Source of the DNA: a virus
Length of the DNA stretch: 47,285 bases
Direction: 5' to 3' (one strand)
IMG/VR virus record: IMGVR_UViG_3300047444_001245
Coordinates: 1 to 47,285 of that record
This document shows, in pieces, positions 1-47,285 of the stretch. Numbering within the stretch: position 1 is the stretch's first letter; the number at the start of each line of letters is the position of its first letter. A model generated the notes under the pieces. It was not told the origin of the DNA, made no database searches, and saw nothing but the letters and a program-made list of their open reading frames with translations. The position numbers and the translations under genes are program-made.

Positions 1-1
1 C

Positions 2-2119
2 TTCGAGGGCGACCCCGTCCGGCTGCACGGCGTCGGCTTCGTCTTCGCGGCCGGCGACGGGCTCACGGGCGTCGACATCGACGACTGCCGGAACCCGGAG
101 ACCGGCGAGCTCGGGCCGTGGGCCGGCGAGATCCTCGAGCAGCTCTCGAGCTACACCGAGGTGTCGCCGTCCGGCACCGGCGTCAAGGTCGTCCTCCGCG
201 CCGACGTCCCCGGCACGGCCTCGCGCCGCAACAAGATCGAGATGTACTCGCACTCGCGCTACTTCACCATCACCGGCGACCGGCTCGCGGCGCTGCCGCC
301 GGCGGTCGAGGCCCGCCAGGGCCCGCTCGCCGACCTCTACCGCGAGGTCTTCGGCGCCGCGGCCGCGCCGGCCGCGGAGGCCCCGGCCGCGCCGGCCGAC
401 CCGCAGGCCGCCGGCAAGGACGCGCGCGTGCGCGCGATCGGCGACGACGAGCTGCTCGACCGCATGGTCCGCGCCGCCAACGGCGCGAAGTTCTCGCGGC
501 TGTGGGCCGGGAGCACCGAGGACCACGCCGGCGACCAGAGCCGCGCCGACGCCAGCCTGTGCGCCATCCTCGTCTACTGGAGCCGCGCCGACGCCGCGCG
601 CGTCGACCGCCTCTTCCGGCGGTCGGGCCTCTTCCGCAAGAAGTGGGACGAGCGCCGCGGCGACCGGACCTACGGCGAGCGCACGCTCGCCAACGCCGTG
701 TCCAGCGCCGCGGCGCTGTGGGACCCGGACCGCGAGGCCGCCGTCGCCGACCACAACGACCTCGCCAACGCCAACCTGTTCGAGGAGCTCGCCGAGGGAA
801 GGTTCCGGCACGCGGGCGCCCTGAAGACCTGGCTCGCCTGGAACGGCGTGCACTGGGACCGCGAGGCCGCCGTCGAGCTGCAGCGCGCGCTCGAGGGCGT
901 GGCCGCGGAGGTCAAGCGCCGCGCGGAGCTGGTGCCGGACCAGCAGGCCAGGACGCGCGAGCTGAAGTGGGCCGTCACCTGCGGCGAGACGTGGCGCTAC
1001 GCCAGCCTCGAGAAGATGCTCACGTGGCGGCTCGACGTGCGCCTGGAGCTCCTCGACAAGCGGCCGATGCTGCTCGCCTGCGGGAACGGCGTCGTGGACC
1101 TCGCGGCCGGGTCGTTCGCGCCGGGCCGGCCCGATGACTGGCTCACGCGCGCCACGGACGTGATGTACGTGCCGAGGGCGAAGTGCCCGCGGTGGGACAA
1201 GTTCATGGACGAGATCATGCTCGGCGACAAGGAGATGGTCGCGTACCTTTGGCGCGTGCTCGGCTACTGCCTCACCGGCGACACGAGCGAGCGGGCGTTC
1301 TTCCTGCTGCACGGGCACGGCCGGAACGGGAAGTCCACGTTCATGGAGGTGCTGCACGCGATGCTGTCGCCCGGCGGCCGCGGCTACGCGCAGAAGGCGC
1401 GGTTCACAACCTTCCTGCAGAAGGGGCAGGTCAACGGCGGCGCGAACGACGACGTGGCCCACCTCGCGGGCGCGCGGCTCGTAGTCGCGGCCGAGAGCTC
1501 GGGCCGCGCGCCGCTCGACGTGCCGCTCGTCAAGGAGCTCACCGGCTCCGACACGATCAGAGCGCGCCACCTGTACGGGCGCGAGTTCGAGTTCAGGCCG
1601 AGCTTCAAGCTGTTCCTCGTCACGAACCAGGTGCCGCCGATCCACGAGTCGACGTACGCGCTGTGGGACCGCCTGCACTACATACCGTTCAACTACCGCG
1701 TGCCGGACAAGGACGTCGACGCGCGCCTGCCGATCGCGCTAATGGGCGAGCTCGAGGGGATCCTCGCGAAGGCCGTGGCCGCGTGCCGCGAGTGGCTCGC
1801 GGACGGGCTGCAGCCGCCGGCGAAGGTGCTCAAGGCGCGCGAGGCGCTGCAGGAGGCCAACGACATGGTCGGTGAGTTCATCAGGGAGTGCTGCGAGCAG
1901 AGGGACGGCGCGCGGCAGGCGCACCCCGAGCTGTACTCGGTCTTCAACGGCTGGTCGAAGCGCGCCGGGCTCAAGACCCCGCCGACCTCGAAGCACCTCG
2001 CCGACGCGCTCGAGACGCGCGGCTGGGAGTTCCGGCGCGGCGCCGGCAACGTCCGGACGTGGCAGAACTGGGAGCTCAAGGCCGGCCAGAAGGACTTCGG
2101 ACTTGACGGGCCGATCTAG
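2..2119 (+). CDS. Primase-polymerase / SF3 helicase (5' truncated)
   Basis: This is a replicative phage/plasmid primase fused to a helicase. The reading frame is open from base 2 with no start, so the N-terminus lies outside the window. The first 60 residues carry a PrimPol-type active site (GVDIDD, bases 68-85) followed by YTEVSPSGTGVKV, typical of bifunctional DNA primase/polymerase domains. The C-terminal half is a D5/P4-like superfamily 3 helicase: Walker A HGHGRNGKST (about 1310-1339), an acidic Walker B region (LVVAAESS) and the sensor-like FLVTNQVPP near 1615-1640. Together these would unwind and prime phage DNA. The nearest downstream element is an AT-rich palindromic island that could be its origin. 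A likely terminator hairpin overlaps the stop codon. Assignment is firm; the missing N-terminal length is unknown. Confidence 0.93.
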   Translation, partial: FEGDPVRLHGVGFVFAAGDGLTGVDIDDCRNPETGELGPWAGEILEQLSSYTEVSPSGTGVKVVLRADVPGTASRRNKIEMYSHSRYFTITGDRLAALPPAVEARQGPLADLYREVFGAAAAPAAEAPAAPADPQAAGKDARVRAIGDDELLDRMVRAANGAKFSRLWAGSTEDHAGDQSRADASLCAILVYWSRADAARVDRLFRRSGLFRKKWDERRGDRTYGERTLANAVSSAAALWDPDREAAVADHNDLANANLFEELAEGRFRHAGALKTWLAWNGVHWDREAAVELQRALEGVAAEVKRRAELVPDQQARTRELKWAVTCGETWRYASLEKMLTWRLDVRLELLDKRPMLLACGNGVVDLAAGSFAPGRPDDWLTRATDVMYVPRAKCPRWDKFMDEIMLGDKEMVAYLWRVLGYCLTGDTSERAFFLLHGHGRNGKSTFMEVLHAMLSPGGRGYAQKARFTTFLQKGQVNGGANDDVAHLAGARLVVAAESSGRAPLDVPLVKELTGSDTIRARHLYGREFEFRPSFKLFLVTNQVPPIHESTYALWDRLHYIPFNYRVPDKDVDARLPIALMGELEGILAKAVAACREWLADGLQPPAKVLKAREALQEANDMVGEFIRECCEQRDGARQAHPELYSVFNGWSKRAGLKTPPTSKHLADALETRGWEFRRGAGNVRTWQNWELKAGQKDFGLDGPI

Positions 2120-2159
2120 ACACGGCCCGCAGACCGGCCGGGGCGATCGCGCGTTTTTT
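2107..2159 (+). terminator. Hairpin over the primase stop codon, then a T-run
   Basis: A perfect 7-bp stem (CGGGCCG 2107-2113 with CGGCCCG 2123-2129) has the primase TAG stop (2117-2119) in its 9-nt loop. A run of six T lies at 2154-2159, 24 nt beyond the stem, which is far for a classical intrinsic terminator. It is best read as a transcription end or mRNA-stabilising hairpin. Confidence 0.4.
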
Positions 2160-2346
2160 AACTGCCTTTTTCCCGTAAGTCCTTTGTTTGCAGCAAATAC
2201 AATTTTTCATAGTTAAAAAAACATGCGCTTTATTATTTGCACGTATACGAGAGCGAGTATAAGAAATAATATATAACGGCATGTTTTTTTAACAATTTAA
2301 CTTTCTCGTTTTTTTCTCATTTTCCTGTTTACATCCGGCCGGCACT
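2120..2346. other. AT-rich non-coding island
   Basis: About 225 bp without a convincing gene, strikingly AT-rich against roughly two-thirds GC on both sides. It holds three copies of GT(T)6-7AAC: 2153-2162, 2283-2293, and inverted at 2212-2222. It also holds a short palindrome TTTGC-A-GCAAA (2187-2197) and a nested palindrome at 2212-2293. Lying between replication and packaging genes, it is a natural candidate for a replication origin, a late promoter/operator region, or a packaging-related site. No textbook -35/-10 pair stands out, so promoter activity is not claimed. Confidence 0.6.
2212..2293. repeat. Nested inverted repeat (15 + 8 + 5 bp stems)
   Basis: A perfect 15-bp inverted repeat GTTAAAAAAACATGC (2212-2226) / GCATGTTTTTTTAAC (2279-2293) encloses a second perfect 8-bp repeat (TATTATTT 2231-2238 / AAATAATA 2264-2271) and a third 5-bp one (TATAC 2244-2248 / GTATA 2257-2261). 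The arms nest in register, so a single strand could fold into one long interrupted hairpin, or duplex DNA could extrude a cruciform. Function is unknown; an origin structure or bidirectional terminator are the simplest readings. Confidence 0.75.
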
Positions 2347-2880
2347 GTGCGCTTAATAGCGCTGTCCGAAAATTTAGGAGTCGCGATCGCCCCCGTGACG
2401 AAAGCTCCTCAAAACACGAACGACAAGAGGAAGACCCATGATTCTCTTGGCCGTCGCCTGCCAAAGAAGCACTCCCGCCCCAATTCGAATCCTCTTCGTG
2501 GAAAAGACAGTCCCCTCTCGGCGGCCGGCGCTCCGTATCGGTGGCAGAAGGGAAAGTCGGGGAACCCGGGCGGCCGGCCGCGCAACGTCATCAGCGACGC
2601 GATCCGCGCGGTGCTCGCCGAGGAAGACCCCGAGCTCCGCGTGACCAACGCGGAGGTCATCGCGCGCGGGCTCGTGGAAGACGCGAAGGGAACGGGCATG
2701 TCGCCGGCGCAGCGCGTCGAGGCCGGCGTCGACCCGCGCGTCGCGCTCATGGCCTCGGATATGGTGCTCGATCGCACCGAGGGAAAGCCCGCGCAGTCGA
2801 TGATCCTGTCGGGCGGAGAAAATCCTATCAAAGTTCAGATGGAGGAAGTGCGTGGCAAGCTGTTCTCCAAGCTTGGTTGA
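2347..2880 (+). CDS. DUF5681 protein, probable small-terminase role
   Basis: A 177-residue protein with a basic, low-complexity N-terminus and the signature KGKSGNPGGRPR at residues 68-79, the hallmark of DUF5681 proteins commonly encoded just upstream of phage large terminases. The family is thought to recognise DNA or regulate packaging, but its biochemistry is not settled. The C-terminal part is helical and carries no catalytic motif that I recognise. The gene overlaps the large terminase start by 29 nt. The start is uncertain: GTG 2347 has no clear ribosome binding site, and GTG 2395 follows AGGAG with long spacing; no early in-frame ATG exists. The motif is unaffected by either choice. 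Confidence 0.75.
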   Translation: MRLIALSENLGVAIAPVTKAPQNTNDKRKTHDSLGRRLPKKHSRPNSNPLRGKDSPLSAAGAPYRWQKGKSGNPGGRPRNVISDAIRAVLAEEDPELRVTNAEVIARGLVEDAKGTGMSPAQRVEAGVDPRVALMASDMVLDRTEGKPAQSMILSGGENPIKVQMEEVRGKLFSKLG

Positions 2881-4495
2881 GAATCTCCCGCCGGTCTCGC
2901 TCGCGGACCAGTTCCGCGCGCTGACGGCGGAGGAGCGGCAGCGCCGCCTCTCGCTGCTCTCCGACGCGGAGGCGCAGGCCCTCTACTACGACTGGAAGTT
3001 CTGGGCGCGGCCGGCGCAGCTCACGCCCGCCGGCGAGTGGTACGCGTGGCTCGTGATGGCGGGGCGCGGCTTCGGCAAGACGCGGGTCGGCGCGGAGACG
3101 GTGCGGGAGTGGGTGCGGGACTTCGCGATCGTGAACCTCATCGGCCCGACGGTCGACGACGCGCGCGACGTGATGATCGAGGGCGAGTCGGGGATCCTCG
3201 CGATCTGCCCGCCGGACGAGCGGCCCGAGTACAAGAAGTCCTCGCGGCAGCTCGCGTGGCCGAACGGCGCGAAGAGCCTGATTTTCACCGCGGACGAGCC
3301 CGAGCGCCTGCGCGGCAAGCAGCACGAGAAGCTGTGGTGCGACGAGGTCGGCGCGTGGCGCTACCAGGAGTCGTGGGACCAGGCGATGTTCGGGCTGCGG
3401 CTCGGCGCCAGGCCCCAGGCCGTCGTCACGACGACGCCGAAGCCGCTGCAGCTGATCCGCGACCTCATCAAGGACAAGTCGACCTTCATCACCCGGGGCT
3501 CGACCTACGAGAACCGCGCGAACCTCGCGCCGGCCTTCTTCGCGAAGATCATTACGAAGTACGAGGGCACGCGGCTCGGCCGGCAGGAGCTGAACGCGGA
3601 GCTGCTCGCCGACAACCCCGGCGCGCTGTGGCAGCGAAGCCAGATCGACAAGTGCCGCGTCGTCCGGCTTCCGCTCGACGTGGAGCGCAGCGTGTACGCG
3701 CTCGACCCGGCGACGACCTCGACCGAGGAGTCCGACGAGTGGGGCATCATTGGCGCGGCGCGCGACAAGCAGAACCCCCCGCACTTCTACATCTTCGACG
3801 ACCGCTCCGAGATTCTCACCCCCGACGCGGCGTGCAAGCGCGCGGTCGCGGGCTACCACCTCAACAAGTCCGACCGCATCGTCGGCGAGGCGAACAACGG
3901 CGGCGACATGATCGAGGCGCTTCTGCGGCACGTGGACCTGAACGTGAGCTACCGGAAGGTGACGGCCTCGCGCGGTAAGGTCGTGCGGGCCGAGCCGATC
4001 GCGGCGCTGTACGAGCAGGGGCGGGTGCACCACGTCGGGATGTTCGCCGCGCTGGAAGACCAGATGTGCGACTACAACCCGGCGACGGTGCAGAAAAGCC
4101 CGGATCGAATGGACGCGGCGGTGTGGGCGCTGACCGAGCTCAGCGAGGGAATGTACACGCTGGGGGTCTTGGAGTACGCGAAGCAGGGCGGGCCGGACGC
4201 GGAGACGGGTGCCGCCGCGAAGGCGAACGGAGCGAAGCCGCCGGACCCCCGCGGCTCGGTGCCCATCACCGCGCCGGAGTCCTCCGGAAAAGTCTGCCCG
4301 GCCTGCGGGTCGGGTCTCATAAACCCGATCGCGGGCGGCCAGCTGCGCTGCAACGCCTGCGCGCACCAGTTCGGCGACGCGGTGGTCGCGGTGCCGGCGG
4401 GGCCGGGGCGCGCGAACGGGAACGCGGGGCACGGCGCGAACGGGCACGGCGCGTTGAGCCCGGCGAGCGGGCGGAAGTTCGGGGACCCGCGATGA
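2852..4495 (+). CDS. terL: Terminase large subunit with C-terminal zinc ribbon
   Basis: The 547-residue ATPase-nuclease packages phage DNA into the prohead through the portal. Walker A is AGRGFGKT (70-77), Walker B LWCDE (161-165), and the coupling motif is VTTTPKP (192-198). The RuvC-like nuclease has plausible acidic residues at D285 (ALDPATT), E346 (GEANNGGDM) and D421 (DRMDAAVWAL). The GTG start follows GGAGG at 2841-2845. Unusually, about 100 residues follow the nuclease: a linker, a four-cysteine ribbon (C482, C485, C500, C503) and a Gly/Asn/His-rich tail. The same ribbon pattern ends the glycosyltransferase at 22243-23676. The ribbon may bind DNA or the portal; that is inference. Confidence 0.93.
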   Translation: MASCSPSLVENLPPVSLADQFRALTAEERQRRLSLLSDAEAQALYYDWKFWARPAQLTPAGEWYAWLVMAGRGFGKTRVGAETVREWVRDFAIVNLIGPTVDDARDVMIEGESGILAICPPDERPEYKKSSRQLAWPNGAKSLIFTADEPERLRGKQHEKLWCDEVGAWRYQESWDQAMFGLRLGARPQAVVTTTPKPLQLIRDLIKDKSTFITRGSTYENRANLAPAFFAKIITKYEGTRLGRQELNAELLADNPGALWQRSQIDKCRVVRLPLDVERSVYALDPATTSTEESDEWGIIGAARDKQNPPHFYIFDDRSEILTPDAACKRAVAGYHLNKSDRIVGEANNGGDMIEALLRHVDLNVSYRKVTASRGKVVRAEPIAALYEQGRVHHVGMFAALEDQMCDYNPATVQKSPDRMDAAVWALTELSEGMYTLGVLEYAKQGGPDAETGAAAKANGAKPPDPRGSVPITAPESSGKVCPACGSGLINPIAGGQLRCNACAHQFGDAVVAVPAGPGRANGNAGHGANGHGALSPASGRKFGDPR

Positions 4496-4578
4496 GGGCC
4501 TACCTCGTCCTCGCGCTGCCGTGCCTGCTGTTCGTCCTCGTGGTGTGGCGCGTCGCGCGGTCGCGGAGGGTCTCGTGA
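4492..4578 (+). CDS. 28-residue single-span membrane peptide
   Basis: A very small gene whose ATG overlaps the terminase stop (ATGA) and whose TGA overlaps the next GTG start (GTGA). The peptide is a single hydrophobic helix (residues 4-19) with a basic tail RVARSRRVS. Both junctions and the GGAGGG ribosome binding site near its end fit the chain of translationally coupled genes here, which is the main reason to believe it. Function unknown; membrane localisation with a cytoplasmic basic tail is likely. Confidence 0.5.
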   Translation: MRAYLVLALPCLLFVLVVWRVARSRRVS

Positions 4579-4916
4579 ACCTCGGGCCGGGCGGCCTCTA
4601 TCTCAAGCCCGAGGGCTTCGCCTTCTGGCAGAGGCTCGGTGAGGTGAAGGACGTGGAGTTCCACGCGCCGGCCAACAAGGTGATGGCGCGCTACAACCCG
4701 ATCGTCCTGCGCGAGACCGAGGAGCTCTCGGTCATCGAGCAGCTGAGGATGTACTGCGAGCACTACGGGCCGCTGAAGATTCAGTTCAACGCGTACGTCG
4801 CGCCGGGCCAGGTGTGGTTCAACGAGGGTGTCTTCATCATGAACGAGGCCTGGGCCAAGGCGCAGTTCTCGACGTTCGACGCGGCGCTGCTGAAGAGCAT
4901 GGGGGTGAAGCCGTGA
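4575..4916 (+). CDS. Hypothetical protein (113 aa)
   Basis: I do not recognise this protein. GTG 4575 is chosen because it overlaps the upstream stop by 4 nt and follows GGAGGG at 4565-4570; an in-frame ATG at 4521 would add 18 Arg/Ala-rich residues read from inside the previous gene. The product is a soluble, mixed alpha/beta sequence with many aromatic residues (GFAFWQRLG, VWFNEGVFIMNEAW) and no cysteine pairs, signal peptide or membrane span. It sits in the coupled small-gene string after the terminase. Confidence 0.7.
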   Translation: MNLGPGGLYLKPEGFAFWQRLGEVKDVEFHAPANKVMARYNPIVLRETEELSVIEQLRMYCEHYGPLKIQFNAYVAPGQVWFNEGVFIMNEAWAKAQFSTFDAALLKSMGVKP

Positions 4917-5062
4917 CCAGGCGCTCCGCGTGCGGTCATCGTTCGTCGAAGTTCATCGGCGGCGAATGCCTGTCGTGCGGTCGCGCGGTGAAATTCGAGA
5001 TTGTCATTCTTATAGTTATGATTCTGATGGGAATCTTCCATGGAAGGCTGGGCGGCCTGTGA
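4913..5062 (+). CDS. Small zinc-knuckle plus membrane peptide (49 aa)
   Basis: GTG 4913 overlaps the previous stop and its TGA overlaps the next start. The N-terminal half has C-G-H (C7, H9) followed by C19-x-x-C22, a possible small metal site. Residues about 28-43 form a hydrophobic helix (VILIVMILMGIF), so the peptide is probably membrane anchored with the metal site in the cytoplasm. The DNA of the helix is noticeably AT-richer than its surroundings. Function unknown. Confidence 0.55.
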   Translation: MTRRSACGHRSSKFIGGECLSCGRAVKFEIVILIVMILMGIFHGRLGGL

Positions 5063-5571
5063 CGGATTTCGCCGAGCGGCTCGACGCCCTCCGCCCGCGG
5101 CTGCGGAACACGCTGCGGCGCCATGGGTGCCGCGACTACTTCCTCGACGACGCGGTGCAGCAGGGGGTCATGCAGGCGTGGCGCCGGCGCGGCACGTTCC
5201 GCGGCGAGGCGGCGCTCGCGACTTGGGCGACCCGCGTGACGCTGAACGAGTTCTTCATGATGGCGCGCGGGAGCAAGATGAGCCGCAACACGCGGAACAT
5301 GAACGAGGCGGACGAGCTCCGGGCGGCGAGCGAGCCGGACCCGGCGCCGTCGCCGCTCGACCTGGCCGTCGCCGGCGAGGCGCGCCGCCGCCTGGTGCGC
5401 GCGATCGCGCGGCTGCCGCTCGGGCAGCGGTCGATCCTGGCGCGTCAGCTGCTGGTCGACGAGACGTACAAGGAGCTCGCGGCGAGCTTCGGCACGACCG
5501 AGTCGAACATGAAGAGCCAGGCGTTCAAGGGGCGCGCGAAGGTGCGCCGGATGCTGGAGGCACGGGCGTGA
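5059..5571 (+). CDS. ECF-like RNA polymerase sigma factor
   Basis: A 170-residue sigma-70-family protein of ECF size, starting at the coupled GTG 5059. Region 2 spans about residues 25-75 (YFLDDAVQQGVMQAWRRRG, then TWATRVTLNEFF), corresponding to the core-binding and -10 recognition helices. A proline/acid-rich linker at 85-100 leads to region 4 at 115-168, with helix-turn-helix LLVDETYKELAASFGTTES and the recognition helix N-MKSQAFKGRAKVRRML. It would redirect host RNA polymerase, most simply to phage late promoters. A sigma factor placed between terminase and portal is uncommon. No anti-sigma gene is obvious, although small membrane peptides flank it. Confidence 0.85.
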   Translation: MTDFAERLDALRPRLRNTLRRHGCRDYFLDDAVQQGVMQAWRRRGTFRGEAALATWATRVTLNEFFMMARGSKMSRNTRNMNEADELRAASEPDPAPSPLDLAVAGEARRRLVRAIARLPLGQRSILARQLLVDETYKELAASFGTTESNMKSQAFKGRAKVRRMLEARA

Positions 5572-5828
5572 GGAACTTGACGTTCCAGTCCGGCGACTGC
5601 GGGTATCCGGGTCCGCTAAGTCCCGCGCTCGAGCGATCGGAGCGAGACCGCTTCAGAATACTGGAAGCGCGCGTCCTGCTGTTCGCGGCGCGCAACCGCA
5701 TATCGCCCGGCGAGACTACCTTGGTGCAGGTGATGACCGGGTCCGGGCCGAAGCTTTTCCCGCAGTGGCGGCCGGCGGTGGAGTCGATCATGTCCCTGAA
5801 CATCGACCTGTCGAAGGAGATAAATTGA
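5568..5828 (+). CDS. Hypothetical protein (86 aa)
   Basis: Starts at GTG 5568, overlapping the sigma-factor stop by 4 nt, and ends in TTGA that starts the next gene. The product is soluble, with one helical stretch rich in Arg and Leu (ERSERDRFRILEARVLLF, residues 23-40) and a Pro/Trp segment (FPQWRPAVESI). I recognise no domain. Its place directly after the sigma factor makes a regulatory partner possible, but nothing in the sequence shows it. Confidence 0.6.
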   Translation: MRNLTFQSGDCGYPGPLSPALERSERDRFRILEARVLLFAARNRISPGETTLVQVMTGSGPKLFPQWRPAVESIMSLNIDLSKEIN

Positions 5829-6022
5829 GGCGGATCGAGATCAGGACGGCCGACGCCGCGTGGCTGGCCGAGGTCGTGGTGAGGGAGATCCCCCGCGTCG
5901 GGGAGGTCGTCTTGCTCGCGGACCCGGAGCGGACGTTCAAGGTGATCGGGGTACGGCACGACCTGCGGCAGAACGCGGTGGGAAACCACCTGGTCACGGT
6001 GCTGGCGGAGGAGGCGAAGTGA
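5825..6022 (+). CDS. Small beta-rich hypothetical protein (65 aa)
   Basis: Starts at TTG 5825 within TTGA overlapping the previous stop. The sequence alternates hydrophobic and charged residues (EVVLLADPERTFKVIGVRH), suggesting a small beta barrel. Small proteins of this look are frequent in phage structural operons, but I cannot assign a family. An ATG at 5765 in the same frame would read into the previous gene and is less likely. Confidence 0.55.
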   Translation: MRRIEIRTADAAWLAEVVVREIPRVGEVVLLADPERTFKVIGVRHDLRQNAVGNHLVTVLAEEAK

Positions 6023-6273
6023 AACGACGAAGCTTCATCTCATCGGTGCTCGCGTCGATCGCGGCTGTGCCATTCCTGCGCGCGGAGAAAGCGCTCGCAT
6101 TCGCGGCGCCGCGGAAGATGAACATGATGCTGGTCGGAACCGGCTCCGTGTACGGCGTCTCGCCGTTCGCGGCCGCGAACCAAAAAATACGGCTCGCGCT
6201 CGCGCGTCAAAATTTTCAACTGAAGTATTACTGCGAAGGGGCTGTTCCTGGAGCTAAGGAGGCAACCGCGTGA
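6019..6273 (+). CDS. Tat-leader protein A (84 aa)
   Basis: Starts at the coupled GTG 6019. The N-terminus KRRSFIS followed by a moderately hydrophobic stretch (VLASIAAVPFL) and a likely cleavage region (EKALAFA) matches a twin-arginine (Tat) export leader. The remaining 55 or so residues have no recognised domain. The next gene begins with a very similar leader (RRRSFISAL), so the two are probably related by duplication or share a common export requirement. Tat proteins cross the membrane folded, so a periplasmic or cell-surface role is inferred. Confidence 0.65.
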   Translation: MKRRSFISSVLASIAAVPFLRAEKALAFAAPRKMNMMLVGTGSVYGVSPFAAANQKIRLALARQNFQLKYYCEGAVPGAKEATA

Positions 6274-6734
6274 GGCGTCGCTCTTTCATCTCGGCCCTGG
6301 TTGTCGCGGTCGCGTCGCTCGCGTTCCTGAAGGCGGAGACCGCGGCGGGGCTGCTGGAAGGGCCGGCGGACGAGAACGAGCTGACGATCAGCTACGCCTA
6401 CGAGATCGGTCGCGGCGGGTTCCTGGACGAGCCGTTCGTCGTCACGGTGAACGGCGAGGCGATGAAGTACGGCGAGGACTTCACCGTGAAGGACGGAACG
6501 TTCACGTTCAACATTCCGCGCGACGTCAGGCGGGTGAACGCGAACGGGGCGGTCTCCGGAAGGAGCGGGTCCTCCATAAAGGTGACCGATTCGCGCGGCC
6601 TCGCGCCGCTGGACCAGGCCGAGGTCTCCGATTCGAACCGGACGCGCTGGGTCGACGCGCGGCCACGGCGGTCTTTGGAGGAGCGTTACGCGGGACGGTA
6701 TCCGACTCCGAAGTTCGGGGAGAAACAGGCGTGA
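6270..6734 (+). CDS. Tat-leader protein B (154 aa)
   Basis: GTG 6270 overlaps the previous stop. It has an RRRSFIS twin-arginine-like leader, hydrophobic core VVAVASLAFL and a likely cleavage near residue 25. The mature part begins with a beta-rich segment (FVVTVNGEAMKYGEDFTVKDG, a 'phage beta-knob' style strand pattern seen in virion decoration proteins) and ends in a basic, disordered tail. Whether it is exported to the periplasm or the leader serves as a virion membrane anchor is not decided by the sequence. Confidence 0.65.
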   Translation: MRRRSFISALVVAVASLAFLKAETAAGLLEGPADENELTISYAYEIGRGGFLDEPFVVTVNGEAMKYGEDFTVKDGTFTFNIPRDVRRVNANGAVSGRSGSSIKVTDSRGLAPLDQAEVSDSNRTRWVDARPRRSLEERYAGRYPTPKFGEKQA

Positions 6735-6877
6735 CGGTACGCTTCACCTTCGAGAGCGCATTCGCCTGCCGCCAGAGCCTCTGGCTCCTGCGCGCGCTCG
6801 CCGCGATCGGGCACGAGGCGAGGCTGAACGCGTGGAGCCGGTCGTTCATGTTCGAGACCGGCTGGAGGATGTTTTGA
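6731..6877 (+). CDS. Small hypothetical protein (48 aa)
   Basis: GTG 6731 to TGA 6877, linked by 4-nt overlaps at both ends (GTGA and TTGA). The peptide is rich in aromatic residues and Arg (FACRQSLWLLRALAAIG). No known domain. Belief rests on coupling and on the GGAGG at 6864-6868, which serves the next gene's TTG start inside its 3' end. Confidence 0.45.
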   Translation: MTVRFTFESAFACRQSLWLLRALAAIGHEARLNAWSRSFMFETGWRMF

Positions 6878-7536
6878 TCTTCAAGACCCCCTATGACTTC
6901 GCGAAGGAGCTCGCCGGCCGCGAGTCGCCGCACTCGTTCGACATGGACAAGGAGAAGGCCGCGGCGGCGCTGCGGGCGCTCGCCGGCCGGATCGAGAAGG
7001 ACGAAGTCACGCTGCAGGCCGGCGGCGTCTACCGCCAGTCGAAGGTCGGCGAGTTCAGCATGACGGCGCTCCTGGTCGAGTACAGCGAGCGCGGGGAGGC
7101 GGTCGTCGCGCTGCACGGGCCGGGCGACAGCCTGCCGGTGGCGGTGGCGGTGGCGATCCCGGGCAGCGTGGTCGAGAATGCGACCTGCGAATACGATTTG
7201 GACGGAAGCCCCTGCGCCGCTGGGATCATCCCGTCGAAGGATTCCTACACCGGTTGGGAACACAAGAGCAAGGCCGCGTGGGGACACTTCGCCACGGACA
7301 AGAAGATCTCCGGCGACCAGTCGGGCCAGTTCCTGCCGTGTTCCGTTTGCCTGCGCGAGCCCGACGCCAACGAGGATCACTTCAAGATCGCGGGGCACAA
7401 GTACCAGGCGCTGATCGCGTTTGGGTCCCCGATCGATCGCCGCTGCCTGGTCCCCTGCGCCGCGTGCGGCAAGACGACATTAAACCCGTGGTGTCCGACA
7501 CACGTCGTCACCTACGAGAACGGAAGCCGAGTTTGA
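6874..7536 (+). CDS. Hypothetical cysteine-rich protein (220 aa)
   Basis: TTG 6874 is chosen because GGAGG (6864-6868) lies 5 nt upstream and the start overlaps the previous stop; GTG 6832 in frame would add 14 residues. The first half is alpha/beta with repeated Lys/Glu/Ala helices. The second half has cysteine pairs: LPCSVC near residue 150, and VPCAAC and NPWC close to the C-terminus, suggesting a structural zinc site. I recognise no family. It lies in the coupled operon just before a LuxR-type regulator. Confidence 0.7.
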   Translation: MIFKTPYDFAKELAGRESPHSFDMDKEKAAAALRALAGRIEKDEVTLQAGGVYRQSKVGEFSMTALLVEYSERGEAVVALHGPGDSLPVAVAVAIPGSVVENATCEYDLDGSPCAAGIIPSKDSYTGWEHKSKAAWGHFATDKKISGDQSGQFLPCSVCLREPDANEDHFKIAGHKYQALIAFGSPIDRRCLVPCAACGKTTLNPWCPTHVVTYENGSRV

Positions 7537-8273
7537 GCGCCTCCCCCCAGCCCGTCGTCCGCAAGCCGCACGTGGCGCAGCGCCGCGACGTGCGCGCGCG
7601 GCTCGAGCGCGACGCGGTCCGCGTCGCGGAGGCGGACGCAAGCCGGCCCTGTTCCCGCGACGGCTGCGCGTCGACCATGCTCGTCTGCCCGACGATGTGG
7701 CCCATCGCGGTGGTCGCCGTCGTCTGCTTCGCCTGCGGCCGGGTGCGGGAGTACAAGGCGGCGCCGATGATCCTTTCGCCGCTCGAGGCGGCGCGGATGT
7801 ACAAGAACCGCGGATTCGTCACGAAGCGCGGCGTGTCGCACGACGCGGACACGAAGACGTGCCCGGCGTCGGACCTCGAGACGCTGGTCGAGCTGATCGT
7901 GATGGGGCGAGACGCGGGGATGAACCCGCGCGAGATCGCCGACTCGACCGGCACGACGATCCACTACGTTGACAACATCCTGCAGCTCGTCGGCGAGAAC
8001 GCGAAATGCCTGGTCGCGGCGAAGGAAGAAGAAAAAGCGCCGAGGGCGAAGCGGGACCTGTCGCGCCGCCCCGAGCTCGCGGGCGCGGGGCTGACGCCCC
8101 GCGAGGGAGAGGTCCTGGCGCTGGTGACGAAGAAACTGTCCAACGCGGCGATCGCCGAGCGGCTGTTCATCTCGCCGTTCACCGTGCGCCACCACGTGGG
8201 GCGCCTGCTCGCGAAGCTGCGGGCGGGCTCGCGCCGCGAGTTGTGGGCGCCGCGTGCGGAGGTCGTGCAGTGA
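7533..8273 (+). CDS. LuxR-type HTH protein with N-terminal Cys cluster
   Basis: A 246-residue protein from TTG 7533 (TTGA overlap). The C-terminus (about residues 185-240) is a GerE/LuxR DNA-binding domain: LTPREGEVLALVTKKLSN, AIAERLFISPFTVRHHVGRL and AKLRAGSRREL. The N-terminal part is basic and includes a likely zinc site (CSRDGC, then C-x9-12 and CFAC around residues 36-67). There is no response-regulator receiver or autoinducer domain, so the input signal is unknown. Residues 118-160 also resemble a helix-turn-helix (GMNPREIADSTGTTIHYVDN). A phage transcription regulator is the likely role, and it may work with the nearby sigma factor. Confidence 0.8.
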   Translation: MSASPQPVVRKPHVAQRRDVRARLERDAVRVAEADASRPCSRDGCASTMLVCPTMWPIAVVAVVCFACGRVREYKAAPMILSPLEAARMYKNRGFVTKRGVSHDADTKTCPASDLETLVELIVMGRDAGMNPREIADSTGTTIHYVDNILQLVGENAKCLVAAKEEEKAPRAKRDLSRRPELAGAGLTPREGEVLALVTKKLSNAAIAERLFISPFTVRHHVGRLLAKLRAGSRRELWAPRAEVVQ

Positions 8274-8608
8274 CCCCTTGGCTCGTCATCTTCGCGATCG
8301 CGGCGGTCTGCGGCTTCGCCGGCTGGGTGTTTAGCCCGGCGCGTCCGGCGGCGGTGAGGATCCCGAAGCGCGATCCGAACGCCCCGTGCCCGGTGTGCGG
8401 CGACACGAACGGCCGGCTCCTGGCGGTGGCGGAGAAAACGAACGACGCGAAGTCGAAGGTGCTGCTGCAGCGGGAGTGCCAGTCTTGCGGTGCGCGGTCG
8501 TACGAGCTCCCGGTCGTGAGGGATCTCACGGTCGAGAAGGCCTGGCCGGCCCGCGCGGACTTCCGGAGCAGCCTGACGAACGTCACGCCGCTGCGGAGGA
8601 AGGCTTGA
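8270..8608 (+). CDS. Membrane-anchored zinc-ribbon protein (112 aa)
   Basis: Starts at GTG 8270 overlapping the previous stop. Residues 3-21 (PWLVIFAIAAVCGFAGWVF) form one membrane helix. A zinc ribbon follows: CPVCG at about 40-44 and CQSCG at about 71-75. This combination of one helix plus a ribbon recurs in this operon (compare 4913-5062). Function unknown; tethering a nucleic-acid or protein-binding ribbon to the inner membrane is a reasonable inference. Confidence 0.65.
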   Translation: MTPWLVIFAIAAVCGFAGWVFSPARPAAVRIPKRDPNAPCPVCGDTNGRLLAVAEKTNDAKSKVLLQRECQSCGARSYELPVVRDLTVEKAWPARADFRSSLTNVTPLRRKA

Positions 8609-8976
8609 CCTGGGTCGTCGTCTTAGGATTTTTGTTGAACTACGCTCTGCAAATCTCGCTCCACAGGAGAACGCTCATGACAGTCAAGGACAATCTGGAC
8701 GCGATCGTCGCGCAGCTGAAGCAGAAGCTCCAGGACGCGCAGGACGCGGCGAAGGCGAACGCGGACGCGGTCACCGCCGAGCTCGGCCGCGTCAACGACA
8801 CGATCGCGGCGCTGAAGACGGCGCAGCAGGGCGGCTCGGTCTCCGACGCCGACCTGCAGGCGGCGATCGACTCGCTCTCCCCGGTGGCGGACGGGCTGGG
8901 CGCGGTGGTGACGAACCTCGGCGCGACGACCGCGGCCGCGGCGGCGGAAGACCCGGCTCCCACGCCGGGCGCCTAG
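8605..8976 (+). CDS. Coiled-coil protein with two possible starts
   Basis: TTG 8605 continues the chain of 4-nt overlaps and has GGAGGA 4 nt upstream, giving 123 residues with an N-terminal hydrophobic helix (TWVVVLGFLLNYAL). ATG 8677 has its own AGGAGA 7 nt upstream and gives a 99-residue soluble form. The body is a strong coiled coil (residues about 28-75, Leu/Ile/Val heptads in KDNLDAIVAQLKQKLQDAQ) followed by an Ala/Pro-rich tail. Both products could be made, one membrane-anchored and one soluble. Position before the portal would fit a virion or scaffolding accessory role, but this is not shown. Confidence 0.65.
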   Translation: MTWVVVLGFLLNYALQISLHRRTLMTVKDNLDAIVAQLKQKLQDAQDAAKANADAVTAELGRVNDTIAALKTAQQGGSVSDADLQAAIDSLSPVADGLGAVVTNLGATTAAAAAEDPAPTPGA

Positions 8977-8994
8977 ACAGACTTTCAACCGAGA

Positions 8995-9020
8995 GCGAGA
9001 CGGCCTGTCACGCGTCTCGC
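8995..9020 (+). terminator. Hairpin after the coupled small-gene operon
   Basis: Perfect 8-bp stem GCGAGACG (8995-9002) / CGTCTCGC (9013-9020) with a 10-nt loop, followed by pyrimidine-rich CTCAATCTTCTCCTC without a proper T-run. It separates the coupled small genes from the head genes and may attenuate transcription. Confidence 0.35.
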
Positions 9021-9052
9021 CTCAATCTTCTCCTCATGAAAGGACTTGCGCG

Positions 9053-9232
9053 ATGAGCGGAAACGACGCGAGGCTGCTGCACTCGACCGGGGTGGACGAC
9101 GCGAGCCAGTTCGAGAAGGCGCCGGAGACGGTCGAGGAGTTTCTGGAGAAGTACTCGGAGGACATTCCGAAGGAAGCTTTGGAGAAAGAGACAAAAACTA
9201 AATTGTCCGCCCAGCCCGCGGGGAAAGCGTAG
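9053..9232 (+). CDS. Small acidic hypothetical protein (59 aa)
   Basis: ATG 9053 preceded by AAGGA (about 9040-9044); ends TAG 9230-9232, 12 nt before the portal start. The peptide is acidic and helical (FEKAPETVEEFLEKYSEDIP, residues 20-39) with a Lys/Thr tail (KETKTKLSAQPAGKA). No family recognised. Its place directly before the portal suggests a head-assembly accessory. GC and codon use match the neighbours, supporting a real gene. Confidence 0.65.
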   Translation: MSGNDARLLHSTGVDDASQFEKAPETVEEFLEKYSEDIPKEALEKETKTKLSAQPAGKA

Positions 9233-9244
9233 CGACCTAAAAAC

Positions 9245-11470
9245 TTGGCCAGCCCGAACAATTCGATTGTCATCCGCCCGCTGACGCAGCTGGCGTCGCT
9301 GTTCTCCGACAAGAAGCCGGCGTTCGAGGCCCCGGCGGGCTACATCGAGGGCGTCGACGCCGCGAAGTGGCCGTCGCCGCTGCAGCCCGTCGCGCCGATG
9401 GGCCCCGCCGGCACCGAGCCGAAGGCCTTCCAGTTCTACGAGGGGCAGAACCTGCAGTGGACGCCGCGCTTCGACGCGGAGTACTCCGCCGCGGACCTCA
9501 AGGCGCTCGCCACCTACCCGCTCGTCCGCATCTGCATCGAGAACGTGAAGGACGTGATCTGCGACATGCCGTGGCAGATCCGGCCGCGCCCGACGCCGGG
9601 CGAGTCGATCAAGGAGAACGCGAAGCGCGCGGCCGGCGACAAGGCGATCCTGAAGGCGACGCGCTTCCTCGAGCGCCCCGACGGCCAGCACACGTGGGAC
9701 GAGTGGCTGCGCCCGTGGCTCGACGACCTCATCGTGATCGACGCGCCCACGGTCCTGGTGCGCCGCAACTTCGGCAAGGGCACGCGGCCCGGCGGCGACG
9801 GCGACCTCCGCGAGCTGCGCGTCCTGCGCGGCGACTCGATCTCCGTGTACATCGACCAGAACGGCTGGAGCCCGAACCCGCCGTCGATCGCGTACGCCCA
9901 AAACTGGTGGGGCCTGCCGCTCGTGGACATGACGCGCGACCAGTGCCTGTACCGCCCGCGGAACATCGCGCCGCGCAACACGGTGGCGTCGCAGCTCTAC
10001 GGCTACTCCCCGGTCGAGCAGCTCGCGCCGGAGCTGCAGATCGGGATCGCCCGTCTCGCGTTCGTCCTCGCCTACTACAAGGACGGCTCGGTGCCGGGGG
10101 TCGTGCAGGTCGCGCCGAAGGGGACGACGCCGGAGCAGATCAAGGAGGCGGCGCAGTGGATCAACTCGGACATCGCGGGGAACCTCGCGAAGCGCCGGCA
10201 GTGGAACATCATCCAGGGCTTCCAGGAGGACGGGAAGGCCGAGCAGATCATCATGACGAAGGAGCCGCTGCTCGCCGACCTCTACGACGAGAAGCACATC
10301 CGCGAGGTGGCGTTCGGCATCGGCGTCAGCCCGCAGCGGCTGATGAAGTCGATGAACCGCGCGTCGGCGGAGCAGTCGGACGACGCGGCGGAGACCGAGG
10401 GCACGCGGCCGTACGTGCGGTCGGTGCGCGGCCTCATGAACCACGTGCTGCAGGTGGTGATGGGGCTCGAGGAGTACGAGTTCGTCATCGACCCGGTCAA
10501 AGAGCTGGACATGGCGAAGCAGGCCGAGGCGCTGACGGCGAAGGTCGGCAAGGCGCTGATGACGCCGAACGAGGGCCGCGAGGCGCTGGGCCTCGACCGC
10601 GACCCGACGCCCGAGGCCGACAAGCTCGGCGTGATCACAGGCACGGGCTTCGTGACGCTCGAGCAGACGGCGCAGGCGGCGAACACCGCGGCGCAGGCCG
10701 CAGTTCAACCGGGAGGGAAAGATGGCGGTGATAACGCGCCGGTGGGTAAGCCGGGAGGAGCTGGAAAGGGAGCGGACGCGGGAAAGTCCGCGCGCTCGAA
10801 ACCTAATGGACATGATCCAGCGGAGGATCATCGCGTACCGCGACCAGTTAACTCGCTCGGGTTCGCCGCGGGAGCCGCGCCCGTAGCGCCTCCGGCGGTC
10901 GGCAAGTACTCCGAGGACGAGGCGCGCGACGAGCAGGGGCGGTGGACAGAGGGCGGAGAATCTTCGGCTGATGAGAAGGAGAAGTTGAGTAAAGCATTAT
11001 GGAGCTGGCAGTCGGGCAGCGATGATGAAGGGGCAAAGGCCGAGCATTACATCCAATCGGGCGAGCCGGAAGGCAGCGAGATCGTGAAGGGCATCCGGAA
11101 CGAGACCTTCGGCGTGACGGCCTGGCGCGGCATGTTCGTTGAGAACGACGACGCGATCCTTAAGCTGAAGACGGGGGACACGCTGCAGCTGATGCCGAGC
11201 TCGTTCAGCGATGACCGTAAAGTAGCCGCAAAGTTTTCAACGGGTGAGACGCTCGGGATGGAGGGCGAAAAGGGCTGGGGTGGGGTCATATTGCGCGTTA
11301 ACAAGACCGCTGATGGGGCCGAGCCGCACGGCATCATGGTCGGCGACCGCGGTCATCCGGCTTGGCGGCAAGAAAATGAGATCATCACCGGCGGTCAGTT
11401 CACCGTGACGCGCGTCAACAAGTCGAAGAAGGCTACAACGCTTTTTATCTCGCAGAAGGGGATATTCTGA
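9245..11470 (+). CDS. Portal protein fused to an ART-like domain
   Basis: The 741-residue product starts at TTG 9245 (MASPNNSIVIRPL). Residues about 60-470 are a phage portal, the dodecameric DNA gate at the head vertex (GYSPVEQLAPELQIGIARLA; AFGIGVSPQRLM; MTPNEGREALGLD). A Gly/Pro/Lys linker (490-550) leads to the motif KYSEDEARDEQGRW at 554-567. The last 160 residues look like an R-S-E class ADP-ribosyltransferase: AWRG with R628, SSFS with S653/S655, and biglutamate E710-N-E712 in RQENEIITGG. ADP-ribosylation of a host protein is therefore possible; the ART call is from motifs only. A portal is normally about 450-550 residues, so the extension is exceptional. Confidence 0.85.
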   Translation: MASPNNSIVIRPLTQLASLFSDKKPAFEAPAGYIEGVDAAKWPSPLQPVAPMGPAGTEPKAFQFYEGQNLQWTPRFDAEYSAADLKALATYPLVRICIENVKDVICDMPWQIRPRPTPGESIKENAKRAAGDKAILKATRFLERPDGQHTWDEWLRPWLDDLIVIDAPTVLVRRNFGKGTRPGGDGDLRELRVLRGDSISVYIDQNGWSPNPPSIAYAQNWWGLPLVDMTRDQCLYRPRNIAPRNTVASQLYGYSPVEQLAPELQIGIARLAFVLAYYKDGSVPGVVQVAPKGTTPEQIKEAAQWINSDIAGNLAKRRQWNIIQGFQEDGKAEQIIMTKEPLLADLYDEKHIREVAFGIGVSPQRLMKSMNRASAEQSDDAAETEGTRPYVRSVRGLMNHVLQVVMGLEEYEFVIDPVKELDMAKQAEALTAKVGKALMTPNEGREALGLDRDPTPEADKLGVITGTGFVTLEQTAQAANTAAQAAVQPGGKDGGDNAPVGKPGGAGKGADAGKSARSKPNGHDPAEDHRVPRPVNSLGFAAGAAPVAPPAVGKYSEDEARDEQGRWTEGGESSADEKEKLSKALWSWQSGSDDEGAKAEHYIQSGEPEGSEIVKGIRNETFGVTAWRGMFVENDDAILKLKTGDTLQLMPSSFSDDRKVAAKFSTGETLGMEGEKGWGGVILRVNKTADGAEPHGIMVGDRGHPAWRQENEIITGGQFTVTRVNKSKKATTLFISQKGIF
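10722..10886 (+). CDS. Possible overprinted small gene inside the portal linker
   Basis: In another frame within the portal's low-complexity linker, ATG 10722 follows GGGAGGGAAAG and opens a 54-residue frame ending at TAG 10884-10886. The product is a charged amphipathic helix (REELERERTRESPRARNLMD, then MIQRRIIAYRDQL) and reads more like a normal small phage protein than the Gly/Ala/Pro sequence of the portal frame. The good ribosome binding site and composition suggest either true overprinting or that this was an original gene behind a shorter portal, later read through when the cargo was attached. Not proven. Confidence 0.35.
   Translation: MAVITRRWVSREELERERTRESPRARNLMDMIQRRIIAYRDQLTRSGSPREPRP
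10904..10945 (+). repeat. Cargo tag copy 1 (portal)
   Basis: Encodes KYSEDEARDEQGRW at portal residues 554-567, immediately before the R-S-E ART-like domain. Its 42 bases differ from tag copy 2 (11560-11601) at only two positions. Confidence 0.85.
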
Positions 11471-11472
11471 CC

Positions 11473-14391
11473 GTGCAGATTGTCGAGTACAACTCGGAGC
11501 TGTTGACGGTGCCATTCGACCCGCAGCGGATGACGCGCGGGAAGACGGAGAAGCTCGCCAAGTACTCGGAGGACGAGGCGCGCGACGAGCAGGGACGGTG
11601 GAGCTCTTCCGGCGGCTCCGGCGAGAACCGCCAGTTTCTCGACATCGTCGCCGAAGACCACGGGGCGAAGGTTGACTCGAGCGGCGTGACGGGCTCATTC
11701 GAACTGAAGCGCGACGAGACGTTCTACCGCGCGGAGGCCAATCCCGATCGCGCGCGGCGCTCTGGGTTGAAGGCGAGCCTGCCGCCGGAGGTAGCGGAGG
11801 GCGCCGACAAGGAAGATCACAAGGCCCTGACCGGCGTGTACCTCACCGATAAGGAGACGGCGACCGCGTACTTGAACGGACGCCTCGATGGCAAGGGCGA
11901 GGTGATCGCGGTCCATCTTCCGGAGGGGACGAGAATCTACCAGGACCCCGTGGACGACGAGGCGATCTTCGTGCGGGAGAGCCTTCCATCGCACGCGGTC
12001 GAGGGCGGCAGGCAGATGAGGGTATTCAAGCTCTCCCACGGCGACGCGCGGACGATCATCCACCCGGGGCGCCTAGCGCCGACGTCGATCCTGGCGAAGC
12101 ACCGGCTCGAGAAGATCCTGGCCAACGCCTTCGGCAAGATGCGCCGGAAGACGGTGCGCGCGCTGCGGCGCGAGGCGGGGATCGCGGCGAAGGCGCTGCT
12201 CTCCAAGCAGCGCAAGTTTGACTCCGTGCAGTTCAATCTCGACGAGGCGGACGCAAAGAAGGTCCTCGCGATCGCGGTCGACGAGCAGGACTGGGACCCG
12301 AAGGGACGCGACCTCGAGCCGCACGCCACGGTGCTGTTCGGCTTTGACGGCGCGACGTTCGACCAGGTCGAGGCGCTCACGCGCGGCACGGGTGACTGCC
12401 CCGCGGAGCTCGGCGAGCTGTTCTGCTTCCCGGCCGGAGACCACGGGTCGCCGCTGGTGATCCGGTTGAAGTCGCCGGAGCTGGTCGCGCTGCACGACAG
12501 GCTGTCCGCGCTGCCGCACACGGACACGCACGATGAATACATCCCGCACGTCTGCGTCGGCTATCTTAAGCCCGAGGCGGCGGAGAAGTATGTCGGTAAA
12601 GACTATGCGGGCCAGGGTGAGACGATCGTCCTCAAGGATCTGATCTTCTCGCTGCGCGACAAGACGCGCTTGTCGTTGGAGAAGGCGCTCGAGTATCTGA
12701 AGTATAGTGAAGATCAAGCAAGAGATGAGAATGGAAGATTTGCGTCTGAAGAAGACTCTGAGGGACGCGCAAAAACAATTTTGTACCATGGAACTACCGA
12801 AGAGGTAGCAAAAAAGATTTTTGATGAAGGATTAGACGCTTCAAGAGCTCCTGGGGGAACCTTTGCCACTGATTCCAAGCTTAGCGCGTTGGGGTACGCG
12901 AAGGGAGGAGCAAAATTTGAAGCTATTGAACGGGGAATGTCGAAGGAAGATCGTAACAATCAATTAATCGGATTGGTGATCATAAAAGACCCCGAAAAAG
13001 CGGGGTTCAAGTATCTTCAAGGAGCCCCGGGATATTATTCTTCTACTAGCAATGTTTCTCCTAACTTTGTAGATCGTGTTGAATTTTATAGATATGGAGA
13101 TATATCGTCTTCAAATCCAAAACCAGCAAAAATTATTTCTAAAAATGCGTCAAAAAATAGTGTGGAAATTTACGTTCCAATTTTACTGAAAGAAAGTAAG
13201 ACTGAGAAATTTACGAAGGCACTCGACGACGCGACGCAGCAGATCCTCGACTCGCTCGCCGCGGAGTGGGAGGCGCTGGCGAAGGCCGCCGTCCTGCCGC
13301 TGACCGACGCGTCGACCGCGGGCGCCGACGCCGGCGCGCTGCAGCTCGACATCACCGGCGACGACATGCTCGGCCGGGTCAACACCGTGGCCCGGGAGTG
13401 GGCCGCGGACCGCGCCGCGGAGCTGGTCGGCATGCGGTTCACGGATGACGGCGACCTGGTTCCGAACCCCGACGCGCGCTGGGCGATCTCCGATACGACG
13501 CGGGAGAGGTTGCGCGACGCGATCGCGCGGGTCTTCGCGGAGGAGCAGCCGACGCTGAAGGACATCGAGGACGCGATCGCGGACGCGGGGATCTTCGACG
13601 ACAACCGCGCGACGATGATCGCCCGGACCGAGGTCAGCCGGGCGCAGGCGCAGGGGAACCTCGACGCCTGGAAGACGAGCGGGATGGTCGAAGAGGTCAA
13701 CTGGGTCCTGTCCGACGATCACGATGACGATGATATCTGCAATGAGAACGAAGAGGAGAGCCCGTACGCGCTGGGCGAGGTGCCGGAGTTCCCGGCGCAC
13801 CCCAACTGCATGTGCGGGCTGACGCTCGGCCGGCTGAAGGGCGAGCCGGAGGACGCGGAGAAGGTGCTGAAATACTCGGATGACGAGGATCGCGACGAAA
13901 ATGGACGTTGGACCGGTGGTGCCACGCACGGAACGTCGGTGTCCGCGGCGAAGAAGATCATGAAGGAAGGAATTAAATCAGGAAAAGTTTTAGGAAATGG
14001 GCAGCTCGGCTCTGCCTATGTCTCGCGCGACCCCGTGGTGGCGTTGTCGTTCGCGAAAGAAGCTGGGATGAACGAGTACACGCGGCTTTATCCTAACGCG
14101 CGCGTCGCTGAGCTTGACAGCAAAGCGAAGGCCGCTCTCGTGGTTCTCAAGCCTGGCGTAGAAAATAATTGGACACAGGAGCCCGATCGCCAGATTTTTA
14201 GGACCGAGAAGACGATTCCGGCTTCTAAGATTGATCGTGTGGAGATTTATTCGGTGAAGTCGATCAAGGATAGCATTGGCACGGGAAGTCTTCCGACCCC
14301 GGAAAAAATTATTCGCAAGGACGCTTCATCATCTGAGGAAGACACATTTTACATCGCGGCAATCTTTGAAGAGAATGCGGAGGAGAGCTAG
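11473..14391 (+). CDS. MuF head-morphogenesis protein with ART and 2H cargo
   Basis: A 972-residue mosaic from GTG 11473. In order: tag (30-43); ART-like region 80-190 (FYRAE with R86, GVYLTD with Y123, IFVRE); 2H-phosphoesterase 265-400 with the two signatures PHATVLFG (H284-x-T286) and PHVCVGYL (H359-x-C361); tag (410-423); ART-like 435-560 (LYHGTTEE, H439; DRVEFY, E537); MuF/SPP1-gp7 domain about 600-795 (TMIARTEVSRAQAQG; HPNCMCGLTLGRL); tag (800-813); ART-like 817-950 (THGTS, H819; AYVS, Y849; DRVEIY, E924). MuF proteins bind the portal and enter the head in low copy. DNA of the second and third ART modules is clearly AT-richer. Enzyme activities are inferred from motifs. Confidence 0.85.
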   Translation: MQIVEYNSELLTVPFDPQRMTRGKTEKLAKYSEDEARDEQGRWSSSGGSGENRQFLDIVAEDHGAKVDSSGVTGSFELKRDETFYRAEANPDRARRSGLKASLPPEVAEGADKEDHKALTGVYLTDKETATAYLNGRLDGKGEVIAVHLPEGTRIYQDPVDDEAIFVRESLPSHAVEGGRQMRVFKLSHGDARTIIHPGRLAPTSILAKHRLEKILANAFGKMRRKTVRALRREAGIAAKALLSKQRKFDSVQFNLDEADAKKVLAIAVDEQDWDPKGRDLEPHATVLFGFDGATFDQVEALTRGTGDCPAELGELFCFPAGDHGSPLVIRLKSPELVALHDRLSALPHTDTHDEYIPHVCVGYLKPEAAEKYVGKDYAGQGETIVLKDLIFSLRDKTRLSLEKALEYLKYSEDQARDENGRFASEEDSEGRAKTILYHGTTEEVAKKIFDEGLDASRAPGGTFATDSKLSALGYAKGGAKFEAIERGMSKEDRNNQLIGLVIIKDPEKAGFKYLQGAPGYYSSTSNVSPNFVDRVEFYRYGDISSSNPKPAKIISKNASKNSVEIYVPILLKESKTEKFTKALDDATQQILDSLAAEWEALAKAAVLPLTDASTAGADAGALQLDITGDDMLGRVNTVAREWAADRAAELVGMRFTDDGDLVPNPDARWAISDTTRERLRDAIARVFAEEQPTLKDIEDAIADAGIFDDNRATMIARTEVSRAQAQGNLDAWKTSGMVEEVNWVLSDDHDDDDICNENEEESPYALGEVPEFPAHPNCMCGLTLGRLKGEPEDAEKVLKYSDDEDRDENGRWTGGATHGTSVSAAKKIMKEGIKSGKVLGNGQLGSAYVSRDPVVALSFAKEAGMNEYTRLYPNARVAELDSKAKAALVVLKPGVENNWTQEPDRQIFRTEKTIPASKIDRVEIYSVKSIKDSIGTGSLPTPEKIIRKDASSSEEDTFYIAAIFEENAEES
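11560..11601 (+). repeat. Cargo tag copy 2 (MuF N-terminus)
   Basis: Encodes KYSEDEARDEQGRW at residues 30-43 of the MuF protein, before the first ART-like region. Forms a near-identical 42-bp direct repeat with copy 1, 656 bp upstream. Confidence 0.85.
12700..12741 (+). repeat. Cargo tag copy 3 (MuF, after the 2H domain)
   Basis: Encodes KYSEDQARDENGRF at residues 410-423 of the MuF protein. The switch from GC-rich to AT-rich DNA happens within a few bases of this tag, so the tag belongs to the inserted module rather than to the recipient gene. Confidence 0.85.
13870..13911 (+). repeat. Cargo tag copy 4 (after the MuF domain)
   Basis: Encodes KYSDDEDRDENGRW at residues 800-813, directly after the MuF metal-binding end (HPNCMCGLTLGRL) and before the C-terminal ART-like module. 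Confidence 0.85.
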
Positions 14392-14392
14392 C

Positions 14393-16354
14393 ATGCCATA
14401 CTCGACCGTAGATCAGGTTCCGTCCTACGTGCCGGCGGGAAAGCGCGCGCAGTGGATGGCCGTCTGGAACTCGGCGCGCAAGGCCGCGCTGAAGGACGGG
14501 ATGCCGGACAAGGACGCGGAGGCGAAGGCGTTCCGCGAGGCCAACGGCGTCGCCGGGCCCGGGTCGGAGAAGATCACGAAGTATAGTGACGACCAAGAAC
14601 GCGATGATCATGGACGTTGGACCGAGGCAGCTTCAACCAAGAAAGATCATCGTGATGCTATGAAGTGGCACGACGCGAAAGCGGCGGAGGAAGAAGCTGC
14701 AGGACATCCGGTGACGGCAGATTACCACCGTGAAGCTGCAGGAAAACATCAATATGCGGTCAGCATGGCAGGGAAAAATGGTCCTGGTGTTGACCCGGAT
14801 CATTCAAAATCAGCAAATCGATCTTCAAAAGAAGCTAACCGGGCTTCTCAGTACGCGGCAAGACAAGATAAAGAAAAATCATCAGGAGGTGAAATGAAGA
14901 AGACCGAGGTGCCGGACAACGAGAAGCAGAGCCAGGTCGGGGTCGGCTACGAGAACCCGAGCTCCCGGCCGGGCGCGACGTGCGCCGGCTGCGTCCACTT
15001 CATCTCGCCCGACCGCTGCGAGCACGTGCAGGGCCCGATCGCCGCGGCGGCGTGGTGCCTGAAATTCATCAAGTGCGCTGAGGAGGAAAAGACCGTGACG
15101 ACGACGCTCAAGAAGTTCATCCCGTTCGCGAAGGTGGACAACTCGATCGACCCCGCGACCAAGCTGCCGCGCCGCGAGGTGTGGGGCATCGTCACCGCCG
15201 AGGTCCCCGACAAGGAGGACGAGGTCTGCGACTACGCGAAGTCAAAGCCGTTCTACCAGGCGGTGATCGACGAGATGTCCAAGGCCACGGACGGCAGGAA
15301 CATGTTCCCGCTGCGCGAGATGCACGGGCTCTCCGCCGCGGGCAAGTGCATTGGCTTCGAGTTCCGCGACGCCGACCGCGAGATCTTCATGGGCTTCAAG
15401 GTCGTCGACGACCAGGCCTGGAAGAAGGTCGACGAGGGCGTGTACACGGGCTTCAGCCAGGGCGGGTCGCTCGTCGGCGCGCTGGCGCCGGACCCGGTCT
15501 TCGAGGGCTGCATGCGCTACACGGCGAACCCGAGCGAGGTGTCGCTGGTCGACAACCCGTGCCTCGCGGCCGCGCACTTCGCGTACGTGAAGGCGGACGG
15601 CTCGGTCGAGCTGCGTAAGTTCAAGCGGACGGAGGTCGCGCCGACGTCTACGCGGCTCGAGAAGCTGGAAAAAGAAGTTGCGGATCTTCGTAAGGCGACG
15701 GGCACGGCCCCGCTCACGAAGACGGTCGACGGCGAGGCGCTCGCCGCGGACGCGTTCGCGATCGCCGGCGACGCGAAGAAAGTTTCCACGTGGCGGCTGC
15801 CGCTCAGGTTCGCGACGAAGCAGAAGTCGGCGGCCTACGTGGCGCGCGCCGCGCTGCTCGTCAAGTTCAGCCCGAGGCTGTTCACGGACGCGGAGGCGAA
15901 GCAGGCCCTGAAGGCGATCGCGACGGCCGCGGACTGGGCGGGGGTGGACCCGCTGGCCGTCGTCCTCGAGTTCATCAAGGTGGGCGACCTCCTGCGCGGC
16001 GGGCTGCGCAAGCGCGTCAACAAGCTGGCGAAGACCCGGGACCCGGGCCACCGGCTGAGCTTCGTGGACGCGGACCTCGGGAAGATGTCGATCGTCGCGC
16101 AGCGCCCGGCGAACGCGCAGGCGGACCTGGAGAAGGGCATGTACGAGGTCGGGCAGCTCGCCTGCCTCGTGCAGCAGCTCTCGTACCTCGTCTACGCCGC
16201 GGTGTACGAGCGCGAGCAGGAGCAGGACGGGTCGCTTCTCCCGCAGGACCTGACGGAGAACGTCGACGCGCTGCTCGACACGCTCGTCGCGATGCTCGCC
16301 GAGGAGGCGGGCGAGCTCAGCGAGGAGCTGAACTCGCGGGCCCACGGCGCCTAG
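14393..16354 (+). CDS. ChaB-like / cargo / XkdF-like maturation protease
   Basis: 653 residues from ATG 14393 (GGAGGAG upstream). Residues 1-52 resemble a ChaB-type helical domain (VDQVPSYVPAGKRAQW). Tag copy 5 at 63-76 precedes an AT-rich, Lys/His/Ala helical module (77-165). C197, C200, C209 and C222 (CAGC, RCEH, AWCLKF) give a HiPIP-like iron-sulfur or zinc spacing. Residues 235-405 match the XkdF/prohead serine protease group: H311 (REMHGLS), S355 (GFSQGG) and the conserved PSEVSLVDNP. It probably trims scaffold or head proteins during maturation. Residues 415-435 are a short coiled coil, followed by a helical C-terminus. An internal start at 14894 may give a 486-residue form lacking ChaB and cargo. 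Confidence 0.8.
   Translation: MPYSTVDQVPSYVPAGKRAQWMAVWNSARKAALKDGMPDKDAEAKAFREANGVAGPGSEKITKYSDDQERDDHGRWTEAASTKKDHRDAMKWHDAKAAEEEAAGHPVTADYHREAAGKHQYAVSMAGKNGPGVDPDHSKSANRSSKEANRASQYAARQDKEKSSGGEMKKTEVPDNEKQSQVGVGYENPSSRPGATCAGCVHFISPDRCEHVQGPIAAAAWCLKFIKCAEEEKTVTTTLKKFIPFAKVDNSIDPATKLPRREVWGIVTAEVPDKEDEVCDYAKSKPFYQAVIDEMSKATDGRNMFPLREMHGLSAAGKCIGFEFRDADREIFMGFKVVDDQAWKKVDEGVYTGFSQGGSLVGALAPDPVFEGCMRYTANPSEVSLVDNPCLAAAHFAYVKADGSVELRKFKRTEVAPTSTRLEKLEKEVADLRKATGTAPLTKTVDGEALAADAFAIAGDAKKVSTWRLPLRFATKQKSAAYVARAALLVKFSPRLFTDAEAKQALKAIATAADWAGVDPLAVVLEFIKVGDLLRGGLRKRVNKLAKTRDPGHRLSFVDADLGKMSIVAQRPANAQADLEKGMYEVGQLACLVQQLSYLVYAAVYEREQEQDGSLLPQDLTENVDALLDTLVAMLAEEAGELSEELNSRAHGA
14579..14620 (+). 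repeat. Cargo tag copy 5 (protease N-terminal region)
   Basis: Encodes KYSDDQERDDHGRW at residues 63-76 of the protease gene product, between the ChaB-like segment and an AT-rich helical module. Confidence 0.85.
14884..14896 (+). promoter_or_regulatory. Internal Shine-Dalgarno and ATG in the protease gene
   Basis: AGGAGGTG at 14884-14891 is a near-perfect Shine-Dalgarno, followed by an in-frame ATG at 14894. It sits at the end of the AT-rich inserted module and would start the protease at residue 168 (MKKTEVPDNEKQ). A ribosome binding site this strong is unlikely by chance inside a gene and suggests that the protease is also made separately. Confidence 0.6.
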
Positions 16355-16430
16355 GATTTTTCACGCAGTCGGAAGGATTCACCCGCCGATCGGTCGCGCG
16401 GCGGGATTCGGAAGCGAAGGAGAAACAACG

Positions 16431-17069
16431 ATGAAGATTCAACTCGAAGACCTCGTGAAGGCGCACTCGGGCCTCGCGAGCCACTTCACGAAGGCGGCGG
16501 AGTTCCACGCCGCGGCGCACGACCTGCACAAGGCCCACGCCGCGTTCGCGAAGGCCACCGCCGACGGCATGGAGGACGGCGACGTCCACAAGGGCTACTT
16601 CACGAAGGCCGCCGGCCACCACGAGGCGCACGCCGCGCTCCACAAGGGCATGGCGGAGCACTCCGCCGGCATGGCCGCGGGCATGAACACCAAGGCCAAG
16701 GAAGTGGACCCGAACGACAAGGACGCCGTCGCGAAGGCCGCGCGGGAAGAGGCCGAGGCCAAGGCCGCGCTCGAGGCCGCCGCGGGCGGGACCGAGTCGG
16801 CGCTCGACAAGCTGATGACGGAGACCGTCGCGCGCGTCACGAAGAAGGCGCTCGAGGCCTTCGAGAGCGATCCGGCGATCGCCGCGCGCATTCAGGAGGG
16901 CGTGTTGAGCCGCGTGAACGCGGTGTTGGGAAGCACGATCGTCCCGACCAAGGTGAAGGGCGCGTTCGAGACGGCGCCGACGCTGATCAGGCGTCCCGGC
17001 CAGCCGGACCCGTCCGCCGCGGAGGTCGAGAAGGTCGACGCGTCGCTCCAGGACCTGGTGCAGGCGTAG
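16431..17069 (+). CDS. Histidine-rich scaffold-like protein (212 aa)
   Basis: ATG 16431 follows GAAGGAGA. The N-terminal 85 residues are strongly His/Ala/Lys-rich helices (FHAAAHDLHKAHAAFAK; AAGHHEAHAALHKGMAEH). The middle (95-120) is an Ala/Glu/Lys coiled-coil stretch, and the C-terminal 80 residues contain an Arg/Val helix and a Pro-rich tail. Size, helicity and the position between protease and major capsid protein fit a scaffolding or capsid-assembly protein. The clustered histidines are unusual and could bind metal or respond to pH. No sequence family was recognised with confidence. Confidence 0.6.
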   Translation: MKIQLEDLVKAHSGLASHFTKAAEFHAAAHDLHKAHAAFAKATADGMEDGDVHKGYFTKAAGHHEAHAALHKGMAEHSAGMAAGMNTKAKEVDPNDKDAVAKAAREEAEAKAALEAAAGGTESALDKLMTETVARVTKKALEAFESDPAIAARIQEGVLSRVNAVLGSTIVPTKVKGAFETAPTLIRRPGQPDPSAAEVEKVDASLQDLVQA

Positions 17070-17086
17070 CTCGCAGCGGTTTTGAC

Positions 17087-17108
17087 CCGCGCGCCGGACG
17101 CGCCGCGG
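17087..17108 (+). terminator. GC-rich hairpin upstream of the major capsid gene
   Basis: CCGCG (17087-17091) pairs with CGCGG (17104-17108); an alternative inner stem GCGCG/CGCGC overlaps it. AAATTTT follows. It may attenuate transcription or set a 5' end for the capsid mRNA. Weak evidence. Confidence 0.25.
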
Positions 17109-17139
17109 AAATTTTGGCAGCACAGGAGCTGAGAACAAA

Positions 17140-18801
17140 ATGAAGATTCCACAGGAGCTATACGCCTACGCCACGCTCGAGAGCCGCGGGCAGATCGCGA
17201 AGGCGCTGCAGGACAAGGGGGTCGAGAGCCTCGTCAAGGCGGCTCGCGCCATCCCGCCGAAGGAGTGGTCGCTGGACCATCCACTCGTCAAGAAGGCGGG
17301 CCGCACCCTCGTCAAGGCCGGCGTCACCACGTCGCTCGGCTTCAACTTCTTCGACCTGCGCGGCCCCGCGCTGATGATCTTCCCGCTGCTCACCCCGTTC
17401 ATCCAGATGATCGGGCGGCAGGGCAAGGTCAACGCGGGCGTCGGCACGGCGGCGCACTGGAAGGCCACGCGCAACCCGAACTCGAACTACACCTACGCCG
17501 GCGTCCAGGAAGGGCAGCGCAACGCGACGGCGACCCCGGACGAGATCGACTACCTGGCGACGTACAAGGAGCTCGGCATGGAGGGCGGCGAGACCTTCAC
17601 CGCGCAGTACGCGGGCGAGGGGTACACCGACAACCTGGCCGACGAGCACTTCCGCAACCTGGCGCGCCTCCGGCTCCAGGAGGAGATGATCACCCTCTGG
17701 GGCAACTCCGGCGTCGCCACCGGCAACAACGGCTTCGCCCTCGGGCAGGCCACCACACCGACGCTCACGCTCGGCGCGGGCACGAGCCCGTTCGGGAACG
17801 CCGCCAACGTGTACGTCGCGGTGGTCGCGATCACCGGCATGGGCGTCAACCCCGGCGGGCAGGCCGGCTACGCCGCGCCGCCGACGGTCGCGGGCGGGCT
17901 CACCACGAGCTACACCCGCACGAACGCCGACGGCACGACCATGAACGTCAGCGCCGGCGTCAGCGCGATCTCGAACGTCTCGGCCGCGCAGCTCACGAAC
18001 ACGACCGCGCAGCAGGTGAACGCGTCGATCCCCGCGATGAAGGGCGCCGTGGCCTACGCGTGGTACGTCGGCGTCAACGCCAACTCCACGATCGGGACCC
18101 TGAAGCTGGTCGCGATCACCGCGTGGCCGTCGGTCACGCTGAAGACGCTGCCGGCGGTGGGGGCGCAGGCCGGGAACGCGGCGGGCCTCTCCGTCGACAA
18201 CTCGTTCCAGCCCACGGACTTCGACGGGCTCGGCTCGTACTCCTTCACCAAGGGGAACTGGACGGACATGAACGGCGGCTCGTTCACCCCGCAGGGCAAC
18301 GGCCAGGTGGCGGAGATCGAGTCCGACCTCGCCTTCCTCTGGGACAACTACCAGGCGCAGCCGGACGCGATCTGGTGCTCGGCGGACGTGCGCGCCGCGC
18401 TCGAGTCGGCGATCATCTTCTCGTCGACCGGGCAGAACTCGTTCATCTTCCAGTACGACCGGGCGACGCAGGACTCCGGCCTGCTGGGCGGGTTCATCGT
18501 CAGCGCCTACAAGTCGAAGTACTCGATCAGCCCGACGGGCGGCGTGGCGATCCCCATCCGGATCCACCCGATGTTCCCGGCCGGCACGCTCGTGTACGAC
18601 ATCAACACGAACCCCTACCCGCACTCCAAGGTCCCGGCGGTGCGGCAGTTCCTCATGCAGCGCGACTACTACTCGATCGAGTGGCCGATCGTCACGCGCA
18701 TGTGGACGTTCGGCACGTACGTCCACGAGGTGCTCGCGCACTACATGCCGTGGATCACGGCGATCCGGACCGGCGTCGGCCCGTTCGTCAAGCCGGCCTA
18801 A
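17140..18801 (+). CDS. Major capsid protein with inserted Ig/FN3-like domain
   Basis: 553 residues from ATG 17140 (ACAGGAGCTG upstream). Position after protease and scaffold, and sequence style (PLLTPFIQMIGRQGK, YKELGMEGGETFTAQYAGEG, CSADVRAALESAIIF), mark the main shell protein, probably HK97 fold. The usual length is 300-400 residues. The surplus is residues about 205-350, a beta-rich block ending AVAYAWYVGVNANST...VTLKTLPAV that looks like an FN3/Ig-type decoration domain inserted between core segments and exposed on the capsid surface. C-terminal segments resume the core (QFLMQRDYYSIEWPIV). An N-terminal helical part (1-60) could be a delta-like region cut by the upstream protease; that is inference. 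Confidence 0.85.
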   Translation: MKIPQELYAYATLESRGQIAKALQDKGVESLVKAARAIPPKEWSLDHPLVKKAGRTLVKAGVTTSLGFNFFDLRGPALMIFPLLTPFIQMIGRQGKVNAGVGTAAHWKATRNPNSNYTYAGVQEGQRNATATPDEIDYLATYKELGMEGGETFTAQYAGEGYTDNLADEHFRNLARLRLQEEMITLWGNSGVATGNNGFALGQATTPTLTLGAGTSPFGNAANVYVAVVAITGMGVNPGGQAGYAAPPTVAGGLTTSYTRTNADGTTMNVSAGVSAISNVSAAQLTNTTAQQVNASIPAMKGAVAYAWYVGVNANSTIGTLKLVAITAWPSVTLKTLPAVGAQAGNAAGLSVDNSFQPTDFDGLGSYSFTKGNWTDMNGGSFTPQGNGQVAEIESDLAFLWDNYQAQPDAIWCSADVRAALESAIIFSSTGQNSFIFQYDRATQDSGLLGGFIVSAYKSKYSISPTGGVAIPIRIHPMFPAGTLVYDINTNPYPHSKVPAVRQFLMQRDYYSIEWPIVTRMWTFGTYVHEVLAHYMPWITAIRTGVGPFVKPA

Positions 18802-18808
18802 CCCGTTC

Positions 18809-18825
18809 CGCCGCCTAGCGCGGCG
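18809..18825 (+). terminator. Hairpin after the major capsid gene
   Basis: 6-bp stem CGCCGC (18809-18814) / GCGGCG (18820-18825) around loop CTAGC, 8 nt after the capsid TAA. No T-run. A similar CTAG-loop hairpin follows the tail-fibre gene at 45794-45814. Confidence 0.35.
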
Positions 18826-18916
18826 CTCACGTGCGGTGAAGGGGGCTGCGCATCCTGAAAAACGCAGATAATTTTTCGATGGCCGCGGCAGGAGCGTCCG
18901 GCCGGAAAGAGGAAAG

Positions 18917-20170
18917 ATGAAGATCGCGGTGATGTACCCGAAGAACCCGTTCGCGAGCTGGTACACGCTTGGGGGCTACCGGAAGACGCTCGAGGCGATG
19001 GGCCACGAGGTCGTGGCCGTCGAGTTCCCCGGGAACAACGTCGCGGACGTCGAGCGGCTGCAGAAGCTCGCGCCGACGGCGGAGGAGCTGGGCGCCTGCG
19101 ACCTGGTGCTGTCGACGTTCCACGAGTACGTCGTGCCCTGGCTGATGCCGGTCTACGGCCGCGAGGCCTGGGACCGGGTGATGGAGAAGGTCCCGGTGGT
19201 CGCGCGCTTCGACGAGTCGATGGACCGCCACGACCTGGGGCTGAACCCCGCGCGCGTCGAGGAGCTGAAGGCCTGGGCGCACGCGTGGAGCTTTCCCGCG
19301 GCGCAGGACGCGAAGCGGTACGGCGGCGCCTGGCACCCGTTCGGCGCCGACACGGAGATGTTCAGGCCCTACTGCCGGTGCGCGGAGCCGAAGGTGCTGG
19401 TGTCGCGCGATCGCGGCGCGTGGTGCGAGGCCTGCGGAAATTCGCTGAACTTCAAAAACGGAAAGAACCAGTCCGGGAAGTACCGCATCGGCTTCGTCGG
19501 GTCGTTCTACGAGATGCGCGCGAAGTACCTGCGCGCGCTCGCGCCGCTGCTGCCCGACGACCTGACGTTCCACGCGGGTCCGTGCTTCGTGCAGGACCTG
19601 GACGGGGTCGCGGCCGAGGCGTCGACGTTCCTCCTGGCCGAGAACTACGCGAAGCTGAAGATCTTCTTCTGCCTGCCGCCGATGAGCCGCCTGCTGGTCG
19701 CGAAGGTGTTCGAGGTGATGGCGACGGGCACGTTCCTCATGTACCCGCGCCTGCCCGGCGACGCCGGCGAGAACCTGGAGATCTTCCAGGACGGGGTGCA
19801 CCTCGCGTACTACGAGCCGGGGAACCTGAAGAGGAACGCGGCGCAGATCAGGAGCTGGCTCGAGCAGGACGCGGCGCGCGAGGCGATCGCGAAAGCCGGC
19901 GGCGAGCTGGTCAGGTCGCGCAACACGCTGCGCGGGATGCTCGAGTGCCTGGTCGGCATGGCGGGCAAGAAGACCGAGAAGTACGACGCGGACGTGCCCT
20001 ACCGGTTCGAGAACAAGCCCGCCGCGAAGAGCTCGTCGAGTGTGCGGATCTTCGTGCCGCCGACGTCGATTGAGCGCGGGCGAAAGAAGACGATGACGGA
20101 CGCGGAGACGAAAGAGTCGCCGGCCGAGAGATATGACGCCATGCACCTGATCGGCGGAGGCGAAAAGTGA
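18917..20170 (+). CDS. CgeB-like GT-B glycosyltransferase
   Basis: 417 residues from ATG 18917 (AAAGAGGAAAG upstream). The C-terminal half has the CgeB/GT-B signature: SGKYRIGFVGSFYEMR at about 186-201, LKIFFCLPP, then KVFEVMATGTFLMYPRLPG and FQDGVHLAYYEPGNL, which form the nucleotide-sugar binding region. A Cys-rich segment (PYCRC, WCEACGNS) at about 150-176 may bind zinc. It would transfer a sugar to phage or host surface glycan. It opens a run of eight or nine coupled carbohydrate genes. The last 45 residues are a disordered, charged extension. Donor and acceptor are unknown. Confidence 0.8.
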   Translation: MKIAVMYPKNPFASWYTLGGYRKTLEAMGHEVVAVEFPGNNVADVERLQKLAPTAEELGACDLVLSTFHEYVVPWLMPVYGREAWDRVMEKVPVVARFDESMDRHDLGLNPARVEELKAWAHAWSFPAAQDAKRYGGAWHPFGADTEMFRPYCRCAEPKVLVSRDRGAWCEACGNSLNFKNGKNQSGKYRIGFVGSFYEMRAKYLRALAPLLPDDLTFHAGPCFVQDLDGVAAEASTFLLAENYAKLKIFFCLPPMSRLLVAKVFEVMATGTFLMYPRLPGDAGENLEIFQDGVHLAYYEPGNLKRNAAQIRSWLEQDAAREAIAKAGGELVRSRNTLRGMLECLVGMAGKKTEKYDADVPYRFENKPAAKSSSSVRIFVPPTSIERGRKKTMTDAETKESPAERYDAMHLIGGGEK

Positions 20171-20940
20171 GGCCGCGCGTCTACCGGTTCCCGGACACGC
20201 GAAACTGGGGCGACGTGTTCACGTCGTTCCTGCTGCGCGAGTGGCTGGGGCTGGACTTCGACGAGACGGAGAACGCGTCGGACGCCGACGTGTTCGCCTG
20301 CGGGTCGCTGGTCGAGCGGGTCCCCGACGGGTTCACGGGCCACGTGCTGGGCTGCGGCGCGGGATATGCGTCGACGCGCCGGAACCTGCAGAACATTCAG
20401 GGGCCGGGTCTGCTGCGCGGCGCGCTCACCGCAAAGCGGTGTGGATACAACTTCATCCGCCTCGGTGACCCCGGGCTCTTGGCGTCGCGGTTTGCCACGC
20501 CGGGGCTGAAGAGGTCCTACGGGCTCGGGGTCATCCCCCACACCGTGGACAAGAACAACGGGGAGCTCGCCTACTTCGCGGACGCGCTGGGGGCGCTGCT
20601 CATCGACATCGAGGCGGGCGTGCGCGAGGTGATCGACGCGATCGCGCAGTGCCAGCGCGTCGTGTCGTCGTCGCTCCACGGGCTCGTGATCGCCGACTCG
20701 CTGGGCGTGCCGTCCGCGTGGTGGCAGCCGCAGCCGTCGAAGCTGCTGGGCGACGGGTTCAAGTTCTACGACTACTACTCGGCGTACGGCGAGCTGGCGA
20801 GCCCGTCGCGGACGATCGAAGACGCGGTCTGCCAGACGCGCGACGTCGAGAAGAACCGGCACGACGTCTCGGAGGTATTCCAGGAGTTTGCCTACGTCAT
20901 GGCGAACGGCCCCCTGGCCAAAACGGAGGCGACGGTGTGA
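20167..20940 (+). CDS. Polysaccharide pyruvyltransferase-like protein
   Basis: 257 residues from GTG 20167 (GTGA overlap). It shows the PF04230-like features: NWGDVFTSFLLREWLGL near the N-terminus, VLGCGAGYAS, GDPGLLAS, GLGVIPH, and the conserved C-terminal RVVSSSLHGLVIADSLGVPS. Family members add ketal pyruvate from phosphoenolpyruvate to sugars of capsules and exopolysaccharides. Here it would modify a surface sugar assembled by the neighbouring glycosyltransferases, for example adding negative charge. Somewhat shorter than bacterial relatives (about 300-400 residues) but with the key motifs. Confidence 0.85.
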   Translation: MRPRVYRFPDTRNWGDVFTSFLLREWLGLDFDETENASDADVFACGSLVERVPDGFTGHVLGCGAGYASTRRNLQNIQGPGLLRGALTAKRCGYNFIRLGDPGLLASRFATPGLKRSYGLGVIPHTVDKNNGELAYFADALGALLIDIEAGVREVIDAIAQCQRVVSSSLHGLVIADSLGVPSAWWQPQPSKLLGDGFKFYDYYSAYGELASPSRTIEDAVCQTRDVEKNRHDVSEVFQEFAYVMANGPLAKTEATV

Positions 20941-21524
20941 ACAAGATCGCGCTCACCTTCGACGATGGCCCGAACGCGCGGCACACGGACGAGCTGCTGG
21001 CGGTGCTCGCGCGGCACGGGGTCAAGGCGACGTTCTTCATGATCGGGAAGTTCGCGGCGCAGCTGCCCGAGGTCGCGAGGCGCGTGGCGATCGCGGGGCA
21101 CGCGATCGGGAACCATACGATGAACCATGCGCGGCTGACGGAGCTGGCGGAGGAAGACATCGCGCGAGAGATCTCCGACTGCGACGGCGAACTTGGGAAG
21201 ATTGTCGGAGAACACTCGCTTTTGTTCCGCGCGCCGTTCATGCTCTCGAACGCTGTCGTGGAGAAGATCGTCGAAGACTACGGTTTGACCCCGGTCGGGT
21301 ACGATGCGGCCGGCGGCGACGGCGCGCCGCGCACCGCGGACGAGATCTTCGCGAAGGTCGTCAACGAGCTAGGCGACGGGGGCGGGACCGTGCTGCTGCA
21401 TGACGGCTGCCACCACGACGTGAATGCCGACCGGTCGTCGACCATCGAGGCCGTGGACCGGCTGATCGCGCGCCGGAAGTGGAAAGACGGATTCGAGTTC
21501 GCGCTTCCGCAGGAGCTAACCTGA
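20937..21524 (+). CDS. NodB-type polysaccharide deacetylase
   Basis: 195 residues from GTG 20937 (GTGA overlap). Motifs of carbohydrate esterase family 4 are in order: TFDDGP (7-12, catalytic base and metal Asp), H60/H64 in NHTMNH (metal ligands), RAPF (98-101), and LLHDG (153-157, catalytic His). Motif 4, which normally holds a Trp, reads GYDAAGGD and is divergent. No signal peptide, so the enzyme is cytoplasmic and probably N-deacetylates a sugar intermediate or glycan made by this cluster, rather than acting as an exported peptidoglycan depolymerase. Confidence 0.88.
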   Translation: MNKIALTFDDGPNARHTDELLAVLARHGVKATFFMIGKFAAQLPEVARRVAIAGHAIGNHTMNHARLTELAEEDIAREISDCDGELGKIVGEHSLLFRAPFMLSNAVVEKIVEDYGLTPVGYDAAGGDGAPRTADEIFAKVVNELGDGGGTVLLHDGCHHDVNADRSSTIEAVDRLIARRKWKDGFEFALPQELT

Positions 21525-22246
21525 TGGCGAAGGAGCTCGAGGTGAAAAGCTTAACGCCGGCGATGCGCGAGCGCTGCGAGCGGACGATCGGGTCGAACCC
21601 GTTCTTCCTGCTCGTCGCCGACGCGCTCGCGAGCGGGACCGCGCTGTCGGTCGTCCGCATGGGCGACGGCGAAAAGCGGCTGTTCGAGCACTGCGCGAGC
21701 CACGGCGGCGAGGTCGTCCCGCCCAACTCGCCGTTCGACCGCGCCTGGCTGCGACAGATGGGGTGCCTCGGCATCCCGTGCGGCGAGCTGTACGTCCGGC
21801 TGAAGCGCGCCGCGGAGGAGTGCACGTACTTCGCTCCGCAGCTGATGGGGGCGCAGCGCCCGGAGTTCGACGTCGCGGCGACGTTCAGGCCGCGCGACCG
21901 GTACGTGGACAACTGGTTCGTGCGCGAATGGGAGACGAAGCTGCAGGACGCGCTGCTGCGCGCGGCGAAGAAGGTCTGTTTCATCCACGGGGACGAGGCC
22001 GTGATTGGGAAGTTTCGAAAGAGGTTCATCGGCTCCGCGCCGAACGGGCTGCTCGCGGTCCACCAGCTGTGCTGCTGGAAGGAGTCGGACGAGGTGGTCG
22101 AACGCGTGAAGAACGACGACGCGCCGCTGGTGCTATACGCCGGCGGTCCCGCGGGCAAGTTCATCGGCCCCGCGATCGCGTCCGGCGGCGGGCGGCCGAA
22201 GGTCGTGATTGACCTTGGGCAGGCCGCGGCGAAGGAGTGGCTGTGA
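21524..22246 (+). CDS. GT-D fold glycosyltransferase
   Basis: 240 residues from ATG 21524, whose A is the last base of the upstream stop (TGATG). The motif LSVVRMGDGEKRLFEH (41-56) is the GT-D (DUF1792-like) signature, in which the D-G-E residues bind metal and nucleotide sugar. Later segments PLVLYAGGPAGKFIGP and PKVVIDLGQ fit the same fold. It would extend the glycan built here. In bacteria, GT-D enzymes glucosylate serine-rich adhesin glycans, so a protein-linked glycan is conceivable, but the acceptor is unknown. Confidence 0.75.
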   Translation: MAKELEVKSLTPAMRERCERTIGSNPFFLLVADALASGTALSVVRMGDGEKRLFEHCASHGGEVVPPNSPFDRAWLRQMGCLGIPCGELYVRLKRAAEECTYFAPQLMGAQRPEFDVAATFRPRDRYVDNWFVREWETKLQDALLRAAKKVCFIHGDEAVIGKFRKRFIGSAPNGLLAVHQLCCWKESDEVVERVKNDDAPLVLYAGGPAGKFIGPAIASGGGRPKVVIDLGQAAAKEWL

Positions 22247-23676
22247 TCTCGGTCCTGTGCCCGACTCGGGGAAGACCGAGGATGGCGGCGGATATGATCG
22301 CAAGCGCCTGCGCGACGTCGCGCGGAATGGGCCACATCGAATTTTTGCTCTACGTTGATAATGATGATCCGTCGCTCGACGAATACCGAAAGATTCACGC
22401 GGTTCACACGCGTGGAGAAGACAGCAGTAGGGACCTGGTGACTTTGATCGTCGGCCCGCGGATGACGAAGATGACCGAGTATTGGAACATCTTGGCGCGC
22501 GCCGCGAAGGGCGATATTTTTCTGCAGGCCAACGACGACATCGCCTTCAGAACCACGGACTGGGACAAGATGGTGCAGGACGCGTTCGACGCGTCGCCCG
22601 ACAAGATCCTGCTCGCGCACGGCGACGACCTCGGCTGCGGCGGCGCCCGCGCCGGCGCGCACTGCTTCGTCCACAAAAAGTGGGTCGACGCGGTCGGGTA
22701 CTTCATCGCGCCGCACTTCTCGTCCGACTACGGCGACACGTGGCTCAACGACGTGGCGAACGAGCTCGGCCGGCGCGTGGTCCTGCCGGTCGTCATCGAG
22801 CACCTGCACGTGATCTACCGCAAGATGGAGCCCGACGCGACGTACCGGGAGCGCCTCGCGCGGCATGCGAAGGACGACGTGGACCAGCTCTACAAGGACC
22901 TGACGCCGCGCCGCGCGCTCGACGTCGCGAAGCTTCGCTCCGCAATCGCGGGCCGGCCGCTGTGGACGATCATGGTGCTCACGCAGCCGAGCCGGGAGGA
23001 GTACCTGAAGCGGCTCAAGACGCGCCTGCTTCCGCAGCTTGGAGGCGCGCCGGTCGACCTGCTGATCGAGCCGTGTGACACGCGCCTGACGGTCGGCGCG
23101 AACCGCCGGCGCATGACCGAGAAGGCCGCGGGGGAGTATGTCAGCTTCATTGACGATGATGATCTGGTCGCGGAGGACTACGTCGCGCGGGTCCTGCCGC
23201 TGCTCGACGGGGTCGACTACGTCGGCTTCCGGGTGCAGACGTTCGTCGACGACCACGCGATCGAGCCGACGCACCACGCGCTTAAGTACGGCGGGGTCGG
23301 CTACGACGAGCGGATGAAGCGGAACTACCGTGACATCTCGCATCTGAACCCCGTGCGCCGCGAGCTCGCGCTCAGGGGCGTGATGGACGGCGGGGTCGGC
23401 GAGGACAGCCGCTGGGCCGACAGCCTGCGCGAGCAGGGGCTTTTGAAGACCGAGCACGTGGTCGACGAGAACGAGGTCATGTACTTCTACTACGCGCGCA
23501 GCCGCAAGGACGACGCGGACTACAAGTTTGTGACGATGCCGCCGGAGACGGTCGCCACCAAGTTCGACGGCATCGGCTTTGCCCGGGAGACGAAGACGTG
23601 CCCGCACTGCGGGTCGGGCGCGACGGCGCCCGGGAACGGCGCCATGATCTGCAATCAGTGCGGGAAGGGGTTCTGA
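22243..23676 (+). CDS. Tandem GT-A glycosyltransferase with zinc ribbon
   Basis: 477 residues; GTG 22243 overlaps the previous stop and has AAGGAG 6 nt upstream (GTG 22237 adds two residues). Two GT-A/GT2-like domains follow one another. Domain 1 begins ISVLCPTRGRPRMA and has an acidic NDD at 97-99 (FLQANDDIAF). Domain 2 begins near 240 (WTIMVLTQPSREEYLKRLK) and has DDDD at 304-307 (YVSFIDDDDLV). The C-terminus ends in a zinc ribbon (C453, C456, C470, C473) with the spacing seen at the end of the large terminase. It probably adds two sugars, or polymerises, in the cytoplasm. Confidence 0.82.
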   Translation: MISVLCPTRGRPRMAADMIASACATSRGMGHIEFLLYVDNDDPSLDEYRKIHAVHTRGEDSSRDLVTLIVGPRMTKMTEYWNILARAAKGDIFLQANDDIAFRTTDWDKMVQDAFDASPDKILLAHGDDLGCGGARAGAHCFVHKKWVDAVGYFIAPHFSSDYGDTWLNDVANELGRRVVLPVVIEHLHVIYRKMEPDATYRERLARHAKDDVDQLYKDLTPRRALDVAKLRSAIAGRPLWTIMVLTQPSREEYLKRLKTRLLPQLGGAPVDLLIEPCDTRLTVGANRRRMTEKAAGEYVSFIDDDDLVAEDYVARVLPLLDGVDYVGFRVQTFVDDHAIEPTHHALKYGGVGYDERMKRNYRDISHLNPVRRELALRGVMDGGVGEDSRWADSLREQGLLKTEHVVDENEVMYFYYARSRKDDADYKFVTMPPETVATKFDGIGFARETKTCPHCGSGATAPGNGAMICNQCGKGF

Positions 23677-24482
23677 TGGGAATACTGACGACCGCGTCGC
23701 GTAACTACTGGGACCGGCGCCCGTGCAACGTGGGGCACAGCCCGGCCGAGGTCGGCTCGATGGCCTGGTCGCGCGAGGTGACGTCGCGGAAGTACACGGT
23801 CGAGCCGCACATCCGGCGCTTCGCGGACTTCGACCGGTGGCGCGGGAAGGACGTGCTTGAGGTCGGGTGCGGCATCGGCACCGACACGCTGGAGTTCCTG
23901 CGCGCCGGCGCGCGAGTCGACGCGATGGACCTGTCGCAGGCATCGATCGACCTGGCGAAGAAGCGCTGCCGGGACTTCGGGGAACGCGTCAAGTTTATCT
24001 GCGACGACGCCCAGAACTGGGTGCCGTGGCTGAACAACCCGCACTACGACCTGGCGTACTCGTTCGGGGTTATTCACCACGTGGAGCACCCGAAGACGGT
24101 TCTCGAGGCGATGCGCTCGGCGCTGAAGCCTGGCGGCGAACTGCGAGTCATGCTCTACGCGCGGCGCAGCCTGAAGTTCCTGCTCGGCGAGCGGCCGGAG
24201 GCGCAGGCCGGGTGCCCGATCGTGAACTGGTACTCGGAGCGCGAGGCGCGGCGCCTGGTCGAGTCCGCGGGCTTCGAGATCATGAGCGTCGAGAAGACGC
24301 ACATCTTCCCGTGGCGCGTCAAGGACTACGTGAACCACAGGTACGTAATGAGGTGGCCGTACCGGCTGATGAGCGAGGGGCTCTTCCGCTGGCTCGAGCG
24401 GCGCGCGGGGCACCACCTGCTGGTCATCGCGCGCAAGAAGATGGAGATCAAGTTCAAGGACTCGATCGAGGTGAACTATTGA
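23676..24482 (+). CDS. Class I SAM-dependent methyltransferase
   Basis: 268 residues from ATG 23676 (TGATG overlap). Motif I is VLEVGCGIG (60-68), followed by the acidic strand-2 residue in VDAMDLSQAS, the motif II-like FICDDAQNW, and FGVIHHVEHPKTVL of Methyltransf_11/25 type enzymes. C-terminal GWELHH-like substrate regions are not diagnostic. Given its neighbours it most likely methylates a sugar or glycan end, which can cap chain growth. DNA or small-molecule substrates cannot be excluded. Confidence 0.85.
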   Translation: MGILTTASRNYWDRRPCNVGHSPAEVGSMAWSREVTSRKYTVEPHIRRFADFDRWRGKDVLEVGCGIGTDTLEFLRAGARVDAMDLSQASIDLAKKRCRDFGERVKFICDDAQNWVPWLNNPHYDLAYSFGVIHHVEHPKTVLEAMRSALKPGGELRVMLYARRSLKFLLGERPEAQAGCPIVNWYSEREARRLVESAGFEIMSVEKTHIFPWRVKDYVNHRYVMRWPYRLMSEGLFRWLERRAGHHLLVIARKKMEIKFKDSIEVNY

Positions 24483-24823
24483 GGCTGACGGAGCTCGAGC
24501 CGAAGTTCCTGAAGGTCACCGTGCCGAACAAGGAGTACGCCTACGTCGAGACCATCGCGGAGGCGGACGGGGTAGACTTCCTCTGCCCCGAGTGCTTCCG
24601 CAGGCGCGGCGAGGCCCGCGGCGTCCATGGGGTCATCTGCTGGCGGCCGGCGGTGCCGTTGACGGAGAACATCGGCCCGGGGCGGTGGGAGCTGACGGGA
24701 AACAACTTTGAGGACCTGACGCTGGTCGCCGGGTCGAGTTCGGTGAAGCTGACGGGCGGCTGCAACGCGCACTTTCTAATCGCGAATGGGGAGATCCAGT
24801 TCTGTGACGACTCAGGAAAATAG
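24479..24823 (+). CDS. DUF6527-like zinc-binding phage protein (114 aa)
   Basis: From TTG 24479 (TTGA overlap). The sequence follows a pattern common in small phage proteins: DFLCPECF (zinc knuckle) then HGVICWRP, GPGRWELTGNNFEDLTL and SVKLTGGCNAHFLIANGEI. I relate it to DUF6527 from memory of that pattern. The function of that family is not known to me. The last 20 bases overlap the start of the next gene. Confidence 0.7.
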   Translation: MRLTELEPKFLKVTVPNKEYAYVETIAEADGVDFLCPECFRRRGEARGVHGVICWRPAVPLTENIGPGRWELTGNNFEDLTLVAGSSSVKLTGGCNAHFLIANGEIQFCDDSGK

Positions 24824-26084
24824 CTTCGGGCGGGGGATCGCGGTCTGCGGGCTCGGCCGCCTGGGCGCGCCGGTGGCGGCGGCGTTCGCCGCGTCGGACG
24901 TGCCGGTGATCGGGCTCGACGTGGACGAGGCGAAGGTCCGCCACGTCAACGAGCGGCGCGCGCCGACGGTCGAGCCGGACCTGCAGGCCTACCTGGACCT
25001 GTTCCAGGTTCGCAACAACCTACGGGCGACCGCGGACCCGGCGATGGCCGTGGCGTCGTCGGACGCCTGCATCTTCGTGACGCCGACTCCGTCGCTTGAC
25101 GACGGGAACTTCAACCACGACCTTCTGCTCGCGGCGGTCGAGTCGATCGCGCAGCAGGTGCGGAACCAGAAGCGCCGCAACTATCTGTTCATCGTCAGCT
25201 CCACCGTGGCCCCGAAGACGATGCAGAAGCGCGTGCGCCCCGTGATCGAGCGCCACCTCGGACGCGTCCCGTTCCTCCTGGCCTACAAGCCGGAGTTCAT
25301 CGCGCTCGGGACGGTGCTGCGCGACCTGCACTACGCCGACGTGATGCTGATCGGCGAGGACTCGGAGGAGGCGGGCGACCGGGTCGAGGGGCTCTACCGG
25401 CTGATGGCGCTCGGCCCCGTGAACGTGCGGCGCATGAGCCTGGTCGAGGCCGAGCTGGCGAAGATCAGCCTCAACTGCGCGGTCACGATGAAGATCAGCT
25501 TCGCGAACCAGGTCGGGCTCGTCGCGCGGCGGCTCGGCGCGGATCCACACCGGGTGCTCGCCGCCGTGGCCTGCGACAAGCGGATCGGACCCGGCGCGCT
25601 GCGCGCGGGGCTGCCGTACGGCGGACCGTGCTTTCCGCGCGACAACCGGATGTTCCGCTTCGTCGCGGCGACCTACGGGGTGCAGGTTCCGCTCGCGATC
25701 GCGACGGACGTGGTGAACAAGATGGTGCTCGATGACATCCTGGAGAATCTGCTCGGGCGCGGCGGCGCCATCGGCATCCTCGGCCTGGCCTACAAGCCGG
25801 GCACGCCGGTGCTCGACGAGTCGCCGGGGCGGTGGTGGCTGCGCGCGCTGACGCAGAAACACCGGACGGCGCGCGCGCACGACCCCGTGGCGCCCCACCC
25901 GCACTCGCTCGAGGACGTGCTGAGCTGCCAGACGGTGGTGGTGGCCACGGCCTGGCCGGAGTACGAGTCCCTGACTCTGCTGGCCGACGCGGTCCTGATC
26001 GACCCGTTCGGCGCCGTGAAGGAAGTGAGACGGCACGCGCGGGCACGAGTCGCGCCGCAGCCGGTGATGGAGATGGCGGAATGA
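24804..26084 (+). CDS. UDP-glucose/GDP-mannose dehydrogenase family
   Basis: 426 residues from GTG 24804, preceded by GGGGAG (24788-24793); ATG 24786 would add six residues but lacks a ribosome binding site. It has Rossmann GLGRLG (16-21) with D in VIGLDVDEAKV, FIVSSTVAPKT, the central-helix KISLNCAVTMKISFANQ, and the catalytic Cys276 in YGGPCFPRDN. The C-terminal UDP-binding domain starts at AIGILGLAYKPGT. The enzyme oxidises an NDP-sugar to the uronic acid with two NAD+. With the pyruvyltransferase, this predicts an acidic glycan. Complete catalytic residues argue that it is functional. Confidence 0.88.
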   Translation: MTTQENSFGRGIAVCGLGRLGAPVAAAFAASDVPVIGLDVDEAKVRHVNERRAPTVEPDLQAYLDLFQVRNNLRATADPAMAVASSDACIFVTPTPSLDDGNFNHDLLLAAVESIAQQVRNQKRRNYLFIVSSTVAPKTMQKRVRPVIERHLGRVPFLLAYKPEFIALGTVLRDLHYADVMLIGEDSEEAGDRVEGLYRLMALGPVNVRRMSLVEAELAKISLNCAVTMKISFANQVGLVARRLGADPHRVLAAVACDKRIGPGALRAGLPYGGPCFPRDNRMFRFVAATYGVQVPLAIATDVVNKMVLDDILENLLGRGGAIGILGLAYKPGTPVLDESPGRWWLRALTQKHRTARAHDPVAPHPHSLEDVLSCQTVVVATAWPEYESLTLLADAVLIDPFGAVKEVRRHARARVAPQPVMEMAE

Positions 26085-26863
26085 GCATCAAGGGAAAGAG
26101 CCTGCACCTGCTGACGCCCATGTATGGCGGGGTCAACACGGTGAACTATTTCGACGCGTTCCAGAAGCTGGTGATCGCGGTGCAGAAGTACGGCATCCCG
26201 TTCTGGTACTCGAACATCTGGAACGAGTCGCTGGTCACCCGCGCGCGGAACAAGCTCGCCGACACGTACCTGAAGGAGGGCGAGGCGACGCACGCCGTGT
26301 ACATCGACGCGGACATCGGGTTCGACGCGGACGAGCTGCTGTCGATGCTCGAGCGCGAGGACGAGGACATCATCGTCGCGCCGTGCTCGAAGAAGAGCGT
26401 GCGCTGGGACCGGGTGCAGCGCATGATCCGGAAGAACCCGGGGCGCGAGTACACGGGCGAGGAGCTCCGCCGCGCCGGCGGCGACCTGGTCTTCAACTTC
26501 GAGGCGTTCGAGGGAGAGCGCACCTGGGACCTGCAGAAGATGTGGGACCTTCGCAACGGCGGCACGGGCATCATGATGATCCGCCGAGGAGTGTTCGAGA
26601 AGTTTAAGCAGGAGTACCCCGACCGGTGGTACGAGCCGCGGTCGGACGACACGGTGCTCCCGGGGCCGATCCACGACTTCTTCCGCGCGGGCATCAACCC
26701 GGACACGCGCGAGTACGACTCGGAGGACTACTGCTTCTGCATCGACTGCAAGCGGATCGGCTTCAGCGTCCGTCTGTGCCCGTGGGTGCGGACGACGCAC
26801 ATGGGGTCGAACCTGTTCTACGGCGACCTGCCGGCGGTCTCGAAGCTGGCGGGGGAGCTGTGA
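26081..26863 (+). CDS. GT-A glycosyltransferase (Anp1/GT2-like)
   Basis: 260 residues from ATG 26081 (ATGA overlap). The N-terminus HLLTPMYGGVNTVNYF is followed by LVTRARNKLAD, a typical phage GT-A helix, and THAVYIDADIGFDADELL with a D-x-D metal site near residue 77. RNGGTGIMMIRRGVFEKF and DYCFCIDCKRIGFSVRLCP match the acceptor region of small phage-encoded glycosyltransferases. It closes the coupled carbohydrate cluster. The product could glycosylate virion proteins, host glycans, or both. Confidence 0.82.
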   Translation: MSIKGKSLHLLTPMYGGVNTVNYFDAFQKLVIAVQKYGIPFWYSNIWNESLVTRARNKLADTYLKEGEATHAVYIDADIGFDADELLSMLEREDEDIIVAPCSKKSVRWDRVQRMIRKNPGREYTGEELRRAGGDLVFNFEAFEGERTWDLQKMWDLRNGGTGIMMIRRGVFEKFKQEYPDRWYEPRSDDTVLPGPIHDFFRAGINPDTREYDSEDYCFCIDCKRIGFSVRLCPWVRTTHMGSNLFYGDLPAVSKLAGEL

Positions 26864-26929
26864 TGAGCTCGCAGAATTTTTCGCGGCACGAGCGCGGAGT
26901 TTAGGAAGATTGACCCAGGAGGAACGACC

Positions 26930-27652
26930 ATGAACGCAGAACCGATCTTCACCGACGACCGAGGGAGGCCGATCAAGGAACCTCGCAAGACGCTGCGGGC
27001 GAAATTCAGCGGGCTGAATCCAACGCAGAAGGCGTTCGTCGGAATGGTGATCTTGTTCCTCACCGCGCCGATTCTGATGGCGGCGGTGACGCAGATCGAC
27101 CTGTCCACGCAGGCCAAGGGGACGCTGGCGACCAGCAACGGAGGCACGGGCACCACGTCGACGCTCTCGGGCGTCGTGCGCGGCGGCAGCGCGTATACCG
27201 CGGCCGAGCTCTCGGGCGACGCCACCACCTCCGGGTCCAACGCCGTGACCGTGGTGAAGGTGAACGGAACGACCGTCCCGACCAACGCGGCCGCCGACCA
27301 GGTCATCCGCACCACCTCCTCCGGCGTCGCGACCTGGGGAACCCTCGCCGACACCTCCGCGGGCGGGCTGGCCGAGACGTACAACACCTCCACCCACGCG
27401 TTCGGCACCATCTCGGTCTTGTCGGGGTCGTTCGCGGACAATGAGACTCCGTCCGGCACGATCGACGGGTCCAACACCGTGTTCACGCTGGCGCACACGC
27501 CCAGCCCGGCCGCGTCGCTCACTTGCATGAAGAACGGCCAGTGGCAGATCGCGGGCGGCGCGGACTTCACGCTCGCCACCGCGACGATCACCTACACGGC
27601 GGGCGGCAAGCCGCTGACGGGCGACGCGATCCGCTGCAATTACCGGTTCTAG
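26930..27652 (+). CDS. Membrane-anchored fibre-like protein (240 aa)
   Basis: ATG 26930 follows CCAGGAGGAACGACC. Residues 1-34 are polar/basic, 35-53 a membrane helix (AFVGMVILFLTAPILMAAV), then Thr/Ser/Gly-rich beta sequence with an NGGTG motif (70-74) and GDATTSGSNAVTVVKVNG, both familiar from phage tail-fibre shafts. The C-terminal 70 residues (TIDGSNTVFTLAHTPSPA ... GGADFTLATATITYTAG) form a beta domain often found at the ends of phage surface proteins. The membrane helix is odd for a fibre: it may be an export anchor, and the protein may sit on the infected cell surface rather than on the virion. Confidence 0.65.
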   Translation: MNAEPIFTDDRGRPIKEPRKTLRAKFSGLNPTQKAFVGMVILFLTAPILMAAVTQIDLSTQAKGTLATSNGGTGTTSTLSGVVRGGSAYTAAELSGDATTSGSNAVTVVKVNGTTVPTNAAADQVIRTTSSGVATWGTLADTSAGGLAETYNTSTHAFGTISVLSGSFADNETPSGTIDGSNTVFTLAHTPSPAASLTCMKNGQWQIAGGADFTLATATITYTAGGKPLTGDAIRCNYRF

Positions 27653-27664
27653 CGATTTCGAGCG

Positions 27665-28699
27665 ATGAAGAAGACACCCAAACTCGTCCTATACCTGACG
27701 TCGATCCTGACGCTGGTGTTCTGCGCCGCCGCGACCACGCTGATCGACGCGGCGCACCAGCTGACGGGGACCGTCGGCGTCGCCAACGGCGGCACCGGCC
27801 TCGCCACGCTCACGGCGAACCAAATCTACAAGGGCAACGGCACCTCGGCGATCGCGGTCACGACGTGCGACGACGGCGGGACCACGGCGAACACGCTGAC
27901 CTGCACGGACACGGCGGGGATAGTCGCGCCCTCGTTCGCCCCGTCGGGAACCACGGCGACGTTCATGGACTTCGCGCAGGGATCGGATTCCTCCGCGGCG
28001 GCGCTGTGCGCGACGGCGAACAGCATCTGCTTCCAAGGTCCGACGAGCGTCACGAAGCAGCTTCGCACGTGGGCGGGCACCCCGGCGACGGGGATCGAGC
28101 ATTGGACGAACACGAGCGGCTCGATGCCTGAGACCATCAGCGCCGTGGACCTGGCCAGCGCCGACGTGACAGGGATACTCCCCGCGGCCAACGGGGGCGT
28201 GGGCACCCAGCTTACGATGTCGACGATCCCGTTCTACGCCCAGTCCAGCACGCAGGCTTACTCTTCGCTGACCACCCGGGAGGCCTACTACTTCGAGGTC
28301 ACCAAGCCGATCACCGTCAACAAGATGTACTGGTGGATCTCGACGAATACCACGACGGGCACGGTCAAGAACTGCGTCTACACCGCGAACGGGGCGACGA
28401 AGGTCATCGACGTCACCACGACGCCGACCGGAAGCACGGGGGTGCAGACCGCGACCGTGTCCGCGGTCTTATTGAACCCCGGCGGATATTACATGGTCCT
28501 CGGGTGCGCTACCACCTGCAGCCACACGGCGGTGGCCGCGCCGGTCGAGGCGACGAGCACGATGTACGGCGCGGGCACGCCGGCCGGGAAGACGGTTTGG
28601 CACGGGACGGTCAGCCACACTAGCGGGACGTGCAACACCACGCTGGGCACGGTAACGGGCGCCGTCGACAAGACGATAGGATTCAGACTGGACAACTGA
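27665..28699 (+). CDS. Signal-peptide fibre-like protein (344 aa)
   Basis: ATG 27665. Basic start MKKTPK, hydrophobic core LVLYLTSILTLVF and a likely cleavage near CAAATT make a Sec signal peptide. Fibre-type repeats follow: VANGGTG (39-45) and AANGGVG near residue 175, then a beta-rich C-terminal domain with paired cysteines (GCATTCSHT, SGTCNTT) that could be disulfides in an oxidising periplasm. I recognise no catalytic site. Leader, cysteines and neighbours all point to export out of the cytoplasm. Confidence 0.65.
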   Translation: MKKTPKLVLYLTSILTLVFCAAATTLIDAAHQLTGTVGVANGGTGLATLTANQIYKGNGTSAIAVTTCDDGGTTANTLTCTDTAGIVAPSFAPSGTTATFMDFAQGSDSSAAALCATANSICFQGPTSVTKQLRTWAGTPATGIEHWTNTSGSMPETISAVDLASADVTGILPAANGGVGTQLTMSTIPFYAQSSTQAYSSLTTREAYYFEVTKPITVNKMYWWISTNTTTGTVKNCVYTANGATKVIDVTTTPTGSTGVQTATVSAVLLNPGGYYMVLGCATTCSHTAVAAPVEATSTMYGAGTPAGKTVWHGTVSHTSGTCNTTLGTVTGAVDKTIGFRLDN

Positions 28700-28700
28700 G

Positions 28701-29447
28701 ATGAGAGAACTTCTAGCGATTGTCATGTGCCTCGCCGCGGTTCTTCCGCAGGGCATCGGCGGCAAGGCCGGCGGGATGGGCGGCAAGGCCGGCGGCGTCG
28801 GGGGCGGAAGCAACTGGCACGTCGTCAATTACTGCGACAACATCGGCGGGGTCGTCGGGACCTGCACGGTCGGGACCTGCACCACCAGCACGTGCACCTT
28901 GACCGTCGCGGCGATCAAAGCCGGGGACCTGGTCTTCACGGCGCTGGTGAGCGGCGTCGTGAGCAACACGATTTCGACCGACGTGATTTCGGGGGAGAGC
29001 TTCTCGAACTGCGCGGCGGGGTTCCAGGTCAGCCTGGCCGGAACCGGAAGCAACGACTGCCGCTACGTCCTCGCGGCGGCGGGCGGGGGAACGTCCGTGA
29101 CGATGACGCCGACCACGACCGGCGGCGGCGGAAACGTCTACGCGATCGTCGAGGTCGGCCCGGTCGTCGGCCATGTCCCCTCCGTCGACGGCTCCCCGGT
29201 GAGCACGACGAACGCGTCGTGCTCGTCGTGCGTCACGGCCACGTTCACGCCCTCGGCGAACGACGTCGTGTTCCAGGTGATCGGGTCCAGCCAGACCCCG
29301 ACGGCGATCTCCGGGGCATATCTGAATCCGGACGGCGTCACCGGCAGCATCATGGGGATCGGCGCGAACCTGACGGCGGCGCAGGCGCCGACCTGGACGG
29401 TGTCTCCCTCGGGAGGCGCCGTCATGTCAACGATAGGATTCAAATGA
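28701..29447 (+). CDS. Exported Gly/Cys-rich protein (248 aa)
   Basis: ATG 28701, two bases after the previous stop. Residues 1-17 form a short signal peptide (ELLAIVMCLAAVLPQG), followed by the Gly-rich repeat GGKAGGMGGKAGGVGGG (20-36). The mature part is beta-rich with many Cys (YCDNI, GTCTVGTCTTSTCTL, ASCSSCVTA). The pattern of a TLTV-like start, conserved VYAIVEVGP and SPVSTTNASC resembles the body of the tail-tip protein at 44735-45778, so both may be adhesive beta proteins. No enzyme motif. Confidence 0.6.
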   Translation: MRELLAIVMCLAAVLPQGIGGKAGGMGGKAGGVGGGSNWHVVNYCDNIGGVVGTCTVGTCTTSTCTLTVAAIKAGDLVFTALVSGVVSNTISTDVISGESFSNCAAGFQVSLAGTGSNDCRYVLAAAGGGTSVTMTPTTTGGGGNVYAIVEVGPVVGHVPSVDGSPVSTTNASCSSCVTATFTPSANDVVFQVIGSSQTPTAISGAYLNPDGVTGSIMGIGANLTAAQAPTWTVSPSGGAVMSTIGFK

Positions 29448-29815
29448 GCGGGCGGTCCAAGTACTCTTGGTGGAGGTCGAAAGTGCGGCAGCGCGCCCGG
29501 CTTCGCAAGCGCGAAGTCCAGCTGGACGCCGAAATTTTTAAGCTCTGCATGGAGATCCAGAGCGAATTGTTCGGCGCGGCGGTGTCTCTCCTGAGCCCCG
29601 CCGAGTTCAGGGTCTACGAGCTGGTCCGCGTCGGCCGCGCGAACAAGGAGATCGGCAGCGCCCTGAACATCTCGGAGCGCACCGTAAAGTTCCACGTCTC
29701 CGCCATGCTGGCCAAGTTCGGGGTGGCCAAACGCCAAGAGCTGCAGAGGAACGAGATAGTCTCGATCTCGTCGATGGAAAACGTGGTTCCGATTCAGGGG
29801 AAAAAAGCAGGCTAA
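29444..29815 (+). CDS. Second LuxR-type HTH regulator (123 aa)
   Basis: ATG 29444 overlaps the previous stop by 4 nt. A basic N-terminus (RSKVRQRARLRKREVQLD) precedes a GerE/LuxR-type DNA-binding domain at about residues 49-103: LSPAEFRVYELVRVGRANKE, IGSALNISERTVKFHVSAML, AKFGVAKRQEL. No receiver or ligand-binding domain is present, as in the first LuxR-type protein at 7533-8273. It lies inside the exported-protein block and may control these genes or host genes. A phage carrying two stand-alone LuxR HTH proteins and a sigma factor is unusual. Confidence 0.8.
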   Translation: MSGRSKYSWWRSKVRQRARLRKREVQLDAEIFKLCMEIQSELFGAAVSLLSPAEFRVYELVRVGRANKEIGSALNISERTVKFHVSAMLAKFGVAKRQELQRNEIVSISSMENVVPIQGKKAG

Positions 29816-29837
29816 ATCGAAGTCCAAGGAGAAAAAC

Positions 29838-30377
29838 ATGAAGACAACGTTGAAGATTTGCATCGCACTGGTTCTTGTGGCCTGCGCGACGGCGGCGCAG
29901 GCCGCCCCGAGGCTGACGGGGCTTCCGCTCGCGCGAAGGGAAGCGCTCGCCGTCCCGAGCTTGAAGGGCGTCGTGCCGGTCGCAGCCGAACGGCCGGTTC
30001 TGAGCCTGAAAACGGCGGAACCTCCGGCCGGCGCGTGCCCCGGCTCCGCCGTGCACTGCGTCATCTCGACGTGGACGGCCTCGAGCGACGGCGCGGCGAA
30101 CCCGACGCTCGCCTACAACTTCTACCTCTGGCCGGTAGGCGGAACGGCGCCGGTCTGCACGGCGACGGGTCCGTGCACGGGCGCCGCGCCCGTGAACGCG
30201 GCCCCGGTCGCCGCGGGGTGCTCGGCCGCGTGCGGGTTCACGGATACGGCGGTCGTTCCGGGCAAGTTCAACGCCGCGGTGACGGCGATCCTCAACGGCG
30301 TCGAGTCTTTTCTCTCGAACGTGATCTTCGTCACGATCGCCCCAGCGGCCCCGGTGCTGAGCGGATCGGGGCAGTAG
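29838..30377 (+). CDS. Secreted beta-rich protein (179 aa)
   Basis: ATG 29838 follows CAAGGAGAAAAAC. It has a clear Sec signal peptide (MKTTLKICIALVLVACATAAQAA, cleaved around residue 22 after AQA). The mature part has four to six cysteines (GACPG, HCVIS, VCTATGPCTG, GCSAACG) and a fibronectin-III-like strand pattern (STWTASSDGAANPTLAYNFY). Disulfides in the periplasm or outside the cell are likely. It precedes another FN3-type protein. No known enzyme or toxin motif. Confidence 0.65.
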   Translation: MKTTLKICIALVLVACATAAQAAPRLTGLPLARREALAVPSLKGVVPVAAERPVLSLKTAEPPAGACPGSAVHCVISTWTASSDGAANPTLAYNFYLWPVGGTAPVCTATGPCTGAAPVNAAPVAAGCSAACGFTDTAVVPGKFNAAVTAILNGVESFLSNVIFVTIAPAAPVLSGSGQ

Positions 30378-30378
30378 C

Positions 30379-30798
30379 GTGGATCCCCGCGGCGAGCGGT
30401 ACGTGGACAGGCATCCGGAGGCGGAGCACTCGCCGGACGTCGCGGCCGTGATGCTCCGCGGCGAGCCGCGCTGGAACGTCATCGTCTTTCTGTTCGTCGT
30501 CCTGGCGGCCGCGATCGCGCTGGCCGCCTTCGGGTGCGGGAACCAGCCGCCGCCGGTCGTGACGGTCCACGGCGCGAGCCTGACGTGGACCGACGCCGAC
30601 GCGGCGAGCGTGAGCGGCTACAACGTCTACCGCAGCGCGGCGAGTGGCGGGCCTTATTCGCTGCTGGGCTCGACCTCCGCGCTGAAGTACCTGGACGCGT
30701 CCGCTCCGGCGGGGTCGACGTTCTTCTACATCGTGACATCGGTCGAGGCGGGCGCGGAGAGCGCGCGCTCGAACGAGGTCAGCGTGACGGTACCATAG
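30379..30798 (+). CDS. Membrane-anchored FN3-domain protein (139 aa)
   Basis: GTG 30379 directly after the previous stop. Residues 32-54 are a membrane helix (WNVIVFLFVVLAAAIALAAF) ending in GCG, which is only a poor lipobox. Residues about 62-139 form a fibronectin type III domain: ASLTWTDADAASVSGYNVYR, GGPYSLLG, FFYIVTSVEAGAESARSNEV. Such domains bind carbohydrates or proteins weakly on surfaces. Orientation with the FN3 domain outside the cell is likely. It ends just before the head-tail connector genes. Confidence 0.7.
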   Translation: MDPRGERYVDRHPEAEHSPDVAAVMLRGEPRWNVIVFLFVVLAAAIALAAFGCGNQPPPVVTVHGASLTWTDADAASVSGYNVYRSAASGGPYSLLGSTSALKYLDASAPAGSTFFYIVTSVEAGAESARSNEVSVTVP

Positions 30799-30808
30799 GA
30801 GAAAAAGC

Positions 30809-31933
30809 GTGACGCCGATCCTAGACCAGTTCACCGGGGACGGAACCACCCAGATCTTCGCGCTGACGCGCGCGCCCCGCCCCGGCGCGCCCGTGCTCGT
30901 GTGGTGGAACGGCCTCCTGCAGTCGACGCCGGCCGACTACGTCGTCGCGGGGCAGGCCGTCGCGCTGACGCTGGTCCCCGCGCTCGGCGACCCGGTGCAG
31001 GTCGAGTACTACCCGGCCGTCACGGCGTCGGGCACGTTCGCCGCGCCGGTCGATCTCACGAGCCTCGACGCGGTGAAGCAGCGCGCCGAGCTCGACCCGA
31101 AGAAGGCCTACGACGACGACGTGGAGATCCAGGCCGCGATCACGGGGTTCAGCCGGTACGTGCTGAACAAGTCCGGCGTCGCGACCCTGAACTCGGTCGC
31201 GTCGCTGCTCGAGACCTACGACGGGAACGGCAACGAGCGGCTGTTCCTGCGCTCGCGGCCGATCCTGACCCTCTCGCCCGTCACCGTCAGCGGCGTCACG
31301 ATCCCCGTGTCCACGGGCTTCGGGGTCTGGGGCGTGTTCGTCGAGGACTCGAAGAAGTCGATCGCGATGCGCTCCGGGCCGGCCGGCGGCACGCGGTTCC
31401 AGGGCGGCTGGGTCGCGCCCGGGGCCTATGGCGGGTGGGGCGGGAAGGTGCGCGGCCCGAACTTCCTGCTCGGGACCGGCAACGTCCAGGTGCCTTACAC
31501 GGCGGGATACCCGCCGCAGCCCGTCGAGAACGAGCCGCAGACGGTCGCGGACCAGACGATCGTCCTCGCCGAGTCTCCGTGGGTCGCGGATGGCGGAGTG
31601 GTCTACGCGTCGAACCTCGTCCCGCTCGCCGCGGTGGCGGGCTCTCCCGCCGCGGGCCAGTACGTCGTGGCGGACGGGCTCTACGCGTTCAACGCCGCGG
31701 ACAACGGGCAGAAGATCTTCGTCTCCTACTCGGTGGCGCGCGCGCCGGAGGACCTCGAGTACGCGGCGCGCTGCGCGTGCGCGATCAACTACAAGCGCAA
31801 GAGCTGGCAGGATCAGGCGAGCCGCACCGTGTCGAGCGCGGGGAGCTCCGCGACGACGCGGTACCGCGACTGGGAGTGGCCGCCCGAGGTCCAGTGCGTG
31901 ATCGACTACTACATCCGGAGGAGCGTCACGTGA
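30809..31933 (+). CDS. Head-tail adaptor with N-terminal and inserted beta domains
   Basis: 374 residues from GTG 30809 (AGGAGAAAAAGC upstream). The core (about 75-180 and 305-374: DLTSLDAVKQRAELDPKKAYDD ... QAAITGFSRYVLN ... YAARCACAINYKRKSWQD) resembles HK97 gp6-like connector proteins that sit under the portal, although those are only about 100-110 residues. The surplus is an N-terminal beta domain (FTGDGTTQIFALTRAPRPGA ... WWNGLLQ), also seen at the end of the 26930 protein, and an insert at 245-312 (SPAAGQYVVADGLYAFNAAD) that resembles one in the major tail protein. Confidence 0.72.
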   Translation: MTPILDQFTGDGTTQIFALTRAPRPGAPVLVWWNGLLQSTPADYVVAGQAVALTLVPALGDPVQVEYYPAVTASGTFAAPVDLTSLDAVKQRAELDPKKAYDDDVEIQAAITGFSRYVLNKSGVATLNSVASLLETYDGNGNERLFLRSRPILTLSPVTVSGVTIPVSTGFGVWGVFVEDSKKSIAMRSGPAGGTRFQGGWVAPGAYGGWGGKVRGPNFLLGTGNVQVPYTAGYPPQPVENEPQTVADQTIVLAESPWVADGGVVYASNLVPLAAVAGSPAAGQYVVADGLYAFNAADNGQKIFVSYSVARAPEDLEYAARCACAINYKRKSWQDQASRTVSSAGSSATTRYRDWEWPPEVQCVIDYYIRRSVT

Positions 31934-32520
31934 TCCAGCTTTCGTTCAACGGCACGGACAAGCGCGTGGAGCTGGCGATCCGGGAGAAGGGGCCGGCGGT
32001 GCGCGCGGAGCTCAATGCCGAGATGGGGCGCATGATGCTCGAGCTCCTGCGCCGCGTGCAACAGAAGCTGTCGGGCGAGGTGCTACACGTGAGGAGCGGG
32101 AAGCTCCTCGGATCGGCCCACGTCGAGCCGACCGTGTCCACCGCGACGTCGATCGTCGGCCGCGTCACGGCGGCCGCCGGGCCGGCGTTCTACGGGAAGT
32201 TCCACGAGAACGGCGGCACGCGCTGGTACGACATCGTGCCGGTGAACAAGAAGGCGCTGGCGTTCTTCCCGGGCGGGTCGTTCGGCGCGGGGTTCGGGCA
32301 GACCGGGATCCGCCAGCTGCGCTTCGTGCAGGGGAAGAACCGCGGCTCGCTGCGGCCGGGGCAGTACGACGCGTTCGCGAAGGCCGGCGGGATCGTGGTG
32401 ATGAAGGTGCACCACCCGCCGCTGCCGGTGCGGAGCTTCATGCGCTCGTCGCTCGCCGAGCTGCGGGACAGGATCACGCGGCAGCTGCACGCGGCCGCCG
32501 CGCGCGGGGTGAGGAGCTAG
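31930..32520 (+). CDS. HK97 gp10-like head-tail joining protein
   Basis: 196 residues from GTG 31930 (GTGA overlap). The N-terminal part (AIREKGPAVRAELNAEMGRM) and HVRSGKLLGSAHVEPT match HK97 gp10-like proteins, usually 120-180 residues, which act in head-tail joining or tail completion. GPAFYGKFHENGGTRWYDIV is the typical 'yA..qE.GT' region. The C-terminus is helical (RSFMRSSLAELRDRIT). Its order between adaptor and tail terminator is canonical. Confidence 0.8.
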   Translation: MIQLSFNGTDKRVELAIREKGPAVRAELNAEMGRMMLELLRRVQQKLSGEVLHVRSGKLLGSAHVEPTVSTATSIVGRVTAAAGPAFYGKFHENGGTRWYDIVPVNKKALAFFPGGSFGAGFGQTGIRQLRFVQGKNRGSLRPGQYDAFAKAGGIVVMKVHHPPLPVRSFMRSSLAELRDRITRQLHAAAARGVRS

Positions 32521-33021
32521 ATGCCGGCGATCGTGAAATACGACGACCCGACGTACCTGGAGGCCGTGTACGCGGCGCTGTTCGCGAAGCTGCAGACGGC
32601 GGCGCTCCCGGCGGGGTTCCAGTTCCAGTCGGCGCTGCGCGTCAGCGTCTGCCCTGACGAGGTCCCCGCGGCGGAGCAGCCCGCGCTGCGGCTCGCGCCG
32701 GGTCCGCTGCACGTCGAGCAGAAGAGCGTGATGGGGCCGACGAAGTGGGTGTTCACGGCGATGGCGGTCGTCTACATCCGCGCCGACGGCGCGGCCGCGG
32801 CGACGGGGCAGCAGAACCCGCTGCCGGCGACGATCGTCAACTACTTCGTCTGGGCGCTGACCCAGGCGCTGGCCGGCGGCGACGCCTACAACGCGACGAA
32901 GCAGACGCTGGGCGGGCTCGTCGAGAACTGCTGGGCCGAGGGGGAGATCACTCCGGAGACCGAGGGCGAGCAGATCGTGTTCGGGGTGCCGATCCTGATG
33001 CTGCCGGGGCCGGTGGCGTGA
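32521..33021 (+). CDS. Tail terminator / minor tail protein (166 aa)
   Basis: ATG 32521 directly follows the previous stop. By order (after gp10-like, before the major tail protein) and size it is probably the tail terminator or tail-tube completion protein. The sequence is mixed alpha/beta: PTYLEAVYAALFAKLQTAAL helix, then beta strands PALRLAPGPLHVEQ and VFTAMAVVYIRADG. No diagnostic motif; identification rests on synteny. Confidence 0.65.
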   Translation: MPAIVKYDDPTYLEAVYAALFAKLQTAALPAGFQFQSALRVSVCPDEVPAAEQPALRLAPGPLHVEQKSVMGPTKWVFTAMAVVYIRADGAAAATGQQNPLPATIVNYFVWALTQALAGGDAYNATKQTLGGLVENCWAEGEITPETEGEQIVFGVPILMLPGPVA

Positions 33022-33059
33022 GAGTTTATCGGATGTTAATGTTTTAGGAGGTTTACTCA
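33022..33059 (+). promoter_or_regulatory. AT-rich leader with strong RBS for the major tail protein
   Basis: A short AT-rich gap in the GC-rich tail operon ends with AGGAGG (33046-33051), spaced 8 nt before GTG 33060. The very strong ribosome binding site fits a protein needed in high copy. A promoter is possible in the AT-rich part, but no clear -35/-10 pair is seen. Confidence 0.5.
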
Positions 33060-33821
33060 GTGAATATACAATTCGGTAGCGGGGTTCTCTACGGAAAGCC
33101 GTCGGCGGGAAACTTGCCGGCGAACCCGACTCCCTTCAAGTTCGGCGTGCTGCAGGAGTGCAACGTCGACTTCAAGGGCGACCTGAAGAAGCTCTTCGGG
33201 CAGTACCAGCTCCCCGTGGCGACCGCGCGCGGGAAGCTCGAGGTCAACATCAAGGGGAAGCTCGCCGTGTTCGACATCGGCATGCTGAACCAGGTCTACT
33301 TCGCGCAGACCCAGACCCCGGGCTACAACAAGGTCTCGGACGGCGGCATCGGCGCGGCGCAGGCCGTGAACGCCACGACGAACACGGCGACCGTGTCCAA
33401 CACCCCGATCGTCGAGGACTGGGGCGTGCAGGACGGCGTGACCGGGCAGAACCTGGTCTACTCGGGCGGCGGCGCGCCGGCGGCCGGGCAGTACAACGTC
33501 AACCTGACGAGCGGCGTGTACACGTTCAACAGCGGCGACGGCCGCACCTCGGTGCGCATCAGCTACACCTACGCGTCGAACGTGACGGGGCAGGTGACGG
33601 TGTCCCTGGCCAACCAGCTGATGGGGTACGCCCCGGAGCTGTCGATGCTGCTCTACGACAACTTCCGGTCGAAGTACCTGGCGCTGGAGCTCAACGACGT
33701 GACGCTCGGCTCGATCTCGATGCCGACGAAGCTCGAGGACTTCTGGATCTCGGACTTCGACGGCTCGGCGAACGCGGACGCGTCGAACAACCTCGGCAAG
33801 CTGATGGCCGACCTCGCCTAG
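33060..33821 (+). CDS. Major tail tube protein
   Basis: 253 residues from GTG 33060 with the best ribosome binding site of the region. It is followed by a terminator-like hairpin and the frameshifted chaperone pair, which is the normal place for the tail tube subunit. The sequence is beta-rich (KLEVNIKGKLAVFDIGMLNQ; LLYDNFRSKYLALELNDVTL; FWISDFDGSANADASNNLG). Residues about 115-178 contain an inserted beta domain with PAAGQYNVNLTSGVYTFNSG that resembles the insert in the head-tail adaptor at 30809-31933; it would project from the tail surface. Confidence 0.82.
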   Translation: MNIQFGSGVLYGKPSAGNLPANPTPFKFGVLQECNVDFKGDLKKLFGQYQLPVATARGKLEVNIKGKLAVFDIGMLNQVYFAQTQTPGYNKVSDGGIGAAQAVNATTNTATVSNTPIVEDWGVQDGVTGQNLVYSGGGAPAAGQYNVNLTSGVYTFNSGDGRTSVRISYTYASNVTGQVTVSLANQLMGYAPELSMLLYDNFRSKYLALELNDVTLGSISMPTKLEDFWISDFDGSANADASNNLGKLMADLA

Positions 33822-33831
33822 CCTGGCGAGG
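33812..33831 (+). terminator. Hairpin with the tail-protein stop codon in its loop
   Basis: Perfect 7-bp stem CCTCGCC (33812-33818) / GGCGAGG (33825-33831) around loop TAGCCT, which starts with the TAG stop of the major tail gene. No T-run. Probably limits read-through or protects the abundant tail mRNA. Confidence 0.4.
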
Positions 33832-33894
33832 AGCGGCAATTGAGAGGGCGGGGGCGGCAGGACCGGCCCCCGCGCCCCTCGGAAAAGGAAGACC

Positions 33895-34233
33895 ATGGAA
33901 GAGCGGGTCAAGTACGACGGGGAAAGAATCAAGCTGGGCGACCGCGAGTTCGTCATCCCGTGCCTGACAGTGAAGCAGGCCAAGAGGATGTGGACGCAGA
34001 TCACGGAGCTCGACAAGGGGATCACCGAGCAGAACCTGCCGGAGAAGTACTCGTCAGCGGTCGAGGTCATCCACGCGGCGCTCTCGCGCAACTACCCGGA
34101 CTTGAAGGTGGACGAGCTCGAGGAGCTGCTCGACGTGAGGAACCTGCGGGCGGCGATGCTCGCCGTGATGGGGCGATCGGGGCTCAAGCCGCGCCCGGGG
34201 GACGAGCCGGCGGCGGGACCCACCGCGTCCTGA
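33895..34233 (+). CDS. Tail assembly chaperone, short form (gpG-like)
   Basis: 112 residues from ATG 33895 (AAAAGGAAGACC upstream). It is short, acidic-basic and helical (SSAVEVIHAALSRNYPDLKV; LEELLDVRNLRAAMLAVMG), as expected for the G-type chaperone that coats the tape measure protein before tube polymerisation. The gene lies between tail tube and tape measure. Near its 3' end a slippery heptamer allows part of the ribosomes to switch to the -1 frame and add the T-type domain. Confidence 0.8.
   Translation: MEERVKYDGERIKLGDREFVIPCLTVKQAKRMWTQITELDKGITEQNLPEKYSSAVEVIHAALSRNYPDLKVDELEELLDVRNLRAAMLAVMGRSGLKPRPGDEPAAGPTAS
34194..34200 (+). other. -1 ribosomal frameshift site C_CCG_GGG
   Basis: In the chaperone's zero frame the bases read C CCG GGG, a perfect X_XXY_YYZ heptamer with both tRNAs able to re-pair after slipping back one base. 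It lies 31 nt before the zero-frame stop, and the -1 frame is open for 110 more codons. GC-rich sequence downstream could form a stimulatory structure. Confidence 0.72.
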
Positions 34234-34532
34234 GCTGGGCCCGGCTGTACGGGCTCATCATCACCGCCACCGGCTGGACGTTCGAGTACGTGGACGACAT
34301 CGACCTGCCCCGCGCGCTGGAGCTTGCCGGGTTCGCCGGGGAGGAGTCAAGGGCGGTCCGCGGGGAGTTTCGCGGCGACGCGGCCGAGAGTCCGCGGAGC
34401 GAGATCGACCCGGCGGCCGTCTCGAAGCTCTCGACGATGCCGGGGCTGGGCGGCATGCACCAGCTGACCGACGCGGCGCGCGAGGCGATCGCGTGGGCCG
34501 AGCGGATGAAGGAGAAGCACAAGATCTCGTAG
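34200..34532 (+). CDS. Tail assembly chaperone, frameshift extension (gpT-like)
   Basis: This -1 frame segment has no start of its own and continues the protein begun at 33895, giving about 212 residues in the fused form (join 33895..34200, 34200..34532). It encodes HRVLSWARLYGLIITATGWT and a helical C-terminus (LTDAAREAIAWAERMKEK), like T-domains that link the chaperone to the tape measure protein. Expression by programmed -1 frameshifting is almost universal in siphoviruses at this location. Confidence 0.75.
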   Translation, partial: GRAGGGTHRVLSWARLYGLIITATGWTFEYVDDIDLPRALELAGFAGEESRAVRGEFRGDAAESPRSEIDPAAVSKLSTMPGLGGMHQLTDAAREAIAWAERMKEKHKIS

Positions 34533-34539
34533 AGACCCT

Positions 34540-37434
34540 ATGGCGACCAACGACACGGTTCTAGAGGTAGGCGCGCTCATCGACCTTGGGCAGTTCACCC
34601 CCGGGGTTCAGACGATGGCGTCGGAGACCCACGCCGCGACCGAGGAGATGAACACCGACTTCGACCGCGTGGTCAGCGGGTCGAAGAAGCTCGGCTACAG
34701 CATGACCGAGGCGCGCCACACGGTGGTCGGCCTCGGCGAGGAGATCGGCGTCCACGTCCCGCGCGTCATCTCGACCTTCATCGCGTCGATCGGGCCGATC
34801 GGGTCGATCCTCGCGGCCGCGTTCGCGCCGATCGCGCTCATCGGGATCGTGCAGCTCCTCGGGCAGGTCGGGCAGAAGCTCGCCGAGCTCAGCGAGCAGG
34901 AGGAGAAGACCAGGACCGACGTCGCGAACTTCGACCGCGAGATGAACGCGTCGGCCGAGGCGCTCGACCGGGTGAAGGAGAAGGCCGCGGAGCTCGCCGG
35001 GGGGCCGCTCGCAGGCCTGGCGGCCGAGATGGCGCTCGCCGGCGACAAGACCCTCGACATCTCGAAGTACGTCGAGGAGCTGAACAAGAGGCTGGCCGAC
35101 TCGCCGGGGTTCTGGCGCTCCGTCGGCGGCGCGATCGGCGGCGCGGCCGTCGACGCGTGGCACCTGTTCGACGACGCCGCGGACGACGCGGAGCGCACGT
35201 CGAAGGACTTCAACCAGGAGCTGGCCAACTCGGTCAAGCAGTCGCGCGACCTGGGCGGGGCGATCGACCTGATGGCGGGGCGGCTTCGGTCCCTGAAGGA
35301 CGCAAAGGCCGGGGTGAACCTCGCCGCGTACACCGTCGCGCAGGACGAGGAGTTCGACCGGCAGATCAAGATCACGGCGCAGGCCCTCGCGCACCTGAAG
35401 GAGATGCAGGCGAAGTTCGACCAGGAGAAGGCGAACCAGGCCAGCGAGGCGAGCCTGAAGCTCCTGAGCGAGCAGGAGAAGTCCGTCCTAAAGCAGAACG
35501 AGCTGGAGTCCGCCCGCGTCGCATTGCTGCGCAGGCTCGGGCTGCAGACAGAGGAGGAGACGCGCTCCAGCCTCCTGCGTCTCGAGGACGAGCGCTTCCG
35601 GATCGCGTCGGCCGGGGTCGCCCGCCAACGCGTCCTTCTCGAGCAGCAGGCGAAGGCGCAGCCCGGCGTGGACTTCGCCCAGGCGCGCGCGGGGCAGGAC
35701 GCGCAGGCCGCGGAGCTCTTCCAGGAGCACGAGAAGAAGAGGTTCGAGATCTCAAGCGCGACGGACGACAAGATCACCGCGCGGGACAACGCGCTGGCGC
35801 TTCAACGCGTGACCGGGGCGAAGGAGGTGGCCGCCGCGGTGGCGGCCGCCGCGACCGCGGAGGTCGAGCGCGAGTTCCAGGCGCGCGAGGTCACAGCCGA
35901 GCGCGAGACCCAGGTGCTGCGGGCGCAGGCGGAGAAGCGGCAGCGGGCGGAGCAGGACGTGCTGGACGAGCAGTTCCGGCAGGCGCAGGCCCGCGGCGAG
36001 GTCGGGGAGAAGGACCGGCAGGAGATCGACGACAAGCGCCGCGCCCACCTGGTCGCCAGCCAGGCGGAGCTCGACAAGATCGACGCGGACGGGAAGAAGA
36101 ACAGCGAGGCGAGGTTCGCCGAGAACGTGGACCGGCAGCTGGCGCTGTCGCGCGAAAGCCTGGCCGAGCAGGAGCGGCTCCTGACGGCGGCGATCGCGGC
36201 CTATGTCGCGGCCTACGGCGCCGACGGCGAGGCCTACGAGAAGCTGGTCCAGAAGAAGAGCGAGCTGACCCTGCGGCTGGCCGACGCGCAGCGCGCCGAG
36301 CGGGCGCTCGAGCTCGACGCGGCCCTGGCGCATCAGCGCGCGCTTCTCTCGATCGAGCGCGCCGGCATCGAAACGCGGCAGGCGGTGGGCCTCCTGAGCC
36401 CCGGCCGCGCGGAGGCGCAGCTGGAAGCTGTGTCGCAGGTCGAGATCGCGGCCGAGAGACGGACGCTGCTGGCGAAGCAGGCCCTCTGGGAAAAGGGCTC
36501 CGCGGAGTACGCGCGGATCCAGAAGGAGCTCGAGGCGCTGAATGATCAGGGGCTGAGGCTCCAGGCCGAGGACGAGAACCGCGCGTTGCACGAGCGGATG
36601 GCGCGGTGGAAGACGTTCAGCGGGCAGCTCGCGGGGGACTTCTCGAACGCGATCGGGCAGATGATCCAGCGGCAGCGCACCGCGAGCGAGGCCTTCCGCG
36701 AGCTTGTCGGGAGCATGGTCACGCAGTTCGTGCAGGGGCTGGTGAGGATGGCCGTGCAGCACGCCCTGACCGAGCTCCTCATGCTGACCAGCACCGCGAA
36801 GACGCAGACGGCGCAGACGGCCGCGGTGGGGGCCGCGCAAACGGCGCAGACGGCCGCGATCGTCGCGGCGCAGACGGCGCAGACGGCCGCGATCGTCGCG
36901 GCGGGCAAGGCCCAGAAGGCGAGCGGCGCGGCGTCCGAGCCCGGCGACGGCTCCGCGGCGACGGACGAAGGAGCCGGCGCGGGGCCGACCGCGGCCGGGC
37001 TCGGGGCCAAGCCGACCGCAATCAGCCACGCCTACCAGGACGCGGCGAAGGCGTTCCACTGGGTCATGGGCGCCGTTCCTCCTCCGATCAGCTTCGCGCT
37101 CGCGCCCATCGTGGCGGCCGGCGTGTTCTCCGCGGAGATGGCGTTCGCGAGCGGCATCATCGCCTCGGCGGCCGGCGGGTTCGAGGTGCCGCACGACCAG
37201 CTCGCGTTCCTCCACAAGGAGGAGAAGGTGCTGCCGCGCGGAATCTCCCAGGGCTTCAACCGCATCATCGAGCAGGGCGGCGCGGGCGGCGCGACGAGCG
37301 TGACGCACCACCACAACTACAACATCACCGTGCCCCAGGGGCCGAACCGGGCGGAGACCCTCAGGATGGTGCACGACGAGCTTGTGCCGATGATCCGGTC
37401 GGCCTCGCGGAAAGGGCTTCTCCCCAGCGCATGA
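34540..37434 (+). CDS. Tail tape measure protein (964 aa)
   Basis: ATG 34540, seven nt after the chaperone stop. A long protein, mostly alpha-helical and coiled coil (residues about 110-160 and 250-690, repeated Glu/Lys/Ala/Gln helices), with a hydrophobic segment at 74-112 (RVISTFIASIGPIGSILAAA). It sets tail length and is ejected with DNA. By the usual rule of about 0.15 nm per residue the tail would be near 145 nm. Three copies of an 11-residue Ala/Gln/Thr repeat lie near residues 756-788. The C-terminal GGFEVPHDQLAFLHKEEKVL and HHHNYNITVPQG resemble the glycine/His-rich tail tip ends of other tape measures. Confidence 0.9.
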   Translation: MATNDTVLEVGALIDLGQFTPGVQTMASETHAATEEMNTDFDRVVSGSKKLGYSMTEARHTVVGLGEEIGVHVPRVISTFIASIGPIGSILAAAFAPIALIGIVQLLGQVGQKLAELSEQEEKTRTDVANFDREMNASAEALDRVKEKAAELAGGPLAGLAAEMALAGDKTLDISKYVEELNKRLADSPGFWRSVGGAIGGAAVDAWHLFDDAADDAERTSKDFNQELANSVKQSRDLGGAIDLMAGRLRSLKDAKAGVNLAAYTVAQDEEFDRQIKITAQALAHLKEMQAKFDQEKANQASEASLKLLSEQEKSVLKQNELESARVALLRRLGLQTEEETRSSLLRLEDERFRIASAGVARQRVLLEQQAKAQPGVDFAQARAGQDAQAAELFQEHEKKRFEISSATDDKITARDNALALQRVTGAKEVAAAVAAAATAEVEREFQAREVTAERETQVLRAQAEKRQRAEQDVLDEQFRQAQARGEVGEKDRQEIDDKRRAHLVASQAELDKIDADGKKNSEARFAENVDRQLALSRESLAEQERLLTAAIAAYVAAYGADGEAYEKLVQKKSELTLRLADAQRAERALELDAALAHQRALLSIERAGIETRQAVGLLSPGRAEAQLEAVSQVEIAAERRTLLAKQALWEKGSAEYARIQKELEALNDQGLRLQAEDENRALHERMARWKTFSGQLAGDFSNAIGQMIQRQRTASEAFRELVGSMVTQFVQGLVRMAVQHALTELLMLTSTAKTQTAQTAAVGAAQTAQTAAIVAAQTAQTAAIVAAGKAQKASGAASEPGDGSAATDEGAGAGPTAAGLGAKPTAISHAYQDAAKAFHWVMGAVPPPISFALAPIVAAGVFSAEMAFASGIIASAAGGFEVPHDQLAFLHKEEKVLPRGISQGFNRIIEQGGAGGATSVTHHHNYNITVPQGPNRAETLRMVHDELVPMIRSASRKGLLPSA
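36805..36903 (+). repeat. Three tandem 33-nt repeats in the tape measure gene
   Basis: Copies 36805-36837, 36838-36870 and 36871-36903; the last two differ at one base and the first is diverged near its end. Each encodes the in-frame unit QTAQTAAIVAA or a close variant. Repeat number changes would alter the tape measure length in steps of 11 residues. Confidence 0.8.
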
Positions 37435-38360
37435 GCAACGACGTCTATCCCTCCCCGTTCCGCGGGCTCGCGTTCACCGTGACCAAGACCCCGCAGTTCT
37501 CGAACATCCTGCAGTCCTCGGCCTCGCTCGCGGAGGTCACGATCGCGCAGACGGCGAACCCGGTCTGGGCCTGGCAGCTCGTCTACGAGGTGCTGTTCAA
37601 CGACGCGCGCTCCACGGCGGGGTTCTCGCCGTACACCGACCTGCAGGAGCTGATGGGGTTCTTCCTCAAGCAGCAGGGGCGGTTCTCGAACTTCCTCTAC
37701 CTCGACCCCGACGACAACGCCGTGGGCCCGGCGATCTCCTCCAACGGGGCGAACCTCGCCCCCGCGGCCACGGGGACCCCGAGCGCGACGGCCGCCCTGC
37801 AGCTCGTGAACGACGGCGCCGGGAACTACTACACCCCGTTGCAGCGGAACCTGGGCGGGCAGTTCTATGAGGACGTCACGGACCTGAACGCGGCCGGGAC
37901 CTACGGCGGCGCGGCGCAGGCGATCTACGTCAACGGGGCGCTAGCGAAGGGGTACCTCGTGGCGGGCCCGGGCCTCGCGATCCCCGGCCACTCGTTCGGC
38001 GGGTTGTACGTCCCGTGGGCCTGGCGCGCGGGGCACGCGTACGCGCTCGGCGACACGATCATCGACCCCGCCGGACACCTGCAGAAGGCGACGACGGCCG
38101 GAACGTCCGGGGGGACGATCCCGACGTTCAACGACGCGGGCAGCACGACCCCCGACGGCGTCGGGACCCTGGTCTGGACGGACCAGGGCGCCGCGGCCGG
38201 TGTCACGGGGCAGTTCTCGTTCTACTTCCGCGTGCGCTTCGACGCGGACCAGCAGGACTTCGAGAAATTCGTCTACAACCTCTGGACGATCGGGGGCAGC
38301 GAGGGGCGGAACGGGAGCGGGTCGCTGAAGCTGGTGACGAGCCGGGTGCCGCTGATATGA
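37431..38360 (+). CDS. DUF2460-like distal tail protein
   Basis: 309 residues from ATG 37431 (ATGA overlap). The N-terminus (VYPSPFRGLAFTVTKTPQFS) and FSPYTDLQELMGFFLKQQGR, FSNFLYLDPDDN follow the DUF2460 pattern of proteins at the tail tip in phages and gene transfer agents. Residues about 195-265 hold a beta module (VPWAWRAGHAYALGDTIID ... GTSGGTIPTF ... LVWTDQG) frequently found in tail and adhesin proteins and suspected to bind carbohydrate. The C-terminus returns to the core fold (FRVRFDADQQDFEKFVYNLW). Confidence 0.78.
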   Translation: MSNDVYPSPFRGLAFTVTKTPQFSNILQSSASLAEVTIAQTANPVWAWQLVYEVLFNDARSTAGFSPYTDLQELMGFFLKQQGRFSNFLYLDPDDNAVGPAISSNGANLAPAATGTPSATAALQLVNDGAGNYYTPLQRNLGGQFYEDVTDLNAAGTYGGAAQAIYVNGALAKGYLVAGPGLAIPGHSFGGLYVPWAWRAGHAYALGDTIIDPAGHLQKATTAGTSGGTIPTFNDAGSTTPDGVGTLVWTDQGAAAGVTGQFSFYFRVRFDADQQDFEKFVYNLWTIGGSEGRNGSGSLKLVTSRVPLI

Positions 38361-39556
38361 GGAGCTTCACGGGGGGAGACGGGTCGGACACCACCGCGGC
38401 GGTCCTCGCGTGGCTGGCGGCCCACCGCGCCCTCATCCCGGCCGACCTCTATCTCATCGGGGACCTCGACGACCCCCAGGCGCTGGCGCTCACCAGCTGG
38501 GAGTCGCCGCTCTGCTGGCCGATCTGGGGGACGAAGGACCCCGTGACGGGGCTCCTGCGGTTCCTCCCCGCCGTCGTCGAGCGGGGGGACATCGAGAGCA
38601 AGATCGGGCTCGCGGTCTCGGACCTCGAGCTCACCTGGACGCCCCTGAACACCGCGTACAGCGAGTCGATCGAGACGGCGAGCCCGTACCAGCTCGCGCA
38701 GCTCGGGTTCTTCGACAACAAGCTTTTTCGGTGCTGGACGACGCTCATGCCGACGCCGGGCGACGCCAGCACCTTCGGCGCCGCGGCGATGTTCGGCGGG
38801 CGCGTGGGGCAGTCGAAGACCGACCGCGGCAAGATCGTGTTCACCGTCAACAGCTTCCTCGACGTGGTGAACGAGATGGTCCCGACGAACGTGATCGAGC
38901 TGACGAACGCGCTCGCGGGGTACGCCGGCGCGACCCCGCCCGCGGGGATGGACGCGATCCCGCAGTTCGCCGTCGTCGCGGGCAGCGGGGGAAGCCCGCT
39001 GACCGCCGGCACGATCATCGGGGACGAGACGGGCCCGAACGCGCACCAGCTGTTCGCGCGGGACGCGCTGCGCGGCGGGTTCCTGATCTTCAACGCCGGC
39101 GCCGGCGCGACGCTCGCGCGGCAGCTCGCGCGGATCGCCTCGAACGACGTGGTCGTCATCGGCCTGAACCACTACAACCGGTTCATCCTCTACGACCCGC
39201 TGCCGTGGGCCCCGACGGTCGGGGTCGACACGTTCTTCGTGAGCGGCGCGGCGCCGGTCAACACGGGGGCGATCACCTCCGCGGAGATCGACAACCCCGG
39301 GACCGGCTTCACCGTCGGAGACCGGCTGTCGGTCAGCGATGGGCACGCGGGGACGGCCGCGGTGATCGAGGTCATGGCGGTCGGCGGGGGCGGCGCGATC
39401 GCCGCGGTCCAGGTCGTCGACGGCGGCCAGGGGTACATCCCGACGACGGGCGCCGCCGCCTCGGGCGGGACGGGCGCCGGCGCGACGTTCGACATCGGCG
39501 TGGTTCCAGAGGGGCAGGGGTTTCCGTACGTCCCCGCCCCGCAGACGGGGGTCTGA
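38357..39556 (+). CDS. DUF2163-like tail hub protein with beta module
   Basis: 399 residues from ATG 38357 (ATGA overlap). By order (after DUF2460, before NlpC/P60) and sequence (DLYLIGDLDDPQALALTSWE; RFLPAVVERGDIESKIGLAV; ELTWTPLNTAYSESIETASP) this is the DUF2163 baseplate/hub component. Residues 310-390 are a Gly-rich beta domain (EIDNPGTGFTVGDRLSVSD ... VVDGGQGYIPTTG), a repeat type common in tail-tip adhesins. It would sit around the tail tip with the peptidase and hub proteins that follow. Confidence 0.78.
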   Translation: MRSFTGGDGSDTTAAVLAWLAAHRALIPADLYLIGDLDDPQALALTSWESPLCWPIWGTKDPVTGLLRFLPAVVERGDIESKIGLAVSDLELTWTPLNTAYSESIETASPYQLAQLGFFDNKLFRCWTTLMPTPGDASTFGAAAMFGGRVGQSKTDRGKIVFTVNSFLDVVNEMVPTNVIELTNALAGYAGATPPAGMDAIPQFAVVAGSGGSPLTAGTIIGDETGPNAHQLFARDALRGGFLIFNAGAGATLARQLARIASNDVVVIGLNHYNRFILYDPLPWAPTVGVDTFFVSGAAPVNTGAITSAEIDNPGTGFTVGDRLSVSDGHAGTAAVIEVMAVGGGGAIAAVQVVDGGQGYIPTTGAAASGGTGAGATFDIGVVPEGQGFPYVPAPQTGV

Positions 39557-39557
39557 G

Positions 39558-40046
39558 TTGATCGAGCTCGCGAACGACGGGATCTTGAAGAGACGCGCGG
39601 CGATCGTCGCGGAGGCGCGGTCGTGGGCCGGAACGCCGTACGTCGTGGGCGGCCGCGTCAAGGGCGCGGGCTGCGACTGCGGCTCGTTCCTCATCTCGGT
39701 GGCCGTGGCCTGCGGGCTGGTGACGGACGAGCAGCTCGCGCCGTACTCGATGGACTGCTGGCAGCACTGGAAGGACGAGGTGTACTTCAAGCGGATCATG
39801 CGCGACACGGTCAAGGTGCTCGAGGGGGTGGTGTACCGCACGACGGAGATCCTCCCGGGGTCCCTGGTCCTCACGCGCACGGCCACGAGCAGTCACTTCA
39901 ACCACGGCGGGATCGTCACCGCCTGGCCGCTGATCATGCACCAGCCGGGGCCCACGGCGCGCGAGGCCGACGCGACGAGCCACCACCTGTGGGCGTACCA
40001 CCCGCTGGCCGTGTTCGACTTCAACGCGCTGCGGGGAGGCGCGTAG
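39558..40046 (+). CDS. NlpC/P60-family tail peptidase
   Basis: 162 residues from TTG 39558. The NlpC/P60 motif is present: KGAGCDCGSFLISVAVACG with nucleophile C41, and SHFNHGGIVTAWP with the likely catalytic H116. The family cleaves peptide stems of peptidoglycan; the tail version opens the cell wall during DNA injection. It is encoded between hub proteins, as in gene transfer agents and lambda-like tails (lambda K). The C-terminus ends in an aromatic segment (YHPLAVFDFNAL). Confidence 0.88.
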   Translation: MIELANDGILKRRAAIVAEARSWAGTPYVVGGRVKGAGCDCGSFLISVAVACGLVTDEQLAPYSMDCWQHWKDEVYFKRIMRDTVKVLEGVVYRTTEILPGSLVLTRTATSSHFNHGGIVTAWPLIMHQPGPTAREADATSHHLWAYHPLAVFDFNALRGGA

Positions 40047-43000
40047 TGTTCGGCGGGAAGTCCAACGCGCTCCACCGCGCCTACCTCGCGGGGCTGCAGG
40101 CGCAGACCAGCGTGTACGGCGCGACGATCCCGGTCTACTACGGCCGCACGCGCGGGAACCCGCTCGTTACCTGGGCCGCGAACCTGCGCGAAGGGTCGTC
40201 ACTCACGCAAAAAAAATCTTCACTTTTTTTCCATCCGACGACCTACGTCCGCAACGCGGACTACCTGATCGGTCACAACCCGATCGTCAACCTGCTGCAG
40301 ATGTGGTGGAACAACAACAAGCTCAGCCTGAACTTCGTCAAGTACACGGCGCTGATCACCTACCCGTTCGCGAACTCGAACGGCCACGTCACCATCCCCG
40401 ACGCGGAGTTCTACTGCGTGCTCGCCGTGACGGCGAACGTCGCCTACGACGAGACGTTCGACGACTACGGGGGGCAGGGGCCGAACCACGTGACGGGCGT
40501 CTTCGAGGCGCCGCTGTGGAACGTGAACTACGCCGGGCCGGACCCGACCGACCAGAACGGCTACCGCCAGTACCCCGCCGTGTACCAGTGGCTCCCGGGG
40601 TCGGGGCCGACGGTGAACTTCCCGCCGGGCGCGGTGTCGCTCATCCCGAACATCGTGCCCGACGGCGCGAGCTTCGACGTCAACATCTACTACGCGCAGC
40701 TCTCGCCGGGCGCGTGGAACTTCCACAGCAAGCATTCAAGGGGGATATTCGTCCCGTGCAACGCGCTGCGCTTCGGCTTCGAGTCGGTGCTCGGCAGCGA
40801 CGCGTTCGTCTACACGGACGACGGCGCGCCGGCCGAGCAGCAGATCCAGTACCCGGCCTACGCGGGAATGGGGTCATCGTTCGAGGACTGCGGGGTGTCG
40901 GGCGTCGCGCCGCCGCTCCTGGCGGAGGTGCTCGGCTCGTTCCCGGTCAACGACCCCGACGGCGACGCGGACCACGCCGACATGATCGAGGACATCTTCA
41001 AGTCCGGCCCGGCGCAGGCGGGCTCGGGCGCGCCGGCCGCGTACGGCGACCTCCACCACGGGCTCGGGTGCCTCGACTTCCCCGGCACGATCCAGAAGAA
41101 GGTCGTCTACGGCGGCGTCCAGCCGTGGCTCGACAACGTGACCTTCGACCTCGCGAACACGAAGGGGAACTACCTGTTCTGCCAGCTCGTGCAGGACACC
41201 CTGGTGCCGCAGGACGTGGGGATCTCGGACACCGCCGGGAACGCCTGGACCCCGCTGTACCCGCCGACGCTCTCGAAGCAGCTGTGGTACTGCGTGGCGA
41301 AGGCCGCGCAGTCGAACAAGATCACCTTCACGAACATCGATCGGTTCATGTCCGTCACGCTGCTCGAGATCGGGGGCCTCGACACGCTCGACGGCGCCCC
41401 GGCCTACGCGGCCGGCACCGGGGGGAAGTACCAGGCGACGGTCACGCCGACGAACAGGCCGGGCGAGGACGCGCTGATCCTGTCGTTCGTCTCCGTGGAC
41501 CCGGGGCAGGGGCCGATCCCCGCGCCGCCGTTCCACTGGGAGCGCAGCGTCAACGGGGGAGACTCGGTCGCCGCGCCGTCGCTCGCGATCGACTTGTACC
41601 GCACCAAGTTCCCGAAGGCCTACCCGCTCTCCTACTCCTTCGGGGGCGGGGCCCACTGGAACGTGGTCCTGCTGTGCCTCAAGAACTCCGAGCCGAACAC
41701 GTTCACCTCGCCGCTCGGCGACATCCTCGATGACGCGACGATGCGGCAGGCGCGGCTCCAGGCGCGGGCGTACGGGCTCAACGGCTCGCTGGTGATGGAC
41801 TCGCAGAAGAAGGCCTCGGACTGGCTCGAGGAGCTGTACCGGGTGCTGAACGCGGCGCCGGTCTGGAGCGGGTTCAGGCTGAAGTCGATCCCGTACGCGG
41901 AGCAGAGCTTCGCGGGGCGCGGCGCGGTCTACGTCTCGCCGACGGCCGCGGGGCCGGTCATCGACCTGACGGAGGACGACTTCATCGCCGACGAGACCAA
42001 CCCGCCGGTGACGGTGACGCGCAAGGCGCAGGTCGACGCGCCGAACCTCCACCAGATCCAGGCGCCGAACCGCGACTCGAACTACGACGTGAGCGTGACC
42101 GCCGAGGCGGACAACGGGTCGATGACCCTGTACGGGACGCGCAAGGACTCGCCGAAGGCGTTCGCCTCGATCCAGACCACGCGGGTCGCGCGCATGATCC
42201 TCGGCATCATCTCCCGCGAGCAGAACATCATCCGCAACGCGTACTCGTTCAGGCTGCAGGCCCGCGTCGGCATCCCGCTCGAGGCCATGGACCTGGTCAT
42301 GATCCCGAAGCAGGCCGTGCAGCCCGCGCCGGACCCCGCCCGCCCGGTCGCCGGCGCGATCGCGCTGCGGCTCACGAGCGTGAAGACGGACGGCAAGTAC
42401 GGGGTCGCCTGCGAGGCGGAGCCGTTCATCTACGGGCTGCGCACCCCGCTCCCGCTCACGGTCTCGGTCGCGAACCCGAACCTGCCCGCCTTCGGCGGCG
42501 CCCCGCCGGACGTCAACGTCCCGGTCATCTTCGAGGCGGTGCCCGCGATCGCGGGGAAGACGAACCTCGGCGAGCTCTGGCTCGTCCTGTCGGCCGCCGG
42601 GAACTATGGCGGCTGCGTCGCGTACATGTCCACGGACGGCGGGGCGAGCTACCCGCTCCTCGGCCCGAACGGAGGGGGAATCATCACGGGCAGCGCGACG
42701 ACCGGGGTCTCCACCGCCGACTGGCCGGCCGGCGCCGACCCGGACACGGCGAACGACCTGCCCGTGGACCTGACCGAGTCCGCCGGCGCGCTCGCCTCCT
42801 TCCAGGTCTCGGACGAGGACAACTTTGTCTACCCGTGCTACATCGCGGGCGGCGGCGCGAACCCGATTCCGTACGGGCTGCTGGCCTACGCGATCGCGAA
42901 CCTCACCGCGCCGAACAAGTACACGCTGAAGGCGACGGGCGGCGGGACCAACCACCTTCGGCGCTCCGTGTTCGGCGCCCCCTGCCCGAGCCCCGACGTG

Positions 43001-43255
43001 GACCACCCGAACGGCTCGCGGTTCGCGTTCCTCGACCCGAACAATCCGGCGCCGGCGGGGATCCTGCGGCTCCCGCTGAACCCCGCGTGGATCGGCGTCA
43101 CGCTGCACTTCAAGTTCACATCGTTCAACGCCGTCCACGGCGGCGTCCAGGACGTGGCCACCGTGACGGACTACACCTTCACCCCGACCGGGGTCCCGGG
43201 CGGCGTCAACCCGTCGGGGATCGGCCCCGTCGTGGGGCTGGTGAACGGAGCCTAG
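40046..43255 (+). CDS. Tail hub / central fibre protein (Phage-tail_3-like)
   Basis: 1069 residues; GTG 40046 follows GGGGAGG with 6-nt spacing. The N-terminus IPVYYGRTRGNPLVTWAANL and the central region about 550-720 (MRQARLQARAYGLNGSLVMD; ASDWLEELYRVLNAAPVWSG; GFRLKSIPYAEQSF) match Phage-tail_3 hub proteins of the rcc01698/gpJ kind. Residues about 330-545 are a separate beta block (KVVYGGVQPWLDNVTFDLAN ... VTLLEIGGLD) and may be an inserted adhesion domain. The C-terminal 300 residues are beta-rich. It probably forms the tail-tip hub and contributes to receptor contact. Short A-run/T-run sequence at 40208-40230 is a local AT-rich spot. Confidence 0.82.
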   Translation: MFGGKSNALHRAYLAGLQAQTSVYGATIPVYYGRTRGNPLVTWAANLREGSSLTQKKSSLFFHPTTYVRNADYLIGHNPIVNLLQMWWNNNKLSLNFVKYTALITYPFANSNGHVTIPDAEFYCVLAVTANVAYDETFDDYGGQGPNHVTGVFEAPLWNVNYAGPDPTDQNGYRQYPAVYQWLPGSGPTVNFPPGAVSLIPNIVPDGASFDVNIYYAQLSPGAWNFHSKHSRGIFVPCNALRFGFESVLGSDAFVYTDDGAPAEQQIQYPAYAGMGSSFEDCGVSGVAPPLLAEVLGSFPVNDPDGDADHADMIEDIFKSGPAQAGSGAPAAYGDLHHGLGCLDFPGTIQKKVVYGGVQPWLDNVTFDLANTKGNYLFCQLVQDTLVPQDVGISDTAGNAWTPLYPPTLSKQLWYCVAKAAQSNKITFTNIDRFMSVTLLEIGGLDTLDGAPAYAAGTGGKYQATVTPTNRPGEDALILSFVSVDPGQGPIPAPPFHWERSVNGGDSVAAPSLAIDLYRTKFPKAYPLSYSFGGGAHWNVVLLCLKNSEPNTFTSPLGDILDDATMRQARLQARAYGLNGSLVMDSQKKASDWLEELYRVLNAAPVWSGFRLKSIPYAEQSFAGRGAVYVSPTAAGPVIDLTEDDFIADETNPPVTVTRKAQVDAPNLHQIQAPNRDSNYDVSVTAEADNGSMTLYGTRKDSPKAFASIQTTRVARMILGIISREQNIIRNAYSFRLQARVGIPLEAMDLVMIPKQAVQPAPDPARPVAGAIALRLTSVKTDGKYGVACEAEPFIYGLRTPLPLTVSVANPNLPAFGGAPPDVNVPVIFEAVPAIAGKTNLGELWLVLSAAGNYGGCVAYMSTDGGASYPLLGPNGGGIITGSATTGVSTADWPAGADPDTANDLPVDLTESAGALASFQVSDEDNFVYPCYIAGGGANPIPYGLLAYAIANLTAPNKYTLKATGGGTNHLRRSVFGAPCPSPDVDHPNGSRFAFLDPNNPAPAGILRLPLNPAWIGVTLHFKFTSFNAVHGGVQDVATVTDYTFTPTGVPGGVNPSGIGPVVGLVNGA

Positions 43256-43771
43256 ATGCCGACGCCCCCGACGCCCACGAGCTTCAACTTCTCGGACACG
43301 AACCCCGCGGCGCCAGCCGGCCGGGTCAACGGCAAGTGGCTCGCGTCCGCGCCGTACCCGCTCGTCGTGCTGGTCAACAACGTGCCGGTGACGATGCAGT
43401 TCCGCGACTTTTCCGTCGACCTCCCGGACGTGGGCTCGGGGAGTGTGATCGGTTTTGTGATGAATAGCGGGGCGACGGGGACAAACGTCGGTGCTATGAT
43501 GATTGCGCCGCACGCGGGCGCAATCACGAAGGTCAAGCTGGTGACGAAGGCGTCGGACGCGGCGATCGACCTCACGTTCGACATAAAACAAAACGGCGTA
43601 TCAATTTTCACCGCGCCGCTGACCGTGGCTCACGGCACCGCATCCGGCACTCTTACCACGTTCGCGGGAGTGCTGACCAGCTCCCCGCTCGCGATCGCGG
43701 CGGACGACATATTCACGATCGACATCACCAGCGGCGCCGCGACCTGGCAGTTCACGGTTCAAATTGAATAG
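43256..43771 (+). CDS. Tail tip beta-sandwich protein (171 aa)
   Basis: ATG 43256 immediately follows the hub stop. The N-terminus is Pro/Thr-rich; residues 40-171 are beta strands (VPVTMQFRDFSVDLPDVGSG; VGAMMIAPHAGAITKVKLVT; IKQNGVSIFTAPLTVAHGT). Such sequences form small jelly-roll or Ig-like modules at tail tips and fibres. No catalytic motif. Likely a receptor-binding or fibre-attachment protein. Confidence 0.62.
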   Translation: MPTPPTPTSFNFSDTNPAAPAGRVNGKWLASAPYPLVVLVNNVPVTMQFRDFSVDLPDVGSGSVIGFVMNSGATGTNVGAMMIAPHAGAITKVKLVTKASDAAIDLTFDIKQNGVSIFTAPLTVAHGTASGTLTTFAGVLTSSPLAIAADDIFTIDITSGAATWQFTVQIE

Positions 43772-43780
43772 GGGTAACCC

Positions 43781-44734
43781 ATGTCGACACAGCAGCTTCA
43801 ACTGGTAGAAGACTCCTCCTCTCTCGCGAACTACAAAGCGTGGGCGCAGGCGATCAGCGACTGGTTCCGCACCGTCGGCTACACGAACACGACGGACACC
43901 GGGCAGCTCAACGGCGCAGGCGGCGGGGTGGGCGGCGCGGCGGGGTGGGCGGCGCTCGGCGCGGCCCCTGGCTCCGCCGCGTTCTTCTACGAGATCTTCC
44001 AGTCCAACGGCAGCGGACTGACGACGTTCTACGTCAAGCTGGAGTACGGGAACATCGCGGGGACCAATTCCCCGACCATCGCGATAACGCTGGGCACGGG
44101 CACGAACGGGTCGGGGACGCTCACGGGATTCGTGACGACGCGGCACCGCACGGCGTCCGCTTCATTCACCCCCGCGAGCGCGACGACGCCGTACGAGTGC
44201 GATTTCACCGGGGATGGCGCGAACGACCGCATCGGCGTGATGATGTGGCGAAATGCGGTAATCAATAGCCAAGTCGGTCTTATCGCGATCGAACGCTCCA
44301 TCAACGCGTCCGGCGTGTACACGTCGGGGTACGTGACGGTGTACGTGATCAACGGAAGTGAAACCGGAACGAGCGCGTCGGGCACTATGGAGACGATCGT
44401 CTTCGGCGTGGGCGTCGCTCCTACCCCTTTTGACAGAGGATTTTCCGCAGGGGCGACCGGTTGGCCTGTGAGATCGTTTTCGCCGACTACCGGCGGCACT
44501 CTCGCTTTTAACGGCTCGATTCCAGTCGATACGATCGCGCCGTTCGTGGGTTTCATTGATTACCCCGGTACGATGGTCGCCAGCATGTTTGGCGCGGACT
44601 TCGCCGAGGGAGTGCCGTTCCAGATAACGCTGTACGGAAGCACCAGAACGTATATGGTCAGTAAGAACGGAGGATTTGCGACATCCGGTGTTGCACTCGG
44701 CGGACTGCTGGCAACCGCGATGAGATACGACTAA
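43781..44734 (+). CDS. Tail tip / fibre protein (317 aa)
   Basis: ATG 43781 follows GGGGTAACCC (weak RBS). The first 45 residues look helical (SSSLANYKAWAQAISDWFRT); the remainder is beta-rich and Gly/Thr-rich (TFYVKLEYGNIAGTNSPTIA; SGYVTVYVINGSETGTSASG). The sequence resembles uncharacterised phage tail proteins at the distal tip. I do not recognise an enzyme motif. Third-position GC is lower near the 3' end than in the hub gene, which is common for host-range genes under diversifying selection. Confidence 0.65.
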   Translation: MSTQQLQLVEDSSSLANYKAWAQAISDWFRTVGYTNTTDTGQLNGAGGGVGGAAGWAALGAAPGSAAFFYEIFQSNGSGLTTFYVKLEYGNIAGTNSPTIAITLGTGTNGSGTLTGFVTTRHRTASASFTPASATTPYECDFTGDGANDRIGVMMWRNAVINSQVGLIAIERSINASGVYTSGYVTVYVINGSETGTSASGTMETIVFGVGVAPTPFDRGFSAGATGWPVRSFSPTTGGTLAFNGSIPVDTIAPFVGFIDYPGTMVASMFGADFAEGVPFQITLYGSTRTYMVSKNGGFATSGVALGGLLATAMRYD

Positions 44735-45778
44735 ATGGCGATTGCACCTGTCAACGGGTCGACGGTCAACAACGGAGCCACGCCGGGGGTGTCTTTATCT
44801 TTCGGCGCGATCTCCATCGCGGCCGGAGGCGACATCGTCGTCGCGGTCGCGATCCTGACGACGACCGTTTCCGTCACCGGGATCACCGATACCGCGCTCA
44901 ACACCTACACGCTCAAGTCGTCCGTCAACAACGGAGCAAACGTCCGCGTGGAGATATGGGAGGCGCACAACGTGACCGGCAACGCGGCGGACGTCATCGT
45001 CGTTGCGCTGAGCGGCGCGACGCTCGCGGCGGCGGCGTTCGAGCAGTACTCCGGCGTGAGCGCGGTGGGGAATATCGGCGCGACCGCGACCGGGAGCGGA
45101 TTCACCGCCGAGGGGGACGTCGCCACGCAGGACGGGAACAACTGGTCGGTGTGCGCGATCGCGGCGGCTACGTCCTCCGGAGACACGCTCACCGCGGACA
45201 TGGGCGCCAAGAGGCAGGCGTCGGTCCCCGCCGCGACCGCCGCCGCCATCGCGCTCGTGGATAATTCCAGCATCGGGATCGTCTCCGCGCTGCGCGGCGA
45301 CGTGATGATCTCCGCGTCCCGCCAGTGGGCGGCGGCGGCGATCGAGCTCCGCAGCGGCGGCGGCGCGATCAATTTCACTTCCGCGAGCATCCCGACGCCG
45401 ACGGGCAGCGCGGCGTCGTTCGCGAAGCATCAGGTTACGAAAGCAACGGCGGGGCCGATTAGCAGCGGCGGTGGCCCATCCACTCCGGTGCCGGTCGCCC
45501 AAGTGTTAAAGGGCGGCGTGATTGGTTCTGCGTACACGGAGACAATATCGACTCAGGGCGGCGTCGCGCCGTACGCGTACGCGGTAGTCTCCGGCGCGCT
45601 TCCTACCGGAGCTACACTTAATACGTCGTCAGGCGTGATCAGCGGCGCGACTCTTACCGCCGCCGGGACTTTCAGCTTCACGATTCAGGTCACCGACGCC
45701 AACGGCGCGATAGGCACGACCGCGTTCCAGATAATCGTAAGCGCTCCGGTCGCGAGCAACTACGGGTTCGTGAGCTAG
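44735..45778 (+). CDS. Tail adhesin with Ig-like C-terminal domain
   Basis: 347 residues from ATG 44735, directly after the previous stop. Residues 1-210 are a beta domain (GDIVVAVAILTTTVSVTGIT ... VRVEIWEAHNVTG ... EQYSGVSAVGNIGATATGSG) of a type common in phage surface proteins. The C-terminal 90 residues are a putative Ig (He_PIG-type) module: KGGVIGSAYTETISTQGGVA, PYAYAVVSGALPTGATLNTS, SGVISGATLTAAGTFSFTIQ, VTDANGAIG. Such domains bind cell-surface sugars or proteins. It ends the tail gene block. Confidence 0.72.
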   Translation: MAIAPVNGSTVNNGATPGVSLSFGAISIAAGGDIVVAVAILTTTVSVTGITDTALNTYTLKSSVNNGANVRVEIWEAHNVTGNAADVIVVALSGATLAAAAFEQYSGVSAVGNIGATATGSGFTAEGDVATQDGNNWSVCAIAAATSSGDTLTADMGAKRQASVPAATAAAIALVDNSSIGIVSALRGDVMISASRQWAAAAIELRSGGGAINFTSASIPTPTGSAASFAKHQVTKATAGPISSGGGPSTPVPVAQVLKGGVIGSAYTETISTQGGVAPYAYAVVSGALPTGATLNTSSGVISGATLTAAGTFSFTIQVTDANGAIGTTAFQIIVSAPVASNYGFVS

Positions 45779-45793
45779 CCGCGCGGGCCCGGC

Positions 45794-45814
45794 CCCGCCG
45801 CTAGTCGCGGCGGG
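45794..45814 (+). terminator. Hairpin at the end of the tail operon
   Basis: 8-bp stem CCCGCCGC (45794-45801) / GCGGCGGG (45807-45814) around loop TAGTC, 16 nt beyond the tail adhesin stop. There is no T-run, so termination would be imperfect. The same CTAG-loop style follows the major capsid gene. Confidence 0.4.
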
Positions 45815-45917
45815 CGGCGAGCCAGGCGCGCAGGAAGATCAGGCCCAGCGTGACGGCGCCGACGGCGACGAAGCCGGCGGCGACCAGCCGGGCGAACGAG
45901 TTGAGGTCGATGTTCAT
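45801..45917 (-). CDS. Possible minus-strand membrane peptide (38 aa)
   Basis: On the minus strand, ATG at 45917 to TAG at 45803-45801 encodes a 38-residue peptide with one membrane helix (LVAAGFVAVGAVTLGLIFL) and ends flanked by charged residues (MNIDLNSFAR ... RAWLAARRD). It fills most of the 190-bp gap between tail and lysis genes and would be the only minus-strand gene in the window. There is no convincing ribosome binding site, so it may be chance; a holin-like or antiholin-like peptide is conceivable. Confidence 0.3.
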   Translation of the reverse strand: MNIDLNSFARLVAAGFVAVGAVTLGLIFLRAWLAARRD

Positions 45918-45968
45918 GACGAGGATCATACACGGTTTCACGAAGGAAGTACACGGCCGAGGAGGCGC

Positions 45969-46445
45969 ATGACGGACAACAACTTCTGGCAGTTCAACTT
46001 CAGCTCCATGATCGCGCTGATCAGCGCCTCCGTGACGATCGTCGGCTGGCTCTACTTCGGGATCACGTGGAAGGCGGACATCGACCGCAAGATGAAGATC
46101 ATCTGGGAGATGTTCGTCGAGCCGATGATGAAGAAGGCGTTCTCCGACCAGCTGATCATGCGCAACAGCCCGCTGCGGCTCGACGTCACGGTCCTCGAGA
46201 GGCACCCGGTGTACGAGAAGATCAAGGCGTTCTACGTCGCCGACGGCCAGAAGCTCGACGACTGGGAGCTGCTGAGCCAGATCAAGCGGCGCTTCGGGCC
46301 GGAGCTCGCCGCCGCGGCGCGCGCCGAGGGGAAGACCGAGGAGGGGTTCGAGGTCGCGGCGCTGTTCCTGGTGCGGCCGAAGATCGAGCTGTTCAACGAG
46401 CTCGACGCCAACCACAACTGGGGAAAGAAGGACGACGATGGCTAG
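45969..46445 (+). CDS. Membrane protein in lysis region (158 aa)
   Basis: ATG 45969 (CGAGGAGGCGC upstream). Residues about 13-32 (SMIALISASVTIVGWLYFGI) form one membrane helix, followed by a cytoplasmic or periplasmic helical domain rich in charged residues (ADIDRKMKIIWEMFVEPMMK; FVEPMMKKAFSDQLIMRNSP). It overlaps the endolysin by 8 nt. The topology and place next to the endolysin allow an accessory holin or a spanin-like role, but no spanin or holin signature is visible. Confidence 0.6.
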   Translation: MTDNNFWQFNFSSMIALISASVTIVGWLYFGITWKADIDRKMKIIWEMFVEPMMKKAFSDQLIMRNSPLRLDVTVLERHPVYEKIKAFYVADGQKLDDWELLSQIKRRFGPELAAAARAEGKTEEGFEVAALFLVRPKIELFNELDANHNWGKKDDDG

Positions 46446-46917
46446 GTTCGAGGACGCGATCGACTACGTGCTGGCGAACGAGGGCGGGCTCGAGGTGAAT
46501 GACGCCGACGCGGGCGGCACGACCAACTTCGGGCTCGCGCAGCGCGACCACCCGGACGTGGACGTGCGCGCGCTGACGCGGGACCAGGCCGTCGAGCTCT
46601 ACCGGACGGGGTACTGGCGGTTCGACGGGGTCCGGGACCAGCGCGTGGCCACCAAGCTGTTCGATGAGTACGTGAACGGGCCGGTGCGCGCGGTGCGGTG
46701 CGCGCAGCTCGCGCTCGCGCACCTGCAGGCCGGCCCGGTCGTGCCGGACGGGAAGTACGGGCGGCAGACCGAGGACCACCTGAACGCGTCCGACCCCGGG
46801 AAGTTCGTGGACGAGTACAAGGCGTGGCTCGTCAAGACGCGCCACGACGAGGTCGCGGCGAAGCCCGACCAGCAGGTGTTCCTGCTCGGCTGGCTGCGCC
46901 GCGACGTGAAGGGATAG
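46438..46917 (+). CDS. GH108 endolysin (N-acetylmuramidase-like)
   Basis: 159 residues from ATG 46438. The N-terminus DYVLANEGGLEVND with E15 in the E-G-G motif, followed by GGTTNFGL (26-33), is typical of glycoside hydrolase 108 phage lysozymes, in which the Glu is catalytic and cuts the MurNAc-GlcNAc backbone. TRDQAVELYRTGYWRFDGV and the C-terminal PDGKYGRQTEDHLNASDPGK fit the PG_binding_3 part. No signal peptide, so release needs a holin; the next gene is a good candidate. Confidence 0.88.
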   Translation: MARFEDAIDYVLANEGGLEVNDADAGGTTNFGLAQRDHPDVDVRALTRDQAVELYRTGYWRFDGVRDQRVATKLFDEYVNGPVRAVRCAQLALAHLQAGPVVPDGKYGRQTEDHLNASDPGKFVDEYKAWLVKTRHDEVAAKPDQQVFLLGWLRRDVKG

Positions 46918-46926
46918 GGGGAAAAT

Positions 46927-47285
46927 ATGAGGACGGGCATCTGGATTCACCTGGCGATCAGCGCGGCGTGGCTCGCCGCGTTCTTCTACATCGCGCGGAA
47001 CCTCACGATGAAGGGCTGGCAGGACTTCCTCGACTCGCTGTCGACCTCGGGCGGGAACGTGGTCACGCTGTTCTTCTGCTCGATGGGCTCCGGGCTCCTG
47101 TGGTGGACGGTGTACAACCAGCACGGGTCCGACGGCCAGGCTGTGATGGCCACGTTCGGGATCTTCGGCGGCTTCACCGGAGCGCTGCTCCAGGCGCAGA
47201 AGGGGAACGCCAGCCGGCAGCAGATGATGGACCGCGCCGGCGTGCCGGCGCCGCCGGCGGTGGTCCCGCAGAAGAACCCGACCGA
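46927..47285 (+). CDS. Holin-like membrane protein (3' truncated)
   Basis: ATG 46927 follows AGGGGGAAAAT. The frame is open to the window end (119 codons seen). Three hydrophobic helices are visible: about residues 7-24 (IHLAISAAWLAAFFYIAR), 48-66 (VVTLFFCSMGSGLLWWTV) and 78-96 (AVMATFGIFGGFTGALLQA). A polar, Pro/Ala-rich tail with Gln/Lys follows. Small size, several helices and position directly after the endolysin make a holin the best guess, but a true holin family was not identified. Confidence 0.6.
   Translation, partial: MRTGIWIHLAISAAWLAAFFYIARNLTMKGWQDFLDSLSTSGGNVVTLFFCSMGSGLLWWTVYNQHGSDGQAVMATFGIFGGFTGALLQAQKGNASRQQMMDRAGVPAPPAVVPQKNPT

What the first reader, a model, noticed from the sequence alone, without database searches (positions are those of the whole stretch)
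10904..14900. Candidate capsid-borne effector system marked by a five-fold repeated 14-residue tag
KYS(E/D)D(E/Q)xRDxxGR(W/F) occurs at 10904, 11560, 12700, 13870 and 14579, in three consecutive head proteins (portal, MuF, protease). Four copies precede an ART-like module and one a small AT-rich helical module, and three of those stretches are visibly AT-richer than the head genes. Repeated tag plus interchangeable cargo in head proteins suggests a loading, linker or protease-cleavage signal for effectors packaged in the virion and injected. Established parallels: T4 Alt is a packaged ADP-ribosyltransferase, and MuF proteins can carry C-terminal toxins. That the tag itself has such a role is my inference.
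Basis: partly seen in the sequence, partly recalled or inferred. Interest (0 to 1): 0.95.

Follow-up and report, generated by a model that had tools for sequence, protein, structure and literature searches.

The report
Phage cargo tag before effector domains
A short 14-letter protein tag sits in front of many different toxin-like enzymes in uncultured phages, some fused to head proteins and some standing alone, and may mark them as cargo for the virus particle.

Summary
KYSxD(E/Q)xRDxxGR(W/F) occurs five times, at the stated places, in portal, MuF and protease ORFs, with no control match. It is widespread: 67 viral-contig stretches against 0 for a reversed pattern, but 2 stretches in 84,980 prokaryote genomes. 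The families found most often before it are portal, head protease and head-morphogenesis/MuF; after it come many effector families: ADP-ribosyltransferases, zeta toxins, CdiA-type RNases, glutamine deamidases, GNATs. It also opens free-standing genes, among them a zeta-type kinase and an ART. At least 50 residues follow it in 147 of 151 cases. Tags of one phage share a dialect (0.66 against 0.49, GC-matched) although synonymous codons are largely randomised (identity 0.55, expected 0.47), and tags follow the phage rather than the cargo. Best reading: an address tag recruiting interchangeable effectors to the head through a phage-specific partner. Cleavage site and passive junction remain rivals. 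There are no virion data. Eight paper searches listed nothing that by title or abstract describes such a tag.

The parts
9245..10903 (+). Portal protein, part before tag 1
   Evidence: PF04860 7.7e-18; phrog_2662 portal 8e-47; mechanical TTG start, true start not determined
10904..10945 (+). Tag 1, KYSEDEARDEQGRW
10946..11467 (+). Module A, ART-like by motif only (R, SSFS, ENE), at the portal C-terminus
   Evidence: homologue at 35% identity in a separate ORF of L100, behind a different tag, keeping R, SSFS and QKE; no Pfam match, no ART in PDB; model pLDDT 40
11560..11601 (+). Tag 2, KYSEDEARDEQGRW, about 30 residues from the GTG start of the MuF ORF
11605..12117 (+). Module B, ART-like by motif only
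   Evidence: no library match there; PDB search gave only a helicase at E 0.04
12286..12591 (+). 2H phosphoesterase (2'-5' RNA ligase superfamily; Acb1 sub-threshold), no tag directly in front
   Evidence: PF13563 27.4 bits (cut-off 27), Acb1 22.0 (cut-off 27); phrog_755 1.4e-11
12700..12741 (+). Tag 3, KYSEDQARDENGRF; third-position GC falls from 0.93 to 0.20 at its first codons
12745..13227 (+). Module C, ART of PARP/Tpt1 type; GC 0.40 with its tag
   Evidence: ART-PolyVal 19.2 bits, sub-threshold; profile to PARP12 9.6e-5 over part of the domain; model pLDDT 76, best rows ARTs, Z 8.0 down
13483..13824 (+). MuF head-morphogenesis domain
   Evidence: phrog_2662 7.5e-15, phrog_1657 1.2e-13; PF04233 20.4 bits, sub-threshold
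13870..13911 (+). Tag 4, KYSDDEDRDENGRW
13915..14388 (+). Module D, ART paralogous to C, C-terminal to MuF
14579..14620 (+). Tag 5, KYSDDQERDDHGRW, residue 63 from the likely ATG at 14393 of the protease ORF
14621..14893 (+). Small AT-rich module, helical and His/Ala-rich by eye
   Evidence: no Pfam match in the ORF
15173..15601 (+). Head maturation protease domain
   Evidence: iterated profiles seeded from proteases annotated in Alicyclobacillus phage MMB025 and Arthrobacter phage Mufasa8 match at 3e-42 and 7e-13, window possibly in the profiles; PHROG head maturation protease only 0.01

Best explanation
The tag is an address peptide for virion cargo. A cassette is [tag, often a Gly/Ser linker, effector]. 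Cassettes are added to portal, MuF and protease, strung together into polyproteins, or kept as free-standing genes with the tag near the N-terminus. A head-assembly component of the same phage recognises the tag and draws the cargo into the prohead; on infection the effectors leave with the DNA and act early. In the window the cargo would be two ARTs, two ART-like modules and a helical module, plus an untagged 2H phosphoesterase, to modify host proteins and to degrade defence nucleotides or process RNA ends. Shown here: recurrence, polarity, association of carriers and cargo, some free-standing use, exchangeable cargo, a phage-specific dialect. Inferred: recognition by a head partner, packaging, injection, targets.
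For: Before the tag (95 segments): portal phrog_2662 in 29, head maturation protease phrog_595 in 15, head morphogenesis phrog_2468 in 14; families overlap. After it: effector-type Pfam families in two sets of 113 and 106 segments. Polarity: of 151 last tags with a complete 3' end, 4 have under 50 residues behind. Free-standing tagged genes away from the protease region in record G007, among them a zeta-type kinase and an ART, and similar genes in G012; nine tags in two ORFs of G003 separate from portal and protease. Dialect: 55 records, within-phage identity 0.663 against a GC-matched null of 0.486 (maximum 0.524 of 1000 draws), pairs with homologous cargo left out; 0.627 remains for the 80 pairs (28 records) whose codon identity is at or below expectation, null maximum 0.530. 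Tag follows phage, not cargo: 33 of 48 records, 13 against, 2 ties, Wilcoxon p 1e-4. [quoted passage not shown]
Against: Cargo already fused to portal or MuF should not need a second address. The 2H domain has no tag. With my own profiles only 66 of 239 tags had a portal, MuF or protease domain in the same ORF (many loci are fragments). No partner could be named: tag similarity against portal r 0.055 (p 0.21, n 50), MuF r 0.256 (p 0.001, n 42), protease r -0.012 (p 0.55, n 28), and the MuF signal is gone on common sets of 20, 16 and 13 records, where one partial test (portal given MuF, n 13) reached p 0.023. Dialect could be old shared ancestry kept by purifying selection. In the window two or three tags seem to have come in with their AT-rich cargo. 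The small genes with the shared leader have no recognised cargo function. No virion proteomics.
Confidence: 0.48

Rival explanations
1. The tag is a processing site: the prohead protease (or another protease) cuts at or beside it during maturation and frees each effector from portal, MuF, protease or polyprotein.
For: Tags lie between head protein and cargo and between successive cargoes; a protease gene stands beside them in the window; fused cargo must be released if it is to be injected; a dialect would fit a phage-specific protease.
Against: Tag similarity does not track protease similarity (r -0.012, p 0.55, n 28; small sample). In the window no tag lies between module C and MuF, or between the helical module and the protease, so cutting at tags leaves them joined. 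Some free-standing proteins carry the tag near the N-terminus, where little would be cut off. Nothing outside the three ORFs of the window, the likely capsid and scaffold ORFs included, matches the pattern.
Confidence: 0.19
2. The tag is only a junction: a conserved, well tolerated linker start, and perhaps a preferred recombination point, at which cargo modules are swapped, with no recognition by anything.
For: A Gly/Ser stretch often follows it. Composition breaks are commoner at tags than at random places in the same ORFs, 31 of 184 (0.168) against 0.092 of 2763; in the window breaks fall at tags 3 and 5, less cleanly 4. Homologous cargo sits behind different carriers.
Against: Conservation is at protein level: tags 1 and 3 of the window agree at 11 of 14 residues, 9 of those 11 with different codons. 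Free-standing proteins with a tag near the N-terminus have no head domain to be joined to. Strong R, D and G conservation is partly built into my patterns, but the dialect is not.
Confidence: 0.19
3. The tag works after loading: it is an ejection or unfolding signal that lets the protein pass the portal and tail with the DNA.
For: It precedes each module, as a leading end would; it is used in fused and free-standing proteins.
Against: In fusions the modules are internal, so the tag cannot be a free end unless cut; no link to tail genes was tested.
Confidence: 0.1

Closest known systems
MuF polymorphic toxins (Jamet et al. 2017, PMC5576092; outline and section 5 read)
   Same: MuF gene after the portal; toxin-type domains, ADP-ribosyltransferases among them, at the MuF C-terminus
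   Different: Here cargo also sits on portal, protease and free-standing genes, several per protein, behind the same short tag; the window's MuF ORF is followed at once by the protease ORF. The parts read mention no tag
Polyvalent proteins and head-fused ART, 2H and Nudix effectors (PMC5512222 and PMC9503650; passages read)
   Same: Several effector domains in one chain; 2H, ART and Nudix fused to MuF, portal or capsid-processing peptidase, proposed to be packaged and injected
   Different: The passages seen describe domains, not a shared peptide in front of them; whole texts were not read
Phage T4 internal proteins with a capsid targeting sequence (PMC3012670; passages read)
   Same: A conserved short sequence on otherwise diverse defence proteins
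   Different: Here it also recurs inside fusions, up to nine times per record. Sequence similarity to the T4 signal was not tested
Pre-toxin motifs of polymorphic toxins, such as VENN in CdiA (recalled, from no call)
   Same: A conserved motif at the border of a constant carrier and a variable toxin
   Different: Different sequence, repeated in one chain, and on several carriers

Membership tests
MuF polymorphic toxins | MuF domain encoded directly downstream of the portal | tested here: met
MuF polymorphic toxins | Toxin-type domain C-terminal to MuF | tested here: met
   module D, paralogous to ART module C
MuF polymorphic toxins | Small downstream ORF, immunity-like (89.4% of toxin genes in PMC5576092) | tested here: not met
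   MuF ORF ends 14391; likely ATG of the protease ORF at 14393
MuF polymorphic toxins | Temperate phages, mainly of Firmicutes | tested here: inconclusive
   2 stretches in 84,980 prokaryote genomes with the strict pattern; lifestyle and host of the window phage not tested
Polyvalent proteins | Several effector domains in one phage polypeptide | tested here: met
   MuF ORF: ART-like, 2H, ART, MuF, ART
Polyvalent proteins | Packaged in the virion and injected | not testable with these tools
   needs virion proteomics
T4-type capsid targeting sequence | Short conserved N-terminal sequence on unrelated internal proteins | tested here: inconclusive
   N-terminal tags on free-standing genes of G007 and G012, but whether these proteins are in virions is unknown; in the window tag 2 is near an ORF start, the others internal
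T4-type capsid targeting sequence | Directs foreign protein into the head | not testable with these tools
   needs a reporter experiment
ADP-ribosyltransferase fold (module C) | ART fold | tested here: met
   model pLDDT 76; top Z 8.0, rmsd 3.9, 114 aligned; rows 1-25 ARTs by title and my knowledge (the tool warns that Z under 8 may be a common arrangement); profile to PARP12 9.6e-5; L100 homologue matches Pfam PARP, 35.5 bits over a cut-off of 26.7. Plain Foldseek best E only 0.13
ADP-ribosyltransferase fold (modules A and B) | ART fold | tested here: inconclusive
   motif by eye; no ART match; A model pLDDT 40

The most novel reading that the evidence does not exclude
A general cargo-address system of tailed phages: one 14-residue peptide, read by a phage-specific head component, by which any effector, fused or free, can be enrolled for packaging and injection. 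Phages would swap cargo freely while each keeps its own dialect of the address.
Probability: 0.4. Interest if true: 0.92.

Novelty: new variant of a known kind. Interest (0 to 1): 0.8.

Why it matters
Head-packaged effectors are widely predicted but hard to recognise. A shared tag would be a search key for injected effectors, many of unknown fold, and would make testable how heads of this type choose their cargo. If it works as an address, a reporter fused to it would test protein delivery by phages directly. The domains seen behind tags (ARTs, zeta-type kinases, RNases, an NMNAT-like enzyme and others) suggest an arsenal of host takeover and counter-defence.

Tried and rejected
Chance: rejected; reversed patterns gave 0 in viral contigs and 0 in all 30 records. 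No reversed control was run for the KYS-blind pattern.

DNA repeat or recent duplication: rejected as the whole account, since shared residues often use different codons. Codon identity is still above expectation (0.547 against 0.466), so some recent copying is possible.

Composition bias as the cause of the dialect: rejected with a GC-matched null.

Naming the partner by tag against head-protein similarity: inconclusive.

Cultured phages with the tag: a 22-residue consensus found nothing in 50,697 phage records, a 20-residue one found one weak match (E 1) in Nocardia phage P3.1, a 48-residue leader+tag query three matches at E 9 to 10. Short tblastn queries are insensitive, so this is no proof of absence. 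The core of the tag is absent from the stretches fetched of Polewnik, Mufasa8, MMB025, Troll4 and P3.1; in P3.1 only a looser form is seen.

Structure of module A with its tag: model unusable, pLDDT 40. A ChaB-like N-terminus of the protease ORF is my recall and has no Pfam match.

Papers: exact tag strings, 0 papers; function terms listed nothing on such a tag by title or abstract start. Supplements and preprints were not searched.

Rows dropped: loci that repeat the window's own phage (L001-L007, L014, L062, L075) and duplicate tags were left out of the counts. In some searches and 98 locus L153 was taken for a separate record though it belongs with L021 and L140; one search repeats the main tests with this mended.

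Full report
What is in the window. Five copies of the tag stand at 10904, 11560, 12700, 13870 and 14579, all on the + strand, with no match for the reversed pattern. The order is: portal, tag 1, module A; in the next ORF a start of about 30 residues, tag 2, module B, a 2H phosphoesterase, tag 3, module C, MuF, tag 4, module D; then the protease ORF with tag 5, a small helical-looking module and the protease domain. An 87 kb record whose portal is 100% identical holds five tags, all within 3.7 kb (G001).

Modules. C and D are paralogues with ART character: PARP12 at 9.6e-5 and Tpt1/KptA at about 1e-3 by profile, and a model (pLDDT 76) whose 25 best structural rows are ARTs by title and my knowledge, Z 8.0 to 4.0; plain Foldseek was weak (best E 0.13). 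Their homologue in L100 matches Pfam PARP above its cut-off. A and B are ART-like by motif only. A has a homologue in L100 that keeps R, SSFS and (E/Q)xE but lies in a separate ORF behind a different tag, DFNPDQPRDAHGRF. The 2H domain (PF13563, phrog_755; Acb1 sub-threshold) is untagged.

The tag elsewhere. The strict pattern gave 67 stretches in viral contigs, a reversed pattern 0, and 2 in 84,980 prokaryote genomes, in an Armatimonadetes MAG and Rhodoblastus acidophilus. A second pattern, blind to KYS, gave 83 stretches (no reversed control). In 99 tags from 63 of the loci L082-L152, position -3 was Y in 62% and F in 25%, position -1 was P in 56%, and Gly was common from two residues after the tag on (the GG there is part of the search pattern). 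Consensus: (K/A/R)(Y/F)(S/N/D)(P/E)DQPRDExGR(W/F), then often Gly/Ser. In the Pfam and NCBIfam tallies no single family matches more than 9 of 113 segments that begin with the tag, so neither library seems to hold it; a few PHROGs overlap it (phrog_38358, 34645, 6879).

Carriers and cargo. Of 95 segments in front of first tags, 29 match a portal family, 15 a head maturation protease and 14 a head-morphogenesis family (families overlap and 25 of 95 families are shown). With my own profiles 66 of 239 tags have a portal, MuF or protease domain in the same ORF and 173 do not; many loci are fragments. Of 113 segments behind tags, Pfam finds ADPrib_exo_Tox 9, ART 5, ART-PolyVal 4, glutamine deamidase 3, pyrophosphatase 2, ferritin 2, PI3/4-kinase-like 2, GNAT 2, and single TopoIB, Ntox37, zeta toxin and Tox-REase-5 (25 of 32 families shown); NCBIfam adds NMNAT-like and Dps, 2 each. 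In a second set of 106: zeta toxin 8, ART-PolyVal 4, ADPrib_exo_Tox 3, GNAT 3, CdiA RNase A 2, CdiA tRNase 2 (25 of 31 families shown). In per-protein tables some domains begin about 12 to 42 residues after the tag start (L009, L043, L063, L025, L013), others 100 to 600 residues later (InPase in L043, TopoIB in L036, ART in L047).

Free-standing genes. Record G007 carries, 32 to 38 kb from the tags beside its protease, a run of separate genes: a zeta-type kinase (Pfam 1.1e-21) with the tag at residue 15, a two-tag ORF with an ART (3.6e-7) and the tag at residue 28, and five small genes with a shared leader. G012 has three small genes with the same leader and a two-tag ORF. The leader runs MxxxxxExxxYLxxxxxxGGxxGxxAxSxLxK up to the tag. 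Some members have degenerate tags, one shows no clear tag, and the five that I scanned, four of G007 and one of G012, match no Pfam family. G003 has nine tags in two ORFs separate from portal and protease. So the tag does not need a head-protein fusion in the same ORF.

Polarity and place. Of 151 last tags with a complete 3' end, 4 have fewer than 50 residues after them. In loci with a portal all 102 tags are on its strand, 96 downstream of it and 92 within 8 kb; the loci are short, so the nearness is partly built in. In 30 whole records, 29 had matches, on one strand in 28 of the 29; the reversed control was 0 (that looser pattern lets serine pass for arginine, so a few matches, such as one in G024, are not tags).

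Dialect. I used 239 tags in 123 records (which mends a record counted twice). With homologous-cargo pairs left out, 55 records average 0.663 identity at 11 variable positions; GC-matched partners give 0.486 and at most 0.524 in 1000 draws. Codon identity at shared residues is 0.547 against 0.466 expected; the 80 pairs (28 records) at or below expectation still reach 0.627 (null maximum 0.530). Tags before homologous cargo in different phages resemble each other little more than random (0.51 against 0.47; 138 of 151 pairs comparable), while own-phage tags give 0.65. By record 33 favour the own phage, 13 the reverse, 2 tie, p 1e-4. This fits matching to a phage-specific partner; old common ancestry within a phage is not excluded.

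Mobility. Third-position GC falls from 0.93-1.00 to 0.20, 0.53 and 0.40 at the first codons of tags 3, 4 and 5, noisily for tag 4, so tag and cargo seem to have entered together at tags 3 and 5. Across 184 tags strong breaks are commoner than at random positions (0.168 against 0.092), the tag siding with the downstream part in 19 of 31, a modest effect. Of 158 homologous cargo pairs, one sits behind a portal in one phage and MuF in another, 15 join a portal carrier with none detected, 37 a MuF carrier with none detected, 100 have none on either side, and 5 have the same carrier.

Mechanism. An address for head loading explains polarity, free-standing use, several carriers and the dialect. A cleavage site explains release from fusions but not N-terminal tags, the missing tag between C and MuF, or the lack of any relation with the protease (n 28). 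A passive junction explains the swaps but not the dialect or the free-standing genes.

Relation to what is known. Effector fusions to MuF, portal and peptidase are known (PMC5576092, PMC5512222, PMC9503650; parts read), and T4 internal proteins share only a targeting sequence (PMC3012670, passages). The tag was in none of the passages read, and searches for its strings gave no paper. I therefore call it a new variant of a known kind.

Noticed in passing
window 12286-12591: 2H phosphoesterase domain inside the MuF polyprotein, with no tag directly in front; similar to a phosphoesterase gene of many Microbacterium phages (34% identity).
   Followed up: partly
window 18917-20170: Glycosyltransferase-like gene (PF13524, 3.5e-8) just after the likely major capsid gene, on the same strand.
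   Followed up: partly
L156:5632-8374 and L159:11864-13420: Eight small genes in two phages that share a leader of about 30 residues, mostly followed by the tag or a degenerate form of it, then unrelated or helical-looking modules; one has the leader but no clear tag.
   Followed up: partly
L155:4246-5699 (Nocardia phage P3.1): Three small head-region genes start with RDxxGR(F/W)-type peptides (MARNYKRDGKGRF, MARNYKRDGRGRF, FNPRQPRDLRGRW), one annotated as capsid maturation protease; perhaps a distant form of the tag in a cultured phage.
   Followed up: partly
L042:937-2925 and L043:2-3088: Unusual cargo: a ferritin-like domain behind a tag in L042 and a cytidylyltransferase-like domain behind a tag in L043 (Dps- and NMNAT-like members).
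   Followed up: no
L025:5812-7899 and L036:2140-4587: Type IB topoisomerase cores behind a tag.
   Followed up: no
hits H37 and H39 (Pseudomonas phages Baskent_P6, H66): Proteins annotated as PLxRFG domain-containing match a stretch of an L009 protein that lies between two tags, another family named after a short motif.
   Followed up: partly
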